From Schlesneria sp. (lineage in GTDB: Bacteria; Planctomycetota; Planctomycetia; Planctomycetales; Planctomycetaceae), in contig JAQGHU010000088.1 of assembly GCA_028291515.1 (NCBI GenBank), positions 62,001 through 126,000 of the forward strand: DNA of 64,000 bases, read 5' to 3'. The notes beneath the pieces were generated by a model. The model did not search any database, was not told where the DNA came from, and worked only from the letters and a program-made list of their open reading frames with translations. Shown piece by piece: positions 1-64,000 of the stretch. Numbering within the stretch: the first letter of the stretch is position 1; each line of letters begins with the position of its first letter. The position numbers and the translations under genes are program-made.

Positions 1-132
1 CGCGGGAGACAATTTGTACGATGCCAGCCGCCGTGCGAACAGTCATTGGCACACAATGAGTGGTCACTGATTCGCGAGGAGCGCGTCAATCAGGCCGCAA
101 ACTCATTGGATTTGGAATCTCCGAGATCGCCA

Positions 133-564
133 ATGCCCACCGAAAATCAATCCCCGTTCAGCGTGCGTCACGCGACCATTGACGACGTGAATCATCTGGA
201 TGCGTTTATCGAACCGTTCGTCAGGTTAGGACGCCTGCTGCCGCGAACCCGCGATGAGCTGGAAGATCTGACGGAGAATGGCTTTCTTGCCGAGGTGGAC
301 GGTCGTATCGTCGGCTTTGCAGCTTTGGAGATCTATTCGACCAAGCTGGCTGAACTCCGTAGTCTAGCCGTTTCTTCGGAGTTTCAGGGACGCGGCGTCG
401 GCAAGGCTCTCGTTCAGGCCTGTGTCGAATTAGCCCGGCAGAAACACGTCTTCGAAGTGATGGCAATCACTTCGTCCGATGAATTCTTCCAACGATGCGG
501 GTTTGATTTTACGCTGCCTGGCGAGAAGAAAGCGGTCTTCCTGCAAACGCGTGAGTCATACTGA
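133..564 (+). CDS. GNAT-family N-acetyltransferase
   Basis: A 143-residue acetyl-CoA-dependent N-acetyltransferase of the GNAT fold. The acetyl-CoA loop is visible as SSEFQGRGVGKAL (residues 81-93, the R/QxxGxG/A pattern) after the beta-strand ELRSLAV, and FFQRCGF (118-124) is the usual C-terminal motif. ELRSLAV plus FQRCGF resembles the stand-alone acetyltransferase domain of ArgA-type amino-acid acetyltransferases, but no arginine genes are nearby, so the substrate is unknown. I prefer the ATG at 133 because an in-frame TTG at 46 only adds 29 residues with no domain content. It converges on the cyclophilin gene across a hairpin. Confidence 0.82.
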   Translation: MPTENQSPFSVRHATIDDVNHLDAFIEPFVRLGRLLPRTRDELEDLTENGFLAEVDGRIVGFAALEIYSTKLAELRSLAVSSEFQGRGVGKALVQACVELARQKHVFEVMAITSSDEFFQRCGFDFTLPGEKKAVFLQTRESY

Positions 565-573
565 GCATTGTCG

Positions 574-603
574 CTTCGAGCACGGTTTTGTCCGTGCCCG
601 AAG
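574..603. terminator. Hairpin between convergent genes
   Basis: CTTCG-A-GCACGG (574-585) pairs with CCGTGC-C-CGAAG (592-603), giving 11 pairs with one A/C mismatch and a loop containing TTTT. It lies in the 52-base gap between the two convergent stop codons, so a bidirectional terminator is the natural reading. There is no long T tract after either arm. Confidence 0.55.
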
Positions 604-616
604 GTTGCAATCCTGT

Positions 617-1309
617 TCACTTCTTCACGAATGCTGCTTTCTTGATTCCGTCCAGCTTTGGAAAGCTGGCGTCCAGGAACTTGTTGCCTTCCTTCTGAAT
701 TCGCGGCTGCTGATCGCTGGGGGCTCCGCCATAGCCGCTGTACAGGCTCTCGACGACATCCATTCCTTCGACCACTTCACCGAACGGGGCGAAACCCTGA
801 TTGTCCAGGAACGTGTTCGCCTTGTAGTTGACGAAGACTTGAGTGGTTCGCGAATTCGGTCCTGATGTGGCAAACGTGATATAGCCCTTCTTGTTGGATC
901 GACGGACCGGATCGTCTTTGATCTTCGCGTCGCGCCATTTGTCCATGACCTTCGGATCTCCACTGATCCCGAATTGGACCATGAATGGCTCCGGCTTCTG
1001 AATCACGCGAAAGAATCTGCAGTCTTCATAGAACTTGGCCTCGATCAGTTCATGGAACCGTTCCGCTCCGATCGGTGCCCATTCCTTATGAACTTCGACG
1101 ACAAAATCACCAGCGGTTGTAGTAAACTTCACGCGGTAGTTGTCCGGCACGCCACCTTCTTCATTGGAGGCGAGTTTGATCTCGTCTTCATTTTCGGCGA
1201 TTGCGGGGGCCTTCGTGACTGGGGGATCGCCTTTGACCTGAGAGGCTCGCGAACCGCATCCGACCAGGACGAGCCATCCCACCACATACAACCATTCCCG
1301 GCGCTGCAT
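617..1309 (-). CDS. Cyclophilin-type peptidyl-prolyl isomerase lipoprotein
   Basis: A 230-residue peptidyl-prolyl cis-trans isomerase of the cyclophilin class, probably a periplasm-facing lipoprotein that helps fold exported proteins. The N-terminus is a short basic/hydrophobic signal ending in a lipobox-like LVGC (cysteine at about 18). After a linker the cyclophilin domain starts near residue 60 ([12 protein letters not shown]) and carries the family blocks [40 protein letters not shown] and [15 protein letters not shown]. The ATG at 1309 is supported by GGAG seven bases upstream. It stands alone, divergent from the membrane glycosyltransferase. Confidence 0.92.
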
Positions 1310-1467
1310 CGTTTCACTCCTTGAGGTGCTGTCTGAAATTGAATATGAGTTGAGCCGTCTCGTGGCAAGATCTTAGTAAACGTTTGCTCGACATAGAAGC
1401 CTGCATTGATTCTTGGGGAATTCGTGATCAAGCTGCTGAAACCTCGCCCCAATTTCCTGAAGGCTTT

Positions 1468-3333
1468 ATGCCGAAACCAGCGTCTGGCCCCACATCTTCA
1501 CCGACACCCCGTTTGCCAGTCGCGGACGGACCGGCAAAGCCGTCGTCCGATGTCTCCTGGCGATGGTTCTGGCCTTTCGTGGCCATCTGCTTAGTCCTGC
1601 AGGCCGTGCTGGCGGTGGATTGTGCTCGTCAATGGACTCCCACCCACGATGAATATTGGCATCTGCCGATTGGTCTGCGCATGTGGAAGTCCGGCCGATT
1701 CGACGACGATGTCATCAACCCTCCACCCGTCCGACTGTGGGCAGCAATACCACTGGCTCTGGGGGGAGCCAAGCCGGGTGACATCGATTCCAGGCTGGAT
1801 GTCGGTGACATTGGGGACGCTTTCTGGAAGGCCAATGGCGACCAATCGCGCGGCTGGTTCTTCTGGGGCAGATTGATGATCGTGCCACTGGCCACATTGA
1901 CGGGCCTGGCCATCGTCGTCTGGTCTCGATCCTGGTACGGCGAGCGAGCGGCGCTGATCAGCGTGTTGTTGTGGGCCTGCTGCCCCACGGCACTCGCGAA
2001 TTCGGCGATTGTGACGCATGACCTGGCCCTGGCCGCGTTCTGGACGCTGACGTTACTCGCGCTCGCTCGCTTTGCAGAGCGGCCAACATGGCGACGGGCC
2101 ATCCTGTTCGGGGTGTTGCTGGGGTTAACTCCGCTGACAAAGTTGACCGGATTGATTCTGGTTCCGCTCAGTGTCGTGTTGTGGTTCGTCTTGCGTTGGG
2201 GTACGGGAACGCGTCCGATCTCTCCTGTGGCAAATTCGATTGGTGTCAACCCGGCCTCCGAACATCTTGCGGCAAGCAGCCGTTTCAGAACGACGTTTCT
2301 CCAATGGGTTCTCGCGATATCAGTGTCCCTCGTCGTGATTAATGCCTGCTACCTGTTTCGCGGAACGGGCACCCCTTTGGGCGGTCTGAAACTGGCGAGT
2401 TCTCGACTCCAGGCTGCTCAGCAGGTCAATGGCTTGACGAGCTTGCCGGTTCTGTTGCCTACGGACTTTGTCGCGGCTCTCGATCGCTTGTCGCAGGACT
2501 TGGAAAGACGCCACCCGGTCTACCTGGATGGGGAATGGAGTGATCGTCCTTTTGTCCGCTATTACGCGGCGGCGTTGTCCTACAAGCTGCCGATCAGCAC
2601 TCTAATCCTAGTGCTTGTGTCACTGATGAGCGTCGCGCGTCCACGGCCGAATTCGCAGGATTGGCGGCATGGAGTTTTTCTGTTAATCGCCGCATCGATT
2701 CTGCCAATACTAGCCAGCGGTTCGTCGAATCAGATTGGTATTCGGTATGTGCTCCCCACGATTCCGTTGCTCTGCGTCTTCGCGAGCCAGTCCGCTCGTT
2801 GGTTAAGGTTCGAAGGCGTCTCCCTCCGTTCGGTGTGGACGAAGCGTTTGGTCTGGGCGATGCTGATTGCGGCACCGCTCTCGCTGAGGTTTCACCCCCA
2901 TCACCTGGCCTATTTCAACGTCATCGCCGGTGGTCCATTGAATGGACGATGGCATCTGGTTGATTCGAATCTCGACTGGGGACAAGACCTGTATGCCTTG
3001 AAAACGTATCTTGACCAACAGCATGTCGATGATGTCGGCCTGGCTTACTTTGGGACAGTTAGTTCCGATTCGATCGGAATCAAGTCACACGTTCCGCCAT
3101 CGCGATTTCCGCAAGCGGGCTGGTATGCAATTAGTGCGAATTTCGTCCAAGGGCGTCCGCATGCAATACGAGGGGATGACGGCAAACGACAAAATGTGGA
3201 TCTCGAACAATTCGGGTACTTCCGATTCTTTGAGCCCGTGACAACGATCGGCTATTCGATCTATGTGTATCGCATCTCGCAGCAGGATGTCGCTCGATAT
3301 GCTACGGCTCTGCAGCAATTGCAGCGCGAATAG
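1468..3333 (+). CDS. Membrane glycosyltransferase, ArnT/PMT (GT39-like) type
   Basis: A 621-residue polytopic protein with a short Pro/Ser-rich cytoplasmic N-terminus, a first transmembrane helix at about 33-50 and around ten further hydrophobic segments. The first luminal loop holds DEYWHLPIG, matching the acidic D-E motif of GT-C glycosyltransferases that use polyprenyl-phosphate sugars. NLDWGQDLYALKTYL near the C-terminus is a second recognisable block. It probably adds a sugar to an envelope lipid or protein; donor and acceptor cannot be told. The ATG at 1468 with GAAGG just upstream is preferred over a TTG at 1384 that adds 28 unremarkable residues. Confidence 0.8.
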   Translation: MPKPASGPTSSPTPRLPVADGPAKPSSDVSWRWFWPFVAICLVLQAVLAVDCARQWTPTHDEYWHLPIGLRMWKSGRFDDDVINPPPVRLWAAIPLALGGAKPGDIDSRLDVGDIGDAFWKANGDQSRGWFFWGRLMIVPLATLTGLAIVVWSRSWYGERAALISVLLWACCPTALANSAIVTHDLALAAFWTLTLLALARFAERPTWRRAILFGVLLGLTPLTKLTGLILVPLSVVLWFVLRWGTGTRPISPVANSIGVNPASEHLAASSRFRTTFLQWVLAISVSLVVINACYLFRGTGTPLGGLKLASSRLQAAQQVNGLTSLPVLLPTDFVAALDRLSQDLERRHPVYLDGEWSDRPFVRYYAAALSYKLPISTLILVLVSLMSVARPRPNSQDWRHGVFLLIAASILPILASGSSNQIGIRYVLPTIPLLCVFASQSARWLRFEGVSLRSVWTKRLVWAMLIAAPLSLRFHPHHLAYFNVIAGGPLNGRWHLVDSNLDWGQDLYALKTYLDQQHVDDVGLAYFGTVSSDSIGIKSHVPPSRFPQAGWYAISANFVQGRPHAIRGDDGKRQNVDLEQFGYFRFFEPVTTIGYSIYVYRISQQDVARYATALQQLQRE

Positions 3334-3368
3334 GGTCGGTGAAATCGTTTCGGATTAAGGTTGCCGCT

Positions 3369-4574
3369 TCAGACTTTGACGCAACGTCGGGCGCAGATCG
3401 TGCGAGACTTGCCAGCGATCTTCGCGATAATCACCACACCTGGTTGCTTGCCAGGCAATGGTAGACGTCGACGTAGCGTCTCGGCCTGAACCGGGATATG
3501 ACGGCACTTGATCTCGACTTGCCCGAAGTCCGACTTTCGCAACCAGCTGCGCAACTCATTCTCGTTATGCGGCAATTCGGCCAGAACCTCGAACGCTTGC
3601 GCGAACGCACTGTCGACGAGCGAGTCTGAAGTCAGATATTCCTCGGCTTCGTCGATGCGTGTCAATTCAAGCTTCTGCGCGACAACGTCGAGCAATCCCG
3701 CGCGAACCACTGCCGGATCAGGGTCATAGACATATCGGCCGAGTGGAGTCACCGGGGCGACTGCGTCCAGGGGATGCCCGGCAATCGTCTCGCCGGACGG
3801 CAGCACTGTCGCGCGAAATGGTTGTGAATGAGCAAGTTCACCGAACCAGACGGTGGCCTCTTTGCATTCGCCGAACAAGCTGATGAGTTCAATTTCGGTA
3901 TTGGGAAACTTCCCTCCAAAATTGCAGGCTGGACCCACTTTGATCGCGCCCCCTCGACATCGCTGCATGATGCTGAGGAGGTCCGGCAGGCCCGGGACGT
4001 AATCTTCGATCCGCGACGCCTTTCCCTCTGAACCCGCTCGACGATCGGGATCGACGTGGACCAGTCCGCCCAACTCTTCAAGCTGTAACACGTCGCGACA
4101 GACGGCTTGGAGTTGATTGGAAACACCGTAGACTTCAGCATTCCATTGCGTCCGCAGGCAGGCGGCGGGGTTGAGATCGAGGGCGGTCACCCGGCACCGC
4201 GCGGCCATGGCAATCGCATCGCTGCCAATTCCGCTGCAAAGATCCCAGACGGGCCCCTCGAATCGCTTCGATTTATGAAGTGCGACAAGTTCCGCGGTCG
4301 CTTGCTCCAATCCCCGCCGATCACACCAGAGTGATGACGCCCGTGAAAACTTGGCGACCGCTTTTCGCCGCAATTCATGCAATGTCAACGCGGCGCGGAC
4401 AAGGTCATCTTCAAACTGGCGGCGCAGCTTCGATTGCAAACCTAGTTCAGAACCGTTCCATTCCGAGATCAAATCTAAGATCTGCGGCGTGCGACGCAAA
4501 TCGCACAAGATACGACATTCATCGTTTGCGTCTTCAAAGGCCGTGGCATGCTCGGACGCGATTTCGTTGTTCAT
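3369..4574 (-). CDS. Class I SAM methyltransferase with THUMP-like C-terminal domain
   Basis: A 401-residue predicted RNA-type methyltransferase. The SAM-binding motif I is VWDLCSGIGSDAIAMA (about 109-124), followed by the acidic motif II (VTALDLNP) and a VHVDPDRRAG segment in the position of the catalytic D/NPPY-like loop. This arrangement, with an N-terminal helical region and a C-terminal part containing IKCRHIPV, matches the 'THUMP-like domain' methyltransferases common in planctomycetes and actinobacteria. The substrate is not established for this family. The ATG at 4574 is used; a TTG one codon upstream is possible. It converges on the glycosyltransferase gene with a 35-base gap. Confidence 0.8.
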   Translation of the reverse strand: MNNEIASEHATAFEDANDECRILCDLRRTPQILDLISEWNGSELGLQSKLRRQFEDDLVRAALTLHELRRKAVAKFSRASSLWCDRRGLEQATAELVALHKSKRFEGPVWDLCSGIGSDAIAMAARCRVTALDLNPAACLRTQWNAEVYGVSNQLQAVCRDVLQLEELGGLVHVDPDRRAGSEGKASRIEDYVPGLPDLLSIMQRCRGGAIKVGPACNFGGKFPNTEIELISLFGECKEATVWFGELAHSQPFRATVLPSGETIAGHPLDAVAPVTPLGRYVYDPDPAVVRAGLLDVVAQKLELTRIDEAEEYLTSDSLVDSAFAQAFEVLAELPHNENELRSWLRKSDFGQVEIKCRHIPVQAETLRRRLPLPGKQPGVVIIAKIAGKSRTICARRCVKV

Positions 4575-4652
4575 CAATCTGACTTTGCCTGGACGAGGAG
4601 CCAGGGCTGAATAGAAGCTGTTCGTTAAGAATGACCGAACGGTGCTCGGTGA

Positions 4653-4955
4653 CTATCGAATCCACCAGTCAACGTACGTGTTGACCAACCAACTCAGCCA
4701 GTCGATATGGTCACAAAGCCACAACAGGGGCGCGTAAAATTTCGCAATCCACCGCGGCCCACCGACATGAGACGCTGCGAACCAGTGCCAAAAGAAGGGG
4801 CCGATGGTCGCGAATGCGATCAGGAAATACATTCCCAGATAGACCACGACGCGCACGGCAAACTGTCGCAAGTACTGCCCGACGCTAAATGGGAGCGGTG
4901 AGGCAGATTGCATCGGCGGCGACTGATCTTGCTCGGCGACGGCATTTTCATTCAT
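4653..4955 (-). CDS. Small membrane protein of unknown function
   Basis: A 100-residue protein that I do not recognise by name. Residues 1-25 are polar and Pro/Ser-rich; residues 33-58 form one clear transmembrane helix; the C-terminal 40 residues are rich in tryptophan and aromatics and contain a second amphipathic or membrane-associated stretch (FYAPLLWLCDHIDWLSWLV). It looks like an inner-membrane protein with an aromatic interfacial tail. I chose the ATG at 4955; a TTG at 5012 would add 19 residues. It lies downstream of, and divergent from, glgA. Confidence 0.55.
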   Translation of the reverse strand: MNENAVAEQDQSPPMQSASPLPFSVGQYLRQFAVRVVVYLGMYFLIAFATIGPFFWHWFAASHVGGPRWIAKFYAPLLWLCDHIDWLSWLVNTYVDWWIR

Positions 4956-5266
4956 CCCAATAGGATATCGAATGCCGCGCCCCTTCGAAATCCTGTCCGA
5001 TGACACAAACAAGCCACCGTTCGGCTATCACCTTCGCAAGTATCCGAGGTCCCTGCAGCGGTGATCTCATCGCCGCCGATATCCAATTGCCCCCTTCGGA
5101 GGAGCATAAAATTCGCATGACCGGTAAAGTCTGCGATATTGATTGATTTGGGGTCCGTTTCTGGTGGAATCCGCCAACTCGACAGCGATTTCAGCGATGA
5201 ATCGTGAATGTTACTCCGAAGCAATTCATTCAGGTTCCCGCCAAAACACGAGAGGCAGCAGCGAAA
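4956..5266. other. Intergenic region upstream of glgA
   Basis: This 311-base gap separates the divergent small membrane protein and glgA, so it must carry promoters for both. I see no convincing -35/-10 pair, riboswitch or RNA gene. In-frame codons at 5204-5266 could extend GlgA by 21 residues but show no conserved content. Confidence 0.4.
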
Positions 5267-6775
5267 ATGCGGATTGTGGTCGCCAGTTCCGAAGCGGTTC
5301 CCTTCTCGAAAACCGGCGGGCTGGCCGACGTCGCATCAGCGCTCCCAAAGGCACTGTCGCAGGTGGGACATGATGTCGCGATTATCGTTCCGCACTATCC
5401 ACAAGTGCATGCCAAGCACACGGACTTGCCCGATATCGAGGATATCGGAGTCTCATTGCGAGTTCCCGTTGGCCAGAAAATCGTCGAAGCGCGAGTGCTC
5501 AAGTCGCACTTGCCTGGCACCAAAGTCACAGTCTATCTGATCGACCAACCCGGTTACTTCGACCGACCGGGAATTTATGTTGAGAACGATCAGGACTACA
5601 GAGACAATTGTGAACGCTTCGTCTTCTTCAGCCGATCGGTGATCGAGACGATTGAGCGACTGCACCTGGCTCCCGACATCATTCATGCCAATGATTGGCA
5701 GACGGGGTTGATCCCGGCTCTCGTGTCGATCGAGATGCGTCACATCGCTGGGTACGAACAACAAGCGTCTGTCTTCACGATTCACAATATGGCCTTCCAG
5801 GGTCGCTTCTGGCACTGGGACATGAATCTGACGCGGCTCGACTGGAAGTATTTTAACTGGCAACAAATGGAGTTCTTCGGTCATTTGAATCTCCTCAAGA
5901 CCGGGATCACCTTTGCGGACATGATCACCACGGTCAGTCCGACGTACGCTCGCGAAATTCAGACACCGGAATTCAGTTATGGCTTGCATGGCTCATTGTT
6001 CTCACGTCGATCTGACATCGTCGGCATCCTGAACGGAGTCGACACTGAGATTTGGAATCCTGCGACCGACCCTTATCTCGTTCAAACGTACACAGCAGAC
6101 ACGGTTGAAGCCGGGAAAACCGCTTGCAAGGCTGCTCTACAAAAGCGATTGGGCCTGCCAGTCCGCGCCGATGTTCCACTCTTCGGCGGCGTGTCGCGGA
6201 TGACGGGACAGAAGGGGTTCTCGCTCATTGGGCAATGCGCCGATGTGCTGATGGATCTCGACGTTCAACTGGTATTCCTGGGAACCGGCGATCCGCAGTA
6301 TGAAGCGCTGATGTCGCAACTGGCGGCCGATCATCCCGATAAAGTCTCGACGACGATCGGGTACAGTGAAGAGCTGTCGCATCAAATCGAAGCGGGTTGC
6401 GATGTCTTCCTGATGCCTAGCGAATTTGAGCCGTGCGGGCTGAACCAGATGTACAGCCTGATCTACGGCACGGTTCCGATCGTGCGAGCGGTCGGCGGAC
6501 TGGCCGATTCGGTGATCGATGCTTCCGATGCCAACCGCGCCAATGGCACTGCGAATGGATTCAGCTTCAACGACTTCCGCAGTGACGCCCTCTTCTGGAA
6601 CATCTGCCGCGCCCGATCGCTGTTCCATGACAAATCGGCCTGGCGGAAGATCCAGCGACAGGGAATGCAGCAAGACTGGTCCTGGACGCGGAGTGCCGGC
6701 GAATACGTCCGCATCTATGAACGAGCGATTGCTCGTCGGCGTTTGGAATCGGAATGCGCCGGTGACGAAAAATAA
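5267..6775 (+). CDS. glgA: Glycogen/starch synthase
   Basis: A 502-residue GT5 glycogen synthase transferring glucose from ADP-glucose (or UDP-glucose) to the non-reducing end of alpha-1,4-glucan. The N-terminus MRIVVASSEAVPFSKTGGLA contains the nucleotide-sugar-binding KxGGL motif (K15, GG17-18). The mid-region has HANDWQTGLIP, TIHNMAFQGRF and TVSPTYAREI; the C-terminal GT-B half has GGVSRMTGQKG and SEFEPCGLNQMYSLIYGTVP, where the conserved glutamate lies. The ATG at 5267 follows AGAGG at 5251-5255 and gives the canonical GlgA N-terminus; the GTG at 5204 is less likely. galT lies 64 bases downstream on the same strand, suggesting linked hexose and glycogen metabolism. Confidence 0.96.
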   Translation: MRIVVASSEAVPFSKTGGLADVASALPKALSQVGHDVAIIVPHYPQVHAKHTDLPDIEDIGVSLRVPVGQKIVEARVLKSHLPGTKVTVYLIDQPGYFDRPGIYVENDQDYRDNCERFVFFSRSVIETIERLHLAPDIIHANDWQTGLIPALVSIEMRHIAGYEQQASVFTIHNMAFQGRFWHWDMNLTRLDWKYFNWQQMEFFGHLNLLKTGITFADMITTVSPTYAREIQTPEFSYGLHGSLFSRRSDIVGILNGVDTEIWNPATDPYLVQTYTADTVEAGKTACKAALQKRLGLPVRADVPLFGGVSRMTGQKGFSLIGQCADVLMDLDVQLVFLGTGDPQYEALMSQLAADHPDKVSTTIGYSEELSHQIEAGCDVFLMPSEFEPCGLNQMYSLIYGTVPIVRAVGGLADSVIDASDANRANGTANGFSFNDFRSDALFWNICRARSLFHDKSAWRKIQRQGMQQDWSWTRSAGEYVRIYERAIARRRLESECAGDEK

Positions 6776-6839
6776 CTGGCGTTCTGCTGCTGTGCAGATC
6801 TCCTTTTTTGGTTCTTTGGTACCGCTTTGAGTTTGTTCC

Positions 6840-7841
6840 GTGTCCGAGCTTCGAAAAGATCCGATCGTCAATCGCTGGGTCATGATGGCCCCTGAGCGCG
6901 CCGAGCGTCCGATTCAGATCGCGGAGCGACAACGGCAACCCAATATCGAGTTCGATCCGTTTGCCGAAGGGAACGAAAGCGAGACTGCTCCCGAGCTGCT
7001 ATCCATTCGCAGAGCCGACTCCGAGCCAAACAAACCCGGCTGGCGAGTTCGCGTCGTTCCCAACAAATACCCTGCCGTCCAGCGAATCGGCGAGTTCGAG
7101 CGGCGACACGAAGGCCTCTACGAAGGTACCTGTGGCTTTGGTGCTCATGAAGTCATCATTGAATGTCCGCAGACCGAGCCGAATCTGTCACGTTTGAGTC
7201 CACAGCAGGTGACCGACGTGCTGACCGCGTATCGCGATCGACTGATCGAACTGGGAACAGATCATCGGTTGGCCTATGCGATGATCTTCAAGAACCAGGG
7301 AACTCTGGCAGGGGCATCCGTTCACCACGCTCACTCGCAACTGATCGGAACCCCGTTCGTTCCCTTCACTGTTGCCGAAGAACTAGCGGGTTGCCAGGAA
7401 TACTTTGAACAACACGGTCGAGATATCTTTGAAGCGATTCTTGAAGCCGAACTACATTCGCGATCGCGAGTTGTTCTGGAAACACCCCGATTTCTAGTCA
7501 TATGCCCGTATGCGAGTCGAGTTGCCTACGAGATGTGGATTGTTCCTCGCGAACCCGGAAGTCACTACGAGCGAATCGGCAGTTCGGACCTGGAAGAGTT
7601 AGGCGGCGTCCTGAAGACGGTGCTGCGGAAGTTAGACATCGCGTTGGACGATCCTGCATTCAACTATGTGCTGCATTCGGCTCCATTCCATCAACCCCGC
7701 CTGCCTCACTATCGCTGGCACTTCGAGATTCTTCCTCGACTAACGCGCCTGGCAGGTTTTGAATGGGGCAGCGGTTGCTACCTGAATGAAGTCCTGCCCG
7801 AGGTCGCAGCGAACCGGCTACGTGAGACTATCGTCGACTGA
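6840..7841 (+). CDS. galT: Galactose-1-phosphate uridylyltransferase
   Basis: A 333-residue HIT-superfamily nucleotidyltransferase exchanging UMP between UDP-glucose and galactose-1-phosphate in the Leloir pathway. The family N-terminus is LRKDPIVNRWVMMAPERAERP, and the catalytic segment VHHAHSQLIGTP (161-172) carries the HxH-Q active site. FNYVLHSAPFHQ and HYRWHFEILPRL are the C-terminal blocks. Oddly, the CPxC zinc-ligand pair found in many GalT proteins is replaced by DPFA (39-42), so structural zinc may be absent. The start is GTG at 6840. It sits just downstream of glgA, so a role in feeding or draining the glycogen pool is plausible. Confidence 0.92.
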   Translation: MSELRKDPIVNRWVMMAPERAERPIQIAERQRQPNIEFDPFAEGNESETAPELLSIRRADSEPNKPGWRVRVVPNKYPAVQRIGEFERRHEGLYEGTCGFGAHEVIIECPQTEPNLSRLSPQQVTDVLTAYRDRLIELGTDHRLAYAMIFKNQGTLAGASVHHAHSQLIGTPFVPFTVAEELAGCQEYFEQHGRDIFEAILEAELHSRSRVVLETPRFLVICPYASRVAYEMWIVPREPGSHYERIGSSDLEELGGVLKTVLRKLDIALDDPAFNYVLHSAPFHQPRLPHYRWHFEILPRLTRLAGFEWGSGCYLNEVLPEVAANRLRETIVD

Positions 7842-7938
7842 CTTGCCAGCCACTCCGTCGCAGGAATTCAGCGAATGCATATTGGTCGCTGGCCAAGAAG
7901 AAGCTACTCATTAAGGACATTCAATAAGGCACAAATGA

Positions 7939-8493
7939 ATGCGAACGTTTGACGAATTGAAGGAGCAGCTCGGCCTAAAGAAGTTTCTTGATAGCTCACT
8001 CGGGACCTTGTACTTTGTGCCGTGCGCCCAAGGTTCACCGCGAATTATGGCGCGACACTTTGACGGTGTTCTGCCCGCTAGTCTTATCGAGGCCTATGTT
8101 GAATTGGTGACTGCAGCACAGCGTTGGGTGAAAGAGCGCCCTGCGATAAATCATATTGTCAAAGTCGAGGTGCCGATTGAAGTTGGCCCAGATTTTGTCG
8201 CGAGGGCGCATCACACCTATTACAACTCTACTGCTTCGTACGATGGCGCGGAAGATTCACCTGAGCCACCAGAAGAACTTGAGCAAATACGCGCGACTTT
8301 TATATCCGCGACGGGACGAGCGAATAGCCCGAAGGATCGCATCGTGGAGACAGTTTTGAGGAGAAGTTTGCTTGGTTCAACCGGAAAGACATATCTTGGG
8401 GGTTCTGCCACAGACAATGATAAAGGCCAGCTTATTGTTGTGGAGCCTAAAATAACGAAAGAAGATCTTGTTGCTTGGAAGAGTACGATGTGA
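7939..8493 (+). CDS. Hypothetical protein, orphan
   Basis: A 184-residue soluble protein I do not recognise. It opens with MRTFDELKEQLGLKKFLDS, has a central segment FDGVLPASLIEAYVELVTAAQRWV and an acidic Pro/Glu patch (EDSPEPPEELEQ, about 106-117). There is no signal peptide, membrane helix or known catalytic motif. AAGG lies nine bases before the ATG at 7939. Base composition and codon use appear more AT-rich than in the flanking glgA/galT and AraC genes, and a MITE-like repeat follows directly, so this is probably an accessory insertion. Function unknown. Confidence 0.6.
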   Translation: MRTFDELKEQLGLKKFLDSSLGTLYFVPCAQGSPRIMARHFDGVLPASLIEAYVELVTAAQRWVKERPAINHIVKVEVPIEVGPDFVARAHHTYYNSTASYDGAEDSPEPPEELEQIRATFISATGRANSPKDRIVETVLRRSLLGSTGKTYLGGSATDNDKGQLIVVEPKITKEDLVAWKSTM

Positions 8494-8614
8494 AGAATGG
8501 CATCGCCGGCGGGGTGGCTGAGGCATCCACGCGAATCCCGGCGCTGTTCGCGGCCATATTTGCAGGAGAGGCCCTCGTCATTCCCAATTGGCAAGACCTG
8601 ACACTGTTGGCGGG

Positions 8615-8800
8615 CGGGTGGCTGGGGGCGACAAACGGGAGCGCCCAGAAATTGCAGCGAGTCCGATTGTTCGATCAACCTTTTCGGGCGTGAGCTCGGA
8701 CAACTGGGCTTGAGGAACTATCTCGCTCCGTTGCCTATTGACTCAATTTCCGCGGACTACACTGCTCTGAGGGCTCCCGTTGGTCGACCCCGACCACCCC
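8615..8800. repeat. MITE-like inverted-repeat element, copy A
   Basis: A roughly 186-base element with imperfect terminal inverted repeats of about 35 bases. The left end (8615-8649) contains GGTGGCTGGGG, ACGGGAGC and CCCAGAA. The right end (8764-8800) contains CTCTGAGGGCTCCCGT, GGTCGACCCC and GACCACCCC, which is close to the reverse complement of the left. Internal blocks AATTGCAGCGAG, ATTGTTCGATCAAC, TGAGCT and ATTTCCGC recur in copy B in the same order. It has no coding capacity, which is the profile of a non-autonomous (MITE-like) or large REP/BIME-type element. Exact ends and target duplications cannot be fixed from two copies. Confidence 0.75.
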
Positions 8801-8836
8801 GTCGTGATGGGACTCGAATCCATACGCCATTTTGGG

Positions 8837-8863
8837 CGTGCCAGCTTCTGTCTCGCTGGCACG
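8837..8863. terminator. 9-bp stem-loop downstream of the small cytochrome
   Basis: CGTGCCAGC (8837-8845) and GCTGGCACG (8855-8863) form a perfect 9-bp stem with a 9-base loop. It lies 12 bases past the minus-strand stop of the cytochrome gene, so it may terminate that transcript, although no T tract follows. It could equally be a short dispersed palindromic repeat. Confidence 0.4.
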
Positions 8864-8874
8864 ACTCGGAGTGT

Positions 8875-9183
8875 TCACGGACCCTTACGGGGCACTTTTT
8901 CAGCTTTTTTCAATGCCGTTCGAATAGCGTCCTCATCCATGACATTCTTTGCGCCAAGAGCCTCTTTCACGAGCATACCGTAGTCATTGAAAGTCGATTT
9001 CTTTTCTCCAGTATGACAGATGTAGCATGCGCCATTGCCTTCCTCGTTGGAATACATGTTCTTCCATACCTTGAGATACCGTGGAAGAGCCTCTGCTCTT
9101 CGAGCTTCCCCGACCAAAGTGATGGCGAAGAATCCGACGCTGCAGCCGATCCACGGTATGAACAATCGAAGCTTCTGGGGCAT
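8875..9183 (-). CDS. Small exported c-type cytochrome-like protein
   Basis: A 102-residue exported protein with one heme-c attachment site, CYICH (C53, C56, H57). Residues 1-31 form a signal peptide (LRLFIPWIGCSVGFFAITLVG, ending near EARRAEA). After the heme site come KKSTFNDYGMLVKEALG and a Lys-rich tail. The N-x-Y-G block after CxxCH resembles small planctomycete cytochrome-like proteins of unknown role. There is no obvious distal methionine ligand, so the redox role is uncertain. The gene is bracketed by two copies of the MITE-like repeat. Confidence 0.7.
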   Translation of the reverse strand: MPQKLRLFIPWIGCSVGFFAITLVGEARRAEALPRYLKVWKNMYSNEEGNGACYICHTGEKKSTFNDYGMLVKEALGAKNVMDEDAIRTALKKAEKVPRKGP

Positions 9184-9547
9184 GATTTGGCGGCTCCGCT
9201 ACCAAAGTGAAACGAAACAAACCCAGCTTATCGCCGTGGCCGTTCGGTTTCGATGGCAATCTCACGTCGCCGCCACAGTCCGCAGCTTTTCCAGTGTCCA
9301 GACCTCGCTGGGCAATCCAGCCTTCATTGCTGGCGGCGGGTGGCTGGGGTGGACCAACGGGAGCCCCCAGAAATTGCAGCGAGGTCCAATTGTTCGATCA
9401 ACGTCTGCATGCACAGCTTTTCCGGCATGAGCTGTTGAACCTTGGTCAGTAGAATTTCCGCAGACTGACTGAAGAGATCGCTCGCACTCCACATTCTCTG
9501 GGGGCTCCCGTAGGTCGACCCCAGCCACTCCCCGTGAGTCATCCGAC
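9184..9547. other. Intergenic region with repeat element
   Basis: A 364-base stretch between the cytochrome gene (its promoter side) and the AraC gene's stop. More than half is MITE-like copy B; I see nothing else supportable. Short open frames here simply run through the repeat. Confidence 0.6.
9338..9533. repeat. MITE-like inverted-repeat element, copy B
   Basis: A second copy, about 196 bases, in the same orientation as copy A. The left end (9338-9371) has GGTGGCTGGGGTGGACC, ACGGGAGCCCCCAGA and then AATTGCAGCGAG. The right end (9495-9532) has TCTGGGGGCTCCCGT, GGTCGACCCC and AGCCACTCCCC. The two ends are near-perfect reverse complements over about 30 bases. Internal blocks ATTGTTCGATCAAC, TTTTCCGGCATGAGCT and ATTTCCGCAGACT match copy A. 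It ends about 14 bases from the stop codon of the AraC gene and may supply its 3' hairpin. Confidence 0.78.
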
Positions 9548-10426
9548 CTAAGGTCCTCGCCCCGGGTATTCAGACGGCGACCAGCCCATCACTCGTTTGA
9601 ACGTCGTCGAAAATACGAAGGCGTTTTGATAGCCGACCTGATTGGCGATGACTTCAATTTTCGCGTTGCCTTGAATTAGCAACTCGGCGGCACGTCGCAT
9701 TCGCAGCCAGATCAGTTGCTGGCGAGGGCTGCGTCCCAGTTCGCGCTGGCAGAGTCGCTGCAGGTGCTTTTCGCTGAGGTGCACCATCTTTGCCATGCCC
9801 GTGATTGTCCAGGGCGAACCTGGCGCGGCCGAGACCTTTTCCCAGAGTTGCCACAACCGCGGATCATGACTCGCCGGCTCTGCAAAGCGCAGCACGTAGT
9901 GGTGAATTAAGTCGACCCAGCGATTGATTGCACCGGCAACGTTGCTGGTGCTGCATTCGTGATACAGGCCCAGGATCGACAGCCGCAGTGGCTCGGCGTC
10001 GTAGCGAGCGACAATCGGGGTCCGTGCTGTGGCGAGCGGTTTTTGGCCTGCTCGCTCCTGGTAGCGCACCCAGCAGAAATCCCAATGTCGATCCGGCGTC
10101 GCTTGAAAGGCTTGCAGCGTTCCGGGGGGTAGGAGGACCGCGTGACCGGGGCGACAGCGTGCCCAGCGGCCGTCGACCAGGACTCGCCCTTCGCCGCCAA
10201 AACAGGCCAAGAAGTAGCTGCCACCGAGTTTCGTTCGGACAATTTCGAACGGCGAAGGCATCTTCGCGACGGCCAGATGTCGGATTTGATGATGCATCAA
10301 GTTGGGGCAAACAGGCGCTTTTGCCAGCCACGCTCGCGAATCGTCGGCATCCGCCCGTATCATCGTCACATCAGCATTCGCTGGCCGAATGTCGGTTTCA
10401 GATAGGTTATGGTCGGATCGACTCAT
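9548..10426 (-). CDS. AraC-family transcriptional regulator
   Basis: A 292-residue regulator with an N-terminal cupin-like sensing domain (RPGHAVLLPPGTLQAFQATPDRHWDFCWVRY, roughly 90-120) and a C-terminal double helix-turn-helix of AraC type (about 195-290). The second helix-turn-helix has the signature IEVIANQVGYQNAFVFSTTFKRVMGWSPSEYP. The sensing domain probably binds a sugar or other small molecule. It is divergent from the cytochrome/DUF1501 pair with a 111-base shared control region, which suggests it regulates that pair; this is inference from position. Confidence 0.92.
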   Translation of the reverse strand: MSRSDHNLSETDIRPANADVTMIRADADDSRAWLAKAPVCPNLMHHQIRHLAVAKMPSPFEIVRTKLGGSYFLACFGGEGRVLVDGRWARCRPGHAVLLPPGTLQAFQATPDRHWDFCWVRYQERAGQKPLATARTPIVARYDAEPLRLSILGLYHECSTSNVAGAINRWVDLIHHYVLRFAEPASHDPRLWQLWEKVSAAPGSPWTITGMAKMVHLSEKHLQRLCQRELGRSPRQQLIWLRMRRAAELLIQGNAKIEVIANQVGYQNAFVFSTTFKRVMGWSPSEYPGRGP

Positions 10427-10537
10427 GGCGATGATTCACAAATTGCGTAGAATAGTCTGCTGTCGAGAGCCAGATCGCCAACCGCTTTCCGTTTGATTTT
10501 GACCAATCCAGCTCGTCCCCACCAGAGAACGACACTG

Positions 10538-13402
10538 ATGACCCGAGTTGCCAGTTGCCTGATCGCTGCTTTGATCATGCTACCGCACTGTTCGATGGCT
10601 CAGTCACCTGAACCGATCGATTTCGGCAGACAGATCCAGCCGATCCTGGCCAAACGCTGCTACGCCTGCCACGGCCCCGATAAAGCCGAGGGTGGACTGC
10701 GACTGAATCAGCGCGAGCTGGCCTTCGAAAAACTGGAATCCGGCAAGCAAGCGGTCATTGCCAAGGACATCGAGCATAGCGAACTGCTGCGTCGCATTCT
10801 CTCAAAGGATGAATCTGACCAGATGCCCCCCGAAGGGCCCCGTCTGGCTCAGACACAGATCGACCTGCTGTCGCGCTGGATCAGAGAGGGAGCGGAATGG
10901 AAAGAGCATTGGGCATTCATCCCGCCCGTGGTTCATCAGCCTCCGGCAGTTAAAGACACCAAATGGGTCGCGAACCCCATCGATGCGTTCATTCTCGCCA
11001 AGCTCGAGAAGAACGGATTGTCACCCGCGGCCCCTGCCGACAAGACTGCGCTCTTGCGTCGAGTCACCTATGACTTGATCGGATTGCCACCGACCCCTGC
11101 CGAGGTTGAAGAGTTTCTGGCGGACAAGTCACCTGATGCGTATGAAAAAGTGGTCGATCGTCTGCTGAAGAGTGATCGGTATGGCGAGCAGTGGGCGCGA
11201 CATTGGCTCGACGTTGTTCGTTACGCCGACACGAATAGTTTCGAACGTGACGGCCCCAAGCCGAATGCGTGGCGGTATCGCGACTACGTGATCCGCTCAT
11301 TCAATGCCGACAAACCCTATGACCAGTTTGTTCGCGAGCAACTGGCTGGCGATGAACTTCCCGAGACCGGATCTGACGGAATCATCGCCACCGGCTTCTA
11401 TCGACTCGGTCAATGGGATGATGAGCCGGCCGATCGACTGCTCGCGCTTTACGACGGATTCGACGACATTATCACGACCACCAGCCAGGGATTCCTCGCC
11501 CTGACGGTGAACTGTGCTCGCTGCCACGACCATAAAATCGATCCCATCACGCAGGCTGATTACTACAGCATGCTGTCATTCTTCCAGGGGATCACTCCCA
11601 ACGGAAATCCCAATCCGCAAGTCGAACGGGCAATCTTCGAAAGCGAAGAAGCGAAGGCCGCTTATGACGTCTCGCTGAAGCAACACCGTGAAAAACTCGA
11701 TCAGACGCAGGCTCGCATTTCGGCGATTGAAAAGACTTTCCGAGACAAGCTGTCGAACCAAGATCAAAACCTCGATCAGCCAGATATGGACGATCTGGAG
11801 TATCGCTTCTACCGCGACACATGGGAAAAGCTCCCCAATTTCGATGCGCTGAAAGCAGAAACTACCGCCAAAATGGAGCGGCCTTTTTTTGACATCTCGC
11901 TGGCCACACGTGAGTTCTCGTTCGGGTTTGTGTTCGTTGGAACGCTGAAGGTCCCTGCAGACGGCGAGTATACGTTCTTCGTCGATTCGGATGATGGATC
12001 GCGGCTGAGCGTCGATGGCAAAGAGATCATCCTGCACGATGGGATTCACGGAACTGGTACGCCGCAGTTGGCGAAGGTCAACCTGAAACAAGGGCGGCTG
12101 CCGATTCGCGTCGACTACTTCCAAGGGCCAGGCGGGGCGAAAGAACTGATCATCAAATGGTCGGGGCCCGGTTTCGAACAACGCTATTTGTCGGCCATGA
12201 CGGAAGAGGGTGTGAAGCTGGCTGATCGACGCGGCAAACGCCGAGACTTCGTGGCTCTGATGAAAAGCCAGGGGCCAACAATTCTGGGGGCTGATCGCCA
12301 CAAGGAATACACGGCTCTCACCAGCGAATTGGAAGAACTGAAGAAGGTCAAGCCGGCAGCCAGCTATGCCTTGTGCGTGACGGAAACAGGACCGACTCCC
12401 GCCGATACGTTCATCCTGAAGCGAGGGAATCCGCAGGCGCAAGGGGATAAGATCGTTCCGACCTACCTCTCGCCTCTCGGTGGCGGCAAGGCGACGATTC
12501 CGTCTGTCGGACCCAATAGCTCGGGGCGAAGACTGGCCCTGGCGAACTGGATTGTGTCTCCGGAAAACCGACTCACATCACGAGTGATGGCCAACCGCAT
12601 CTGGCAGCATCACTTTGGACGAGGGATCGTGCGGTCGCCGAATAACTTTGGCCTGCTGGGCGACAATCCAACTCACCCCGAACTGCTCGACTGGCTGGCG
12701 AATGCCTTCGCCCAGGGGGGCTGGCAAATGAAGCCACTGCACAAGCTGATTCTGATGTCGAACACATACCGCATGTCGTCGCAGGCCAATGCGACTGCTC
12801 ACACTAAGGATCCGCTGAACAATTTGTTCTGGCGATACGATATGCGCCGACTGAGCGCTGAAGAGGTTCGTGATTCTGTTCTAGCGGTCGATGGGCGATT
12901 GAATCCCGCGATGTACGGCCCGGGGATCTTTCCTGATATCTCGGACGAAGTGAAGGCAGGACAGTCGGTGCCGGGCTCCGGATGGGGCAAGTCCACGCCT
13001 GAAGAGCAGGCGCGTCGCAGCGTTTATGTTCATGTGAAACGATCGATGGTATTGCCGATCCTGTCGGATTTCGACTTCGCCGATACCGATAGCAGTTGTG
13101 CCGCACGCTTCGTGACGACGCAGCCGACGCAGGCCCTGGCGATGCTCAACGGCAAGTTCCTGAATGATCAAGCGTCCGAATTTGCCAAGCGACTTCGGAA
13201 GGAAGCGGGCGACGACTTGCGTCGCCAAGTCAGCTTGGGATACCGATTGGCTCTCTGCCATGAGCCCGATGCGAAACTGGTGGATCGTGGTCTGACGCTG
13301 ATCGATACGCTGCAGAAGAAGCATGGCAAATCGGCAGATCAGGCCTTGGACCAGTTCTGCCTGATGGTCCTGAATCTGAATGAGTTTATGTACCTGGACT
13401 GA
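10538..13402 (+). CDS. Planctomycete cytochrome protein (PSCyt1–DUF1549–PA14–DUF1553)
   Basis: A 954-residue exported multidomain protein. Signal peptide 1-21; PSCyt1 heme-c domain with CYACHGPDKAEGGLRL (C41, C44, H45); PSCyt2/DUF1549 with WARHWLDVVRYADTNSFERDG and a second CxxCH (CARCHDHKIDPI); a PA14-like insertion (about 465-560, FVFVGTLKVPADGEYTFFVD, SDDGSRLSVDG), likely carbohydrate binding; and C-terminal PSD1/DUF1553 (RLALANWIVSPENRLTSRVM, IWQHHFGRGIV, NTYRMSSQ). The family is expanded in planctomycetes and linked by context to polysaccharide breakdown, but its reaction is unproven. The ATG at 10538 gives the signal peptide; a TTG at 10493 is less likely. The DUF1501 gene follows. Confidence 0.93.
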   Translation: MTRVASCLIAALIMLPHCSMAQSPEPIDFGRQIQPILAKRCYACHGPDKAEGGLRLNQRELAFEKLESGKQAVIAKDIEHSELLRRILSKDESDQMPPEGPRLAQTQIDLLSRWIREGAEWKEHWAFIPPVVHQPPAVKDTKWVANPIDAFILAKLEKNGLSPAAPADKTALLRRVTYDLIGLPPTPAEVEEFLADKSPDAYEKVVDRLLKSDRYGEQWARHWLDVVRYADTNSFERDGPKPNAWRYRDYVIRSFNADKPYDQFVREQLAGDELPETGSDGIIATGFYRLGQWDDEPADRLLALYDGFDDIITTTSQGFLALTVNCARCHDHKIDPITQADYYSMLSFFQGITPNGNPNPQVERAIFESEEAKAAYDVSLKQHREKLDQTQARISAIEKTFRDKLSNQDQNLDQPDMDDLEYRFYRDTWEKLPNFDALKAETTAKMERPFFDISLATREFSFGFVFVGTLKVPADGEYTFFVDSDDGSRLSVDGKEIILHDGIHGTGTPQLAKVNLKQGRLPIRVDYFQGPGGAKELIIKWSGPGFEQRYLSAMTEEGVKLADRRGKRRDFVALMKSQGPTILGADRHKEYTALTSELEELKKVKPAASYALCVTETGPTPADTFILKRGNPQAQGDKIVPTYLSPLGGGKATIPSVGPNSSGRRLALANWIVSPENRLTSRVMANRIWQHHFGRGIVRSPNNFGLLGDNPTHPELLDWLANAFAQGGWQMKPLHKLILMSNTYRMSSQANATAHTKDPLNNLFWRYDMRRLSAEEVRDSVLAVDGRLNPAMYGPGIFPDISDEVKAGQSVPGSGWGKSTPEEQARRSVYVHVKRSMVLPILSDFDFADTDSSCAARFVTTQPTQALAMLNGKFLNDQASEFAKRLRKEAGDDLRRQVSLGYRLALCHEPDAKLVDRGLTLIDTLQKKHGKSADQALDQFCLMVLNLNEFMYLD

Positions 13403-13466
13403 TTCCCGATCGGCCGGTTCGTCCATTCGAATCAAAGCGATAGAGTAAGCTCTGGAGATACAGATA

Positions 13467-14921
13467 ATGACACCATCCAATTTCTGTGGTCGCACTCGAC
13501 GTGAGTTTTTGTGGCAGGCGGGCGGCGGTTTTGCCGGAACCGCCCTCGCCGGAATGCTGCAGCAGGACGGCTTTTTCAATTCCGCAGCGCGCGGTGCCGA
13601 AGGGCCTGCCCACCAGAATCCGCTGGCTGCGAAGGAACCGCACTTCATCCCCAAAGCGAAACGCGTCATTTTTCTGTTCATGTATGGCGGACCAAGTCAT
13701 ATCGATACGTTCGACTACAAGCCCGCCATGAAAGGGCGAGATAACCAGTCAGTCGACGTGAAGACCTTTGGTCGCGGTGGCCATAAGAATCAGGGACGAA
13801 TTGTCGAACCACGTTGGAACTTCAAGCAGTACGGCGAATGCGGACACTGGGTCAGCGATTTGTTCCCTCATGTCGCCACGTGCGTCGATGACATCGCGTT
13901 CCTGCACTCGATGACTGCGGATTCGCCGATTCACGGTTCCGCGATGTTGATGATGAACTCGGGCAAGATCCTGTCGGGCAGTCCGTGCCTGGGTTCGTGG
14001 GTCAACTATGGACTGGGCAGCGTCAACGAAAACCTGCCCGGCTTCGTGGTGATGCTGGATCCGACCGGTGGTCCCATCAGCGGGGCAAAGAACTGGTCGA
14101 GCGGCTATATGCCCGCCACCTACCAGGGAACGATCCTGCGTTCCAAAGGGGCACCGATCATTGATCTCAGCACCCCGGAAGGAACCAGCCGTGCGATGCA
14201 GCGCGAACTGCTCGACACCTTGCGAGACACCAACGCCGATCACCTGGCGAGTCGAGCGGACAACACGGATCTGGCGGCCCGTATCAACAGCTATGAGCTC
14301 GCGTTCAAGATGCAGCAACACGCCCCTGAAGCGGTGGACCTGTCGACCGAAACCGAAGCGACTCAGAAGATGTACGGATTGGACAACCCACGCACGCTCG
14401 ACTTTGGCAAGCGGTGTCTGCTCGCACGACGATTGGTTGAACGAGGCGTCCGTTTCGTTCAACTCTACTCGGGCGGCAACCACAATGACGCAAATTGGGA
14501 TGCGCATGGTGACTTGGAGAAGAACCACAATTTCCACGCGGGCAATACAGACCAACCGATTGCGGCTCTGCTCAAAGACCTGAAGCAACGCGACATGTTG
14601 AAAGATACGTTGGTCGTGTGGGGTGGTGAATTCGGTCGACAACCCACCGCCGAATACGCGGCTGGAACCGGTCGCGACCACAATGCGTACGGGTTCACGA
14701 TGTGGATGGCGGGCGGCGGTGTGAAGGGGGGGACCAGCGTCGGAACGACCGACGAACTTGGTTCGGTCGCGGTCGATTCACCGTTCCACGTGAAGTATCT
14801 GCACGCCACCGTGCTGCATCAGATGGGCTTGGATCCGAACAAGCTTTCCTACTTCCACGGCGGGTTGGATCAGAAGTTGGTGGGAGTCGAGCACGTGGCA
14901 CCGATCCGCGAAATCATCTAA
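13467..14921 (+). CDS. DUF1501 protein, Tat-exported
   Basis: A 484-residue protein of the DUF1501 family, distantly related to sulfatases/alkaline phosphatases. The N-terminus has a Tat signal (RTRREFLWQAGGGFAGTALAGML, twin arginines 11-12). Domain blocks include RVIFLFMYGGPSHIDTFDYKP, FPHVATCVDDIAFLHSMTAD, WDAHGDLEKNH and VVWGGEFGRQPTAEY, which supply the aspartate/histidine residues expected of the fold. It lies 64 bases after the PSCyt/DUF1549/DUF1553 gene, the standard planctomycete pairing, so the two are probably co-transcribed and act together in the periplasm. The substrate is unknown. Confidence 0.93.
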   Translation: MTPSNFCGRTRREFLWQAGGGFAGTALAGMLQQDGFFNSAARGAEGPAHQNPLAAKEPHFIPKAKRVIFLFMYGGPSHIDTFDYKPAMKGRDNQSVDVKTFGRGGHKNQGRIVEPRWNFKQYGECGHWVSDLFPHVATCVDDIAFLHSMTADSPIHGSAMLMMNSGKILSGSPCLGSWVNYGLGSVNENLPGFVVMLDPTGGPISGAKNWSSGYMPATYQGTILRSKGAPIIDLSTPEGTSRAMQRELLDTLRDTNADHLASRADNTDLAARINSYELAFKMQQHAPEAVDLSTETEATQKMYGLDNPRTLDFGKRCLLARRLVERGVRFVQLYSGGNHNDANWDAHGDLEKNHNFHAGNTDQPIAALLKDLKQRDMLKDTLVVWGGEFGRQPTAEYAAGTGRDHNAYGFTMWMAGGGVKGGTSVGTTDELGSVAVDSPFHVKYLHATVLHQMGLDPNKLSYFHGGLDQKLVGVEHVAPIREII

Positions 14922-15021
14922 CGAATCGCATCGTGTAGCTGGTCGCCATCACCGATCAGTGGGTATCCGCAATCTCGGCAAGTTTGCTGATATATGCGAG
15001 ATTCAACACATCTTTTAGTAG

Positions 15022-15049
15022 TTGACATTTCATGCAGGCGCAGTAAACA
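15022..15049 (+). promoter_or_regulatory. Possible sigma-70-like promoter of the Rhs–PLA2 cassette
   Basis: TTGACA at 15022-15027 is a perfect -35 hexamer. With a 16-base spacer TAAACA (15044-15049) is a weak -10 match. Transcription would start about 30 bases before the ATG at 15082, which has GGAGAG at 15072-15077. Planctomycete promoter rules are poorly known, so this is tentative. Confidence 0.3.
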
Positions 15050-15081
15050 GGAGCAAAACTGTTGTATATTTGGAGAGTGTG

Positions 15082-16479
15082 ATGACCACGATCCAATGCC
15101 AGCGAAAGACGCTGGAAGAATTGCTGGAATCCATTACGCTTGGGGAATTGCCAGCCGTGACGGACGACATTGCCGAACGAAACTTGCTTTGTGCTACGGG
15201 GTTACCCGGCAGTCAATCGCTTGATATAGATGCGGCACTGGCACGAATCGATGAAATGGCCTATCGGGTCAATGCGGAAATCCGCCGGAATTATCACCGT
15301 TTTGTGGCTAATCCAGCCGAAGGTGACAACTCCCAGGCGAAATACTGCGTCTTGATGATGGTGACGGTTCTCCAACAAGATTTTGGAGTCCAGTATAACC
15401 CAGATCGTATCCGGACACCCGATTTCCGAGACGCAGGCGACCTCTTTATCCACGGCATGCTTAGCGGCAACGGAGGAACCTGCGCGTCGATGCCGGTGTT
15501 ATATACGGCCGTCGGAAGACGACTCGGCTGGCCGATGAAGCTGTCCAGCACGCTCAGCCATTTCTTCTGCCGTTGGGACGATCCAAACGGGAGACATCTG
15601 TTCGGGAAAGAACGCTTCAATCTGGAAGGAAGCGGACAAGGCGCGCATTTGGTCTCTGATGACTACTATCGAACATGGCCGCGACCGATCTCGGACGAAC
15701 TGATTGAGGGCTTGGGCTATTTAAAATCGCTGACTCCTGCAGAAGAAACTGCGGCGTTTCTCGCATTGCGAGGACATTGTCTCGAAGACAATGGGAGAAT
15801 TGCAAAGGCATGTGATGCCTACTTTGCGTCATCGCGTCTAGCACCTACTGATCGGATCTATAAGACTTTTTGGGAGTGTGCTGATCTACTCCGCGAACGG
15901 CTTATCGAACGGCAAACATTGTTGGACTACTTCGGCCCGGATGTACCATTGCCATTTGGATACTTTCCGCGGCACGTGTTGCGTCAGATGGCTGCCGATA
16001 TGGCGTTTGCGGAATGCGAATATTTCAACCTGACGCAGCGGTTAGAGCGAGAGCAATTTGAGGCACGATTCCGAACACAAGTGCATGGGGGGATATCAAA
16101 TCGACGGCTTGTTTCTCAACAAAACGCCGGAAAGTCATCAGAAAGTCCGTATCTGCCGTCTTCGCTTCCCCATTCGCAGTTGCACGCGGGATTCGATGCA
16201 ACAGGCTTACCGATTCCGCCCGGAATTGCCGGACTGTCGTCTTACAGTCCCGATCTTATGGGTATCAATTCCGTATTTCCAACGGCAAATGGCCCTGGCA
16301 ATGATTCATTGCCTGCCAAAGTGCTACGAACAATTGACCCGCAATGCTTTGCGATGCGCAGACAAGAAGCGGTTGCGATCGCCAAGTCCTTACCAAAGGA
16401 CGTAGCTATCAGGCAACCCCGCCGACGGTTACTCACGCCTCCGAATCAATCGCGACCAATACAATCTCAGGAGATCTGA
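15082..16479 (+). CDS. Transglutaminase-like protein, first gene of Rhs–PLA2 cassette
   Basis: A 465-residue cytoplasmic-looking protein with a transglutaminase-like core. GNGGTCASMPVLYTAVGRRLGW (about 129-150) provides the probable nucleophile C134; STLSHFFCRWDDP provides H160 and D166/D167, completing a Cys-His-Asp triad. Residues 230-340 are helical and may be TPR-like. The last 110 residues are low-complexity, Pro/Ser/Arg-rich and not domain-like. No signal peptide. It could cross-link, deamidate or process a protein partner. Its stop is two bases before the ATG of the Rhs–PLA2 gene, implying translational coupling. The region looks more AT-rich than its neighbours. Confidence 0.72.
   Translation: MTTIQCQRKTLEELLESITLGELPAVTDDIAERNLLCATGLPGSQSLDIDAALARIDEMAYRVNAEIRRNYHRFVANPAEGDNSQAKYCVLMMVTVLQQDFGVQYNPDRIRTPDFRDAGDLFIHGMLSGNGGTCASMPVLYTAVGRRLGWPMKLSSTLSHFFCRWDDPNGRHLFGKERFNLEGSGQGAHLVSDDYYRTWPRPISDELIEGLGYLKSLTPAEETAAFLALRGHCLEDNGRIAKACDAYFASSRLAPTDRIYKTFWECADLLRERLIERQTLLDYFGPDVPLPFGYFPRHVLRQMAADMAFAECEYFNLTQRLEREQFEARFRTQVHGGISNRRLVSQQNAGKSSESPYLPSSLPHSQLHAGFDATGLPIPPGIAGLSSYSPDLMGINSVFPTANGPGNDSLPAKVLRTIDPQCFAMRRQEAVAIAKSLPKDVAIRQPRRRLLTPPNQSRPIQSQEI
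16469..16473 (+). promoter_or_regulatory. Ribosome binding site of the Rhs–PLA2 gene
   Basis: AGGAG sits eight bases before the ATG at 16482, inside the last codons of the transglutaminase-like gene. It decides the start of the Rhs–PLA2 gene and shows that the Rhs fragment is a translated small gene rather than the tail of a longer frame. Confidence 0.7.
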
Positions 16480-16481
16480 CA

Positions 16482-17054
16482 ATGTACTCGTCGACCACCG
16501 GAACATTTCTGCAACGCGATCCCTTGGGACAAAGTGAAAATGGCATACTCGAGTATTCGCACGGTGCGATCACAGAAATGATGCAAATCAAAAATGACCG
16601 ACGCCAGTCTCGTGCTGTCGCATCCGAGTTTCCTTTTCAACAGGCGACGCGAAGTAATGCTCCCTCAATCGAAGAGATCGATGTCGGCGAAAAGCAGAAC
16701 CTATATGCATACGTCGTGAACAACCCTGTCAATTTCGTCGACCCTTACGGGCTATATGCCACTCCCGGCTACGGTCATTTTTGTGGACCTCGAAGCGGAC
16801 AAGAATGGGATGGAAAGACTCCATTAGATTGTCTCGACACTGCTTGCCTATGGCACGATGAGTGCGTGGGGACACTGGATTCAATCTATCCCGGTAAACT
16901 TACGTACTGCGACCAGATGCTCAGCATCAAGGCATACTACTGCCTGATCTTTGGATGCGACACAGCCGCTTGTCGCACGGCAGCAACGATCATTGGCATC
17001 TGGATGGCAGTGCCTGGCGGGGGCACATGCCCGATTGGACCATCTTTCAAATGA
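16482..17054 (+). CDS. Rhs-core fragment fused to phospholipase A2-like domain
   Basis: A 190-residue protein. Residues 1-16 (TTGTFLQRDPLG) and 73-91 (NLYAYVVNNPVNFVDPYGL) are the Rhs-repeat-associated core signatures that end Rhs/YD proteins just before a variable toxin. What follows (97-165) matches the phospholipase A2 pattern: calcium loop YGHFCG (97-102), catalytic DCLDTACLWHDEC with H125-D126, and a later CDQMLSIKAYYC supplying another aspartate and cysteines. Such enzymes cleave the sn-2 ester of phospholipids. No signal peptide and none of the long N-terminal Rhs shell are present. A small membrane gene overlaps its stop by ATGA. Toxin role is inferred. Confidence 0.78.
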   Translation: MYSSTTGTFLQRDPLGQSENGILEYSHGAITEMMQIKNDRRQSRAVASEFPFQQATRSNAPSIEEIDVGEKQNLYAYVVNNPVNFVDPYGLYATPGYGHFCGPRSGQEWDGKTPLDCLDTACLWHDECVGTLDSIYPGKLTYCDQMLSIKAYYCLIFGCDTAACRTAATIIGIWMAVPGGGTCPIGPSFK

Positions 17055-17326
17055 GGAGTATCGACTTGGCGACGTACGGCCACCGGAAAATCGGACTCGT
17101 CATTGCGATGGGCAGCCTCAATCTGTTTCTGTTCTGCGCTGCCACCGTGATGGCTATTCCAGTGTGGATCATCTGTATGGCTTCCGCAGCGGGTGCGGTA
17201 ATTGGAATCGTGGCCAAAAGCTCTGGGGGTGATGCGACTATTCGTGCGATGGCAGGCAGTGCAATAGCCATTTTCAGTGTTTTCGGCCTTATGTTGTCGA
17301 TCTTTGGCCGCTTGATCGGACCGTGA
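17051..17326 (+). CDS. Small three-helix membrane protein, candidate immunity protein
   Basis: A 91-residue protein with three predicted membrane segments at about 13-34, 36-55 and 65-88, a short basic N-terminus and little else. Its ATG overlaps the TGA of the Rhs–PLA2 gene in an ATGA arrangement, so it is probably translated in step with that gene. A small membrane protein coupled to a membrane-attacking phospholipase is the expected layout for an immunity partner, but this is inference: I recognise no family. It might instead be an unrelated membrane protein or a carrier for the effector. Confidence 0.62.
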   Translation: MRSIDLATYGHRKIGLVIAMGSLNLFLFCAATVMAIPVWIICMASAAGAVIGIVAKSSGGDATIRAMAGSAIAIFSVFGLMLSIFGRLIGP

Positions 17327-17493
17327 GTAGGTTGTGCAGAGTATCGATGCATCGATCGCTTACCGAAGTTCATCAAGGACGCAGGCGGGGTGGCAATGTT
17401 CTACTGTCTCGCGATGGGATGGCGTTGAGCAGGCAAATCGGAAAAATCGAAATGAGTGGGCCAGGTGCTGCCGCTTTAGAATCGTGAAGGCGG

Positions 17494-18399
17494 CTATCGC
17501 ACTCGTACGCGAGTCCGCTGATTGAGATAGTCCACCAGATCGTCGCCGAGGTTATGGCTGGTATCGATGATCACTCGCTCGATGGCATTGCGGCGACAGA
17601 GATCGTCGAGCGCCGCTTCGTAACGTCGCATCGCTTGGAGATAGCCCTGCCGAATATCTTCGGTTTGAGTCAGATACTCGCTGACTTCTTCCAACCCCAG
17701 GAACTTGACCATTCCCTCGAACTGGAATGTCCGCTCGTGATGGTGCAGCACATGGAATAGCACCACTTCATGGCGGTTGTATTTCATTCGCTGGAGCGCA
17801 GCTTCCAACGCTTCCAGATCCGTGAAGAAGTCGCTGAAGATCATGACAATCTCTCGGCGACCCATCCGGCCAGTCAGTTCTGTCAGGCAATCCGCCATCT
17901 GGGTTTTTTCGACCGGCTTGATCTCGTCCAGATGATGAGTCATCCGGTGGATCTGAGCGAGCGAATTCCCGGGCGGTACGTAACCGCGCACTCGATCGTC
18001 GAAGGTCGAGAGCGACACTTTGTCGTTCTGACGGATAATGGAATAACCGAGTGTGGTGGCGGCTTGAGCTGCGTAGAGCATCTTCTGCTGCAGATCATCG
18101 CCATACCGCATGGACGCACTGACATCCAGCAGCAGATGACAAACGAAATTCGTCTCCATCTCGTACTGTTTGATCGACAGGCGATCGCGTTTGTAATACA
18201 GCCGCCAGTCGATGTGCCGTGGGTCATCGCCGACGATGTAATCGCGATGGCCAGCGAATTCGACGGCGAAGCCGGACAAGGGCGACTTGTGAGCCCCCGC
18301 CAAATTGCCCACAACCAATCCGCGCGGCTCCACAGGCCGATCAGCCACCCGGCTGAGGACTTCAGGATTGAGATACCGAGAAAGAACGGATGTGGTCAT
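17494..18399 (-). CDS. DUF58 (VWA-like) protein, cluster I
   Basis: A 301-residue DUF58 protein. The family block GDDPRHIDWRLYYKRDRLSIKQYE (57-80) precedes a VWA-type metal-ion site LLLDVSASM (D92, S94, S96) and later IVMIFSDFF. DUF58 proteins pair with MoxR ATPases, which are thought to act on VWA partners as chaperone-like regulators of metal-binding or envelope complexes. It follows the MoxR gene by 43 bases as the last gene of a long minus-strand operon. No membrane segment is visible. Its paralogue is at 62667-63620. Confidence 0.93.
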   Translation of the reverse strand: MTTSVLSRYLNPEVLSRVADRPVEPRGLVVGNLAGAHKSPLSGFAVEFAGHRDYIVGDDPRHIDWRLYYKRDRLSIKQYEMETNFVCHLLLDVSASMRYGDDLQQKMLYAAQAATTLGYSIIRQNDKVSLSTFDDRVRGYVPPGNSLAQIHRMTHHLDEIKPVEKTQMADCLTELTGRMGRREIVMIFSDFFTDLEALEAALQRMKYNRHEVVLFHVLHHHERTFQFEGMVKFLGLEEVSEYLTQTEDIRQGYLQAMRRYEAALDDLCRRNAIERVIIDTSHNLGDDLVDYLNQRTRVRVR

Positions 18400-18442
18400 G
18401 GTGCTGGTCGACTCAGAAACAGTGGCTTAATTACCGGATTCG

Positions 18443-19471
18443 CTAGGCTGGCTGAACATACTTCTTGTCAGCGGGAAGCTTATCCATCAGCATGCCGATC
18501 AGCTTTTCACTGTTCACGTCGGCGGCTTGCGCGGCGTAGTTCGGAGCAATGCGATGTCGCAGTGCGCCCTTGGCAACGGCCTGAACATCGCCAACGGTGG
18601 CGTGATAGCGGCCGTATAGGATCGCCCGGGCTTTGGCGCAAGTGACAAGCGTTAGCACGCCACGTGGACCTGCACCCCAGTTGACCCATTTGTTGACGAA
18701 ATCGGGAGCTTCATTCGCACCAGGTCGCGAAGCTCGGACGAGGGCATGAGCGTATCCCAGCACTTGATCGCTGACGGGAACGCGATGTACCAACTGCTGA
18801 TAGGCAATAATATCATCGCCATTCATCGTCTGCTGAATGTCGCCCATTTGCCCACTAGTGACACGGCGTGCGATTTCCCATTCGTCAGCGGCAGTAGGGT
18901 AGTCCACACGGATGTGCAACAAGAAGCGGTCCAACTGGGCTTCGGGAAGAGGATAGGTCCCTTCCTGCTCCAGCGGGTTCTGGGTTGCCAGCACGAAGAA
19001 GGGGTTCGGCAACTTGTGGATCTTACCCCCGGCCGAGACCTGTCGTTCTTGCATCGCTTCGAGCATCGCTGCTTGAGTCTTCGGCGGCGTGCGGTTGATT
19101 TCGTCCGCGAGAATCATGTTCGCAAACAATGGTCCCGGCAGGAACTTGTATTCGCGGTTGTGGGTTTCGATGTTCTCCTGAATCACGTCGGTCCCGGTCA
19201 CGTCGCTCGGCATCAAGTCTGGTGTGAACTGAATTCGTTTGAACGTCAGATGGAGTGCTTGCGCCAACGAACTGACGAGTAGCGTCTTCGCCAGGCCGGG
19301 AACCCCTTCCAGCAGGGCATGCCCGCGAGCAAAAATCGCGATCAGCACTTGTTCGATGACTTCATTCTGGCCGACGATTACCTTGGCCAGTTCGTCACGC
19401 AGCTTGTTATAGGCCTGCTCGCACTTCTGAACGGCAGCGACTTCGTCGGGAGACAGGTTTTCGGTCGTCAT
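18443..19471 (-). CDS. MoxR-family AAA+ ATPase, cluster I
   Basis: A 342-residue MoxR ATPase. Walker A GVPGLAKT (56-63), Walker B LADEIN (121-126) with the MoxR-typical NRTPPKTQAAMLEAMQERQVS after it, and the sensor/arginine-finger region ATQNPLEQEGTYPLPEAQLDRF. The ATG at 19471 starts MTTENLSPDE; a longer in-frame start at 19540 lacks domain content. It lies between the giant coiled-coil gene (90 bases upstream) and DUF58 (43 bases downstream), so it is likely the motor that remodels one or more VWA proteins encoded in this operon. Confidence 0.95.
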   Translation of the reverse strand: MTTENLSPDEVAAVQKCEQAYNKLRDELAKVIVGQNEVIEQVLIAIFARGHALLEGVPGLAKTLLVSSLAQALHLTFKRIQFTPDLMPSDVTGTDVIQENIETHNREYKFLPGPLFANMILADEINRTPPKTQAAMLEAMQERQVSAGGKIHKLPNPFFVLATQNPLEQEGTYPLPEAQLDRFLLHIRVDYPTAADEWEIARRVTSGQMGDIQQTMNGDDIIAYQQLVHRVPVSDQVLGYAHALVRASRPGANEAPDFVNKWVNWGAGPRGVLTLVTCAKARAILYGRYHATVGDVQAVAKGALRHRIAPNYAAQAADVNSEKLIGMLMDKLPADKKYVQPA

Positions 19472-19561
19472 AGTCAATGGTCCCGGATTTAAGTGACAGG
19501 TTGATTTTTGGCTGCTAGCTCGTCTCGACATGCCCAGCAAGCCGTTTCGTTTCGGATGGAT

Positions 19562-22500
19562 TCAGTCCACGCTCTCGAAGTATTTCTTCAATCGTTCTTC
19601 GTAGGCTCGTGGCGGTTTCTGACCGGCACCAGTGCGGATCGACTTACGAAGTTCCGGTGGTAACTTGGCGAACCAGGCTTCGTCTTTCAGTTGCCGAGCC
19701 AGCACGCCCTCTTCCTTTTCGCGTCCCTTGTCTCCCTTGCTGTCTCCGGCATCGGTCCCTTCCGGTTGCTTTTGGATAGCTCCTTCTTTGACCTTCTGAT
19801 TGGGCGTCGCCTGGCCCTTCTTGGCCGTGAGTTTGCTGGAGTTTGATGGCTGACCGGGGACCGGCTGACCTTCCTCAGCCTGGCTCTGCTGCGGCTGACC
19901 GGGTTGCCCCGGCTGTGCTGGTTGACCGGTTGGTTGCGCCTGGGCTTGAGCCATCGCCTGTTGAAGAGCTTGCTGGGCCTGCGGGCCGGCCATCATCTGG
20001 GCCGTGACTTGAGGTGACTGCGGCACGAAACCGGTTCCCAGGCCGGCCTGATTTTTCGGCGCGCCCGGAGGTCCTGATGGCGGTTGACCTGGTTGTCCAT
20101 CTGCGGGCATGGGCTGACCGTCCGCGGGTTGACCTTCGCCTGCTGGTTGACCATCGGCAGGCAACGGTTGTCCATTCGCATCCACTCCGAACGGGAGCTC
20201 CGGCATTTCTGCCAGTGGACCAAGCGGCGGCAGATTCGACGCCAAGTCCAATGCTTCTCGCAAAGGCTGATTGGCGACTTCGGTTTGGCCTGACAACTCA
20301 ACGGCTCCCTGGCCAGTCGCTTGCTGAGCATCTGCGAACTGTCGCTGGGCGTCATTCAGCTTTTGTGCTGCCGACATTTGGGCCGGAGTGGCCGGCGCTC
20401 CCGTATCGGCTGGCATCTGCTCCAGATTGGCGGCTTGCTGAGCGATCGTTTCCGCAGCCTGCTGTTGTTCGGTCGCGAGATTGGCGATTGATTCGGCGAT
20501 CGCTTGGTCGCGACGAACTTCCTGTTCTTTTGCAGCAAGGTCTGCGGCGGCTCGCTCTAAGGCCGTTTGTGCAGAGTCGGCTGCCACTTGCATCTGCTGT
20601 GGCGAGCCCTGCGCTTCGGCTCCCATGTTCGCAGCTTCGGCGGCAGCATCGACGGCTTCTGCAGCGGCGGGATCAGCGTTGGCGACTTGATCCGCTAGTT
20701 TCGCGGTTTGTGTTGCTTGTTCAGCCAAAGCTTTTGCTTGTTCGGCAGCAGCTTGCTTGATGGCTTCATCTAGCTTCTTACCAGCATCTTTCAAGGCGTC
20801 GGTTGCTTTGGCTTGAGTTGTCGCGGCCGCTTCAGGATTCGAAGCGAGTGCAGTTTCGGCAGCTTCCGTTGCTGCCGCGGCAGGTGCTATTTCGGCCCCT
20901 GCTTCCGGAGATGCCTCAGCGGCCATTTCTTGTGCGTCTTTGGCCGCATCAGCCGCCTTAGCCTGAGCTTGTGCATCGGGTTTGGCAGTGGCTGGTGCTT
21001 CACTTGCCGCTTGTGACTCGGCCTGAGCGAGATTCATCGCTTTTTCAAGGGCTGCTTCGGCTGCGTCACGCGAAGCCTCGGCGGCCGCGTCATTTCCATC
21101 CAACGTTTGCTTCGCAGCTTCAGAAGCCGCTTTTTGCGCTTCATTTAATGCTTGAGCCAGAGGATCAGCCTTGCCCTCTTTCTTGGCTTGTTCGGCTTGT
21201 GGTCGCTTGGCAGCGGCATCGGCGGCGGCCTGAGCCTTTTCCGCAACTTCTTCCTGCTTCGCGGTCGCCTTCAGTTCCGACCCTTCACCGTTTTCCGCTG
21301 CGTCGGCGGCGGCATTGGCCGCGTCTTGAGTATCCTGGACTTCAGCGATTTGATTGGCAAGTTCCATAGCAGCGGCGGCTTCAGGCTTCCCTTCGGCTTT
21401 CGCCTGTTCCTGCATTGCTTCATTCAGTTTGTCTTTAGCGGCTTCCAACTGAGCGACCTTGTCATCAGTTGGGAGTCCGTCAATCGCCTTCTCGACGGCG
21501 TCACGAGCAGTCGCCAGTTCTTTCGCCTGCTCCTGGCTCATCGCCGCCAATTCTTTCGCGGTCTTGGCGATCTCTTGGCGAAGCTCCTTGGCTGCATCGG
21601 CCAATTTCTGAGCGGCGTTTTTGGCTTCGGCCGCCGCTTCCATGGCCGCCGCTTTCGGATCCGCGGCTTTCTGGTCGGCGACGGACTGCAGATCTTTTCC
21701 TGATTCGGTCACTTCTTGAACCGCCGCGGCTGCCTCCTGGCTCGCTTTCGGAGCGGTTTCGGCCAACGCTTCTGCAGCTTTCTCAGCGATCGCCTTCACA
21801 TCTTCCTGGCGTTCGGCCAGCACTTTAGCAGCCTCAGCCATCTCGGCTTTGTCGGCACTGTCAGACTTGGCAATTTGTTCGGCATCTTTCGCGATCGCTC
21901 GTTCTTCAGCAGCAGTTCGTTCCAAGACTTCAGCAGCGCGAGCCAACTCGCCAATCTTAACGGCCGACTCCTGTCGCTTGGCGTCGGCAATCGCTGCATC
22001 GACAGTATCTTTTGCTCGCTCGAGGGCGTCTTGAGCCTTCTCGAGAGCCTTTTCTTCGACGGCAGTTGCCTTTTCCGGCTTGGCTTCGGTCAGGTTTTTT
22101 TCGGCCTCTTTGGCAGCGTCAACAGCTTCGGCCAACGCATTCTCGACAGCGCCGGGCAACTCGTGATTGTCCATCGCCTCTTTGATTTTGTCGGCGGCAG
22201 ATTTCTCTTCGGGAGCGGCGGCTTGAGCATTCTGTTCGGCCTTCGCTTCGGCGGTATCCTGCTTCTTCTGGGCTTCTTCGAGCTGCTTCTTTACTTCCTC
22301 CAGCGACTTCACCGCTTTTGCCAGTTCTGTTGCTGATTTGTCCTTCGATTGCTGCTTGGCTTGATCCTTCAAGGCCTGTTCCAGGGCGGCCAGGTTGCCC
22401 AGCACTTTGCCTTGGTCGTCGATGGCCTTTTCGAGTTTGTTGTCGAGAAGATCCGCGGCAGCATCGAGCGCTGCGGTCTCGGCTTGTTGAATGTGCGTTT

Positions 22501-23488
22501 CCGCTTTCGTGTTGTCGCGAATTGTGTCCGTCAGTTGCGAGATGTCTTTCTGCAACTTGGCCTGCTGTTCGACTAGTTCTGCCGATGGCTTCTGGTTCTC
22601 GTCCAGTTTCTTTGTCTCTTCGCGCAGATCTTTTTGCTTATCGGCTAGAGCTTTGATCTTATCGATCACCGCCATCTTCTCTGAATTGAGCGCCCCCTGA
22701 GCTCGCTCGATCACCTTCAACAGATCTCGCAGCCCCTTGATGACATGTTCTTGGTGGTCCGCCGCCGCTTCAAACTTCACCGCCTGTAAAGTTATCCCCG
22801 CACCGTCCAGATGTTTGCCAACGTCGCCTGCTTTCAAGATCCGCAGGCCGTCGGCTGCCGCCATCGAAAGCGTGCCGCTCCACGACTTCATGTCGATCAT
22901 CGTGTCGACCAGATGCAGGAACAGTTCCTTCACATCGCGCTGATCTTCGATGGTCTTTAGCGTTAATGCTTCCTGTCGCGTTTTGGACTCGGCAGGTAAG
23001 CCGCGTGTCGCCGTTTGAACCGCGGTCTCAACACGAATTAAACGCCGTACCTGTTCAGCCAGTTCTGCGATCTTCAATCGCTTCATCAGATTTTGCCGCT
23101 CGACAGCGAGTTGACGTACGACGGTGCGAATTTGCTGTCGCGCTTCGACGAAAGCGGCTTCGCGTTTCTCTTCGGGCAATCGCTGTGCTTCGGCCAGCAG
23201 ATCGACAATTTTTGTCATCTCCGTCTCGACGAGCTGATTCAGATTCGCGCGCATCAGCTTGATGTCGCGGTAAATCTCCTGATCACCCAGGCCGTTTTCT
23301 TCCAGCTGGCGTAGCTGAATGTCCAGCACACCGCCGAGGAGATCGCGGGTCATCGTGCGAGCCCGTTGCTGATCCTCCTGCTTGCGTTGCAGTGCTTCGG
23401 GCTCCAACACTTGAGCCCACACTGGTCCCACGGCCGAGATCCACGCCAATCCAGCCAGCACAACAACTCGCCAATAGGTCGCGGTCAT
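19562..23488 (-). CDS. Giant Ala/Glu/Lys-rich coiled-coil exported protein
   Basis: A 1308-residue protein. Residues 1-25 are a signal peptide (WRVVVLAGLAWISAVGPVWA). Residues 30-300 are a helical domain. From about 290 to 1010 the sequence is almost wholly A/E/K/Q/D with heptad-like spacing, predicting a very long coiled coil or single alpha-helix. Residues about 1030-1250 are Pro/Gly/Gln-rich (GQPQQSQAEEGQP type). The C-terminus (PPELRKSIRTGAGQKPPRAYEERLKKYFES) is basic and ordered-looking. GGGGAG just upstream selects the ATG at 23488 over one at 23554 that overlaps the preceding stop. It probably spans or tethers envelope layers; no enzyme motif is visible. Confidence 0.82.
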   Translation of the reverse strand: MTATYWRVVVLAGLAWISAVGPVWAQVLEPEALQRKQEDQQRARTMTRDLLGGVLDIQLRQLEENGLGDQEIYRDIKLMRANLNQLVETEMTKIVDLLAEAQRLPEEKREAAFVEARQQIRTVVRQLAVERQNLMKRLKIAELAEQVRRLIRVETAVQTATRGLPAESKTRQEALTLKTIEDQRDVKELFLHLVDTMIDMKSWSGTLSMAAADGLRILKAGDVGKHLDGAGITLQAVKFEAAADHQEHVIKGLRDLLKVIERAQGALNSEKMAVIDKIKALADKQKDLREETKKLDENQKPSAELVEQQAKLQKDISQLTDTIRDNTKAETHIQQAETAALDAAADLLDNKLEKAIDDQGKVLGNLAALEQALKDQAKQQSKDKSATELAKAVKSLEEVKKQLEEAQKKQDTAEAKAEQNAQAAAPEEKSAADKIKEAMDNHELPGAVENALAEAVDAAKEAEKNLTEAKPEKATAVEEKALEKAQDALERAKDTVDAAIADAKRQESAVKIGELARAAEVLERTAAEERAIAKDAEQIAKSDSADKAEMAEAAKVLAERQEDVKAIAEKAAEALAETAPKASQEAAAAVQEVTESGKDLQSVADQKAADPKAAAMEAAAEAKNAAQKLADAAKELRQEIAKTAKELAAMSQEQAKELATARDAVEKAIDGLPTDDKVAQLEAAKDKLNEAMQEQAKAEGKPEAAAAMELANQIAEVQDTQDAANAAADAAENGEGSELKATAKQEEVAEKAQAAADAAAKRPQAEQAKKEGKADPLAQALNEAQKAASEAAKQTLDGNDAAAEASRDAAEAALEKAMNLAQAESQAASEAPATAKPDAQAQAKAADAAKDAQEMAAEASPEAGAEIAPAAAATEAAETALASNPEAAATTQAKATDALKDAGKKLDEAIKQAAAEQAKALAEQATQTAKLADQVANADPAAAEAVDAAAEAANMGAEAQGSPQQMQVAADSAQTALERAAADLAAKEQEVRRDQAIAESIANLATEQQQAAETIAQQAANLEQMPADTGAPATPAQMSAAQKLNDAQRQFADAQQATGQGAVELSGQTEVANQPLREALDLASNLPPLGPLAEMPELPFGVDANGQPLPADGQPAGEGQPADGQPMPADGQPGQPPSGPPGAPKNQAGLGTGFVPQSPQVTAQMMAGPQAQQALQQAMAQAQAQPTGQPAQPGQPGQPQQSQAEEGQPVPGQPSNSSKLTAKKGQATPNQKVKEGAIQKQPEGTDAGDSKGDKGREKEEGVLARQLKDEAWFAKLPPELRKSIRTGAGQKPPRAYEERLKKYFESVD

Positions 23489-23553
23489 ATTCGAACTCCC
23501 CGGTCTCAGTCCTTCGACATGATCAAATAATTGATACGCCATCCGTGGGTGCA

Positions 23554-25251
23554 TTATTTCTTCTCGTTCTTCTCGCCACCGATACCCAGCTCGCGTCGCA
23601 AGATTTCGTCTAACTGTTTAGCAGTCTTCTTATCTTCGTCGCCGGTTTGGGCGAGGATGCCATTCAGATCAGTCACGTTAAAGGTCACGGATTCGCCCAT
23701 CCCTTTTTGGCCGGGAATCGAGCCGCGCCAATCGGTGACCTCCAGTGTCACCTTCACTTCATCTCCCTTTTGCAATTCGAAAGGGGACAGGGAAACCGGG
23801 ATCTGTCCGCGGACAATCGTCTGTGGCTGATCTTTGTCATCGATTCGCTTCGACACAACTTCGTGTCGGGTGGAAGTCCCGTCCTCGCGCGAGATCTGGA
23901 CGACGGCGACGATCTTTGCCACGCCAAAATCGTCCCCGGCTGCGTAATCCAGTTTCGGGGTCGCTGTCGGCAGGACTTGTCGTGTCACGGCAGAGGCGAC
24001 GATGCGCGGCAGTCGGTCTGTTCGCAGTCGAATCTGTCCCGTAATCGCGGGCTCCATCGACAGCCCGTCTTCATCAACGACTGGAATCTCGTATTTCAAG
24101 GCTTCGCGAATCGAGTCGAATTGAGTGCCTGCAGGTAACACCCATTCAGAGCTATTAGCAGAAGTTGCTTTCACCAACTCAAGCGGAGTGGTACCACCAT
24201 TCAATGTCATCTGCGCGCTCTTCAGCGTCTTGTTGGAACAACTCAGGGTGAGTTTCGCTGTCGAGCCTTCGAGAACCGACAATTGTCGAGATCCGCCGTC
24301 AGCGTCAGATCTGGTTGCCGCTGCCGCGTAGCTCGGGGGGGTAATGTCCCAGCGAATATCCACAAGAGGAAGCGGCACAATCACGATTTCGGCGGCGTCT
24401 GAAATCGCGTCGCCAAACTGAAATCGCACTCGGAACGAATCTGCGACGTGAGTGATCTCACCCGTGAAAGACGACGCTTCCCCCGGTTTTGGTGAAAGAT
24501 TGACTCGATTCGCGGCATCGCTATTCACGCCTGACAGGTTTGCAAAGCCAATTGTTGGAACAGTGCCGCCACACTGAACGTCGACCAAAATCTGTTGACC
24601 GTAAGGGATGCGCACCTGATTCGGCTTGCCCGCGGAGAACACGGGGACCGTCTGACCATTCACAACGATATTCTGAATCTTCGTTTTCGTCGGGTAGTGA
24701 GCGGATCCCAGTAGAAATCGATTCCAGAATGCGGCGGCATGACCTGGAAATGCGAGTGCTGCGACAAGGACCACCAACAACGTGATGCCAAGTATCGACG
24801 CTCGCTTCGGAAGCGGGTGATACGAGAATCCCTGGAAGACATCGAGGGACGGGCTGAATTCGGCCACGTAATCGACGACTGCTTGTTCCAGTCGCGACGA
24901 ACCCCATGCGGCGGCTTTGGGATCTTCGAATTGAAGGGCGGCGACCAGATCGCTGTCGATCTTGTGCTGCTGTTCAACAAATAAAGCCACATCCTGATCG
25001 GATTCTTTCGTGAAGATCAGCGGCCACGCAAACCGACGAATCGCCCAGGCACCACCTACCAACCATCCCAACAAGACGACCCCGCGCAACACAACCGGCA
25101 AAGTAAAGGACCAGTCGCACCAGAAGGCGGCGACCAGCAGCCACAGTGCAAATGCGAGTGGTGCGCAGACGGCGCTGCCCCAGCGTACGGCAGCCCGCGA
25201 TCGCCGGAGGCCGCTGAGTCGACTTCGAAGTGTGGCAAGTTTCGTTTGCAT
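23554..25251 (-). CDS. DUF4175-like membrane protein
   Basis: A 565-residue membrane protein. Three helices lie at about 24-44, 52-70 and 149-172, then a long periplasmic part of beta-rich, Ig-like segments (VVNGQTVPVFSAGKPNQVRIPYG, GDEVKVTLEVTDWRGSIPG). The N-terminal layout, with VALFVEQQHKIDSDLVAALQFED between helices 2 and 3, fits the DUF4175-like proteins found next to MoxR/VWA genes in planctomycetes. It lies 16 bases after the VWA/amidotransferase-like gene and its stop overlaps a possible upstream start of the coiled-coil gene, so the three are surely co-transcribed. Molecular role unknown. Confidence 0.75.
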   Translation of the reverse strand: MQTKLATLRSRLSGLRRSRAAVRWGSAVCAPLAFALWLLVAAFWCDWSFTLPVVLRGVVLLGWLVGGAWAIRRFAWPLIFTKESDQDVALFVEQQHKIDSDLVAALQFEDPKAAAWGSSRLEQAVVDYVAEFSPSLDVFQGFSYHPLPKRASILGITLLVVLVAALAFPGHAAAFWNRFLLGSAHYPTKTKIQNIVVNGQTVPVFSAGKPNQVRIPYGQQILVDVQCGGTVPTIGFANLSGVNSDAANRVNLSPKPGEASSFTGEITHVADSFRVRFQFGDAISDAAEIVIVPLPLVDIRWDITPPSYAAAATRSDADGGSRQLSVLEGSTAKLTLSCSNKTLKSAQMTLNGGTTPLELVKATSANSSEWVLPAGTQFDSIREALKYEIPVVDEDGLSMEPAITGQIRLRTDRLPRIVASAVTRQVLPTATPKLDYAAGDDFGVAKIVAVVQISREDGTSTRHEVVSKRIDDKDQPQTIVRGQIPVSLSPFELQKGDEVKVTLEVTDWRGSIPGQKGMGESVTFNVTDLNGILAQTGDEDKKTAKQLDEILRRELGIGGEKNEKK

Positions 25252-25267
25252 CAGATTCTAAATCGTC

Positions 25268-27709
25268 TTAAGCCAAGTTCACTAATTTACGGACAAACCA
25301 TTCCATCATCAGGGCCGTTATCACAACGCCGAATGTCAGCCAGGTGCTCCAAAGTGGCAGAATCTCGACGCTTGTTTCACGCAATCGGGGGGCCGAGAAG
25401 TCTTCGGTGAAGTGATCAACATCAGTCAGGTCATAGGCTTTGCCGTTCGTCTCGGCCGAGATATTCCTCTGCAGCGAGACGTTGCGAACGGGATTACGCC
25501 GTTCCACCGAAACATTAGCCACATCAAAATTGATCTCGGCCGCTTCATTGGCGACGGGGTCCGTGACGCGCAAGCGATATTCGCCACCGCTGAATACCGG
25601 GATCCGAGTTTCGAAGACCCCTGGTTTTAGTTGCGGAATGCTGAAGACTTGAGATCGATTCCCGTCAGAATCGCGATCGGGGCGAATCAGTTCAGCAACC
25701 AATCGATGATCCGGGACATCCTTCGCGTCGAGCGGTTGGAATTCTTTATCGTAGGCCTCTATCGTGATCAGCACTTGATCGTCGGCTCGATACTGCGGCT
25801 TGTCTGTGCGAACGACGAATCGTTTGTGGCTACCAAGGGCATGACTCAAGCCCAGGCGATGGATGAGCTGACCCCAGAACTGGCGATAGTACTCTTCGCC
25901 GTAGAGTCGTCGGAGACGCCACATTTCATTGAAGGCGAGGTAAACGACTTCACCGCGGCCATACTGGCGCACCGCGATCAATGGCTGCGGAGTTTTGCCG
26001 TCGACGCACATTTCCGTGGGATGCTCGGCCAGAACTTGCGTCCCTTTGATTTCCAGACGGCGAACTGGTTGGAACCAGGGGAGCTTGCCCATATTGTTCC
26101 AGCCTTTGAGATTCTCCTGATCGGTCTGACCAAGTCGCATGAAATCGTATTGAGTAGCGATCGGCGTGAGAGCCAATCGGAATTCTTTGTCATCGCGACG
26201 TTTACCATCAGGATCGACGACCACTGGAAGCATGTCCGCCAAGGCCGTTTCGGCCAATTGCCCAGGACCAAATCGAGGGCCTGCCATCACGACCAGGCCG
26301 CCGCCAAACTGGCTGACAAATTCTTTCGTCATCTCGCAGAAACGAGATGTCAGAGCCGACGCGGGCATGTCCCCCAGGAAGATCACATCGTTCTCGAAGA
26401 ACTGGCTGCGAGGCAGTGTCAGGCTCGGCAGGAACAGTTCATTGGTTTCGCGAACGACGGGATCGGCCGAGCGAATAAAGGTGCGGAAGCCTCGTGTTCC
26501 CACGAGCTTGTCGCGATGGAAGACTTCTTTAACGAAACGCCACTCCCACGTCGGTTCGTATTCCACGAACATCAGCCGGAGGAAGTCATCGATGATCTTG
26601 ACCTCACGTTCGGCCTTGTTGTTCTGGACGACAACTTCACCTTCGGCGGGGTCAATTTCGGCAGTGAAAATGAATCGGCCGGTGGCCACGGGCGTGTAAG
26701 GGAATTCCACCTGTTCACTGGACCCGGAGATCGTCACCGTCTTCTCGCCGACTAATGTGCGCGCAGGCTCTTCCCCAGTCATGTCACCTGGCTGATGAGC
26801 GTAGAGTCTCACGTGAACGGATGTGTTCTCCAGTTCTCGTTGGCGCACGGTCACGTTGATCGTGGACGATTCGGCTTTCTTCATCGTGGGTGGTGCGAGC
26901 AAGTCGACGCTCAGATCAATCGCGGTCAGTGGGCCGACACCGACAGTAAAAATAGGAACTCCCAATTTCTTCGCAGCGGCTAGTGGGGGCGTGCCAGCGT
27001 TCTGATCGAAGTCGCTGATCACCAGCACGGCGGCCAGGTTGTCCGAAGCATGCTTTCGAGCCAAGTCTTCAAACGCATCACCGAGAGCCGTGACCGAGCC
27101 TGTTGTCTGCCAATCCACATGAGTTGGGACACCCTTTTTTGAGTCACCCGAATTCAGCGACCGCACTCCTTCGGCATCGGCGAAGGTAAATAATCGTAAT
27201 CGGTAGTTGGCTTCCAGTCGTTCCAGCAGATTCTTGTCTTTGCGAGCCAGCATCGCCCTGGCATAGTCGGCACGCGCCGGCCGTTCGGCTTCACGGGAAT
27301 GAGCCTTTTGATACGCAGCCAAGTCCACTGCCTTGGCGAGCGCGTCACGTTCCTCGGCGGGGAGTTCATCTGGAATCGACATACTGTCGCTACCATCAAG
27401 CAACATCCACAACACCGGCTTCGGTTCGCTGACGAAGATCAATTCGAGCGTCGGATCGGCGAGAATCAGCAGTAGTCCACACAACGCGACAGCACGTAGC
27501 GTTGCGAGTATCAAACGAGTTGGTCGATGCCCGCGCGCTTGCCAGCGAAGATAGAACCAGACGGAAAGAGCTGCCAGTCCAATACAGCCGAAGACGACTA
27601 GCGCGGGCTGCGCATGAGCCCACGCCGAGCCAAACGACACATGTGCCGAGTCGATACTCGACACGTTGTCGTAACCCAGCATTCGGCCTATCGTCGACAT
27701 CCAGTTCAT
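25268..27709 (-). CDS. VWA-like membrane protein with amidotransferase-like region
   Basis: An 813-residue membrane protein. Helices at about 35-54 and 66-86 precede a VWA-type site LLDGSDSMS (D105, S107, S109). A second half from about 360 holds FVEYEPTWEWRFVKEVF and GGGLVVMAGPRFGPGQ, resembling the glutamine-amidotransferase-like fold of BatA-associated proteins, without an evident catalytic triad. A last helix near 785-805 anchors the C-terminus. Such proteins are usual partners of MoxR/BatA in planctomycetes. It is 33 bases after the BatA gene. Probable role: large periplasm-facing scaffold of the MoxR/VWA complex. Confidence 0.82.
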   Translation of the reverse strand: MNWMSTIGRMLGYDNVSSIDSAHVSFGSAWAHAQPALVVFGCIGLAALSVWFYLRWQARGHRPTRLILATLRAVALCGLLLILADPTLELIFVSEPKPVLWMLLDGSDSMSIPDELPAEERDALAKAVDLAAYQKAHSREAERPARADYARAMLARKDKNLLERLEANYRLRLFTFADAEGVRSLNSGDSKKGVPTHVDWQTTGSVTALGDAFEDLARKHASDNLAAVLVISDFDQNAGTPPLAAAKKLGVPIFTVGVGPLTAIDLSVDLLAPPTMKKAESSTINVTVRQRELENTSVHVRLYAHQPGDMTGEEPARTLVGEKTVTISGSSEQVEFPYTPVATGRFIFTAEIDPAEGEVVVQNNKAEREVKIIDDFLRLMFVEYEPTWEWRFVKEVFHRDKLVGTRGFRTFIRSADPVVRETNELFLPSLTLPRSQFFENDVIFLGDMPASALTSRFCEMTKEFVSQFGGGLVVMAGPRFGPGQLAETALADMLPVVVDPDGKRRDDKEFRLALTPIATQYDFMRLGQTDQENLKGWNNMGKLPWFQPVRRLEIKGTQVLAEHPTEMCVDGKTPQPLIAVRQYGRGEVVYLAFNEMWRLRRLYGEEYYRQFWGQLIHRLGLSHALGSHKRFVVRTDKPQYRADDQVLITIEAYDKEFQPLDAKDVPDHRLVAELIRPDRDSDGNRSQVFSIPQLKPGVFETRIPVFSGGEYRLRVTDPVANEAAEINFDVANVSVERRNPVRNVSLQRNISAETNGKAYDLTDVDHFTEDFSAPRLRETSVEILPLWSTWLTFGVVITALMMEWFVRKLVNLA

Positions 27710-27742
27710 TTCCCAACCTTGACCAGTGGCACTGCGCCAAAA

Positions 27743-30451
27743 CTAACTCTTGATTTCGCTCGACGCGGACTTCTTCCGACCGAGCATCGGCCAAGCCAAT
27801 ACCAGTTGCTCTAGCAGCAAGCTTCCCAGCACGCAGCAAGCAAACAGTTTCCACAAATCCTGTCCACGTCGCGTTCCCCCTTCGACCTGGATTGGTTCAT
27901 CCGCGGTTAAGACGCGCACGTGCTCGTGACCCAACTTCTGTTGCAGATCGGCAACCGGGAGTGTCAGGAGGTTCGATTCCGATTCTGCACCGTTGACGGC
28001 GAGTGGGATCTCGTCAATTGACGCCGAAGCCGAGCCAGGTGCCGTTTCGTCGGCTCGTTCGGCCGCAATCAGGTAGGTCCCTGCCACGACGGCGCGACGG
28101 ATTAGGACGCCAGTCACGTCGGAGCCGATTGCTTCCAGGTTCAGCGGTTCGCGCTGTCCTGACGGTCGCGTCACGGTGAGTCGCTGGTTGTTTCGCCGTT
28201 CCATCGGCACCGCGATTTTTTGTCCCGCGTGAAAGTTAAGAACAGGAAGCGTTGCTTCCATAAGCTGGCAGAACGTACGGTGAAACATGTACATCGCGCC
28301 CGAGCCGCGTAGCAAGTTCCAATTGGAGCTGACACCGCTGGTGAACATCACCACGCGACCCGCTCCAATTGATCTTTCGATGACAAATGGAACATCGTTC
28401 TTGTCGAAAGTGGCCAACACGCGCGGCATGCCGCGTTTGGCCAAATCTGCGGGTGCGAGACTCCGATCGACGAGCGGCATGGGTGATCGCCAATTCCACC
28501 ACGCGGGCTCGATCGAACGGTACTTGCGATCCTCTTCTGCATCACGCGCCGAGGCTGTTTGTTCCGTCGAGCGAGCCGACTGGCGCGATGCATATTGTTC
28601 GAGAAATGACTTCTCTTCGGTTAGCCGCTGCAATTCCGCTTTCTGCATCGCTTCCAGATTTGTTCCAGTGACTTCGACCTTTGCAGCTTTGAAGAATGGA
28701 GTCGCTTCGAACAGCGAAGCGAGCGACTGAGGATCTTCGCCGTCAACCTGAAAGTAGTCATGCTGCATCGACGCGAAGCGCGCGAAGAAGGCCTGCACTT
28801 GTTGAGGTGCCTCTTCTGGGGTTACTCCTAGTGCCTTGGCATCTAAAGGGGCTGGCAGGATGCCGCGTCCATCCAGCCAGGCTCGTTCCTGCCAGGCGAC
28901 AGAGTCGAAGTGGGCACCCGCCAAAATGACTAACGGCCCCCCTTGCTGAACAAATTCTCGCAGTATCGAAACCAATCCCTCTTCAGGCCGCTCAACACCC
29001 GCGATGACGACCAGTCGAGCCGATTCCAGCAGTTCCTGAGTCACCTGCTCGGGCCGGACGTGTTCGATATGGATCAGTCGTCGCTGCGATTTATCGCTGC
29101 TTGAGCGAGGAGCCATCAGATGGCGCAACGCATATGTTTCGCCGATCTTATTCTTCTCGAGATTCTCGTCGTCGCCGTATTGATCCACGAATACGACGGG
29201 CAACGAGGCGACGATCGGAACGACGATCTGCTGATAATTATCAGAGGGCAATTGATCGGATGATTGTCGTTCGGATTGGACGACGACTGTTGCCACGGCG
29301 GAGCCCGGTTTGAGCGGATCGGCGACAACGTCGAATTGATGGGTGAACTCGACCTCTCGCGATTGTCCTGGCGACAACTCCACGGACTGGCTGGCAACTT
29401 CGGTCCCATCAATCAACAGCCGCACTTGTGCTTCAAATGGAGTGGCGTCCTTGCTTGGGACAGCACTGGAAGCTTCGATGCGCGCCAAGAGCCGGCAAGG
29501 AACCTCGGCGCTGGCCAGGCCGTCCTCCAAATGCAGATCCGAAACAAAGACATTTGTGGCGGGGGCAGTGGTGACATCAACGACTTGCATCCCGGTCAGT
29601 TGTTTCAGTAATTCAGGAGCGACTCCGGACTGCCACTGGTTCGCCTGGAGGTCGGTGATCAGGACGACACGTTTCGTGGGCAGATCCGGCATCTGCTGAC
29701 AGGCTTGCTGTGCCTGTTCCAGCCCGTATCGAACGCTTCCCTCGGTATCGACGAGCTTGACTCGTTCGAGTTGCCGCCGGGCGTCTTCCTTATTTGGATA
29801 CGCATTCAATGTGAACGACTGATCTTCCGCTCCTGCGAGCGGTAAAACTGTGATTCGACTTTCGGGTGGCAGCGAGTCAATAAATTCGACGGCCTTACCC
29901 TTCGCTCGATCCAGCAGTGTACCACCGAGCGCTTCCACTCCCATGCTGCGACTATTGTCGATGATGAGGACGGCATGCACTGGAGCCCGCGCATTCGCTG
30001 CTGCCTCGCCGTTGGCCGACGACTGGCTGGCGATTCCCACAGCACCAAACGCTGAGCCGATCAACCCCAGCAGCAGCACCCCTGTTGCCGCCAATCGTGT
30101 TCGACCCTGGCTTTTGGACGATGTGGCGAAGGCAATCCCCGCGCCAAAGGTGAGCGCGACACAGAACGCGAGCAACACGGCATGCCACAAAGCTCCAGCG
30201 GCGGACCCTTTGAAAAAGGGACGAGCCAGCACGAGCCCAAACAGGATGACGGCGAGGATGCGAAGTGCCAGCAGCAGGATATCGCGAAAATGCAGAACCC
30301 TGCGATTGCGTTCGAGCGCCTCTCGCAGAAAGTCCATCGCGGCCCAGCTGACGGTCTTGAAGCGTCGTCGGTTCAGCAGATGGATGATGATTGGTCCGGC
30401 CGCGGCAATGGCACCGGCAATCGCGAACGAACTAGCATCGAACGAAAGCAT
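27743..30451 (-). CDS. BatA/VWA membrane protein, cluster I
   Basis: A 902-residue protein with the BatA N-terminal domain (GAIAAAGPIIIHLLNRRRFKTVSWAAMDFL, about 13-42), helices at about 8-26, 57-78, 89-109 and 121-141, then a VWA domain with LIIDNSRSMG (D165, S167, S169). A long periplasmic part includes a region like the amidotransferase-like fold (GGPLVILAGAHFDSV), and a helix near 875-895 ends the protein. BatA proteins were first noted in aerotolerance loci, but in planctomycetes they are general partners of MoxR/DUF58. It starts the core of cluster I, 66 bases after the terpene-cyclase-repeat gene. Confidence 0.9.
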   Translation of the reverse strand: MLSFDASSFAIAGAIAAAGPIIIHLLNRRRFKTVSWAAMDFLREALERNRRVLHFRDILLLALRILAVILFGLVLARPFFKGSAAGALWHAVLLAFCVALTFGAGIAFATSSKSQGRTRLAATGVLLLGLIGSAFGAVGIASQSSANGEAAANARAPVHAVLIIDNSRSMGVEALGGTLLDRAKGKAVEFIDSLPPESRITVLPLAGAEDQSFTLNAYPNKEDARRQLERVKLVDTEGSVRYGLEQAQQACQQMPDLPTKRVVLITDLQANQWQSGVAPELLKQLTGMQVVDVTTAPATNVFVSDLHLEDGLASAEVPCRLLARIEASSAVPSKDATPFEAQVRLLIDGTEVASQSVELSPGQSREVEFTHQFDVVADPLKPGSAVATVVVQSERQSSDQLPSDNYQQIVVPIVASLPVVFVDQYGDDENLEKNKIGETYALRHLMAPRSSSDKSQRRLIHIEHVRPEQVTQELLESARLVVIAGVERPEEGLVSILREFVQQGGPLVILAGAHFDSVAWQERAWLDGRGILPAPLDAKALGVTPEEAPQQVQAFFARFASMQHDYFQVDGEDPQSLASLFEATPFFKAAKVEVTGTNLEAMQKAELQRLTEEKSFLEQYASRQSARSTEQTASARDAEEDRKYRSIEPAWWNWRSPMPLVDRSLAPADLAKRGMPRVLATFDKNDVPFVIERSIGAGRVVMFTSGVSSNWNLLRGSGAMYMFHRTFCQLMEATLPVLNFHAGQKIAVPMERRNNQRLTVTRPSGQREPLNLEAIGSDVTGVLIRRAVVAGTYLIAAERADETAPGSASASIDEIPLAVNGAESESNLLTLPVADLQQKLGHEHVRVLTADEPIQVEGGTRRGQDLWKLFACCVLGSLLLEQLVLAWPMLGRKKSASSEIKS

Positions 30452-30517
30452 TGTGAACCGAATCGAAGACCGAGACTAAAATTGCCAAAACCGCTGGCCG
30501 ATGCGATAACACATCGG

Positions 30518-31657
30518 TCAATTACTTTTGCCCAGCTTTTCTCGTAATCCTTCAATCTTTCCCTCCTGCAGAATTGGGAGATAGCGATTGGGGATTGAGA
30601 GGATGAAGCAACTGACGGCGGTTCCGTATAAATGCCCTTGTTTTCCATGGACCCAGCGAGTGTCTTTCCAAGAGCCATCCTCAGCAGGGTTTTCAGGCTT
30701 GCGGAACTGCCCGGCAATCAGGTGGTCACGCAGCAACGGATAGTTGTGCCGCCAAGGTTCGCCGCCTGACTGATACAGAGCTTGGCCAACGTAGTAGAGT
30801 GTGTATGCGTCGAACGGCACCTCGCCTAGCCCCTTCACAGGTTTCAGGCGTGAGACTTCCTTGGAAATCAGATCGAGGTTTTTGCCAATCCGCCAATCAT
30901 CGTACTGCCCAAATTCTTGCAGGCAGACCACTCCGCACGCCGCCATAGCCAATGTGCCGCGGTTGCCATCGTAGGTGAATTGTCCGGTTCCCTCTTTGGC
31001 ACGCTCATCGAGCCCTCGGGCTCCGTTGTCCGCCTTATAGTGGTCGCGAACAGACTGAATCGCCAACTTGATGACATCGTTACGGACTTCAAATCCGCTA
31101 TCGACGGCACTGCGCAACGCCTTGGCCTGCATGACCGCTAAGCTCAGATCGTGGCCATGTTGCTGTCGACGGGCTCGATAGTCCCACCCGCCATCATCGC
31201 ACTGAGTATTGGCGATCAGCTTCAACGCTTTGTCCAGTGTCTTGCCAATCTGGGGGTCTTCAGTCATCCCATAAGCTTGTCCCAGTACGAATGCGGTCAA
31301 GCCATGGTTGTACAGATCGCGTTGAGCGTCGGCGATATTCAGCAAACCAGAAGGTTTCGCGTTCTTGACTATGTACTGCAGGGCACGATCAACGTGATCG
31401 CCGTATTTGCCACGTCCCGGCATGTGACCGGCCGACAGAAACGCGAGAGCCCCCAAGCTGACGAGCCCAAGGTCATTCGATTCCCAATTTCCCTGCGATC
31501 CCTGAGTTCTGGCCAACCAGGATAGGCCACGTTCCAGCGCCAGCTCGCTTTCGAGGTTGGTCTCCCATTCCCCCTGAGCAAGCACGGGGCTGACGAAAGC
31601 CACGAGAAGGACGGGAAACGTCAGCAGCCATCGAAGGTTACGCGAATTGAATCTCAT
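30518..31657 (-). CDS. Exported prenyltransferase/squalene-oxidase-repeat protein
   Basis: A 379-residue exported protein. Residues 1-27 are a signal peptide. The mature part is an alpha-alpha barrel of terpene-cyclase-type repeats: GLSWLARTQGSQGNWESNDLGLVSLG, ALKLIANTQCDDGGWDYR and GTLAMAACGVVCLQEFG show the QxxxGxW-like (QW) motif. There is no DxDD or similar catalytic aspartate motif and the protein is exported, so it is not a hopanoid cyclase; this repeat protein commonly sits near BatA-type genes in planctomycetes. Function unknown. It is upstream of the BatA gene on the same strand. Confidence 0.82.
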   Translation of the reverse strand: MRFNSRNLRWLLTFPVLLVAFVSPVLAQGEWETNLESELALERGLSWLARTQGSQGNWESNDLGLVSLGALAFLSAGHMPGRGKYGDHVDRALQYIVKNAKPSGLLNIADAQRDLYNHGLTAFVLGQAYGMTEDPQIGKTLDKALKLIANTQCDDGGWDYRARRQQHGHDLSLAVMQAKALRSAVDSGFEVRNDVIKLAIQSVRDHYKADNGARGLDERAKEGTGQFTYDGNRGTLAMAACGVVCLQEFGQYDDWRIGKNLDLISKEVSRLKPVKGLGEVPFDAYTLYYVGQALYQSGGEPWRHNYPLLRDHLIAGQFRKPENPAEDGSWKDTRWVHGKQGHLYGTAVSCFILSIPNRYLPILQEGKIEGLREKLGKSN

Positions 31658-31886
31658 GACATTCTATTGGCTTGTAACTGGGCGGGGTTACGAAGATTTC
31701 GGAGAGTCGCTGGGACCATCGCCTTATTCATTCGGGATGTCCGATTGTAGAGCGGACTTGAATCGCCCCGGCACTCTCGTCGAGCAAAAATTTCACAGGC
31801 ACTCGTGCCATTGGGGCCGCGGCGTTTCCCGTGAAGAAGAGGCAATCGCAATCTCAAAGCGGCACCGTTGCGAATCGGCGAGTGGC

Positions 31887-32432
31887 TCACGGCTTTTGAG
31901 CCAACGCACGTTCGATCGCCGATTCAATCGACTCCGAGGAATTGACGCTCCAAATCAGATTGAATTTGCGATCGATCACCCAGACCTGCGGAATGAAGTC
32001 CGCCTTTAGTTTAATGAGGGTCTCGACAGCTCCATATCCATTGGGCCAAGTGATCTTCGTGTCAGTCAGAAAGCGACGATTTTCCGCGTCTCGATCAACA
32101 CCTTCACTCGTCAGTCCCAAAAACATGACGCCGCGCTCTCGATATCGCTCGTGAAGTTTCACCAATTCAGGAGCAGCGGCGCGACATGGACCGCACCAGA
32201 ACGCCCAGGCGTCAACGACCAGGACCTTCCCATGCAGTTCTTCGGGAGTCGGACCGGGACCGTTCAACCAGCCGTCGGCGCGGATTTCTGGTGCTTTCGA
32301 TACGGGGCGGATCGTGAAAGCGAATGCGAACGCGACGGCAACGACGACCAGCAGCACCGCGCTGAAGATTTTGCCGCCATTTGACGGCGGTCGATGCTGC
32401 AGACCGGGTTCCGTTTCGATCTCTTCACTCAT
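31887..32432 (-). CDS. Membrane-anchored TlpA-like thioredoxin
   Basis: A 181-residue protein with a cytoplasmic N-terminus, one membrane helix at 22-41 and a periplasmic thioredoxin fold. The active site is WCGPC (C80, C83) inside VLVVDAWAFWCGPCRAAAPEL, and the cis-proline region is DFIPQVWVIDRKFNL. It resembles TlpA/ResA-type reductases that keep periplasmic cysteines reduced, for example for cytochrome c maturation. It starts 19 bases after the M32 carboxypeptidase stop. The next gene begins 229 bases on; I see no gene in that gap. Confidence 0.92.
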   Translation of the reverse strand: MSEEIETEPGLQHRPPSNGGKIFSAVLLVVVAVAFAFAFTIRPVSKAPEIRADGWLNGPGPTPEELHGKVLVVDAWAFWCGPCRAAAPELVKLHERYRERGVMFLGLTSEGVDRDAENRRFLTDTKITWPNGYGAVETLIKLKADFIPQVWVIDRKFNLIWSVNSSESIESAIERALAQKP

Positions 32433-32451
32433 AGATCACAGCCAAGCTATC

Positions 32452-33975
32452 TCAGAATTTCAGTGAATACAGTCCGCCGAACTTATGCTTCAGATGATTC
32501 ATCAACGGTACATGCGAAAGAGATTGGCCGGTGACGATTTCAACCAGTCGTTTCGCGGGATATCGCTTTCCATGCTGATGGATTTTCTCGTTGAGCCATT
32601 CCTTCAATGGTCGGAAGTGGCCTGCTGCGAAAGCGGTATCCAAATCACCCAAATCTCGGCGAGCGGCGTCATAGAATTGAGCTGCGTACATGTTACCGAG
32701 GGCATAGGTGGGAAAATACCCCAGCAGCCCGGCACTCCAGTGAATGTCCTGCAGGCACCCCTTGGAATCGTTCGGAACTGCCAAGCCAAAATACTCCATG
32801 AACTTTTCGTTCCACATTCCGGGGACATCGGCTGGCTTCAGGTCGCCGGAAATCAGCAGTTGCTCCATCTCAAATCGCAGCATGATGTGCAGGTTGTAAG
32901 TCACCTCGTCAGCTTCGACACGGATGAACGATGGTCGCACGTCATTGATTGCAAAATAGAAGTCGTCAAAGCCGGTTTGGCCCAGGGCCTGCGGAAATGC
33001 TTCTTTAACGTTGGGATACATATAGGACCAGAACGGACGACTGCGTCCGACAAAATTCTCCCACATGCGTGACTGCGATTCGTGGATGCCCAGCGAATCG
33101 GCCTGGCCAATGCCCAAGCCAAAGCTGTCGACAGGCAACCCCTGATCGTAGATGCCATGCCCAGACTCGTGGAGCACCCCAAAAAATGCGGAGGGAAAGT
33201 GATGGTCGTGATAGCGCGTTGTTAACCGGCAATCGCCGGGGCCAAACCCACTGCAGAAGGGGTGAGCCGAAGAATCGATGCGCCCGCGTTTGAAATCGAA
33301 TCCAATCATCTTCGAAGCCGCTTCCGCGACGACGATTTGCGGTGTCTTGGGATAGTGACGTTCGAGTATTTCGGTGTTGGGACGCTTACCAGAGTGATGG
33401 ATCGCTGCGACCAGCTTCACCAATTCGTCGCGCAATGGACCGAAAACTCGAGCGACTTCGGCCGTAGTCATGCCCGGTTCATAGTCGTCCATCAGAGCAT
33501 CGTAGGGAACGCCAACGCCGTATCCGATGGCTTGCGCTTCTTCACGTTTCAAGCCGATCATCTTTTCCAGCCAAGGCAGGAACACCGGAAATTCGGCGTC
33601 CTCACGAGCCTTGACCCAGGCCTGCTGAGCAAGCGTCGTCGTTCGAGACAATTCCTCGACCAACCGCCGCGGTAATTTCGTGGAGCGGTTATAACTGCGG
33701 CGAGCTTCGCGAACATTGACGGCGCGATCGCCGTCTGGATCACCGAGGTCGCCAGATCCTTCGAGTTCTCCAAGCAGTTCGCCCACCCGCGGCGATGTCG
33801 CTCGTTCGTGCGCCATCCCAGCAAGCAGCCCCAATTGCTCGGAACGGAACTGGGCCCCCCCTTCAGGCATGAACGTCTGCTCGTCCCATCCGAGGACATT
33901 GCTGCAAGAGCTCAAGACCGCGGTTTCGCGCAGCAATCGGGTGAGTTCCAGATACAAATCGTCCGTCCGTGACAT
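32452..33975 (-). CDS. M32-family metallocarboxypeptidase (Taq type)
   Basis: A 507-residue cytoplasmic zinc carboxypeptidase. The zinc motif HESGH lies at 269-273 (HExxH) within VLHESGHGIYDQGL; the family blocks HPFCSGFGPGDCRLTTRY (238-255) and HESQSRMWENFVGRS flank it. Length matches the usual ~500 residues. It removes C-terminal residues from peptides. I chose the ATG at 33975 because GGAG lies six bases upstream; an ATG at 33987 and a TTG at 33996 are alternatives. It heads the minus-strand run into the TlpA-like gene. Confidence 0.93.
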   Translation of the reverse strand: MSRTDDLYLELTRLLRETAVLSSCSNVLGWDEQTFMPEGGAQFRSEQLGLLAGMAHERATSPRVGELLGELEGSGDLGDPDGDRAVNVREARRSYNRSTKLPRRLVEELSRTTTLAQQAWVKAREDAEFPVFLPWLEKMIGLKREEAQAIGYGVGVPYDALMDDYEPGMTTAEVARVFGPLRDELVKLVAAIHHSGKRPNTEILERHYPKTPQIVVAEAASKMIGFDFKRGRIDSSAHPFCSGFGPGDCRLTTRYHDHHFPSAFFGVLHESGHGIYDQGLPVDSFGLGIGQADSLGIHESQSRMWENFVGRSRPFWSYMYPNVKEAFPQALGQTGFDDFYFAINDVRPSFIRVEADEVTYNLHIMLRFEMEQLLISGDLKPADVPGMWNEKFMEYFGLAVPNDSKGCLQDIHWSAGLLGYFPTYALGNMYAAQFYDAARRDLGDLDTAFAAGHFRPLKEWLNEKIHQHGKRYPAKRLVEIVTGQSLSHVPLMNHLKHKFGGLYSLKF

Positions 33976-34084
33976 GGGCCGCTCCATCGTTGGCAAGCAA
34001 AGGTGTCTTCAGGTGCTTCAGGATTAACTAGATTCCCATATTCGCGATTCGAGCGGGAGAGTCAAGGATGCAACTAGACCGCGA

Positions 34085-35557
34085 CTACAAGTTGCGTTTG
34101 CCTTCGATTTCCTTCCAGATCGGGCCATAAACCTCCTTATCGAATGGAGGGCACCCCGTCGGGTATTGTCCAAGCGGATGATCTTTCGAACGCATCAAAT
34201 TGGTGCAGTAGGAGAACGTGCGACAGATCAGCTTGCGATTCATCGTGCCATGTTCCTGCAGATGCCTGACAAAATCAGGATGCGAGAGGGAGGCACGACC
34301 GACGCCGACGAGCGAACATCGGCCGTCACGCACATTGCCTGCCGCTGCTTCCATGGCAAAGTCCTGCAACCAGCTATACCCGCTGCCGATGATCGGAAAT
34401 CCGGGATTGGCCTTCTGCAGCGAGGCCGTCGCTGAAAAATGACGCAACACCCCAATCAGGGGATGTTCGGGAGCGTCGTAGCCGTCGACTGGCGCAAATT
34501 CGGCGGGCCTCACCACGTGAGGATTCGCATAGGGATTTCCCATCGAAACGTTGATCGCAGCGACGCCCCATTCACGTAGCCAGGCGGCTAATTGCAGTGG
34601 TTCCGTCAGATCGCACTTCAGATGGTCATTCGGATCGACTCCGAAGGCCGCTTGTAAGGGAAGCGAATGCGGAACGGCTATCCCGGTTCCTCCATCATCG
34701 GAGCTTCTCTGCTCCAACGTTGATGCTGTCAGCAGGGCGAGCCGATCTCGGCGAACGTAGGGAATTCCATCGTAGACGTTCATCCGTGTCACGATCGTGA
34801 GTTGCGGGTGTTCGGCACGAATTCGACCGATGACGTTGCGCACCAGGCGCGTCCGATTTTCCAAGCTGCCGCCATAGTCGCCGGGACGATTTCGGGCCGC
34901 CAGCAGTTCAGACAGCAGGTACCGATGGCACTGTTTGATATCGACGAAGTCGCACCCAATTCGCGCCGCTAGTCCTGCGGCGACCACGTACTGATCTTCG
35001 ATTCTCTTCAATGCGTCATCGCTGAGCAGCGGATAAGAGGCGTCGACGAACTTTCCCGTGGATTTGTCGAGCGTCAATGAGTCCAGCAGCGGATCACGCA
35101 TCGCCAGTTGCGGACGACGAAAACTAAAGCGGCCCGAATGAGTCAGTTGCAGTCCCACGGCGAGACCGGCAACACTCCCAAAGGATTCCGTGTGCGCATT
35201 TCGGCAAACGGCCAGCATGTCTTCCAACGCGGATGCCGTTCCGTCGTGTATCCAGAGTTGGCGCGGGTTCATCCGAGCGGCTTCATCAATCGCGGTGGCT
35301 TCTCCCCAAATCAATTTGGCTCCGCCCGCCCCAAAACGCTGGTAGCGACGGTATGTCAGTTCGTCAGGTGCTCCGTCGGTGGTCCCGTCACATCCCTCCA
35401 TCGGCTGAATACAAAACCGATTTCCGATGGCCAGAGGACCGATCGAAATCGGTTGAAAGAGTGCGGACGGGTCGCTCGACGTGGAGAGCGGGATACCCAG
35501 CTTTTCCGCGTTGGACCGCAAGTCATCCGCGGATTTGTATTTGAAGTACCGAGCCAT
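34085..35557 (-). CDS. Old Yellow Enzyme-family NADH:flavin oxidoreductase
   Basis: A 490-residue FMN-dependent oxidoreductase with a TIM-barrel OYE fold. FMN/substrate blocks seen are GNRFCIQPMEGCDG, LQLTHSGRFSF, GCDFVDIKQCHRYLLSELLAARNRP and GDYGGSLENRTRLVRN. The usual AHGYLL block reads CHRYLL here, so the substrate pocket differs from textbook members. The C-terminus CTNLMRSKDHPLGQYPTGC may bind a metal or cluster. The ATG at 35557 has GGAG eight bases upstream; a GTG at 35581 is possible. Physiological substrate unknown. Confidence 0.9.
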   Translation of the reverse strand: MARYFKYKSADDLRSNAEKLGIPLSTSSDPSALFQPISIGPLAIGNRFCIQPMEGCDGTTDGAPDELTYRRYQRFGAGGAKLIWGEATAIDEAARMNPRQLWIHDGTASALEDMLAVCRNAHTESFGSVAGLAVGLQLTHSGRFSFRRPQLAMRDPLLDSLTLDKSTGKFVDASYPLLSDDALKRIEDQYVVAAGLAARIGCDFVDIKQCHRYLLSELLAARNRPGDYGGSLENRTRLVRNVIGRIRAEHPQLTIVTRMNVYDGIPYVRRDRLALLTASTLEQRSSDDGGTGIAVPHSLPLQAAFGVDPNDHLKCDLTEPLQLAAWLREWGVAAINVSMGNPYANPHVVRPAEFAPVDGYDAPEHPLIGVLRHFSATASLQKANPGFPIIGSGYSWLQDFAMEAAAGNVRDGRCSLVGVGRASLSHPDFVRHLQEHGTMNRKLICRTFSYCTNLMRSKDHPLGQYPTGCPPFDKEVYGPIWKEIEGKRNL

Positions 35558-35644
35558 GCTGCCTGCTCCAGAAGTTGTCACTCAACTGGAGGCGAGTATA
35601 AGAATTGCAATTATTCACGAACAGGACAGCGGGTCGCGCGTTCG

Positions 35645-36061
35645 TCACCACGTGTCAATCAGGCAACCTTCATTCGTCATGGCCTTCCGGCCTGGTTCAA
35701 ACTCGCTGGGAGCCGACTGCAGGACGCGAACAGAAACTGATTCGTGATCGCAAACCCCGGTGATTGCGATGTGTGCTCCGAGCTGATCCTCGTCATTCAC
35801 CGATCTGGTCTGCCAGGCAATCCCCTCGATGCTCGAAAACAGCGTGGCGATCGCCAACAGGTCGGCTCGAAAACGCGGTGCCGTCTGGTGTCCATCTTGG
35901 GGACCGCCGACGATCTCCGTGTGAGAAGGAAAAATGGAGATTTCCCAACATCGTTCACAGAGATGATAGTGACAGCCAAGCGGCGGCATGGGCTCCAACG
36001 GTTCCAGGCACGCCGTGACGTTGTTGGCGAGATTGACGATCCATATTGGGGGGGCGGACAT
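35645..36061 (-). CDS. Conserved-looking hypothetical protein
   Basis: A 138-residue soluble protein without known catalytic motif. It starts MSAPPIWIVNLANNVTACLE and contains GCHYHLCERCWEISIFPSH (His/Cys-rich, about 28-46), TEIVGGPQDGHQ and an ordered second half ending in a TW dipeptide. I believe similar proteins occur in other planctomycetes, but I cannot test this here. GAAGGGA upstream of the ATG at 36061 supports the start; a longer frame to 36220 adds 53 residues that look non-coding. Function unknown. Confidence 0.6.
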   Translation of the reverse strand: MSAPPIWIVNLANNVTACLEPLEPMPPLGCHYHLCERCWEISIFPSHTEIVGGPQDGHQTAPRFRADLLAIATLFSSIEGIAWQTRSVNDEDQLGAHIAITGVCDHESVSVRVLQSAPSEFEPGRKAMTNEGCLIDTW

Positions 36062-36642
36062 TCTCAAGATTCCCTTCGCTGACAGCAACGCGTTGGCCTG
36101 GAAGCGAAGACATGGCAACTGCGGTGCCGACGTGGCTACTACGGTCGAAATGTCGTGATGGACTGAAATAAGGTTTACCACGGCGCTGTGTGATCGGGAT
36201 AACCGCTCCGACTTGAGCAACCATTACAATTAGCGCGACCTTCATTCACCGCGTAATCAATCCTTTGAGCACTAGTTGACTGAGGACCGATACTCGCGAG
36301 GTGATAGTTCGAATAGTCCTCCGGCAGGCGGCGGAGCAAAATCATCCGGAGACGTGCTTTGTCTCGAAACAGAGCGATTACGATTTGAGCAATCGATCAC
36401 GCATTGGTTTCTTCGTGATGTTCATCAAGCTGGATATCCGTTCGAAACGATGAACACATTGTTAGTTGAAATTGACTCTCGTTTGGCACGAATTCCATTC
36501 TGTTTTTGATCTGTCAGTCAGCATTTTCACCCTTGGAATGAGGTTCACGACACGATGAATTGGCGTTCAGATGCGGTGGTGTGTCTCGCGGCGTATTATC
36601 AACCAGTCACTCGAAGTCTCACGCCACGGCTGGAACAGTGAA
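36062..36642. other. 581-base gap before polX
   Basis: Divergent region between the hypothetical gene (minus) and polX (plus). A TTG-initiated frame at 36276-36509 (77 codons) has no recognisable domain and no good ribosome site, so I do not call it. I see no RNA gene, repeat or clear promoter here. Confidence 0.4.
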
Positions 36643-38364
36643 ATGCAGAATCAACAGATTGCGATGTTGTTTGAAGAGCTCGGAGACCTGTTAGAGATCC
36701 AGGGTGCCAATTCATTTCGCGTCAGGGCATACCGCAATGCGGCCCGCACTTTGGAGAACATGTCCGAATCGGTGGCCGACATCGTGGAATCATCGGGCCG
36801 AAAACTGACTGATCTGGAGGGGATCGGCAAAGATCTGGCGGCGAAGATTGAGGTTGTCGTCCAGACTGGCGAACTCCCTCAACTCAACGAATTGCGAGCC
36901 GTGATACCGGCGGGTGTCCTGGAGATGCTGCGCATCCCGGGCTTGGGCCCCAAAAAAGCGGCGGCGCTCTTTCACGATCTGGGAATCTCGACGCTGATTG
37001 ATTTGAAGGCAGCATGCGAGTCTGGCCGAGTCGCCGACATGAAGGGCTTCGGCAAGAAGACCGCGCAGACAATTCTCGAAGGAATCGAGCATGTCGAAGC
37101 GGCCGGGAATCGAGTTCTGATTTCCATCGCCAGCAGATCCGCCGAGGAGATCGTGGCGGACCTCAAGCAGCTTCCTTCTGTCTCGCAGGTTTCTGTCGCG
37201 GGGAGCTGTCGCAGGCGACGCGAAACCTGTGGTGACTTGGACGTGCTCGCGATCGCCCAGGATTCGGGCGAAGTCATGGACCGTCTGGCAGCGCACCCAC
37301 TGGTTGAGAAAGTCCTTGCACGCGGTGAGACCAAACAACGAGTCCGCCTGCGCAGCCGTATTGAAATGGATTTGCGCGTTGTCCCGGCCGAGTCCTACGG
37401 CGCGGCGATGCAGTACTTCACGGGATCAAAAGAGCACAACATCGTCATTCGTCGCAGGGCACAGGAACGCGGACTGAAAGTCAATGAGTATGGAGTCTTT
37501 CGCGGTGACGAATACGTTGCCGGGGCGACGGAAGAAGACGTTTATGCGGCTGTCGGTCTTCCGTGGATTCCACCTGAACTCCGTGAGAATCGCGGCGAAA
37601 TCGAGCTGGCCGAACTAGGGCGGCTTCCCCAATTGATCGAGGTCGAAGATATTCAGGGCGACCTGCATATGCATACGACCGCCACCGATGGAACGGCGTC
37701 TATTCTTGAAATGGCCGAGGCGGCGAAGGCTAGAGGTTTGAAGTACATCGCGATCACCGATCACTCAAAACGCGTTGCCATGGCGAACGGTCTGGATGCG
37801 ACTCGGCTGCGTCAGCATTGGAATGAGATTGAAGTCGCGCGGGGGAAGATCTCGGGGATTCAAATTCTCAAAGGGATCGAATGCGACATTCTTGAGGACG
37901 CGACGCTGGATTTGGACGATGAAGTCTTAAGCGAGGCGGACTGGGTGATTGCGGTGCTGCACTACGGACTAAAACAGCCGCGCGAGCAGATCATGCAACG
38001 TTTGCTGAATGCGATTCGTAACCCCAACGTCGATGCGATCGGACATCCATCGGGCCGACTTGTTGGTAGCCGTCCGGCCGCAGACATCGACTATACGACA
38101 TTCCTCAAAGCGGCCGCCGATCACGGTGTGATGCTCGAAATCAACGCCAGCCCCAGCCGACTCGATCTCGATGACATCCAGGCCGCAGCCGCCAAGGCGC
38201 TGGGAATTCAAATCGTGATCGATACGGATTCACACGCCACGAACGGCTTTGAATCGCTGGTCTATGGCGTCGGGCAGGCTCGGCGGGCGGGGCTGACCAA
38301 GGCTGATGTGGCGAACTCTCGATCGTGGCCTGACTTCGAGGAATTACTCGCGAGCCGCCACTGA
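36643..38364 (+). CDS. polX: DNA polymerase/3'-5' exonuclease PolX
   Basis: A 573-residue family-X DNA polymerase with a PHP nuclease domain. The N-terminal helix-hairpin-helix region ([51 protein letters not shown]) binds DNA; the palm segment [18 protein letters not shown] (about 186-203) carries catalytic aspartates. The PHP domain begins near 343 with [13 protein letters not shown] and continues through YIAITDHS and DAIGHPSGR. The protein fills gaps in base-excision repair. The ATG at 36643 gives the normal length; an upstream TTG at 36571 is not needed. It is followed by a perfect palindromic terminator. Confidence 0.95.
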
Positions 38365-38409
38365 TGGCGCTTTTAATCTCGTCTTGATACCAATTCGTCG
38401 ACAGTTAGG

Positions 38410-38447
38410 AAAAAAGGGTGCGAGGTTTAAACCTCGCACCCTTTTTT
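38410..38447. terminator. Perfect palindromic bidirectional terminator
   Basis: A 38-base perfect inverted repeat: six A, GGGTGCGAGGTTT, then its exact complement ending in six T (38442-38447). The 19-bp arms meet with no spacer, centred on GTTTAAAC. It lies between convergent polX and the Tyr/Cys-rich gene, with A/T tracts that provide a T run on both strands. This is the strongest terminator in the window. Confidence 0.92.
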
Positions 38448-38531
38448 CAGCAACACTTCAAATTCTCTTCGCGAGCTAAGAGCCCTCGCGTTGATCCTAA
38501 CCTTACGGTCAGATCGTGTCAAAAACAATCT

Positions 38532-39464
38532 CTAATGACGTGCCAGATTGATCGTCCGCGGTTGTGCGTCGACTTGAAGCTGTGGTTTCGTCTTGTTGGC
38601 CACGGGTGTGATCGACGTTGCGCCGGACACCATAAACTGCCGTCCACGCGGTGCCACGGCACGCGAGGTGATTCGCGAGTCGAGACGCAGGGTCGTATCA
38701 TTCTTGTCGTCAATCGATGGTCCAGGCGCTGGTTTCTTCGACTGAATCACGGTGCCAGTGGAATCGTCATTCCCAGGAATCGCGATCTTCTCGGTGGCGG
38801 GCTTGAACGACCGTTCTGTCGATCCGTTCGATGATCGTTCACGGAACATCTCGGTGTCGTTCTCGTCACGAGTTCTTCCAGGGGCAGGGGCCTCAAAATT
38901 GGTCCCATCTTCACGGTTCCGAGTCGGTGACCCGGCGTCGTTGTTTCGATTCCGGTTCGGTGATGCCGAATTGAAGTTGTCCGGTGCGTAAGTACGAGCA
39001 CGTGGCGGAGTGATATTGAGGGCTCGCTCAATCACTTCCAGCCGATTTTCGACATTGCGAGCGGTTCCATTCGCCGGATCAGCGACCGGCTGCAGGCCCC
39101 CAGTGGGAACCGAATTCGCCGTACACCCGACTCCGCAATTGCCCGAGGCACAGCCCGTCCCACAATTTCCACCACTGCAGGGCGCACAATTGTTGCACGG
39201 TTGGCAACTGCTGCAGCCAATACCGGCGGCATAGCCAGTGGCATAAGGCGAGTAATAGCTGGAGTATCCGGTGTAGTAGCTGGAGTAACCAGCAGAGTAC
39301 GGTGCATAGCTCGTGTAGTATGGTGTGTACCCCGTGGAATATGGAGCGTAACCTGCCCCATACGTCGAGCCACCGATACCACAGCATCCTGCTTCAGTCA
39401 GTGTTGGTGTTGCTGCTCCGCTCAGACACACCACGAACAGACACAAACGGCACAGACGCGACAT
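38532..39464 (-). CDS. Exported Tyr-repeat and Cys-rich protein
   Basis: A 310-residue exported protein. Residues 1-25 are a signal peptide. Residues 35-78 repeat a GY-(S/T/A)-x-YY/PY pattern (GYAPYSTGYTPYYTSYAPYS-like), almost all Tyr, Ser, Gly, Pro and Thr. Residues 84-114 are a cysteine cluster (CSSCQPCNNCAPC, then CxxGNC units). The rest is polar and rich in Asn, Arg and Thr, with a segment resembling ALNITPPRARTYAPDNF. No enzyme motif. Such composition suits a cross-linkable surface or matrix protein (dityrosine/disulfide), which is inference. The Tyr repeats are prone to slippage. Confidence 0.7.
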   Translation of the reverse strand: MSRLCRLCLFVVCLSGAATPTLTEAGCCGIGGSTYGAGYAPYSTGYTPYYTSYAPYSAGYSSYYTGYSSYYSPYATGYAAGIGCSSCQPCNNCAPCSGGNCGTGCASGNCGVGCTANSVPTGGLQPVADPANGTARNVENRLEVIERALNITPPRARTYAPDNFNSASPNRNRNNDAGSPTRNREDGTNFEAPAPGRTRDENDTEMFRERSSNGSTERSFKPATEKIAIPGNDDSTGTVIQSKKPAPGPSIDDKNDTTLRLDSRITSRAVAPRGRQFMVSGATSITPVANKTKPQLQVDAQPRTINLARH

Positions 39465-39793
39465 CTTTAGCGCTTTCTCTGATTATGGAGACACCCTCAA
39501 CTGACAGATTTGCGCGTCTCCTCATCCTTGACGCCAACTGCCTAAAGGGCGGTTCCTACCGCGCCATTCGTAAAATTGGGCATTTCCCCATAATTGTTGT
39601 ACCGCTCGCGCGCGACTGCTGTCAACGAGTAACCGTACGCAACAGTAAATGGTCATCGAATATCTGATCAACAAACTTTTTGATTCCGACCACCCTACCT
39701 GAAGTGTGAGAATTGTTTCCGCCCGAGTCGACGCTAAAATCTTTCCTTTTCCCGGTCCGAGAATTTGGGCCGAAACCCTAACACGGCCGAAGA
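39465..39793. other. Divergent intergenic region upstream of guaA
   Basis: A 329-base gap between the Tyr/Cys-rich gene and guaA, on opposite strands. It must hold both promoters. I see no purine riboswitch, RNA gene or repeat, and no short gene I can support. Confidence 0.4.
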
Positions 39794-41392
39794 ATGACAG
39801 TGACAACCGCGGTATCCCCAAAGACCCCCGATCCAGTATTCGTTGATCCTAAGCAGGAAGAACTGATTCTGGTTCTCGATTTCGGAGGCCAGACCGCGCA
39901 ATTGATCGCCCGGCGAGTCCGCGATCAAAACGTCTTCTGCCAACTGGTTCGGCACGATCTGACCCTGGAGCGAATTCGTGAACTTAACCCGCGTGGACTG
40001 ATCCTTTCCGGCGGTCCAGCAAGCGTTTACGACAAGGGGGCACCGCAGGTCGATCCCGCCCTGTTCCAATTGGGCATCCCTGTCCTGGGAATCTGCTACG
40101 GCATGCATTTGGCCTGGCAGGCCTTTGGTGGTGTCGTCAAACCAGGAGCCAAGCGCGAGTTTGGACGGACCAGTTGCCACGTCGTCAAAGATGACCCGCT
40201 ACTGAAGGGCTTGCCTTCAACCACCACCGTTTGGATGAGCCACGGCGATCAAGCCGATTCCGCGACGAAATCATTCGTCCCACTGATGGATACACCCACG
40301 TGTCCGTTCGCTGCCGTCAAACATGCGACGCTGCCGATCTACGGCCTGCAATTCCATCCCGAAGTCACTCACACTGCCGACGGCACTCAACTGCTGTCAA
40401 ACTTTGTGAAGCAAGTTTGCGGATGCCACGGCACTTGGAAGATCAGTTCGTTGATCGAACGCGAAGTCACAACAATCCGAGACCGAGTTGGCAAGAGCCG
40501 CGTGATCTGTGGGTTGTCGGGCGGCGTCGACTCGTCGGTCGTGGCGGCGATTCTGTACAAGTCGATCGGTTCGCAACTGTCGTGCATTTTTGTCGACAAC
40601 GGCTTACTTCGTAAGGGCGAAGCCGAAAAGGTGCGAGACCGCTTCCAGAACCATTTTAAGACCGACCTGCACGTCGTGGATGCCAGCGAACGATTCCTGT
40701 CGGAGCTCGACGGAGTCACGGATCCGCAGCACAAGCGAAAAATCATCGGCCGCGTCTTCATCGAAGTCTTCCGCAAGGAAGCCGAATCGATTCAAGACGC
40801 TCACTTCCTGGCTCAAGGGACGCTGTACCCTGACGTGATCGAATCGGGCGCCAATGCCGATGGTCCCGCGGCCACGATCAAGGCTCACCACAATGTCGGC
40901 GGACTGCCGGAAGAACTCGGCTTCGAATTGATCGAGCCATTGCGAGATCTCTTCAAAGACGAAGTGCGTCGCATGGGGCTCGAATTGGGTCTGACAGAGG
41001 AACTGGTCTGGCGGCATCCATTCCCGGGCCCGGGATTGGGAGTTCGTTGCCTCGGAACACTCACGGCTGAACGGCTGACGAAACTTCGCGAGGCCGACGC
41101 AATCGTGCTCGAAGAACTGCGAACCGCTGGTCTCTACCGCAAGATCCAACAGGCCTTCGCTGTACTGCTGCCCGTCCAATCTGTCGGTGTGATGGGTGAC
41201 GGTCGCACCTACGAAGAAGTCATCGCTGTCCGAGCGGTCCAGACCGATGACTTCATGACCGCGGACTGGTACCCCATGCCGCACGAGGTTCTGGGTCGCA
41301 TTTCGACCCGAATCATCAATGAAGTTCGCGGCGTCAATCGCGTCGTGTACGACATCAGCTCGAAGCCGCCAAGCACGATTGAGTGGGAATAA
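39794..41392 (+). CDS. guaA: GMP synthase (glutamine-hydrolysing)
   Basis: A 532-residue GMP synthase converting XMP, ATP and glutamine to GMP. The class I glutamine amidotransferase half has nucleophile C101 in GICYGMH and H188/E190 in LQFHPEVTH. The ATP-pyrophosphatase half has the P-loop SGGVDSS (242-248), and the C-terminal dimerisation/XMP-binding part has [14 protein letters not shown] and ends in [13 protein letters not shown] replaces the more common CYGMQ. It stands alone, convergent with hisG, with no purine genes beside it. Confidence 0.98.
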
Positions 41393-41502
41393 CGGGAGCT
41401 CGCGTGCAGATGTGAGCAGTTCCACAGCAAATGCAGACGCGGCGGCGTCAGAAGAACAGAAGCCGAGAAGCATCACGATACCGCCGACGATTCATCGTCT
41501 TG

Positions 41503-42381
41503 TTAGTCGATGATCTTGTTGATCGGATATTCAACGATTCCCATCGCTCCAGCCGCTTTCAGTCGTGGGACGATCATGCGGACGTACGACTCGTCCACGA
41601 TCGTGTTGACGTCGACCCAGTCTGGATCAGAGAGCGAAGCCACTGTTGGCTTCTGCAAGGCGGGAAGCTGCTGCAGAATCGCGGCGAGGTCGACACGGCG
41701 GACATTCATCAGCAAGCCAACTTTGCCCTCTGCCGCCAGGCATGATTTCAGCATCAGCGAGATGTTTTCGAGCTTTTCTCGTTTAGCGGCGACTTGCCAA
41801 GCGGCCTTATTGGAGATCAGCCGTGTCGTGCTTTGCAGGATTTCGTCGACGATTCGCAAGTTATTCGCGCGTAGAGAACTACCCGTCTCGGTCACTTCCA
41901 CGATTGCGTCGGCCAGCTTGGGCGGCTTCACTTCCGTGGCACCCCACGAGAACTCGACGTTCGCTTCGACGCCATGTTTCGCGAGATATTGCCGCGTCAG
42001 GCCGACGACTTCTGTGGCGATCCGCTTGCCCTGCAGGTCTTTAACCGACTGGACCGGTGAGTCGTTGGGTACGCAGAGGACCCATCGCACTGGACGGCGG
42101 CTAACCTTTGAGAACATCAGCTCGCAGACTTCGTGAACCTGCGCGTTGTTCTCCAGGATCCAGTCATAACCGGTGATCCCAGCATCTAGCACCCCTTGCT
42201 CGACATACCGAGCCATTTCCTGGGCGCGGATCAGCATGCATTCGATTTCAGGATCGTCGATTTCAGGATAGTAAGACCGCGACGAGAACTTGATCGTGTA
42301 TCCCGCCTTCTTGAACAATTCGGCGGTTGCTTCCTGCAGACTGCCAGCAGGGATTCCCAGTTTGATTAGCTTGTCGGACAT
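41503..42381 (-). CDS. hisG: ATP phosphoribosyltransferase, long form
   Basis: A 292-residue first enzyme of histidine biosynthesis, joining ATP and PRPP. It has [30 protein letters not shown] and the PRPP-binding block [19 protein letters not shown]. The extra C-terminal ~75 residues (from about 215; [23 protein letters not shown]) are the ACT-like regulatory domain of the long form, so it is likely inhibited by histidine and does not need HisZ. hisI is 87 bases upstream on the same strand. Confidence 0.97.
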
Positions 42382-42468
42382 GGTGACTCAGTCGTGGATT
42401 GTTGGGGGCAGCCAGTGCTTGGACGAGTAACGCACTTGCGTTTTGGTCTCTTACGAAATCGCTCGGAC

Positions 42469-42858
42469 CTATTTTTTGTAGACCACTTTGGGGTCGAAAA
42501 CTCGCTCGCCGATGACAGTGACCGCTCCTGATTGGGGGTCAATCTGTCGGAAGAAGCAACTCTTGAAGCCTTCGTGGCAGGCGGCTCCACCGATTTGATT
42601 TACCTTCACGAGCAGCGTGTCGGCGTCACAATCGTAGAATAATGCTTTCAATTCCTGGACGTTGCCGCTCTCTTCGCCCTTACGCCACAACTTCTGTCGG
42701 CTGCGGCTGTAGTAACAAACTCGGCCTGTTTGCAATGTTTCGGCGTAGGCTTCCGCGTTCATATACGCGAGCATCAACACATCACCGGACGTGACGTCTT
42801 GCGCGATCACGGGAATCAGATCAGACTTCGAAAAGTCGGGACCACTAATCTCAAGCAT
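42469..42858 (-). CDS. hisI: Phosphoribosyl-AMP cyclohydrolase
   Basis: A 129-residue enzyme opening the adenine ring of PR-AMP, the third step of histidine biosynthesis. The motifs [18 protein letters not shown] (about 51-68), [11 protein letters not shown] and [15 protein letters not shown] hold the zinc and magnesium ligands. It is monofunctional; the HisE domain is absent. It precedes hisG in what looks like a partial histidine operon; the other his genes are not in the window. Confidence 0.96.
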
Positions 42859-43017
42859 CGATCAAGAATACCTTATTTGTTCAGCCGGAATCGTCACGCT
42901 CGCGAGCAGATAACCTACCAATTCCCCTCGCGCGAAGCCAGTTTCAGCGGCGAACCGGTTGGTGCCTGCAGACGACGCAAGCTAGACATTGCCTCAGAAT
43001 AAAGGTTCAGCAGCCTG

Positions 43018-43824
43018 TTACTCGCAATCGCGTACGATCTTGACGAGTTCGCGAACGCGATCAGGATCAATCGGGTTCCCGATGTCGCCGTCTCGTTTCA
43101 GGGAACTGCCGACGATCAAACCACTTGCGCCCGATTGAATGAGGTCGACGACATTGTTGGCTTCCACGCCGCTTCCCACGAACAGGGGGACCGCTGTGGC
43201 GCGGCGAACAATCGCCAATGTGGACGCGTCGGTGGGATCGCCCGTCGCCTGACCGGATACGATCACTCCGTCGGCATGAGCTCGCTCGACCAAATCTTTT
43301 GTCTCAACTTCAATCGGTCGTGCTGCCAACGGGGCGGAGTGCTTCACGTCAACATCCGCCAGAATTCGAATGTGCTGGCAGCCAAGCGTCGTCCGTTCGC
43401 GCAGCAAGTCGTGAGCGATCCCTTGCAGCAATCCTTGATCTGTGACACGAGCGCCGCAGAGGACGTTGACTCGAATGAATTCGGCTCCGCAGACGGCGGC
43501 GATGGCCAGGGCACTACGGCCATCATTACGCAGCACATTGATTCCGAGTGGAAGCGTGACTCGCTGGCGAACTGCTGCGGCCAACTCAGTCATTGCGGCG
43601 ACGGTGATCGCGGGAACTCGATCAGGATAGAACGGGGTGTCACCAAAATTTTCGAGCATCAAACCATCGACGCCACCATCGCGCAACAACTCGGCATCAC
43701 GCAGGACAAATTGACGGACCGAGTCAAAATCGCCGCGATAATCTGCTGATCCGGGCAGCGGTGGCGAGTGCAGCATTCCAACGATCGGGATCTTGACCGT
43801 TGACCAGAAAGGTAGAAATGACAT
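43018..43824 (-). CDS. BtpA/SgcQ-family TIM-barrel protein
   Basis: A 268-residue protein of the BtpA family. Typical blocks are IVGMLHSPPLPGS, GGVDGLMLENFGDTPFYP, LPLGINVLRNDGRSALAIAA and FVGSGVEANNVVDLI. BtpA was linked to photosystem I stability in cyanobacteria, but elsewhere the family is a putative sugar or nucleoside-linked TIM-barrel enzyme of unknown reaction. It starts 13 bases after the nucleoside-phosphorylase gene, so a shared purine or ribose substrate is plausible. Membrane segments are absent. Confidence 0.9.
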   Translation of the reverse strand: MSFLPFWSTVKIPIVGMLHSPPLPGSADYRGDFDSVRQFVLRDAELLRDGGVDGLMLENFGDTPFYPDRVPAITVAAMTELAAAVRQRVTLPLGINVLRNDGRSALAIAAVCGAEFIRVNVLCGARVTDQGLLQGIAHDLLRERTTLGCQHIRILADVDVKHSAPLAARPIEVETKDLVERAHADGVIVSGQATGDPTDASTLAIVRRATAVPLFVGSGVEANNVVDLIQSGASGLIVGSSLKRDGDIGNPIDPDRVRELVKIVRDCE

Positions 43825-43837
43825 GCGGGAATCTCTC

Positions 43838-44605
43838 TCAAGTCGTCGCGCTGTGTAACTGAGTCACCGTTCCTACCAGAAAGCTGGCTAACTTTTCCGA
43901 GGCATCCATCGCATGTTCTCGCATCCGCCACATATCTTTGATGCTCGACGGCCGCTTCCAGAGCGAACCGATCACCGCACCCAATCGGATGGCTCCGGTG
44001 TCACCCACCAGGCTTAAGATCTCGGGTGGTAAATCCGCCGACAGATCATCACTGATCACACGCACGGCCATAAACCGGGTTTTCGTCTGACGGCACACGG
44101 TCGCCACGGCCAACGTCTCCATGTCGACCGCGATTGCTCCGGACTGCGCGGCCAATGCACGCTTGTCTTCGATCGTGCGGACCATTTTATCGACGGTCAA
44201 AGTCCGCCCGACGTGCAGTCCGCGATGGAGATCCGACTCCATCCCAAGATCAATGCGCAGCGGATCGCCCTGCAGACCCACAACTTCGTTCGCGACGACA
44301 ATGTGGCCTCGCTTCATATCCGTATTCAATGCGCCGGCAAATCCCGTCGAAACGATCCAACGAGGTTGATGAGCGTCGAGCAAGGCATGAGTGGCACGCG
44401 AAGCTCGTGTCGGCCCCATTCCCGCTTCGACGATGGCGATTCGAATATCGCCACAAAATCCGCCCACGAACTTGAACTGGCCACCGCTGTAGGTTTTCAA
44501 TCGCTTACAGCGTCCCAAGAACTCCGCGATCTCAATTGGTAGAGAACAGACGATGCCGACATCCGCGCGGGCGGCGTCGATGGCGGCAACGTCGTTCGAG
44601 TTCAT
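43838..44605 (-). CDS. Nucleoside phosphorylase-superfamily protein
   Basis: A 255-residue member of the PNP/UDP phosphorylase superfamily. It has the N-terminal VGIVCSLPIEIAEFL, the phosphate/ribose-site blocks IVEAGMGPTRASRATHALL and IVSTGFAGALN, and the ribose-binding VDMETLAVATV in which the MTAN-type ME pair is kept. It could be an MTA/SAH-nucleosidase-like hydrolase, or the HpnG phosphorylase of hopanoid side-chain assembly; I cannot decide between them, and no hopanoid gene is nearby. It lies between serC (29 bases) and the BtpA gene (13 bases) in one operon. Confidence 0.85.
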   Translation of the reverse strand: MNSNDVAAIDAARADVGIVCSLPIEIAEFLGRCKRLKTYSGGQFKFVGGFCGDIRIAIVEAGMGPTRASRATHALLDAHQPRWIVSTGFAGALNTDMKRGHIVVANEVVGLQGDPLRIDLGMESDLHRGLHVGRTLTVDKMVRTIEDKRALAAQSGAIAVDMETLAVATVCRQTKTRFMAVRVISDDLSADLPPEILSLVGDTGAIRLGAVIGSLWKRPSSIKDMWRMREHAMDASEKLASFLVGTVTQLHSATT

Positions 44606-44634
44606 TTGGTCGCTCAGATCTTCTGCTTAAGGCT

Positions 44635-45720
44635 TCAGGCGGGATTTTCGGCTTCGAATTTCCGCATGAAGTCGATCAGGGCATCGACGCCAGCTTCGGG
44701 GAAGGCGTTGTAAATGCTCGCTCGCATCCCGCCGACGCTGCGATGTCCCTTCAGTCCGTCAAAGCCCGCTTTCGTCGCGGCCGAGCAGAACTTGGTATCA
44801 ACGTCGGCATTGCCAGTCACGAAGGTGACATTCATTTGCGATCGGCTGTCGATCGCGGCAGTTCCCTTGAACAGTTTGCTTTGGTCGAGATATGAGTACA
44901 ACTTCCCGGCCTTGCGTCGATTCAATTCGCCCATGACTTCCAGGCCACCCTTCTGCTTGATCCACTTCAGGACCAGGCCGACCAGGTAGATCGCGAATGT
45001 GGGCGGGGTGTTGTACATCGAATCGTTCTTGGCATGCGTCCGATACTGCAGCATCGTCGGCACGTCTTTGGAACCTCGCTCAACGAGATCCTTACGCATG
45101 ATCACCAGAGTCACGCCGGACGGACCGAGATTCTTCTGAGCACCCGCGTACACGACGCCGTGCTTGGCGATGTCGATCGGGCGCGAAAAGATGTCGCTGC
45201 TGGCGTCACAGATCAGATCGACATTGGCAGGAACGGGTGGCATGCCGCTCCACTGCGTTCCGAAGATCGTGTTGTTGGATGTGTAATGGATGTAAGTCGG
45301 CTTCTCGCTGAAGCTGCACGTCTTGGGGATGTAAGAGAAGTTCTTGTCTTCGCTCGAGCAGGCAACGTGAGTCTTGCCGTATCGAGCAGCTTCTTCGAGT
45401 GCTTTCTCGGACCAGGCCCCTGTCACCAGGTAGTCCGCCGTTTGATCTTTCGACAACAGGCTCATTGGTAGCATGAAGAACTGTGTGGAGGCACCACCCT
45501 GCAGGAACAGCAAATCGTAGTCATAGGGGATACCACCGATTTCGCGACAGAGGGCGACTGTTTCTTCGTAGACGGCGAGGAATGCTTTGCCTCGGTGCGA
45601 GTGCTCAAGGATCCCAATGCCTGTGCTGCCCAGCGACATCAGGTTATTGCGAGCTTCTTCCAATACTGATTCCGGCAGGACCGCTGGCCCAGCCGAGAAA
45701 TTCCAAATCCGCTGCGTCAT
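44635..45720 (-). CDS. serC: Phosphoserine aminotransferase
   Basis: A 361-residue class V aminotransferase making phosphoserine from phosphohydroxypyruvate and glutamate, in serine and pyridoxal-phosphate synthesis. [17 protein letters not shown] is the hallmark N-terminus, HRGKAF and QGGAST hold phosphate contacts, and the PLP lysine is K196 in [12 protein letters not shown]. The C-terminus has [16 protein letters not shown]. It heads the run serC, phosphorylase, BtpA family. The serA and serB genes are not in the window. Confidence 0.97.
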
Positions 45721-45975
45721 GCGTCGACATTCCTCAATTCAAATGAACAAAACACCGCCGCATCGGCGTTAGCCCGGCGGTTCGTGGCAGTAGTATGTCT
45801 GCTGCTTTGGGAATTCGTCAATGTCCGTGGACACAAACTATCACGGTTCGGTTCAAGCAATGTCCGACTTATCATCAAATGGATCGATGGTACATCCGGA
45901 GACTCGGGTGGCCTGCCTAACTGCTGCCGGAGCCACGATATCAAGCTCGAATAGCAATGCCGCCCGGCTGGGGCG

Positions 45976-46815
45976 TTAAGGAAGGCGCATCGGAAACTGC
46001 TCTAAGATTCCCAGCAGCAGTTTCTGCAGGCGATCCGCCGCTCCATTGGCCACAGCAACGACATCCTCACCTCGAACCGGAGTCGTATTCGGGGCCAGAC
46101 ACTCATTCGTGACCACGGAAAACCCTAGGACCGGCAGACTCGCATGCGCTGCGACCAGTGCTTCGGGGACGGTCGACATCCCGATTACGTCCGCCCCCGC
46201 CATGCGGAAAAAGCGAATCTCCGCCTTGGTTTCATAGTTCGGGCCGGTTACGCCAACGTAAACTCCCTGCCGAAGTACGATTCCGCTGTCGCTTGCCACG
46301 CGAGCAGCGACATTTCGCCAGTGTTGCGAGTACGTTTCGGAGATGTCCGGAAATCGGGGACCGAATCGATCGTCATTCGGACCGACTAAGGGGTTGATCC
46401 CCATGAAGTTCATGTGGTCGGTCAACATGACGATGTCGCCCGCACCAAACTCGGGATTCAGCCCGCCACTCGCATTGGTCAGGATCAGCAGTTCGATCCC
46501 CAAGGCGCGCATCAGGCGTATTGGCAACGTAATCAAATCGAGTGAGTGCCCCTCGTAGACATGAAATCGTCCTTCCATCGCGACAACCGGCAATTCACCG
46601 ACGCTTCCGCAGACCAGCCGCCCGCGATGGCTCATCGCTGTGGCGGCAGGAAAACGAGGCAGATCCTCACGTTCAAAGGCCGCTTCGATCTGAATTTGAT
46701 TGACGAAGCCACCCAAGCCGGTTCCAAGCACGATTCCGACCCGCGGCGTGGCTGTCCAACGTCGTCGGACGGCGGCTAAACAATCGTCAAGCGGATCACC
46801 AGGAGAGACAGTCAT
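45976..46815 (-). CDS. Purine nucleoside phosphorylase, trimeric type
   Basis: A 279-residue class II purine nucleoside phosphorylase splitting guanosine or inosine with phosphate. Motifs are LGTGLGGF (about 30-37), HRGRLVCG, LTNASGGLNPEFGAGDIV, VTGPNYETKAEIRF and VIGMSTVPEALVA, ending near a VTNECLAPNTTP base-binding loop. Length and motif order fit the mammalian-type trimer. It lies upstream of serC with a 255-base gap that holds nothing I can support. Confidence 0.95.
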   Translation of the reverse strand: MTVSPGDPLDDCLAAVRRRWTATPRVGIVLGTGLGGFVNQIQIEAAFEREDLPRFPAATAMSHRGRLVCGSVGELPVVAMEGRFHVYEGHSLDLITLPIRLMRALGIELLILTNASGGLNPEFGAGDIVMLTDHMNFMGINPLVGPNDDRFGPRFPDISETYSQHWRNVAARVASDSGIVLRQGVYVGVTGPNYETKAEIRFFRMAGADVIGMSTVPEALVAAHASLPVLGFSVVTNECLAPNTTPVRGEDVVAVANGAADRLQKLLLGILEQFPMRLP

Positions 46816-46905
46816 ACTGCTTCGAAAAATGGGTCGAGTTCATTCGCCGCAGATACTGACAGTTTTCTCGATCGATGCAAGCCCTGCGTCATTCCTTGCG
46901 ACTGA

Positions 46906-47892
46906 TCATTCTGGCATTTTCGCCGCCTCTTCCAAAGCGACACGAAACTCAACCGCTTGATAAGCCTTCGTGATCTCGTCGCGATTGAACAGGTGGGATT
47001 CCATGTTGTTCAACATCCGAATGAGATCGCGACGCGCCGATTGAGGATCGACCATCCGATCGGGATCGTGATCGGGAAACGACTCCATTCGATCGAGACG
47101 GGTCAGAACTTTTCCGTTGTTGAAGGGATCGAGAAAAATGTCCTGATCGGGTAAGCCAGGTGCCGCTCGTTTGCCATCGTACTTCACAATGTATCGGCCT
47201 GCAGTCGGAACACCGACAATCGGCAGATCCAATCGACGACCAACGGCAATCACCACATGCGAGACTAAGATGGGAAGACCCTGTTTCGTCTCCAACACCT
47301 TCTCCAACGAACTATTGGCCGGGTTCTGATAATCGTCGAAGTTGCCGCCAAACTTCTCTTGATCGAATAGAACTTCACGCAAGACGGTCACCATACGATC
47401 CGGTGCAACAGACTTGGGTTCGAACTTGCCCAATTTCTTGCGGACAGAATCTGCTAACTGATCGAGTTGGCGGGTTAACGTCGCCTGCTGGACATCAGGA
47501 TTCAGGATTCGAGCGATCAACCACATTCCTTCTTCCAGATTTAGATCCTCATCGCGCTGCTTGGCGAATGCTTGAATAGTCTCTCCCAAAGTCAGTGCCT
47601 GCTGTCGCAATAGCGCAGCAACTCGCGAGCGAATCTCTGCAGATTTGTGAGTCCGAGCTTCTTGCAGTAATGGCATCGCCTGCTTGCCGAGGCGTCGGAG
47701 TTCCTTGGCAGCCGCCTCGCGCTCTTCGAAGAACGCCGACCCCAATTGCTCGATCAGCTTGGAAATCGCGGGCGCATCGAGATCGAGCCCCAAATCGTCG
47801 GCTTGAGCGGTGGTTCCTGCCAGAATCGCCACCAGGAGCAGGCAGGTCATTACGTGCCGGACCAGGCAATACATTCGAATTCTGAAAGTCAT
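46906..47892 (-). CDS. Exported SirB1-like (Transglut_core2) protein
   Basis: A 328-residue protein with a signal peptide (1-31, ending in GTTAQA), a short HEAT-like helical part (LIEQLGSAFFEEREAAAKELRRLG, HKSAEIRSRVAALLRQQA) and a C-terminal SirB1-type transglutaminase-like domain (KQGLPILVSHVVIAVGRRLDLPIVGV, GRYIVKYDG, IFLDPFNNGKVL). No cysteine occupies a transglutaminase nucleophile position, so a structural or peptide-binding role is more likely than catalysis. A GTG one codon upstream at 47895 is an alternative start. It is divergent from the LRR gene. Confidence 0.8.
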   Translation of the reverse strand: MTFRIRMYCLVRHVMTCLLLVAILAGTTAQADDLGLDLDAPAISKLIEQLGSAFFEEREAAAKELRRLGKQAMPLLQEARTHKSAEIRSRVAALLRQQALTLGETIQAFAKQRDEDLNLEEGMWLIARILNPDVQQATLTRQLDQLADSVRKKLGKFEPKSVAPDRMVTVLREVLFDQEKFGGNFDDYQNPANSSLEKVLETKQGLPILVSHVVIAVGRRLDLPIVGVPTAGRYIVKYDGKRAAPGLPDQDIFLDPFNNGKVLTRLDRMESFPDHDPDRMVDPQSARRDLIRMLNNMESHLFNRDEITKAYQAVEFRVALEEAAKMPE

Positions 47893-48141
47893 CACGACCT
47901 CCGAGGTTTGCCAAAGTCACGGCGAATTGTGATGCGATTGTAGCGAACCAAACGCCAAATCGTGAACTCGGTCGAAAACCGGCTCTTCGGAAAGTCCTGC
48001 CGTGACGGGTGTTCAAAGCTCATGCGGACTTGAGAACCCCCTCGCGCCACGGGTACATTGCACGGATCGATGATGCCCGCCTGGCACGAATTCGATTGTG
48101 CCACGAGTTCCCACCCTGATTCTGTTGCTGGAGACAGACGA

Positions 48142-48981
48142 ATGCTGAGTTGGACAAAATATCTGGCCGTGTTGCTGACTGTCTCGATCGCAACCCCCGT
48201 GAACGCTGGCGATGTCGAGTTTCCGGACGCAAATCTGGACACGGTGATTCGCGAGATCCTGAAACAGAAGCAAATCGATAAGACTGACAAGGCAAAAAAA
48301 ATCACCGACGAAGATGTCGCCACGATTTATTTCTTGAAGGCTCCCAACCGCGGAATCGAGAATCTGACCGGTCTGGAAAAATGCCGCAACTTGATGGAAG
48401 TCCGACTGACTGGCAATAAGATCAAGGACGTCAAACCGCTCGAAGAATGCGTCAATATCCAGTCCTTGGATCTCGCCAAGAATCAGATTGTCGATGTCGC
48501 GCCGCTGGGGAAATTGGTCAAGCTGCAGTACCTGCAACTCGACGACAACCAAATCCAGAAACTGGATGGCTTGGTGACTCTAAAGGCGCTCCAGAACCTG
48601 TATCTCAGCCGCAATCAGGTGGAGTCGGTCGCGCCGGTCGCCGAGTTGACGAAGGTCTATTCGCTGTATCTGGAGAAGAACAAGGTCTCTGATATCGCCC
48701 CCTTGAAGTCCTTGCGTTTGGAGCGACTGGACCTGAAAGACAATCAGGTCAAAGACATTTCGCCGCTCAAGGACATGACCGAACTGCGATACACATTCCT
48801 GGAACGTAACCAATTGAGCGATCTGTCGACGTTGGTGGAAATGGCGAAGAAAGACGCGGCTGGAGAACGGCGCTTCGCCCCCTATTGGAACCTCTATCTG
48901 GCTGGCAATCCACTGGCTGCTGCAGGTAAGGAACAAATCGCGGAACTCAGCAAGATCGGTGTCCGAGTGAAAGCTGAATAG
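48142..48981 (+). CDS. Exported leucine-rich repeat protein
   Basis: A 279-residue exported protein. Signal peptide 1-22 (ending NAG), a short cap region, then about seven leucine-rich repeats of about 22 residues (LMEVRLTGNKIKDVKPLEEC, LQYLQLDDNQIQKLDGL, LYSL/YLEKNKVSDIAPL, LERLDLKDNQVKDISPL) of SDS22/internalin type. It probably binds a protein partner in the periplasm or at the surface. ATG at 48142 gives the signal peptide; the frame extends to 48058 without signal content. It ends at a hairpin terminator and converges on the pilin-like gene. Confidence 0.88.
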   Translation: MLSWTKYLAVLLTVSIATPVNAGDVEFPDANLDTVIREILKQKQIDKTDKAKKITDEDVATIYFLKAPNRGIENLTGLEKCRNLMEVRLTGNKIKDVKPLEECVNIQSLDLAKNQIVDVAPLGKLVKLQYLQLDDNQIQKLDGLVTLKALQNLYLSRNQVESVAPVAELTKVYSLYLEKNKVSDIAPLKSLRLERLDLKDNQVKDISPLKDMTELRYTFLERNQLSDLSTLVEMAKKDAAGERRFAPYWNLYLAGNPLAAAGKEQIAELSKIGVRVKAE

Positions 48982-49008
48982 TCGATTCGCGAAGCTGAAA
49001 AACAAACC

Positions 49009-49040
49009 AGCCGCAGGTCTCTTGGGAGAGATCTGCGGCT
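49009..49040. terminator. Terminator hairpin between LRR and pilin-like genes
   Basis: AGCCGCAG-G-TCTCT pairs with AGAGA-T-CTGCGGCT across a short TGGG loop: 13 pairs plus one G·T. It lies between convergent stop codons and a GTGTTTGT stretch follows on the plus strand. Probably terminates the LRR transcript, perhaps both. Confidence 0.75.
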
Positions 49041-49116
49041 GTGTTTGTCGTCAGTGGGAGAGTGTCAGATCACTCAGAGAAACGACCGGAGCGAGTTGGT
49101 TACCACCGAATCAGAA

Positions 49117-49422
49117 TCATTCGGAGTATTCGCCACGGCCATCGAAGCCTTGCACGTCACAGGTGTTGTCGCAGTTATCGATGTTGTCACGGAATTCAGT
49201 ACCGCTGCTGTAACCTTGGCAGCCCTTGATTCCCTTGACGCAGTAGGTCTGATTGATCGAACCGAAGGCGGAGCCAACGTCTTCCAGTTCGTTGTTGATA
49301 TTCAAGGCGACTTCCGACAGACCGACGATCATGCCCAGCACTGCGATGGTCGAGACCAGCACCAATTCGGCGGAAACGATGAAACCAGATTCGTCATTGA
49401 TCAGGGCAGCGAAAGTCGTCAT
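49117..49422 (-). CDS. Flp-pilin-like membrane protein with Cys-rich tail
   Basis: A 101-residue protein with DESGFIVSAELVLVSTIAVLGMIVGLSEV (about 10-38), a Glu+5-containing hydrophobic helix like class III/Flp pilins (cleavage near G-F, mature part beginning FIVSAE). The C-terminal 55 residues hold four cysteines (61, 68, 84, 88) and are acidic. AGAAAGGA precedes the ATG at 49422. Planctomycete genomes often carry many such solitary pilin-like proteins, and no tad assembly genes are nearby. Pilin or surface-anchoring role is inferred. Confidence 0.75.
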   Translation of the reverse strand: MTTFAALINDESGFIVSAELVLVSTIAVLGMIVGLSEVALNINNELEDVGSAFGSINQTYCVKGIKGCQGYSSGTEFRDNIDNCDNTCDVQGFDGRGEYSE

Positions 49423-49942
49423 GGCGGAAGGTCCTTTCTGGGACGTTTGGTAAGTCAACTCGCGAGTCTCAACCTGCTGAATCGTCTCGCGTTGTGGTTT
49501 GTTGTCGAGTGGTGTTTCGCAGGATGAACATGATGTAAAGCAGCTTGAATGCCAATCGATAATTGTGTTCACTTTTCTTGACATCACGACTCCAGCCGTC
49601 GCGCATAACCAACGCGGCCACAATCAGTTGCGACTGACAGAAAAAACTTCGAGAGCGGCGTTCGGGACGCAAGAACGTGCTTGTCGAACGTTGCCGAATC
49701 GCAACGTCATTAGTGGCTGTCAGATGAGAGACATCGTCCAAGTGATCTGTTGGTAAGTCGTTAGAGCGCGCGTTTGATCACGTTGTCTGCCGTTGATTTC
49801 AGGCAACGGAGAATTGCTGCTGCGGTTCGAGTCGACTGCTCGGCATCCGGAATCTTCGCATCGACGATTCCCTATTAAATTTCCGCCGGGCATACTCAAA
49901 TCATCCGCCAGGATTTTCGGTCAACGACATAGGGAGAGAACT
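49423..49942. other. 520-base divergent intergenic region
   Basis: Lies between the pilin-like gene and the G8 protein gene and should hold both promoters. Short frames on each strand lack domain content. One 7-bp inverted repeat (49688-49707) is listed separately. I see no RNA gene. Confidence 0.4.
49688..49707. promoter_or_regulatory. Possible operator-like inverted repeat
   Basis: ACGTTGC (49688-49694) and GCAACGT (49701-49707) form a perfect 7-bp inverted repeat around a 6-base spacer in the divergent promoter region. The 20-base size suits a dimeric regulator site. No regulator gene is adjacent, so this is only a candidate. Confidence 0.25.
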
Positions 49943-52294
49943 GTGAAGCGTTTCGCCTCATGCCGCCGTCGTGCTCTATTCTTCTTGAGTCTCTCTTATG
50001 CGATCCTCAGCGCCGCACTCGGCCTTGCTGTGGAGCGACCTGCCTGGATCTCTTCGGCTCGTAGTGGGTCCTGGTCGACGGAGTCGACTTGGCAGGGTGG
50101 AACAGTGCCCTCTGCTGGGTCACGAGTCCACATCCGGGAAGGCGACAAAGTAGTCTACGATGTGAAATCGGACGTGCCCATTCGAGCTATCTATGTCGCA
50201 GGAACACTCTCCTTCGCACCCGACAAGGACACGCAACTCAATGTCGGTGTTCTGAAAATTGAACCGGGTGACATACCGAGCGAAGAGGGATTCGATTGCG
50301 AAGCTCATGTCGCCGAGTTGAAAGAGGGACAGCCAAGACCGGCACTGGAAGTGGGGACAGCCGATCGACCGATCGATGCCGGGCATTCCGCCCTGATTCG
50401 TTTGACGCCAGCAGAAGGTCAGGACAAACAATCGTGCCCGGCCATTGTTTGCTGTGGTGGTCGAATGGATTTTTATGGTGCCCCGATCAGTCGCACCTGG
50501 TTGAAACTGGGCAGGACCGCCCCAAAAGGCGACTCATCGGTGGTGTTGGACGAGTCCGTTTCTGGTTGGCGAGTGGGCGACCGAGTCATCATCACTGCAA
50601 CACAACTCGGACGTGACATAGGCCACGGGACAGACCGATTGCAGACGGAAGAACGCCTGATCACAGCCATCGACGGGCCGCGAATCACCTTGGACCGATC
50701 GCTCATCAACGATCATCTTGGGGAAGGAGAGTTCCGTGGCGAAGTCGCCAACCTCAGCCGCAACGTCATTGTGGAATCGGCAGACCCCAAAGGGGAACGT
50801 GGTCACACGATGTATCACCGCGGTTCGACAGGCTCCATCAGTTATGCCGAGTTTCGGCACTTGGGAAAGAAGAATGTCCTCGGTCGATACAGTCTGCACT
50901 TCCATCTGGCGGGCAATACCATGCGAGGCAGCTCGGTGGTGGGGGCTTCGATCTGGGACAGCCACAACCGCTGGTTGACGATTCACGGCACCAACTATCT
51001 CGTGGTTCGTGATTGCGTCGGATATCAGAGCGTTGGTCACGGGTTCTTCTTCGAAGACGGCACCGAGATCTACAACGTCCTTGACCGAAATCTGGCCGTT
51101 CAATCGATGGAAGGGAAAAAGCTACCGAAACAGGTGCTCCCCTTCGATCAGAATGAAGGATCGGGTTTCTGGTGGGCGAATAGCTTCAACACGTTCACTC
51201 GCAATGTCGCCTGCGAGAACAATCGCTATGGCTTTCGGTTTGAGGCGACTGAAACTAGCGCGATGAAAATGACGCTGCCGGTCATGCAGTCCGATGGCTC
51301 AACGCAGACTGTCGACATTCGCAAATTGCCGTTCGTGCGATTCGAAGGTAACGAGGCCCACTGCGACGGATTGTATGGCATCAACCTGGGTGAAGGCGTC
51401 AATCGGAATGGCCCCGACGAAGGACACCCTTTCGTGATGCGGAATACCAAGATCTGGGAAATCCACTATGCGTTTCGAGTGCAGTCACCGTCTGTCCTCG
51501 TCGAGAACATGCAAATCCATCGGTCGGTCTACGGCATCTATCATCCGAACTTCGATCGACATGTTTATCGCAACATCACGATCAGTCAGTCGGGGCGCAA
51601 CGGTGATGCGGAGCCATTCAATCGTGGACACGATGACGATTCGGTGCAGTACGGGTCGTTGACAGTCGATGGGCTGAACTTCGTCGGGCACTCAAACAGC
51701 GACATGCCACTCGTACAGATCTCCGATGACAACCCGACCGGAACTGCCGTAACGCATCTCAGAAACGTCAGCGTCGTTGATCGGCAGGATGGGAATCGAC
51801 GTGCGCTGGTCAATTTGGGCGGCGGTCCGCGCCCGAAGCCCAAATCGGCGACCAGCGTCCCGGTCTATATTCACGATCATTACGGATCAGGTCGGCACGC
51901 CAAGGTCGTCAGCGTCAAATCAGGAGAACTGAGAGCTCAGGAGTCATCGACGTTCCGATCCGAACCGCCGCTGACTGGTAATGAATCGCGAGTGACCGAG
52001 GTGGGGGACATCGGGTTTCCCGAATTGCTGCACCCGATCGACGACACTCCGCCCGCAACGGTGATTACCAGCATCAAGCGAATCGGCCAGATATGGCATG
52101 TCCGTGGAGTCTGCCAGGACAACGGGATTGTGACGCAAATCCAAGTCAACGGTGAGGCCGCCGCATCACTTCGAGACAATTTCGCTGAGTGGGAGATCGT
52201 TTTGAGGTCATTGCCAGAGAAACGCATCGCCGCGATCGCGACGGACGCGGCCGGAAACAGGGAACGCCTTCCCCACGAGATCCGTGTTGAATAA
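49943..52294 (+). CDS. Exported G8-domain beta-helix protein (CEMIP-like)
   Basis: A 783-residue exported protein. Signal peptide about 1-29; G8-type domain about 33-170 (SGSWSTESTWQGGTVPSAGSRV, IYVAGTLSF, LNVGVLKIEPG); then a right-handed parallel beta-helix (about 200-630) with EFRHLGKKNVLGRYSLHFHLAGN, a block strongly like the GRYPIHFH segment of vertebrate CEMIP/TMEM2. The C-terminus (about 680-783) is Ig-like (VRGVCQDNGIVTQIQVNGE). Probably binds or cleaves an acidic or complex polysaccharide. GTG at 49943 has AGGGAG six bases upstream, which fixes the start. A GT2 gene follows after 150 bases. Confidence 0.86.
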   Translation: MKRFASCRRRALFFLSLSYAILSAALGLAVERPAWISSARSGSWSTESTWQGGTVPSAGSRVHIREGDKVVYDVKSDVPIRAIYVAGTLSFAPDKDTQLNVGVLKIEPGDIPSEEGFDCEAHVAELKEGQPRPALEVGTADRPIDAGHSALIRLTPAEGQDKQSCPAIVCCGGRMDFYGAPISRTWLKLGRTAPKGDSSVVLDESVSGWRVGDRVIITATQLGRDIGHGTDRLQTEERLITAIDGPRITLDRSLINDHLGEGEFRGEVANLSRNVIVESADPKGERGHTMYHRGSTGSISYAEFRHLGKKNVLGRYSLHFHLAGNTMRGSSVVGASIWDSHNRWLTIHGTNYLVVRDCVGYQSVGHGFFFEDGTEIYNVLDRNLAVQSMEGKKLPKQVLPFDQNEGSGFWWANSFNTFTRNVACENNRYGFRFEATETSAMKMTLPVMQSDGSTQTVDIRKLPFVRFEGNEAHCDGLYGINLGEGVNRNGPDEGHPFVMRNTKIWEIHYAFRVQSPSVLVENMQIHRSVYGIYHPNFDRHVYRNITISQSGRNGDAEPFNRGHDDDSVQYGSLTVDGLNFVGHSNSDMPLVQISDDNPTGTAVTHLRNVSVVDRQDGNRRALVNLGGGPRPKPKSATSVPVYIHDHYGSGRHAKVVSVKSGELRAQESSTFRSEPPLTGNESRVTEVGDIGFPELLHPIDDTPPATVITSIKRIGQIWHVRGVCQDNGIVTQIQVNGEAAASLRDNFAEWEIVLRSLPEKRIAAIATDAAGNRERLPHEIRVE

Positions 52295-52444
52295 ACCGCA
52301 TCTCTGTCTCATCCGAAGACTCGGAAAAGCAGGCTCCGATGCCAGCATTTTTGCAGGGTGGGCGTGTGGACGCTGCCGGTCCGACAGGTCACGATGTAGT
52401 CTCAATCAACCGTTAGCAAACACCAGCTATGGAATGAGCCAGTC

Positions 52445-53233
52445 GTGGAGAAAACTACTACGGTGCTTCCTGCACCCCATTTGAAAACCATCGCGGTCAT
52501 GCCGGCCTATAACGCCGCCTTAACGCTGGAGCGGACCGTTCGAGATATCCCTCCCGGGGCAGTCGACGAAATCATCGTGGTGGACGACTGCAGTCGAGAC
52601 AACACCGTTGAGATCGCACAGCAGTTGGGTTTGACGGTGATCCGTCACGAAAAGAATCTCGGCTACGGCGGGAATCAGAAGACGTGTTATCGACACGCTC
52701 TGGAACGCGGAGCCGATGTGGTCGTCATGATCCACCCGGACTATCAGTATGACAGCCGGGCGATTCCGATCGCCGTAGAGATTATTCGCTTGGGAACGTG
52801 TGACTTCATCATGGGCTCGCGCATTCGCACGCGGCGCGAAGCCTTGGCAGGTGGGATGCCGCCTTGGAAATACATTGCGAATCGTTGTCTGACGCTTGTC
52901 GAAAATATCGCCCTTGGCCAGAACTTGGGCGACTTCCATAGCGGCTTTCGAGCCTATCGCCGTGAGGTCTTGGAAACGATCCCTTACACGCGGAACTCCA
53001 ACGACTTTGTCTTCGACAGCGAATTCCTGGCGCAGGCGGTCCATTTCGGCTTCAAGATCGGCGACATTCCGGTTCCCGTCCGCTATTTCGACGAAGCCAG
53101 CAGCATCAATTTTCGTCGCAGCGTGACGTACGGACTGTCGACGTTGGGAGTATTGGCAAAATACTGGGCTCGGCAGTTACACCTCTACCGATCTCCGCTG
53201 TTCAATCCGCGTGATCTGGATACTCCTCGATGA
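52445..53233 (+). CDS. Family 2 glycosyltransferase
   Basis: A 262-residue GT-A glycosyltransferase. [18 protein letters not shown] (15-32) is the N-terminal strand, [15 protein letters not shown] (40-54) binds the nucleotide, [11 protein letters not shown] is the DxD-equivalent, and [20 protein letters not shown] is the acceptor loop. There are no C-terminal membrane helices, unlike dolichol-phosphate mannose synthases, so it probably acts on a soluble or membrane-surface acceptor. GTG at 52445 is the start because the first beta-strand would be lost from the next ATG at 52499. Confidence 0.92.
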
Positions 53234-53675
53234 ATGAAAGTTCCGAAAACCAAGTGTCCACTCGATTCGATCGGCGTGTTTTGCGACTCAGGTTTTCCCC
53301 TGCTTCGGCGCGCTGTGGGCAGGAATCGTCTCACGGTCGAACGACATCAAAACCGAGTGGAGCAAGCCTCGTTTCTCGTTTTGGGAATTGCGGCCGATCC
53401 TTGCGTCGGTCCGCTTGACCCCAGCTCTCGCAAGGATAGAATCTCGTCGGTCGTGAGAGAAACTCCAATGGATCCGGTTTTCGGGACGCAGAAAGTCAAC
53501 CCCCGAAATAAAGAGTCGCCAGCGTCCGTCCTTTCATCGATATTGCGAATTTGCACCCTCTGAATTGCGCTCCTCTGGACGTTTATTCAGTGGGATTTTT
53601 TGTTGACATTTCTATCGCCGCCTGATGTGCAGGAATGGCTGATTTGGAAACTTGGACGCGTGGCGAGGGGCGGTT
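53234..53675. other. 442-base gap upstream of dnaG
   Basis: No supported gene. Two short overlapping frames begin at the GT2 stop but have no domain content. A TTGACA at 53603-53608, preceded by a T-rich run, could be the -35 of the dnaG–rpoD promoter; its -10 is weak. No RNA gene seen. Confidence 0.4.
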
Positions 53676-55598
53676 GTGGACGGAACGGCACCAGATGATT
53701 TCAAAGAATTGGTCCGGTCTCGCACAGACATTGTCCAGTTGATTGGCGAAACGGTCACTCTGCAGCCTCAGCAGGGTGGGCGAGTTTACAAGGGATTGTG
53801 TCCATTCCACGAAGATCACAACCCGTCGTTTACGGTCAATCCCGACCGGCAGTCCTATAAATGCTGGGTTTGCAATGAAGGTGGCGACTGTTATTCGTTC
53901 GTGATGAAACACGACGGGCTTCAATTTCCGGATGCCCTCGAATTACTTGCTCGCCGAGCCCACTTAGAGATTCCGGCCAAACAGCGACGAGGTCCGGCGG
54001 ATTCGCCCGAAAAACCACGTCTCTACGAAGTCCTGGCTTGGGCTCAGGAAGAATTTCACACCTGTCTGCTGACATCGACCATCGCCGAACGAGCGCGACA
54101 CTACTTGAAAGACCGAGGTTTTGCACAAACGACCATTTCGCGTTGTAAACTTGGGTACGCACCTGACGATCGCGAGTGGCTCCTGAAGAGAGCAAAAGGA
54201 ACTTTTGATACCGATTTATTGTTTAAAGCCCGTTTGGTGAAAGAGACGGACGGTAGGGGTTTTGTGGATAAGTTCAATGATCGGGTGATGTTTCCGATTC
54301 ACGACGAACGTAACCACAACGTCGGATTTGGAGGACGTATCCTGCCGGACCATTCCTGGAAAGATGCTCCGAAGTATCTGAACAGTGACGATAGCCCCGT
54401 CTTCCACAAGAGTCGGCTTTGCTATGGGTTGAGCTGGGCTCGCGAGGCCATCAAAAAGACGGGAACGGTGCTGGTGACCGAGGGGTACACGGATTGCATC
54501 AAAGTTCATCAGGCCGGTTTGATGAACGTGGTGGCAACGTTAGGCACCGCTCTCACGGAATCGCATGTGACGCTTTTGAAGCGATTGGCTCGTACGGTTG
54601 TGCTGGTTTATGACGGAGATGTTCCTGGACAGCAGGCTTCGGAACGAGCCTTGCTAAAGTTCCTGGCACAAGACGTAGATCTGCGGATTTTGACATTGCC
54701 CGACAATTTGGATCCGGATGAGTTTCTAGCCGAGCGTGGTGCAGCCGCCATGGAACGGGAAATCCAGAATGCGCCGGATGTCGGGGAATACGAACTGCGG
54801 CTATTGATTAAACGATACGGTGTCGAAACTTTGGACGCCCGCCAACGAGTGCTGGATGGGATGCTAGAGTTACTGGTTGTTTCACCAGGGGTGATGGGAA
54901 CGGATAAGGAAAAGCTGCTCATTAGCCGGTTGCCACCAAGACTCCGGTTGCCGGAAGAAGATGTGCGTAAACGGTTGTCCGAACTGCGAGGGCAGAAAAA
55001 AAGTCCCTCCAGTCGCCCTTCAGAACGGAGAGTTTCCGCAACCGAATCATCCGGAGAAGTTACGCGTAACGTGCGAAAGCGGTTGATCCTTTTACTTCAG
55101 CAAACTCAATCCAAAGACGATCAGTTGGAGTCCGAATTGCTCCAGCTCCTCTTTACTTCACCGGATATGATTGACGTAGTCCGACGTGAGATAGGAACTG
55201 ATGACATCAACAATGATGTTTTGCGAGATTTGCTGACTGTCTGCTACGACCTGGCAGATGAAGGTTGGCCACCCACGTTTGACAGAGTGCTGTCTTATTG
55301 GGAATGCCCGGACATGAAGGGCTTGATCGTTTGGCTCGACGAACAGGCTCGCGATAGGGATCTCGCGACAAGACTGGCGCAGGATGCCGCCTCACAAAGG
55401 GGAACAGATCACCCGGAAGGGTTGATTCGGCAAGTGTTGGATAAATTGAAATGGCGTCGCACGCGAGAATCGCACCAGGCGGCACAGGCTTCACTCATCG
55501 AGCGGCCGCAAGAAACCAAGAAATTGACAGACGAAACTCGCGAGCTGTTGTTGAAAGCAGCTCAGTTTCACCGTCAAAGGTCGGCTAAGACGACATGA
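53676..55598 (+). CDS. dnaG: DNA primase
   Basis: A 640-residue replicative primase. The N-terminal CHC2 zinc ribbon has CPFHEDHNPSF and YKCWVCNEGGD (ligands C42, H45, C63, C66). The core has KFNDRVMFPIHDERNHNVGFGGR, and the Toprim motif is VLVTEGYTDCIKVHQAGLMNVVATLG with LARTVVLVYDGDVPGQQA downstream. The C-terminal ~200 residues are the helicase-binding part. GTG at 53676 follows GAGGGG by five bases; a TTG at 53652 is possible. rpoD follows 110 bases later, the classic macromolecular-synthesis order; rpsU is not present upstream. Confidence 0.97.
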   Translation: MDGTAPDDFKELVRSRTDIVQLIGETVTLQPQQGGRVYKGLCPFHEDHNPSFTVNPDRQSYKCWVCNEGGDCYSFVMKHDGLQFPDALELLARRAHLEIPAKQRRGPADSPEKPRLYEVLAWAQEEFHTCLLTSTIAERARHYLKDRGFAQTTISRCKLGYAPDDREWLLKRAKGTFDTDLLFKARLVKETDGRGFVDKFNDRVMFPIHDERNHNVGFGGRILPDHSWKDAPKYLNSDDSPVFHKSRLCYGLSWAREAIKKTGTVLVTEGYTDCIKVHQAGLMNVVATLGTALTESHVTLLKRLARTVVLVYDGDVPGQQASERALLKFLAQDVDLRILTLPDNLDPDEFLAERGAAAMEREIQNAPDVGEYELRLLIKRYGVETLDARQRVLDGMLELLVVSPGVMGTDKEKLLISRLPPRLRLPEEDVRKRLSELRGQKKSPSSRPSERRVSATESSGEVTRNVRKRLILLLQQTQSKDDQLESELLQLLFTSPDMIDVVRREIGTDDINNDVLRDLLTVCYDLADEGWPPTFDRVLSYWECPDMKGLIVWLDEQARDRDLATRLAQDAASQRGTDHPEGLIRQVLDKLKWRRTRESHQAAQASLIERPQETKKLTDETRELLLKAAQFHRQRSAKTT

Positions 55599-55696
55599 GT
55601 TGAAGGCACGCTGTCCATCGCAGGATTCGATGGCAGTGCAGTGGACTGGCAGTGATTGATGCGTTGCGCGAGCAAACAGAACTTATTTGTTATTCT

Positions 55697-55702
55697 GAGG
55701 AG
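55697..55702 (+). promoter_or_regulatory. Ribosome binding site that fixes the rpoD start
   Basis: GAGGAG lies six bases before a GTG at 55709. It favours a start at [14 protein letters not shown] rather than the in-frame GTG at 55652, which has no comparable site. The choice trims 19 residues from the sigma factor's N-terminus. Confidence 0.65.
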
Positions 55703-55708
55703 TGGCAG

Positions 55709-57376
55709 GTGTACCGACTCGACGCAAACCTAAACCGGCTGATTGAGACTGGTAAGCAACAGGGCTTCCTGACGTTTACACAGGTCAACGATTATTTGCC
55801 GGACGAAGCGGTCAATCCCGAAAAGCTCGACAATCTGTTGATGTCGCTGGACGAGCTGGGATTGGAAATTGTTCCCGATTCAAAGCTGCCACCGAGCTTG
55901 GACGAAATCCGCAAGCGTCCACTGAAGGCCCGGCTGAGCAAGCCGAAAGAAGCGGGCGAAGACAAGTCGCGCCGCATCGACGATCCCGTTCGCATGTACC
56001 TGACGCAGATGGGTGAGATTCCCCTGCTGACGCGCGAACAGGAAATCTCGCTGGCCAAGAAGATCGAAGTGACCCGCAAGCGATTCCGTCGCCACCTGCT
56101 TGAGAGCGATTACGCGCTCAAGTTGTCGATCGACATCCTGACCAAAGTGCATCTGGGTGAACTGCCGTTCGACCGAACCATCAAGGTGTCGGTCACCGAA
56201 GGTCTGGAAAAGAATCAGATCCTCGGCCGCATGCCTTACAATTTGAAGACCCTTGAGTCGTTGCGAATCAAGAGCATCCAAGACTTCGAAATCTACCGCA
56301 ACCAAAGTCACGAGCATGCGGCCGCTGACGTCAGTGCCGCCAAGCAGCGACTTGAACAACGACGCCGCAAGATGGTGACGTTGCTCGAAGAACTCAGCCT
56401 GCGAACCCAGCGTCTGCAGCCCACCATGCGCCGCATGGAGCAGATTTCGCGTCGCATGGTCGAACTGCAGCGTCAGATCGACAGCATGAAGAATCTGAAG
56501 TCGGCTCGTGACGAACGCGCCAACCTCCAGAAAGAGCTGTACGACCTCGAATTGATGACTCTGGAAACACCCAAGAGTCTTGCCGAGCGAATTGAATCGA
56601 TTCACGAACGCTTCGCCGCCTACGAACAAGCGATGCGAGACCTGTCTGGCGGTAACCTGCGACTGGTCGTATCGATCGCGAAGAAGTACCGCAACCGCGG
56701 ACTCAGCTTCCTGGACCTGATCCAGGAAGGGAACACCGGCCTGATGCGAGCGGTCGATAAGTACGAATATCGCCGCGGCTACAAGTTCTCGACTTATGCG
56801 ACTTGGTGGATTCGCCAGGCGATCACGCGAGCCATCGCGGATCAGGCCCGTACGATCCGTATCCCGGTCCATATGATCGAAACGATGTCTAAACTGCGCA
56901 AGGTCAGCAAGAAGTTGCTGCAGGAAAAAGGACGCGAACCAACGATCGAAGAAACCGCCGAAGCCGCTGGCGTCAGCCTGGAAGAAACCCGTCGCGTGCT
57001 TAAGATCTCGCGTCATCCGATCAGCCTGGATCGACCAGTCGGTGAAAGCGAAGACAGCTACTTCGGGGACTTCATCGAAGACGATTCGACCGAAAGCCCG
57101 GTGAACTCGGCCACGCAGGAAATGCTAAAGGACAAGATCGACGTTGTCTTGAAGACCCTAACCTATCGCGAACGCGAAATCATCAAGCTGCGTTATGGTC
57201 TGGGCGACGGCTACACCTACACGCTGGAAGAAGTCGGTCGGATCTTCAAGGTGACTCGCGAACGCGTGCGTCAGATCGAAGCGAAGGCTGTCCGAAAGTT
57301 GCAGCACCCTGTACGCAGCAAACAACTGAAGGGCTTCCTCGACACGTTGGCTGCCGCCACGGCTCCCGTGAAGTAA
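55709..57376 (+). CDS. rpoD: Primary sigma factor RpoD (sigma-70)
   Basis: A 555-residue housekeeping sigma factor. The region 1.1-like N-terminus is [43 protein letters not shown]. Region 1.2 is [22 protein letters not shown]. Regions 2.1-2.4 run from [31 protein letters not shown] through [22 protein letters not shown]. Region 4.2 is [29 protein letters not shown]. Between regions 1.2 and 2 is a long Arg/Glu/Leu-rich segment, predicted coiled coil (about 210-310), the non-conserved region. A hairpin terminator follows. Confidence 0.97.
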
Positions 57377-57403
57377 CTCTGTCAAAACGCTAATGCACTA
57401 TCA

Positions 57404-57437
57404 CAGCGATATCCGGAATTCCGGATGTCGCTGTTTT
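57404..57437 (+). terminator. Rho-independent-type terminator after rpoD
   Basis: CAGCGA-T-ATCCGGAA (57404-57418) pairs with TTCCGGAT-G-TCGCTG (57419-57433), giving 14 pairs with one mismatch, followed by TTTT (57434-57437). It lies 28 bases after the rpoD stop and ends the dnaG–rpoD operon. Confidence 0.85.
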
Positions 57438-57579
57438 CATTTCAGGCCGCATTTTGAGGCCGAAAATAGTCATTGCGCCAGGGGAAACTTGGTCTTGGCG
57501 AATGAAAGGGAATCCACTAGTGTCCGCCGCTCCCCAATCCCCAATTTGAATTCGACCCCTTCCAATGGAGTTGCGCACG

Positions 57580-57843
57580 ATGGCAAGGTCGTGGCGACAT
57601 ATCTTGCTGGCATCGCTTTTGGCCATGTTCACTTGTGGCTGTGCCGGCGTATGGCACGATCTGAAGCCTCATCGTCTGCATCGATTCAACCGCGGAGACG
57701 CTCCGTCGATGGATCCAGACTTCACGTCGATCAGTTCGCCAGCGCGGACCGGGCTCGTTCGAGTCGACCGGCCTGGCAAACAGCCCGAGATGTCGGCAAA
57801 TTGTGCCGAAGTCACCCTCGCCCGTGGACAAAGTCCTGAATAA
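57580..57843 (+). CDS. Small predicted lipoprotein
   Basis: An 87-residue protein with a lipoprotein-type signal: MARSWRHILLASLLAMFTCGCAG, with cysteines at about 19 and 21 either of which could be lipidated. After it come VWHDLKPHRLHRFNRGDAP and a polar Pro/Ser/Arg-rich tail with no recognisable domain. An ATG at 57565 would add five residues. Function unknown; the signal argues it is a real exported protein rather than a chance frame. Confidence 0.6.
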   Translation: MARSWRHILLASLLAMFTCGCAGVWHDLKPHRLHRFNRGDAPSMDPDFTSISSPARTGLVRVDRPGKQPEMSANCAEVTLARGQSPE

Positions 57844-58199
57844 TCGGTGAGTGTTGGTCCGCCCTCCATACCCCCTTCAGCGGCTCAAAGCTTAGCGCCA
57901 GGTCAGAGCTGAACAGCGAAGTAGCAAATCTCGCCAAGAGATTAGGGCTTTCATTTAGGACGCTGCCCTCTGTGTATCTCAGCTCTGAGGGAGCACGACG
58001 ACTTCGGCAAGTCATTGCGTCACCTTCTTGAGGTGACGCCCCAGTGCGGCATCTCCGCTGCTTCGTGAAACTAAAGAGGCGGTTTCGAATTTAAATTCGG
58101 CCTGAACCTTGGGCCTGCGCAACTGTTGCGGAGCAAACGGCTGGGATATACTCGTGCGTCCTGTTTCGGTGACTCTTCCACGCGAGGGTTCGCTCCACT
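57844..58199. other. 356-base gap before TPR metallopeptidase gene
   Basis: No supported gene. An 8-bp perfect stem-loop, GCGTCACC (58017-58024) with GGTGACGC (58032-58039), has no T tract and could be a processing or regulatory hairpin. Probably holds the promoter of the following operon. Confidence 0.4.
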
Positions 58200-60752
58200 G
58201 TGTTGTCGCGCCGATCTTTATCGCGATTCTTAACTCCCCTGACGGGCGTGCTATTCGGTCTGGGCTTCGCCGCCTCTACGCTGGCGGCCACTGAACTGGA
58301 AGAGGCGACGAAAGCTCTTCGCGTTGGTGATCACGCAACCTGCATTCAACTGGCTGATAAGTCGATCAAGAGTCGCGCTTTTGGCGAAGAATTCTATCTG
58401 CTGAAAGCGGAAGCCGAGGTTCAGACGGGCGAGTATCGAGCCGCCTATGACACGCTGGTGGATGGCTTGGCGCGCTATTCGTGGAGTATCCGCATGCGGC
58501 TGATTGGCATCGAAGCCGCCCGCATGAGTGGTCAGACCGCACAAGCCGATGTCTGGCAGACCGAAATCGCGGACTTTGCAGGTCGCGTCCCCTGGCGCTA
58601 TTCCGATGCCGACAACCTGGTCACGCTGGGCAAGGCTGCGCTTGGCATGGGGATGGACGCCAGGACCGTCTTGGAGAAATTCTACGATCGAGCCTTGAAG
58701 ATGCACCCCGAGCATCGGGACGCCACGCTGGCCAGTGGAGAACTGGCTCTTTTGAAGCAGGATTTTGGACTCGCGGCAGATCTCTTTCAGGCCGCTGTTA
58801 AAAAATATCCTGACGATGCCGACATGCATTTTGGACTGGCGCGTAGTCTCGAGAAGAGTGAACCTGCACTGTCGGCCCATGCGTTGTCGATGACGTTCAA
58901 AAACAATCAACGTCATATTCCAGGTTTCCTCTACCGCGCCGAAGATGCGATCGACTCCGAGCAGTACGAAGAATCGCTGCGACTGCTCGATAAGGTGCTG
59001 GCGATCAATTCGAAAAACCCGTCGGCTTGGGCCTATCGCTCGGTGATCGCTCATCTAAAGAACGATCATCGAGGTGAGAATTTCTTCCGCGATGGGGCGC
59101 TGTCGACCTGGAATAAGAATCCCCTGGTCGATTACCTGATCGGTCACAAGCTGTCCCAGAAATATCGTTTCGCGGAAGGGGCCGCGCACCAGCGTCAGGC
59201 ATTGGGATTTGCGATCGATTACGGGCCCGCCCGAGTTCAACTGACTCAAGATTTGTTGAGACTGGGACGCGATGAAGAAGGTTGGAAGCTTTGCGAACAA
59301 GCTCATAATGCCGACGCTTACGATGTTCAACTTTTCAATCTGATGCAGTTGCATGACGAACTGTCGAAGTACCGCACCATCGAATCGGGGTCGTTCCTGA
59401 TTCGGATGGAAGCGAAAGAGGCTGAGATTTACGGTGCGGCTGTTGTGGAGTTGTTGACGCGAGCCAAGCAGCAGCTTTGCGAGAAGTACGGACTGGAATT
59501 GAAAGACCGCGTCTCGGTCGAGATCTTCCCGGATCCGAATGACTTTGCGGTCCGAACGTTTGGCATGCCCGGAGCATCGGGGTACCTCGGCGTTTGTTTT
59601 GGTCGAGTCATCACGGCTAACAGTCCCGCTTCTCAAAAGGACAATCCCTCGAACTGGCAAGCGGTTTTGTGGCATGAGTTCTGCCATGTTGTCACGCTGG
59701 AGTTGACTCAAAATCGAATGCCGCGCTGGCTGAGTGAAGGGATCTCGGTCTACGAAGAGCGGCTGGCGCATCCCACCTGGGGTCAGCGGATGACCGCATC
59801 CAATCGACAGCGGATTCTGAACGGGCGAATGATCCCGATTCGCGAATTGAGCGGAGCGTTCCTGCATCCCGAAACACCAGCCGATCTGAGCTTCGCCTAT
59901 TTTCAATCATCGCTGGTCGTGGAAAACTTCATCGAACGGTACGGCATCGACAAGTTGAAGCTCGTTCTGGCGGAGTTGGCCACCGGACTGCCGATCGACC
60001 CCGCCCTCGAAAGACACCTGGCAAGCCTTGATCAATTGGATGAAGAGTTCCGCGACTATGCGGTGCAACTCGCCAGAGACTTGGCCCCAAACTTGGATTG
60101 GGAGAAGCACGATCTTTCGGCGATTCGCGACGACGATGATCCTGAGCGACTGGAACGATGGGTCCAAGACCATCTAACCAGCTTGCAGGGGCTGACGTTG
60201 CTGTCAGCACAACTCGTCGAACGACGCGACTTTGAAAAGGCGATTCCGTTCCTACGGATACTGATTGAACTCTTTCCCGAGCAGGTCGGGGGTGATTGCC
60301 CTTATGAAATGCTGGCCACTGTCTATCGAGAATTGAAAGACACCGCGAACGAGCGGAAGATTCTGCAGCAGTACGCTGCACGAACGGATTCTGCTGTGCC
60401 GTCGCTGCTGCGCTTAATTGAGTTGCAGTCCGCGGCAGCCGACTGGGCCGGTGTGAAGCAGACATCGCAACAATTGCTGGCGATCAATCCATTGCTGCCG
60501 CAGTCTCAGCAGGCTCGAGCAGCGGCCGCGGAGCACCTCCAGGAACCACGTGAAGCGATCCCCGCCTTGAAGGCCTTGTTGATGATGGACCCAGATGATC
60601 CCGCCGAACTCAATTTTCGCCTGGCGGCTTTATTGTTTGAGGTCGAAGATCCGGCAGCGAAGAATCACGTGCTGGCGGCACTTGAGGTGGCGCCCCGATA
60701 TCGGGAAGCTCAAAAGCTGTTGCTGAAAATCGTCCGTAAAGAGAAGAAATAA
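58200..60752 (+). CDS. Exported TPR protein with gluzincin-like metallopeptidase domain
   Basis: An 850-residue exported protein. Signal peptide about 1-30 (LTPLTGVLFGLGFAASTLAA); TPR-type helical repeats about 35-380; a peptidase MA-like domain about 395-620 with zinc motif HEFCH (H492, E493, H496) and downstream LSEGISVYEERL, whose second glutamate is the likely third ligand; further TPR repeats to the end. Probably cleaves or assembles envelope proteins through TPR-bound partners. GTG at 58200 with GAGGG upstream. The DUF4159 gene starts 14 bases later, so it heads cluster II. Confidence 0.86.
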   Translation: MLSRRSLSRFLTPLTGVLFGLGFAASTLAATELEEATKALRVGDHATCIQLADKSIKSRAFGEEFYLLKAEAEVQTGEYRAAYDTLVDGLARYSWSIRMRLIGIEAARMSGQTAQADVWQTEIADFAGRVPWRYSDADNLVTLGKAALGMGMDARTVLEKFYDRALKMHPEHRDATLASGELALLKQDFGLAADLFQAAVKKYPDDADMHFGLARSLEKSEPALSAHALSMTFKNNQRHIPGFLYRAEDAIDSEQYEESLRLLDKVLAINSKNPSAWAYRSVIAHLKNDHRGENFFRDGALSTWNKNPLVDYLIGHKLSQKYRFAEGAAHQRQALGFAIDYGPARVQLTQDLLRLGRDEEGWKLCEQAHNADAYDVQLFNLMQLHDELSKYRTIESGSFLIRMEAKEAEIYGAAVVELLTRAKQQLCEKYGLELKDRVSVEIFPDPNDFAVRTFGMPGASGYLGVCFGRVITANSPASQKDNPSNWQAVLWHEFCHVVTLELTQNRMPRWLSEGISVYEERLAHPTWGQRMTASNRQRILNGRMIPIRELSGAFLHPETPADLSFAYFQSSLVVENFIERYGIDKLKLVLAELATGLPIDPALERHLASLDQLDEEFRDYAVQLARDLAPNLDWEKHDLSAIRDDDDPERLERWVQDHLTSLQGLTLLSAQLVERRDFEKAIPFLRILIELFPEQVGGDCPYEMLATVYRELKDTANERKILQQYAARTDSAVPSLLRLIELQSAAADWAGVKQTSQQLLAINPLLPQSQQARAAAAEHLQEPREAIPALKALLMMDPDDPAELNFRLAALLFEVEDPAAKNHVLAALEVAPRYREAQKLLLKIVRKEKK

Positions 60753-60766
60753 CCAGGGCTGCGAAT

Positions 60767-61576
60767 ATGCGAAGCACTCTAAAAATCGTCGCCGCGCTGG
60801 TGATTGCGACCTGCTTGATGCAGGTCGGGCACGCGCAGCGTCGAACGATGGTCATGCCCGCCGATCGCAACGGCGTTCCGACGTGGCAGGTCGATCCGGC
60901 GTTCAAGGATGATGTCTTCACCTTCGTGCGCGTCAAGTACAACTCGGTAGGCCGCTGGGGCCGGTGGCAGACCGACTTCCCGGATAGCGATTTGAACTTT
61001 TCCTATCGTTTGCAGCAGCTAACGTCGTTGAAGGTCGATCCCGACGGGAAGATCCTCGAACTGACTGAGCCCGAGCTGTTCAAGTATCCGTTCCTCTACA
61101 TGATCGAACCGGGTGAACTCGATTTCATGCCCGATGAAGTCACGGCGCTGCGACGTTATCTGCTGAACGGCGGCTTCTTGATGGTCGACGATTTCTGGGG
61201 CGAGTCCGAGTACGCGAATTTTTACTACGAGATCAAGAAGGTTTTCCCTGATCGTGAACCAGTCGAACTACCCCTCGATCACCCGATCTTTCACTGTGTC
61301 TATGACCTGAAAGAAAAGCCGCAGGTTCCCAGTATTGGTGCGGCTCTGTCTGGTCGAGAGCAGGGGATCACCTGGGAGCGTCACGATGCCAAGGAAGTGC
61401 ATTACAAAGGCATTTTCGATGATAAGGGACGCATGATGGTCATCATTTGTCACAACACGGATCTGGGTGACGGGTGGGAACGAGAAGGAGAGGATCCGTG
61501 GTACTTCCGCGAGTTCTCAGAAAAGAAGGCCTATCCCCTCGGAATCAACATCATTTTTTATGCGATGACGCACTAG
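60767..61576 (+). CDS. DUF4159 exported protein
   Basis: A 269-residue exported protein. Signal peptide 1-23 (ending GHAQ), then the DUF4159 core: FTFVRVKYNSVGRWGRWQTDFPDSDLNFSYRLQQLT, FPYL-type PFLYMIEPGELDFMPDEVTALRRYLLNGGFLMVDDFWG and DHPIFHCVYDL. DUF4159 folds like an amidotransferase-like flavodoxin domain and is found fused to or next to BatA/MoxR proteins. It lies between the TPR metallopeptidase gene and MoxR. Confidence 0.92.
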   Translation: MRSTLKIVAALVIATCLMQVGHAQRRTMVMPADRNGVPTWQVDPAFKDDVFTFVRVKYNSVGRWGRWQTDFPDSDLNFSYRLQQLTSLKVDPDGKILELTEPELFKYPFLYMIEPGELDFMPDEVTALRRYLLNGGFLMVDDFWGESEYANFYYEIKKVFPDREPVELPLDHPIFHCVYDLKEKPQVPSIGAALSGREQGITWERHDAKEVHYKGIFDDKGRMMVIICHNTDLGDGWEREGEDPWYFREFSEKKAYPLGINIIFYAMTH

Positions 61577-61628
61577 CAACACACGCTCGATACTGGGGAA
61601 AGTTCATCCCCCATCAGAAAGCAGGCCC

Positions 61629-62642
<1,014 letters not shown>

Positions 62643-62666
62643 GCCGCAGATCCCTGATCAAACACT

Positions 62667-63620
62667 ATGGCAACACCTGAGCAACGCTCGCCGCATGCAG
62701 ATTCGGTCGCAGGATTCATGGATCCCACGACCCTGATGCATTTGAAGTCGCTGGAACTACGAGCGCGGCATGTCGTGGAAGGATTCATGACGGGGCTGAA
62801 TAGAAGCCCCTATCATGGCTTCTCGGTCGAGTTCACCGAATATCGACAATACACGCAAGGGGACGACCTACGCCATCTGGATTGGAAGTTGTTTGCTCGT
62901 AGCGACCGGTACTACATCAAGCGATTCGAAGACGAAACCAATCTGCGCTGTCTGCTGTTGCTGGATACCAGCCGGTCCATGAACTTTGGCTCAATCGGCT
63001 ATTCCAAATCAGAATATGCTCGCACGCTCGTCGCGACGATGGCGTATTTCCTGAACTCGCAACGTGACGCCGTGGGGTTGGCCACGTTTTCGTCTGAGAT
63101 CGACGACTACGTGCCACCGCGTTACCGCGTGGGTCATTTGCGACGCATCCTCGTTTCTCTGGAGCGGGCGGCCGAGGGAACGTCGACTCATCTGGCGACT
63201 CCTTTGGAGCAGATTGCCGAACGATTGAACAAACGCGGGATGCTGGTCTTAGTCTCGGACTTACTCGCACCCCTGGAAACGCTCGAGCTCAGCCTGGGGA
63301 CACTTGCCGCACGCGGACAGGAAGTGATCGTCTTCCACGTGCTGGATCCTGAAGAGTTGCAGTTCGACTACGAAGTCCCCGAGCTCTTTGAGGATCTCGA
63401 ATCACGGCAGCAGTTGTACGTCGATCCACAGACCATTCGAGCCGATTACCTGAAGCGGTTGGGACAACATCTGCAGTCGATCGAATCCATCTGCTCGCGG
63501 TTGGGGCTGACCTATCATCGACTAACAACGAATTCGCCTCTGGAGCTAGCGCTGCCAGAAGTCGTTCGCGTGCGGATGCAGTCTCGCGGCAACAGTCGCA
63601 CACGAATCGCGAGAAGGTGA
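62667..63620 (+). CDS. DUF58 (VWA-like) protein, cluster II
   Basis: A 317-residue DUF58 protein. GDDLRHLDWKLFARSDRYYIKRFE (65-88) is the family block, and LLLLDTSRSM gives the metal-ion site (D100, S102, S104). VLVSDLLAPLETLE and VIVFHVLDPEELQFDY are later VWA strands. It is the paralogue of the cluster I protein and sits between MoxR (24 bases) and BatA (10 bases). Confidence 0.95.
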   Translation: MATPEQRSPHADSVAGFMDPTTLMHLKSLELRARHVVEGFMTGLNRSPYHGFSVEFTEYRQYTQGDDLRHLDWKLFARSDRYYIKRFEDETNLRCLLLLDTSRSMNFGSIGYSKSEYARTLVATMAYFLNSQRDAVGLATFSSEIDDYVPPRYRVGHLRRILVSLERAAEGTSTHLATPLEQIAERLNKRGMLVLVSDLLAPLETLELSLGTLAARGQEVIVFHVLDPEELQFDYEVPELFEDLESRQQLYVDPQTIRADYLKRLGQHLQSIESICSRLGLTYHRLTTNSPLELALPEVVRVRMQSRGNSRTRIARR

Positions 63621-63630
63621 AAAGAGTCGC

Positions 63631-64000
63631 ATGACCCCACTGGCCCCCCTCTATCTTCTCGCCGCGATTGCAGTCGCTGGACCGATCCTGTTCCATTTGT
63701 GGCGGCGAACTCCCCGCGGCCGTCGCGAATTTTCGACCTTGATGTTCTTGACGCCGTCTCCTCCGCGAGTCACCTCGCGCAGCCGGATCGAGCACTGGCT
63801 GTTGTTGCTGCTGCGCGGTGCGGCATTGTGTCTGTTGGCCCTGGCGTTTTCTCGCCCATTTTGGCGAACAGCGATTACCGGACCCGAAAAAGCGACGGAA
63901 GACGAACTGGTTGCGGTGCTGATCGACACGAGTGCCAGCTTGCGTCGAGATGGTGCCTGGCCGGATCTGATTCGGCAAGTGAATAATCACCTGTCGCAAT
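63631..64000 (+). CDS. BatA/VWA membrane protein, cluster II (partial)
   Basis: The first 123 codons of a protein that runs off the window. The BatA N-terminal domain is clear: helix at about 5-23 (LYLLAAIAVAGPILFHLWRR), basic loop, second helix at about 54-75 and a VWA start LIDTSASL (D99, S101, S103). Its start is the ATG at 63631, ten bases after DUF58. It completes DUF4159–MoxR–DUF58–BatA and is the counterpart of the 902-residue protein at 27743-30451. Confidence 0.9.
   Translation, partial: MTPLAPLYLLAAIAVAGPILFHLWRRTPRGRREFSTLMFLTPSPPRVTSRSRIEHWLLLLLRGAALCLLALAFSRPFWRTAITGPEKATEDELVAVLIDTSASLRRDGAWPDLIRQVNNHLSQ

Follow-up and report, generated by a model that had tools for sequence, protein, structure and literature searches.

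The mini-Rhs gene described here is probably complete and encodes the effector of a polymorphic toxin system made up of two genes and lacking the Rhs cage. In the accepted picture of Rhs toxins, a large shell keeps the toxin enclosed until release. The gene lies in a 64,000-nucleotide stretch of a Schlesneria sp. contig (the window) and encodes P0001, a protein of 190 aa without a YD-repeat shell, which matches an 85-position model of the conventional Rhs core only from position 47. We favour as more likely the view that mini-Rhs is a variant of the Rhs polymorphic toxins, cage-less and paired with a papain-like partner. It is likewise more likely that the two-gene system is widespread, with a conserved papain-like protein nearly always followed by a mini-Rhs with swapped ends.

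In the mechanism that we propose, the first gene would supply a papain-like (Transglut_core2) and TPR protein whose Cys-His-Asn site is intact, and the second would supply the last part of the Rhs core (the mini-core), with both aspartates, joined to an exchangeable domain. The partner would recognise the constant mini-core, in the cytosol or the periplasm depending on the lineage, and would cleave, transfer or escort it, leading to release or delivery of the tail. This action would stand in for the cage and the aspartyl autoproteolysis of long Rhs proteins. The exchangeable domain in the window resembles secretory phospholipase A2 (PLA2) and would cleave membrane phospholipids, and the 91-aa membrane ORF behind it would confer immunity against the tail of its own module. 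Only the mini-core is constant and the compartment is mostly common to both proteins, so the mini-core is the partner's most likely target. Among the reactions considered, a cut that would free the tail is preferred, by analogy with the autocleavage of long Rhs proteins (PMC8636562, in excerpt) and with McjB (PMC10318531, in excerpt).

The gene pair and its recurrence

Table 1. Features of the module, in positions of the window
Feature	Position	Strand	Details and basis
Mini-Rhs effector gene P0001	16482..17054	+	190 aa; ORF and TIGR03696 match
AGGAG, likely ribosome site of mini-Rhs	16469..16473	+	within last codons of partner gene; sequence
First part of mini-core, MYSSTTGTFLQRDPLG (D13)	16482..16529	+	model of seven conventional cores, matched from position 47; alignment A7
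Residues 17-72, between the two core parts	16530..16697	+	alignment A7
Second part of mini-core, NLYAYVVNNPVNFVDPYGL region (D87)	16698..16754	+	TIGR03696 positions 52-76; A7; conventional-core model
PLA2-like tail: YGHFCG 97-102, H125-D126, GCDTAAC 158-164	16755..17051	+	tail alignment and profile search
Partner gene, Transglut_core2 (papain-like) and TPR, 466 aa	15079..16479	+	PF13369 match
91-aa ORF with three hydrophobic stretches, candidate immunity protein	17051..17326	+	sequence
Interval holding the module	14921..17493		alignment with nearest relative G012 (L235)

The ORF given in the first-pass annotation was found again with the same length, start, motifs and ribosome site. The AGGAG lies 8 nt 5' of the ATG, which itself follows the stop of the partner gene by 2 nt. 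In the numbering of P0001, RDPLG begins at residue 12 (D13), DPYGL at D87 and YGHFCG at Y97. The terminal Rhs-core signatures that had been claimed agree with a match to NCBIfam TIGR03696 (Rhs_assc_core) at 36.2 bits, above the cut-off of 32.5. Translation of the short gene, also claimed, is supported by low pN relative to pS against a locus of the same genus, L039, both in the core (pN 0.148, pS 0.85; 27 codons) and in the partner (pN 0.244, pS 0.761; 459 codons), in a comparison where synonymous sites are saturated, the core sample is small and the L039 core segment was taken six codons late.

Loci were gathered by the partner sequence only. The partner was found in 14 of 149 genomes and, with at most 4 candidates scored per genome, in 55 of 397 genomes of the window's class, the window's own genome being included in both counts. 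To these were added 80 named loci, the best among 91 from GTDB genomes with titles naming Planctomycetia, Phycisphaerae, Verrucomicrobia and Lentisphaerae. The resulting 151 partner loci were reduced to 134 without duplicates and to 124 with at least 400 nt downstream. An Rhs core lay downstream on the same strand, at most 900 nt away, at 111 of these 124 non-redundant loci; on the upstream side, the 1000 nt preceding the partner contained a core at 3 of 74. In a related genome, one of the matches to P0001 (L005) belongs to the same kind of gene pair and has a different tail. Rhs cores occur in 97 of the 149 genomes, again with the window's own included, and at eight other places in that genome. 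Cores are therefore common, and the pairing is specific to the partner, by whose sequence the loci were gathered. No description of the pair was found in the titles and abstract openings of the papers listed for Rhs, transglutaminase, polymorphic toxins and menin.

No downstream core was seen at the other 13 loci (L112, L125, L134-L139, L155, L163, L171, L174 and L195). Six of them, L134-L139, are fragments or weak partner matches, and at L155, L171 and L195 a mini-Rhs lies upstream of the partner. In L134, L135 and L136, which come from the window's genus, the partner match covers only about 70 residues and is followed by ORFs without an Rhs core. L125 and L174 have a partner followed by a tail without mini-core; the L125 tail begins MLSPLKGRTF, and the L174 tail resembles by eye that of L041.

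Mini-core, exchangeable tails and compartment

The model of the conventional core was made from seven cores of the window's genome and was matched by 133 of 135 mini-Rhs. The match started at position 25 or later in 129 of them and at positions 45-49 in 76; the four matching from position 1 are additional Rhs genes in the vicinity of a partner. TIGR03696 was matched by 119 of the 127 mini-Rhs scanned. Among the 44 rows of alignment A7, D13 is invariant and D87 is kept in 90% or more. These correspond to the two aspartates of the autocleavage region of Rhs toxins. In long Rhs proteins the catalytic aspartate lies within the second such motif (PMC8636562, in excerpt). Residues 17-72 of the window's mini-Rhs hold about 50 residues more than most A7 rows. 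By eye, a signal peptide ends directly before the mini-core start in many Phycisphaerae and Verrucomicrobia, and in many genes of the window's class the Met start falls at that point.

Tails were scanned in 127 of the 135 mini-Rhs, the eight of 116 aa or less being excluded. Pfam matches comprised PT-HINT (4), TGL (3), Hint_2 (3), Intein_splicing (3), Tle1-like (2) and SLT (2), with one match each for CDI EC869, WHH, colicin DNase, Aspzincin, PLA2, Laminin_G_3 and others. At least 97 of the 127 matched no Pfam family, and PADLOC matched none of the mini-Rhs. Several loci carry more than one mini-Rhs. Two in tandem on the minus strand of L091 (1647-3336) are identical at 111 of their first 117 bases and differ thereafter, and the second of them ends in a PLA2-like tail. 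Mini-Rhs resemble Rhs/YD-repeat toxins (T6SS Rhs, TcC, WapA) in having a C-terminal core with two conserved aspartates and an exchangeable domain. They differ in that the YD cage and the first 45 or so core positions are missing, in the separate papain-like partner gene, and in having a signal peptide or none.

The tail of P0001 alone scored 14.5 bits against PF00068, below the cut-off of 32.1, and in phmmer it matched the PLA2 structure 2wg8, which we take to be a rice enzyme, at E=0.0024. A profile of four related tails (from the window, the long Rhs L004, and the mini-Rhs L090 and L091) matched the PLA2 2wg7 at E=1.1e-6. Among the 60 matches listed for this profile (of 126), 57 are named phospholipase A2; the other three are a bungarotoxin, a vipoxin complex and BthTX-IIa, presumably all members of the PLA2 family. 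The resemblance to PLA2 goes beyond chance, because the four-tail profile finds mainly phospholipase A2. An HMM search had been suggested as a check on the tail; the single sequence stays under the Pfam cut-off, whereas the profile supports the junction of an Rhs-core tail with a PLA2-like domain. The YGxxCG calcium loop and the His-Asp pair, which had been put forward as its PLA2 motifs, are invariant in the four tails. Homologues behind full-length Rhs proteins had also been suggested, and L004 provides one, in an open frame of 1361 aa. The L090 tail belongs to a mini-Rhs from a different family within the window's class, and the L091 tail to the tandem mini-Rhs with a signal peptide. A pattern scan found PLA2-like tails in 3 of 135 mini-Rhs, the window's counted.

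Two features of the tail were absent from the first-pass annotation. One is GCDTAAC, which we take to resemble the third sPLA2 motif and whose Asp is not conserved in L090; the other is the presence of nine cysteines within 99 residues (92-190). The predicted structure is a poor model in the region of the calcium loop and H125/D126 (pLDDT 42-48 over residues 91-140). The calcium loop and His-Asp pair are common to the window's tail, Tox-PLA2 (PMC3482391, in excerpt) and secretory PLA2 (PF00068; 2wg7), but the protein that carries the window's tail is 190 aa long and has a partner gene, and the tail alone stays under the Pfam cut-off. We infer that the tail is toxic.

Median tail cysteine content is 5.9% in the window's clade (14 tails), 0.5% in other mini-Rhs without a signal peptide (30 tails) and 1.6% in those with one (42 tails).

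Signal peptides of mini-Rhs and membrane segments of partners were called by a home-made hydropathy rule in 104 of 116 pairs, the other 12 having an incomplete partner N-terminus. Both features were present in 38 pairs and neither in 56. The 10 discordant pairs (mini-Rhs only in 6, partner only in 4) were read individually. L142, L143, L156, L158 and L164 look like misses of the rule and L095 and L107 like false signal peptides, and L172, L181 and L192 remain discordant. With labels corrected by eye, 3 changes on a tree of the 104 partners account for 'neither' and 6 for 'both'; the agreement therefore depends on few events. It suggests that partner and mini-Rhs mostly share a compartment, cytosol or periplasm depending on the lineage. 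Most Planctomycetia mini-Rhs seen, including that of the window, have no signal peptide. A cysteine-rich tail should need an oxidising place, yet the window's mini-Rhs has no signal peptide, and this counts against our explanation.

The partner protein and competing explanations

The partner gene starts at GTG 15079 or ATG 15082, and no signal peptide was seen in the window's protein. This protein matches PF13369 at 29.5 bits (cut-off 23.5). In alignment A6, which is made up of the window's protein and those from 67 of the 72 usable named loci, 67 of the 68 members match the family at E<=1, and the Cys, the His and the Asn are each kept in 68 of 68. The predicted structure has block means of pLDDT 94-98 over residues 31-270, and in this model the three residues follow the papain-like order, with C135 before helix 138-148, H161 on strand 161-168 and N181 on strand 178-183 (numbered from 15079). 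The three residues would make up an intact and active papain-like site. TPR matches lie C-terminal to the papain-like part of the partners. The predicted fold appears to resemble menin, which is a scaffold with a peptide-binding pocket (PMC13256885, in excerpt) and is called solely eukaryotic in an excerpt of PMC10318531. Menin PF05053 is absent from the Pfam table of the window's protein and from the families listed (25 of 40) for the 68 partner members. In one clade (L041, L042, L044, L048), repeated PGHxxxCxCxxC motifs were seen by eye behind the TPR part.

According to the same excerpt of PMC10318531, it is unknown what bacterial Transglut_core2 proteins do. E. coli YchA (SirB1) has by annotation the transglutaminase-like and TPR layout of the window's partner and a weak match to the partner profile (hhalign probability 18, E 0.0013), but it lacks the aligned Cys and His that Rhs-linked relatives keep invariant (L242:4321-5127), and none of the 14 features listed around it is an Rhs gene. 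McjB (Transglut_core3) has the transglutaminase fold and is the processing enzyme for the precursor of an antibacterial product (PMC10318531, in excerpt); it belongs to a different family, and McjA is the precursor of a lasso peptide rather than an Rhs protein. The inactive transglutaminase domains of RHS toxins described by Zhang et al. 2012 (PMC3482391, in excerpt) are Rhs-associated and lie near a signal peptide or TM helix. They are fused ahead of RHS arrays and lack one or more of C, H and D, unlike the window's partner, which is a separate gene with invariant Cys, His and Asn.

It is very improbable that the gene is the orphan tip of a long Rhs that lost its N-terminal part beside an accidental neighbour. 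Such decay would fit the abundance of cores elsewhere, the insertion of about 50 residues between the core parts, and the four extra Rhs genes near partners that keep a whole core. It is opposed by the same kind of neighbour at 111 of 124 loci, the similar core boundary across mini-Rhs, the signal peptides that end directly before this boundary in many lineages, and the low pN relative to pS. The remnant reading is contradicted by the conserved pairing, and we reject it. The first-pass annotation was right to join an Rhs-core tail to a PLA2-like domain, but it missed the upstream partner, and its statement that only the tail remains does not hold, as the same core part in short genes directly behind a papain-like partner forms a large family. 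One of its options, a genuinely short effector, was right. The main rival to our explanation, although we doubt it, is a partner that serves as a general antitoxin or chaperone and masks the mini-core until export without any chemistry. The TPR matches behind the papain-like part and the predicted likeness to the menin scaffold with its pocket would suit a binder, and a constant partner with varying tails should bind the constant mini-core, which we also count for it. A pure binder would, however, have no need of the invariant Cys, His and Asn.

Two further explanations concern what the tails do. A surface display or exo-enzyme system, in which the mini-core attaches extracellular enzymes to the cell and PLA2 serves lipid scavenging, seems improbable to us. 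Enzyme or lectin-like tails (TGL, SLT, Laminin_G_3) are compatible with display, and a transglutaminase fold could serve for the covalent attachment of proteins. CDI nuclease, colicin DNase, WHH, PT-HINT and Tle1-like tails nevertheless belong, by their family descriptions, to polymorphic toxins or effectors, among which HINT and HNH/PLA2 toxins are known (PMC3482391, in excerpt), and the absence of a signal peptide from most Planctomycetia versions also speaks against display. Slightly less improbable, but still unlikely, is a tail with the PLA2 fold that is a non-catalytic PLA2 homologue. The lone score under the Pfam cut-off, the putative third-motif Asp not kept in L090 and the name PLA2 homologue carried by some PDB matches point that way, against the invariant calcium loop and His-Asp pair of the four aligned tails.

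Within the two-gene toxin system, a narrower version of the partner's role is put forward tentatively. The partner may be a menin-like papain-fold enzyme whose TPR pocket recognises an N-terminal tag of mini-Rhs and whose Cys-His-Asn site cleaves, anchors or transfers the tagged toxins. The fixed tag, approximately Y-x-P-x-x-G-x-[FW]-x-x-x-D-P, would be held much as menin holds the peptide of its partner. If true, this would be the first function for bacterial Transglut_core2 and would make the partner a bacterial menin relative with an intact active site; the predicted likeness itself would bear on the origin of such a scaffold. A family that over several phyla keeps only the last core stretch and a papain-like partner raises the question of what this stretch does alone, and the fixed pairing gives the Transglut_core2 family a testable role. 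The modules also supply many short genes with tails outside Pfam.

The downstream ORF and the module site

The 91-aa ORF overlaps the mini-Rhs stop (ATGA), and a longer reading of its frame, from 16955, gave no family match above cut-off. It is plausible that this membrane ORF is an immunity protein against a membrane-attacking tail. In L091 a 146-aa membrane ORF comes immediately after the PLA2 mini-Rhs; the next ORFs behind the PLA2 tails of L090 (589 aa) and L004 (273 aa) are not small membrane proteins. A closely following ORF was found at 80 of 97 loci and in 175 of 970 shuffles, an excess that any operon could give.

The module was acquired, lost or exchanged as one unit. G014 has the module and its DUF58 neighbour on separate contigs of a 390-contig assembly, which proves little. 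In G012 the neighbour proteins are 99-100% identical to those of the window. The alignment with G012 runs at 90% up to base 14920, in the stop region of the preceding gene, and resumes at 17494 (88%), at the stop of the gene that follows the module. At the module site G012 carries, by eye, hydrolase-like and acetyltransferase-like ORFs (L235:2732-4680).
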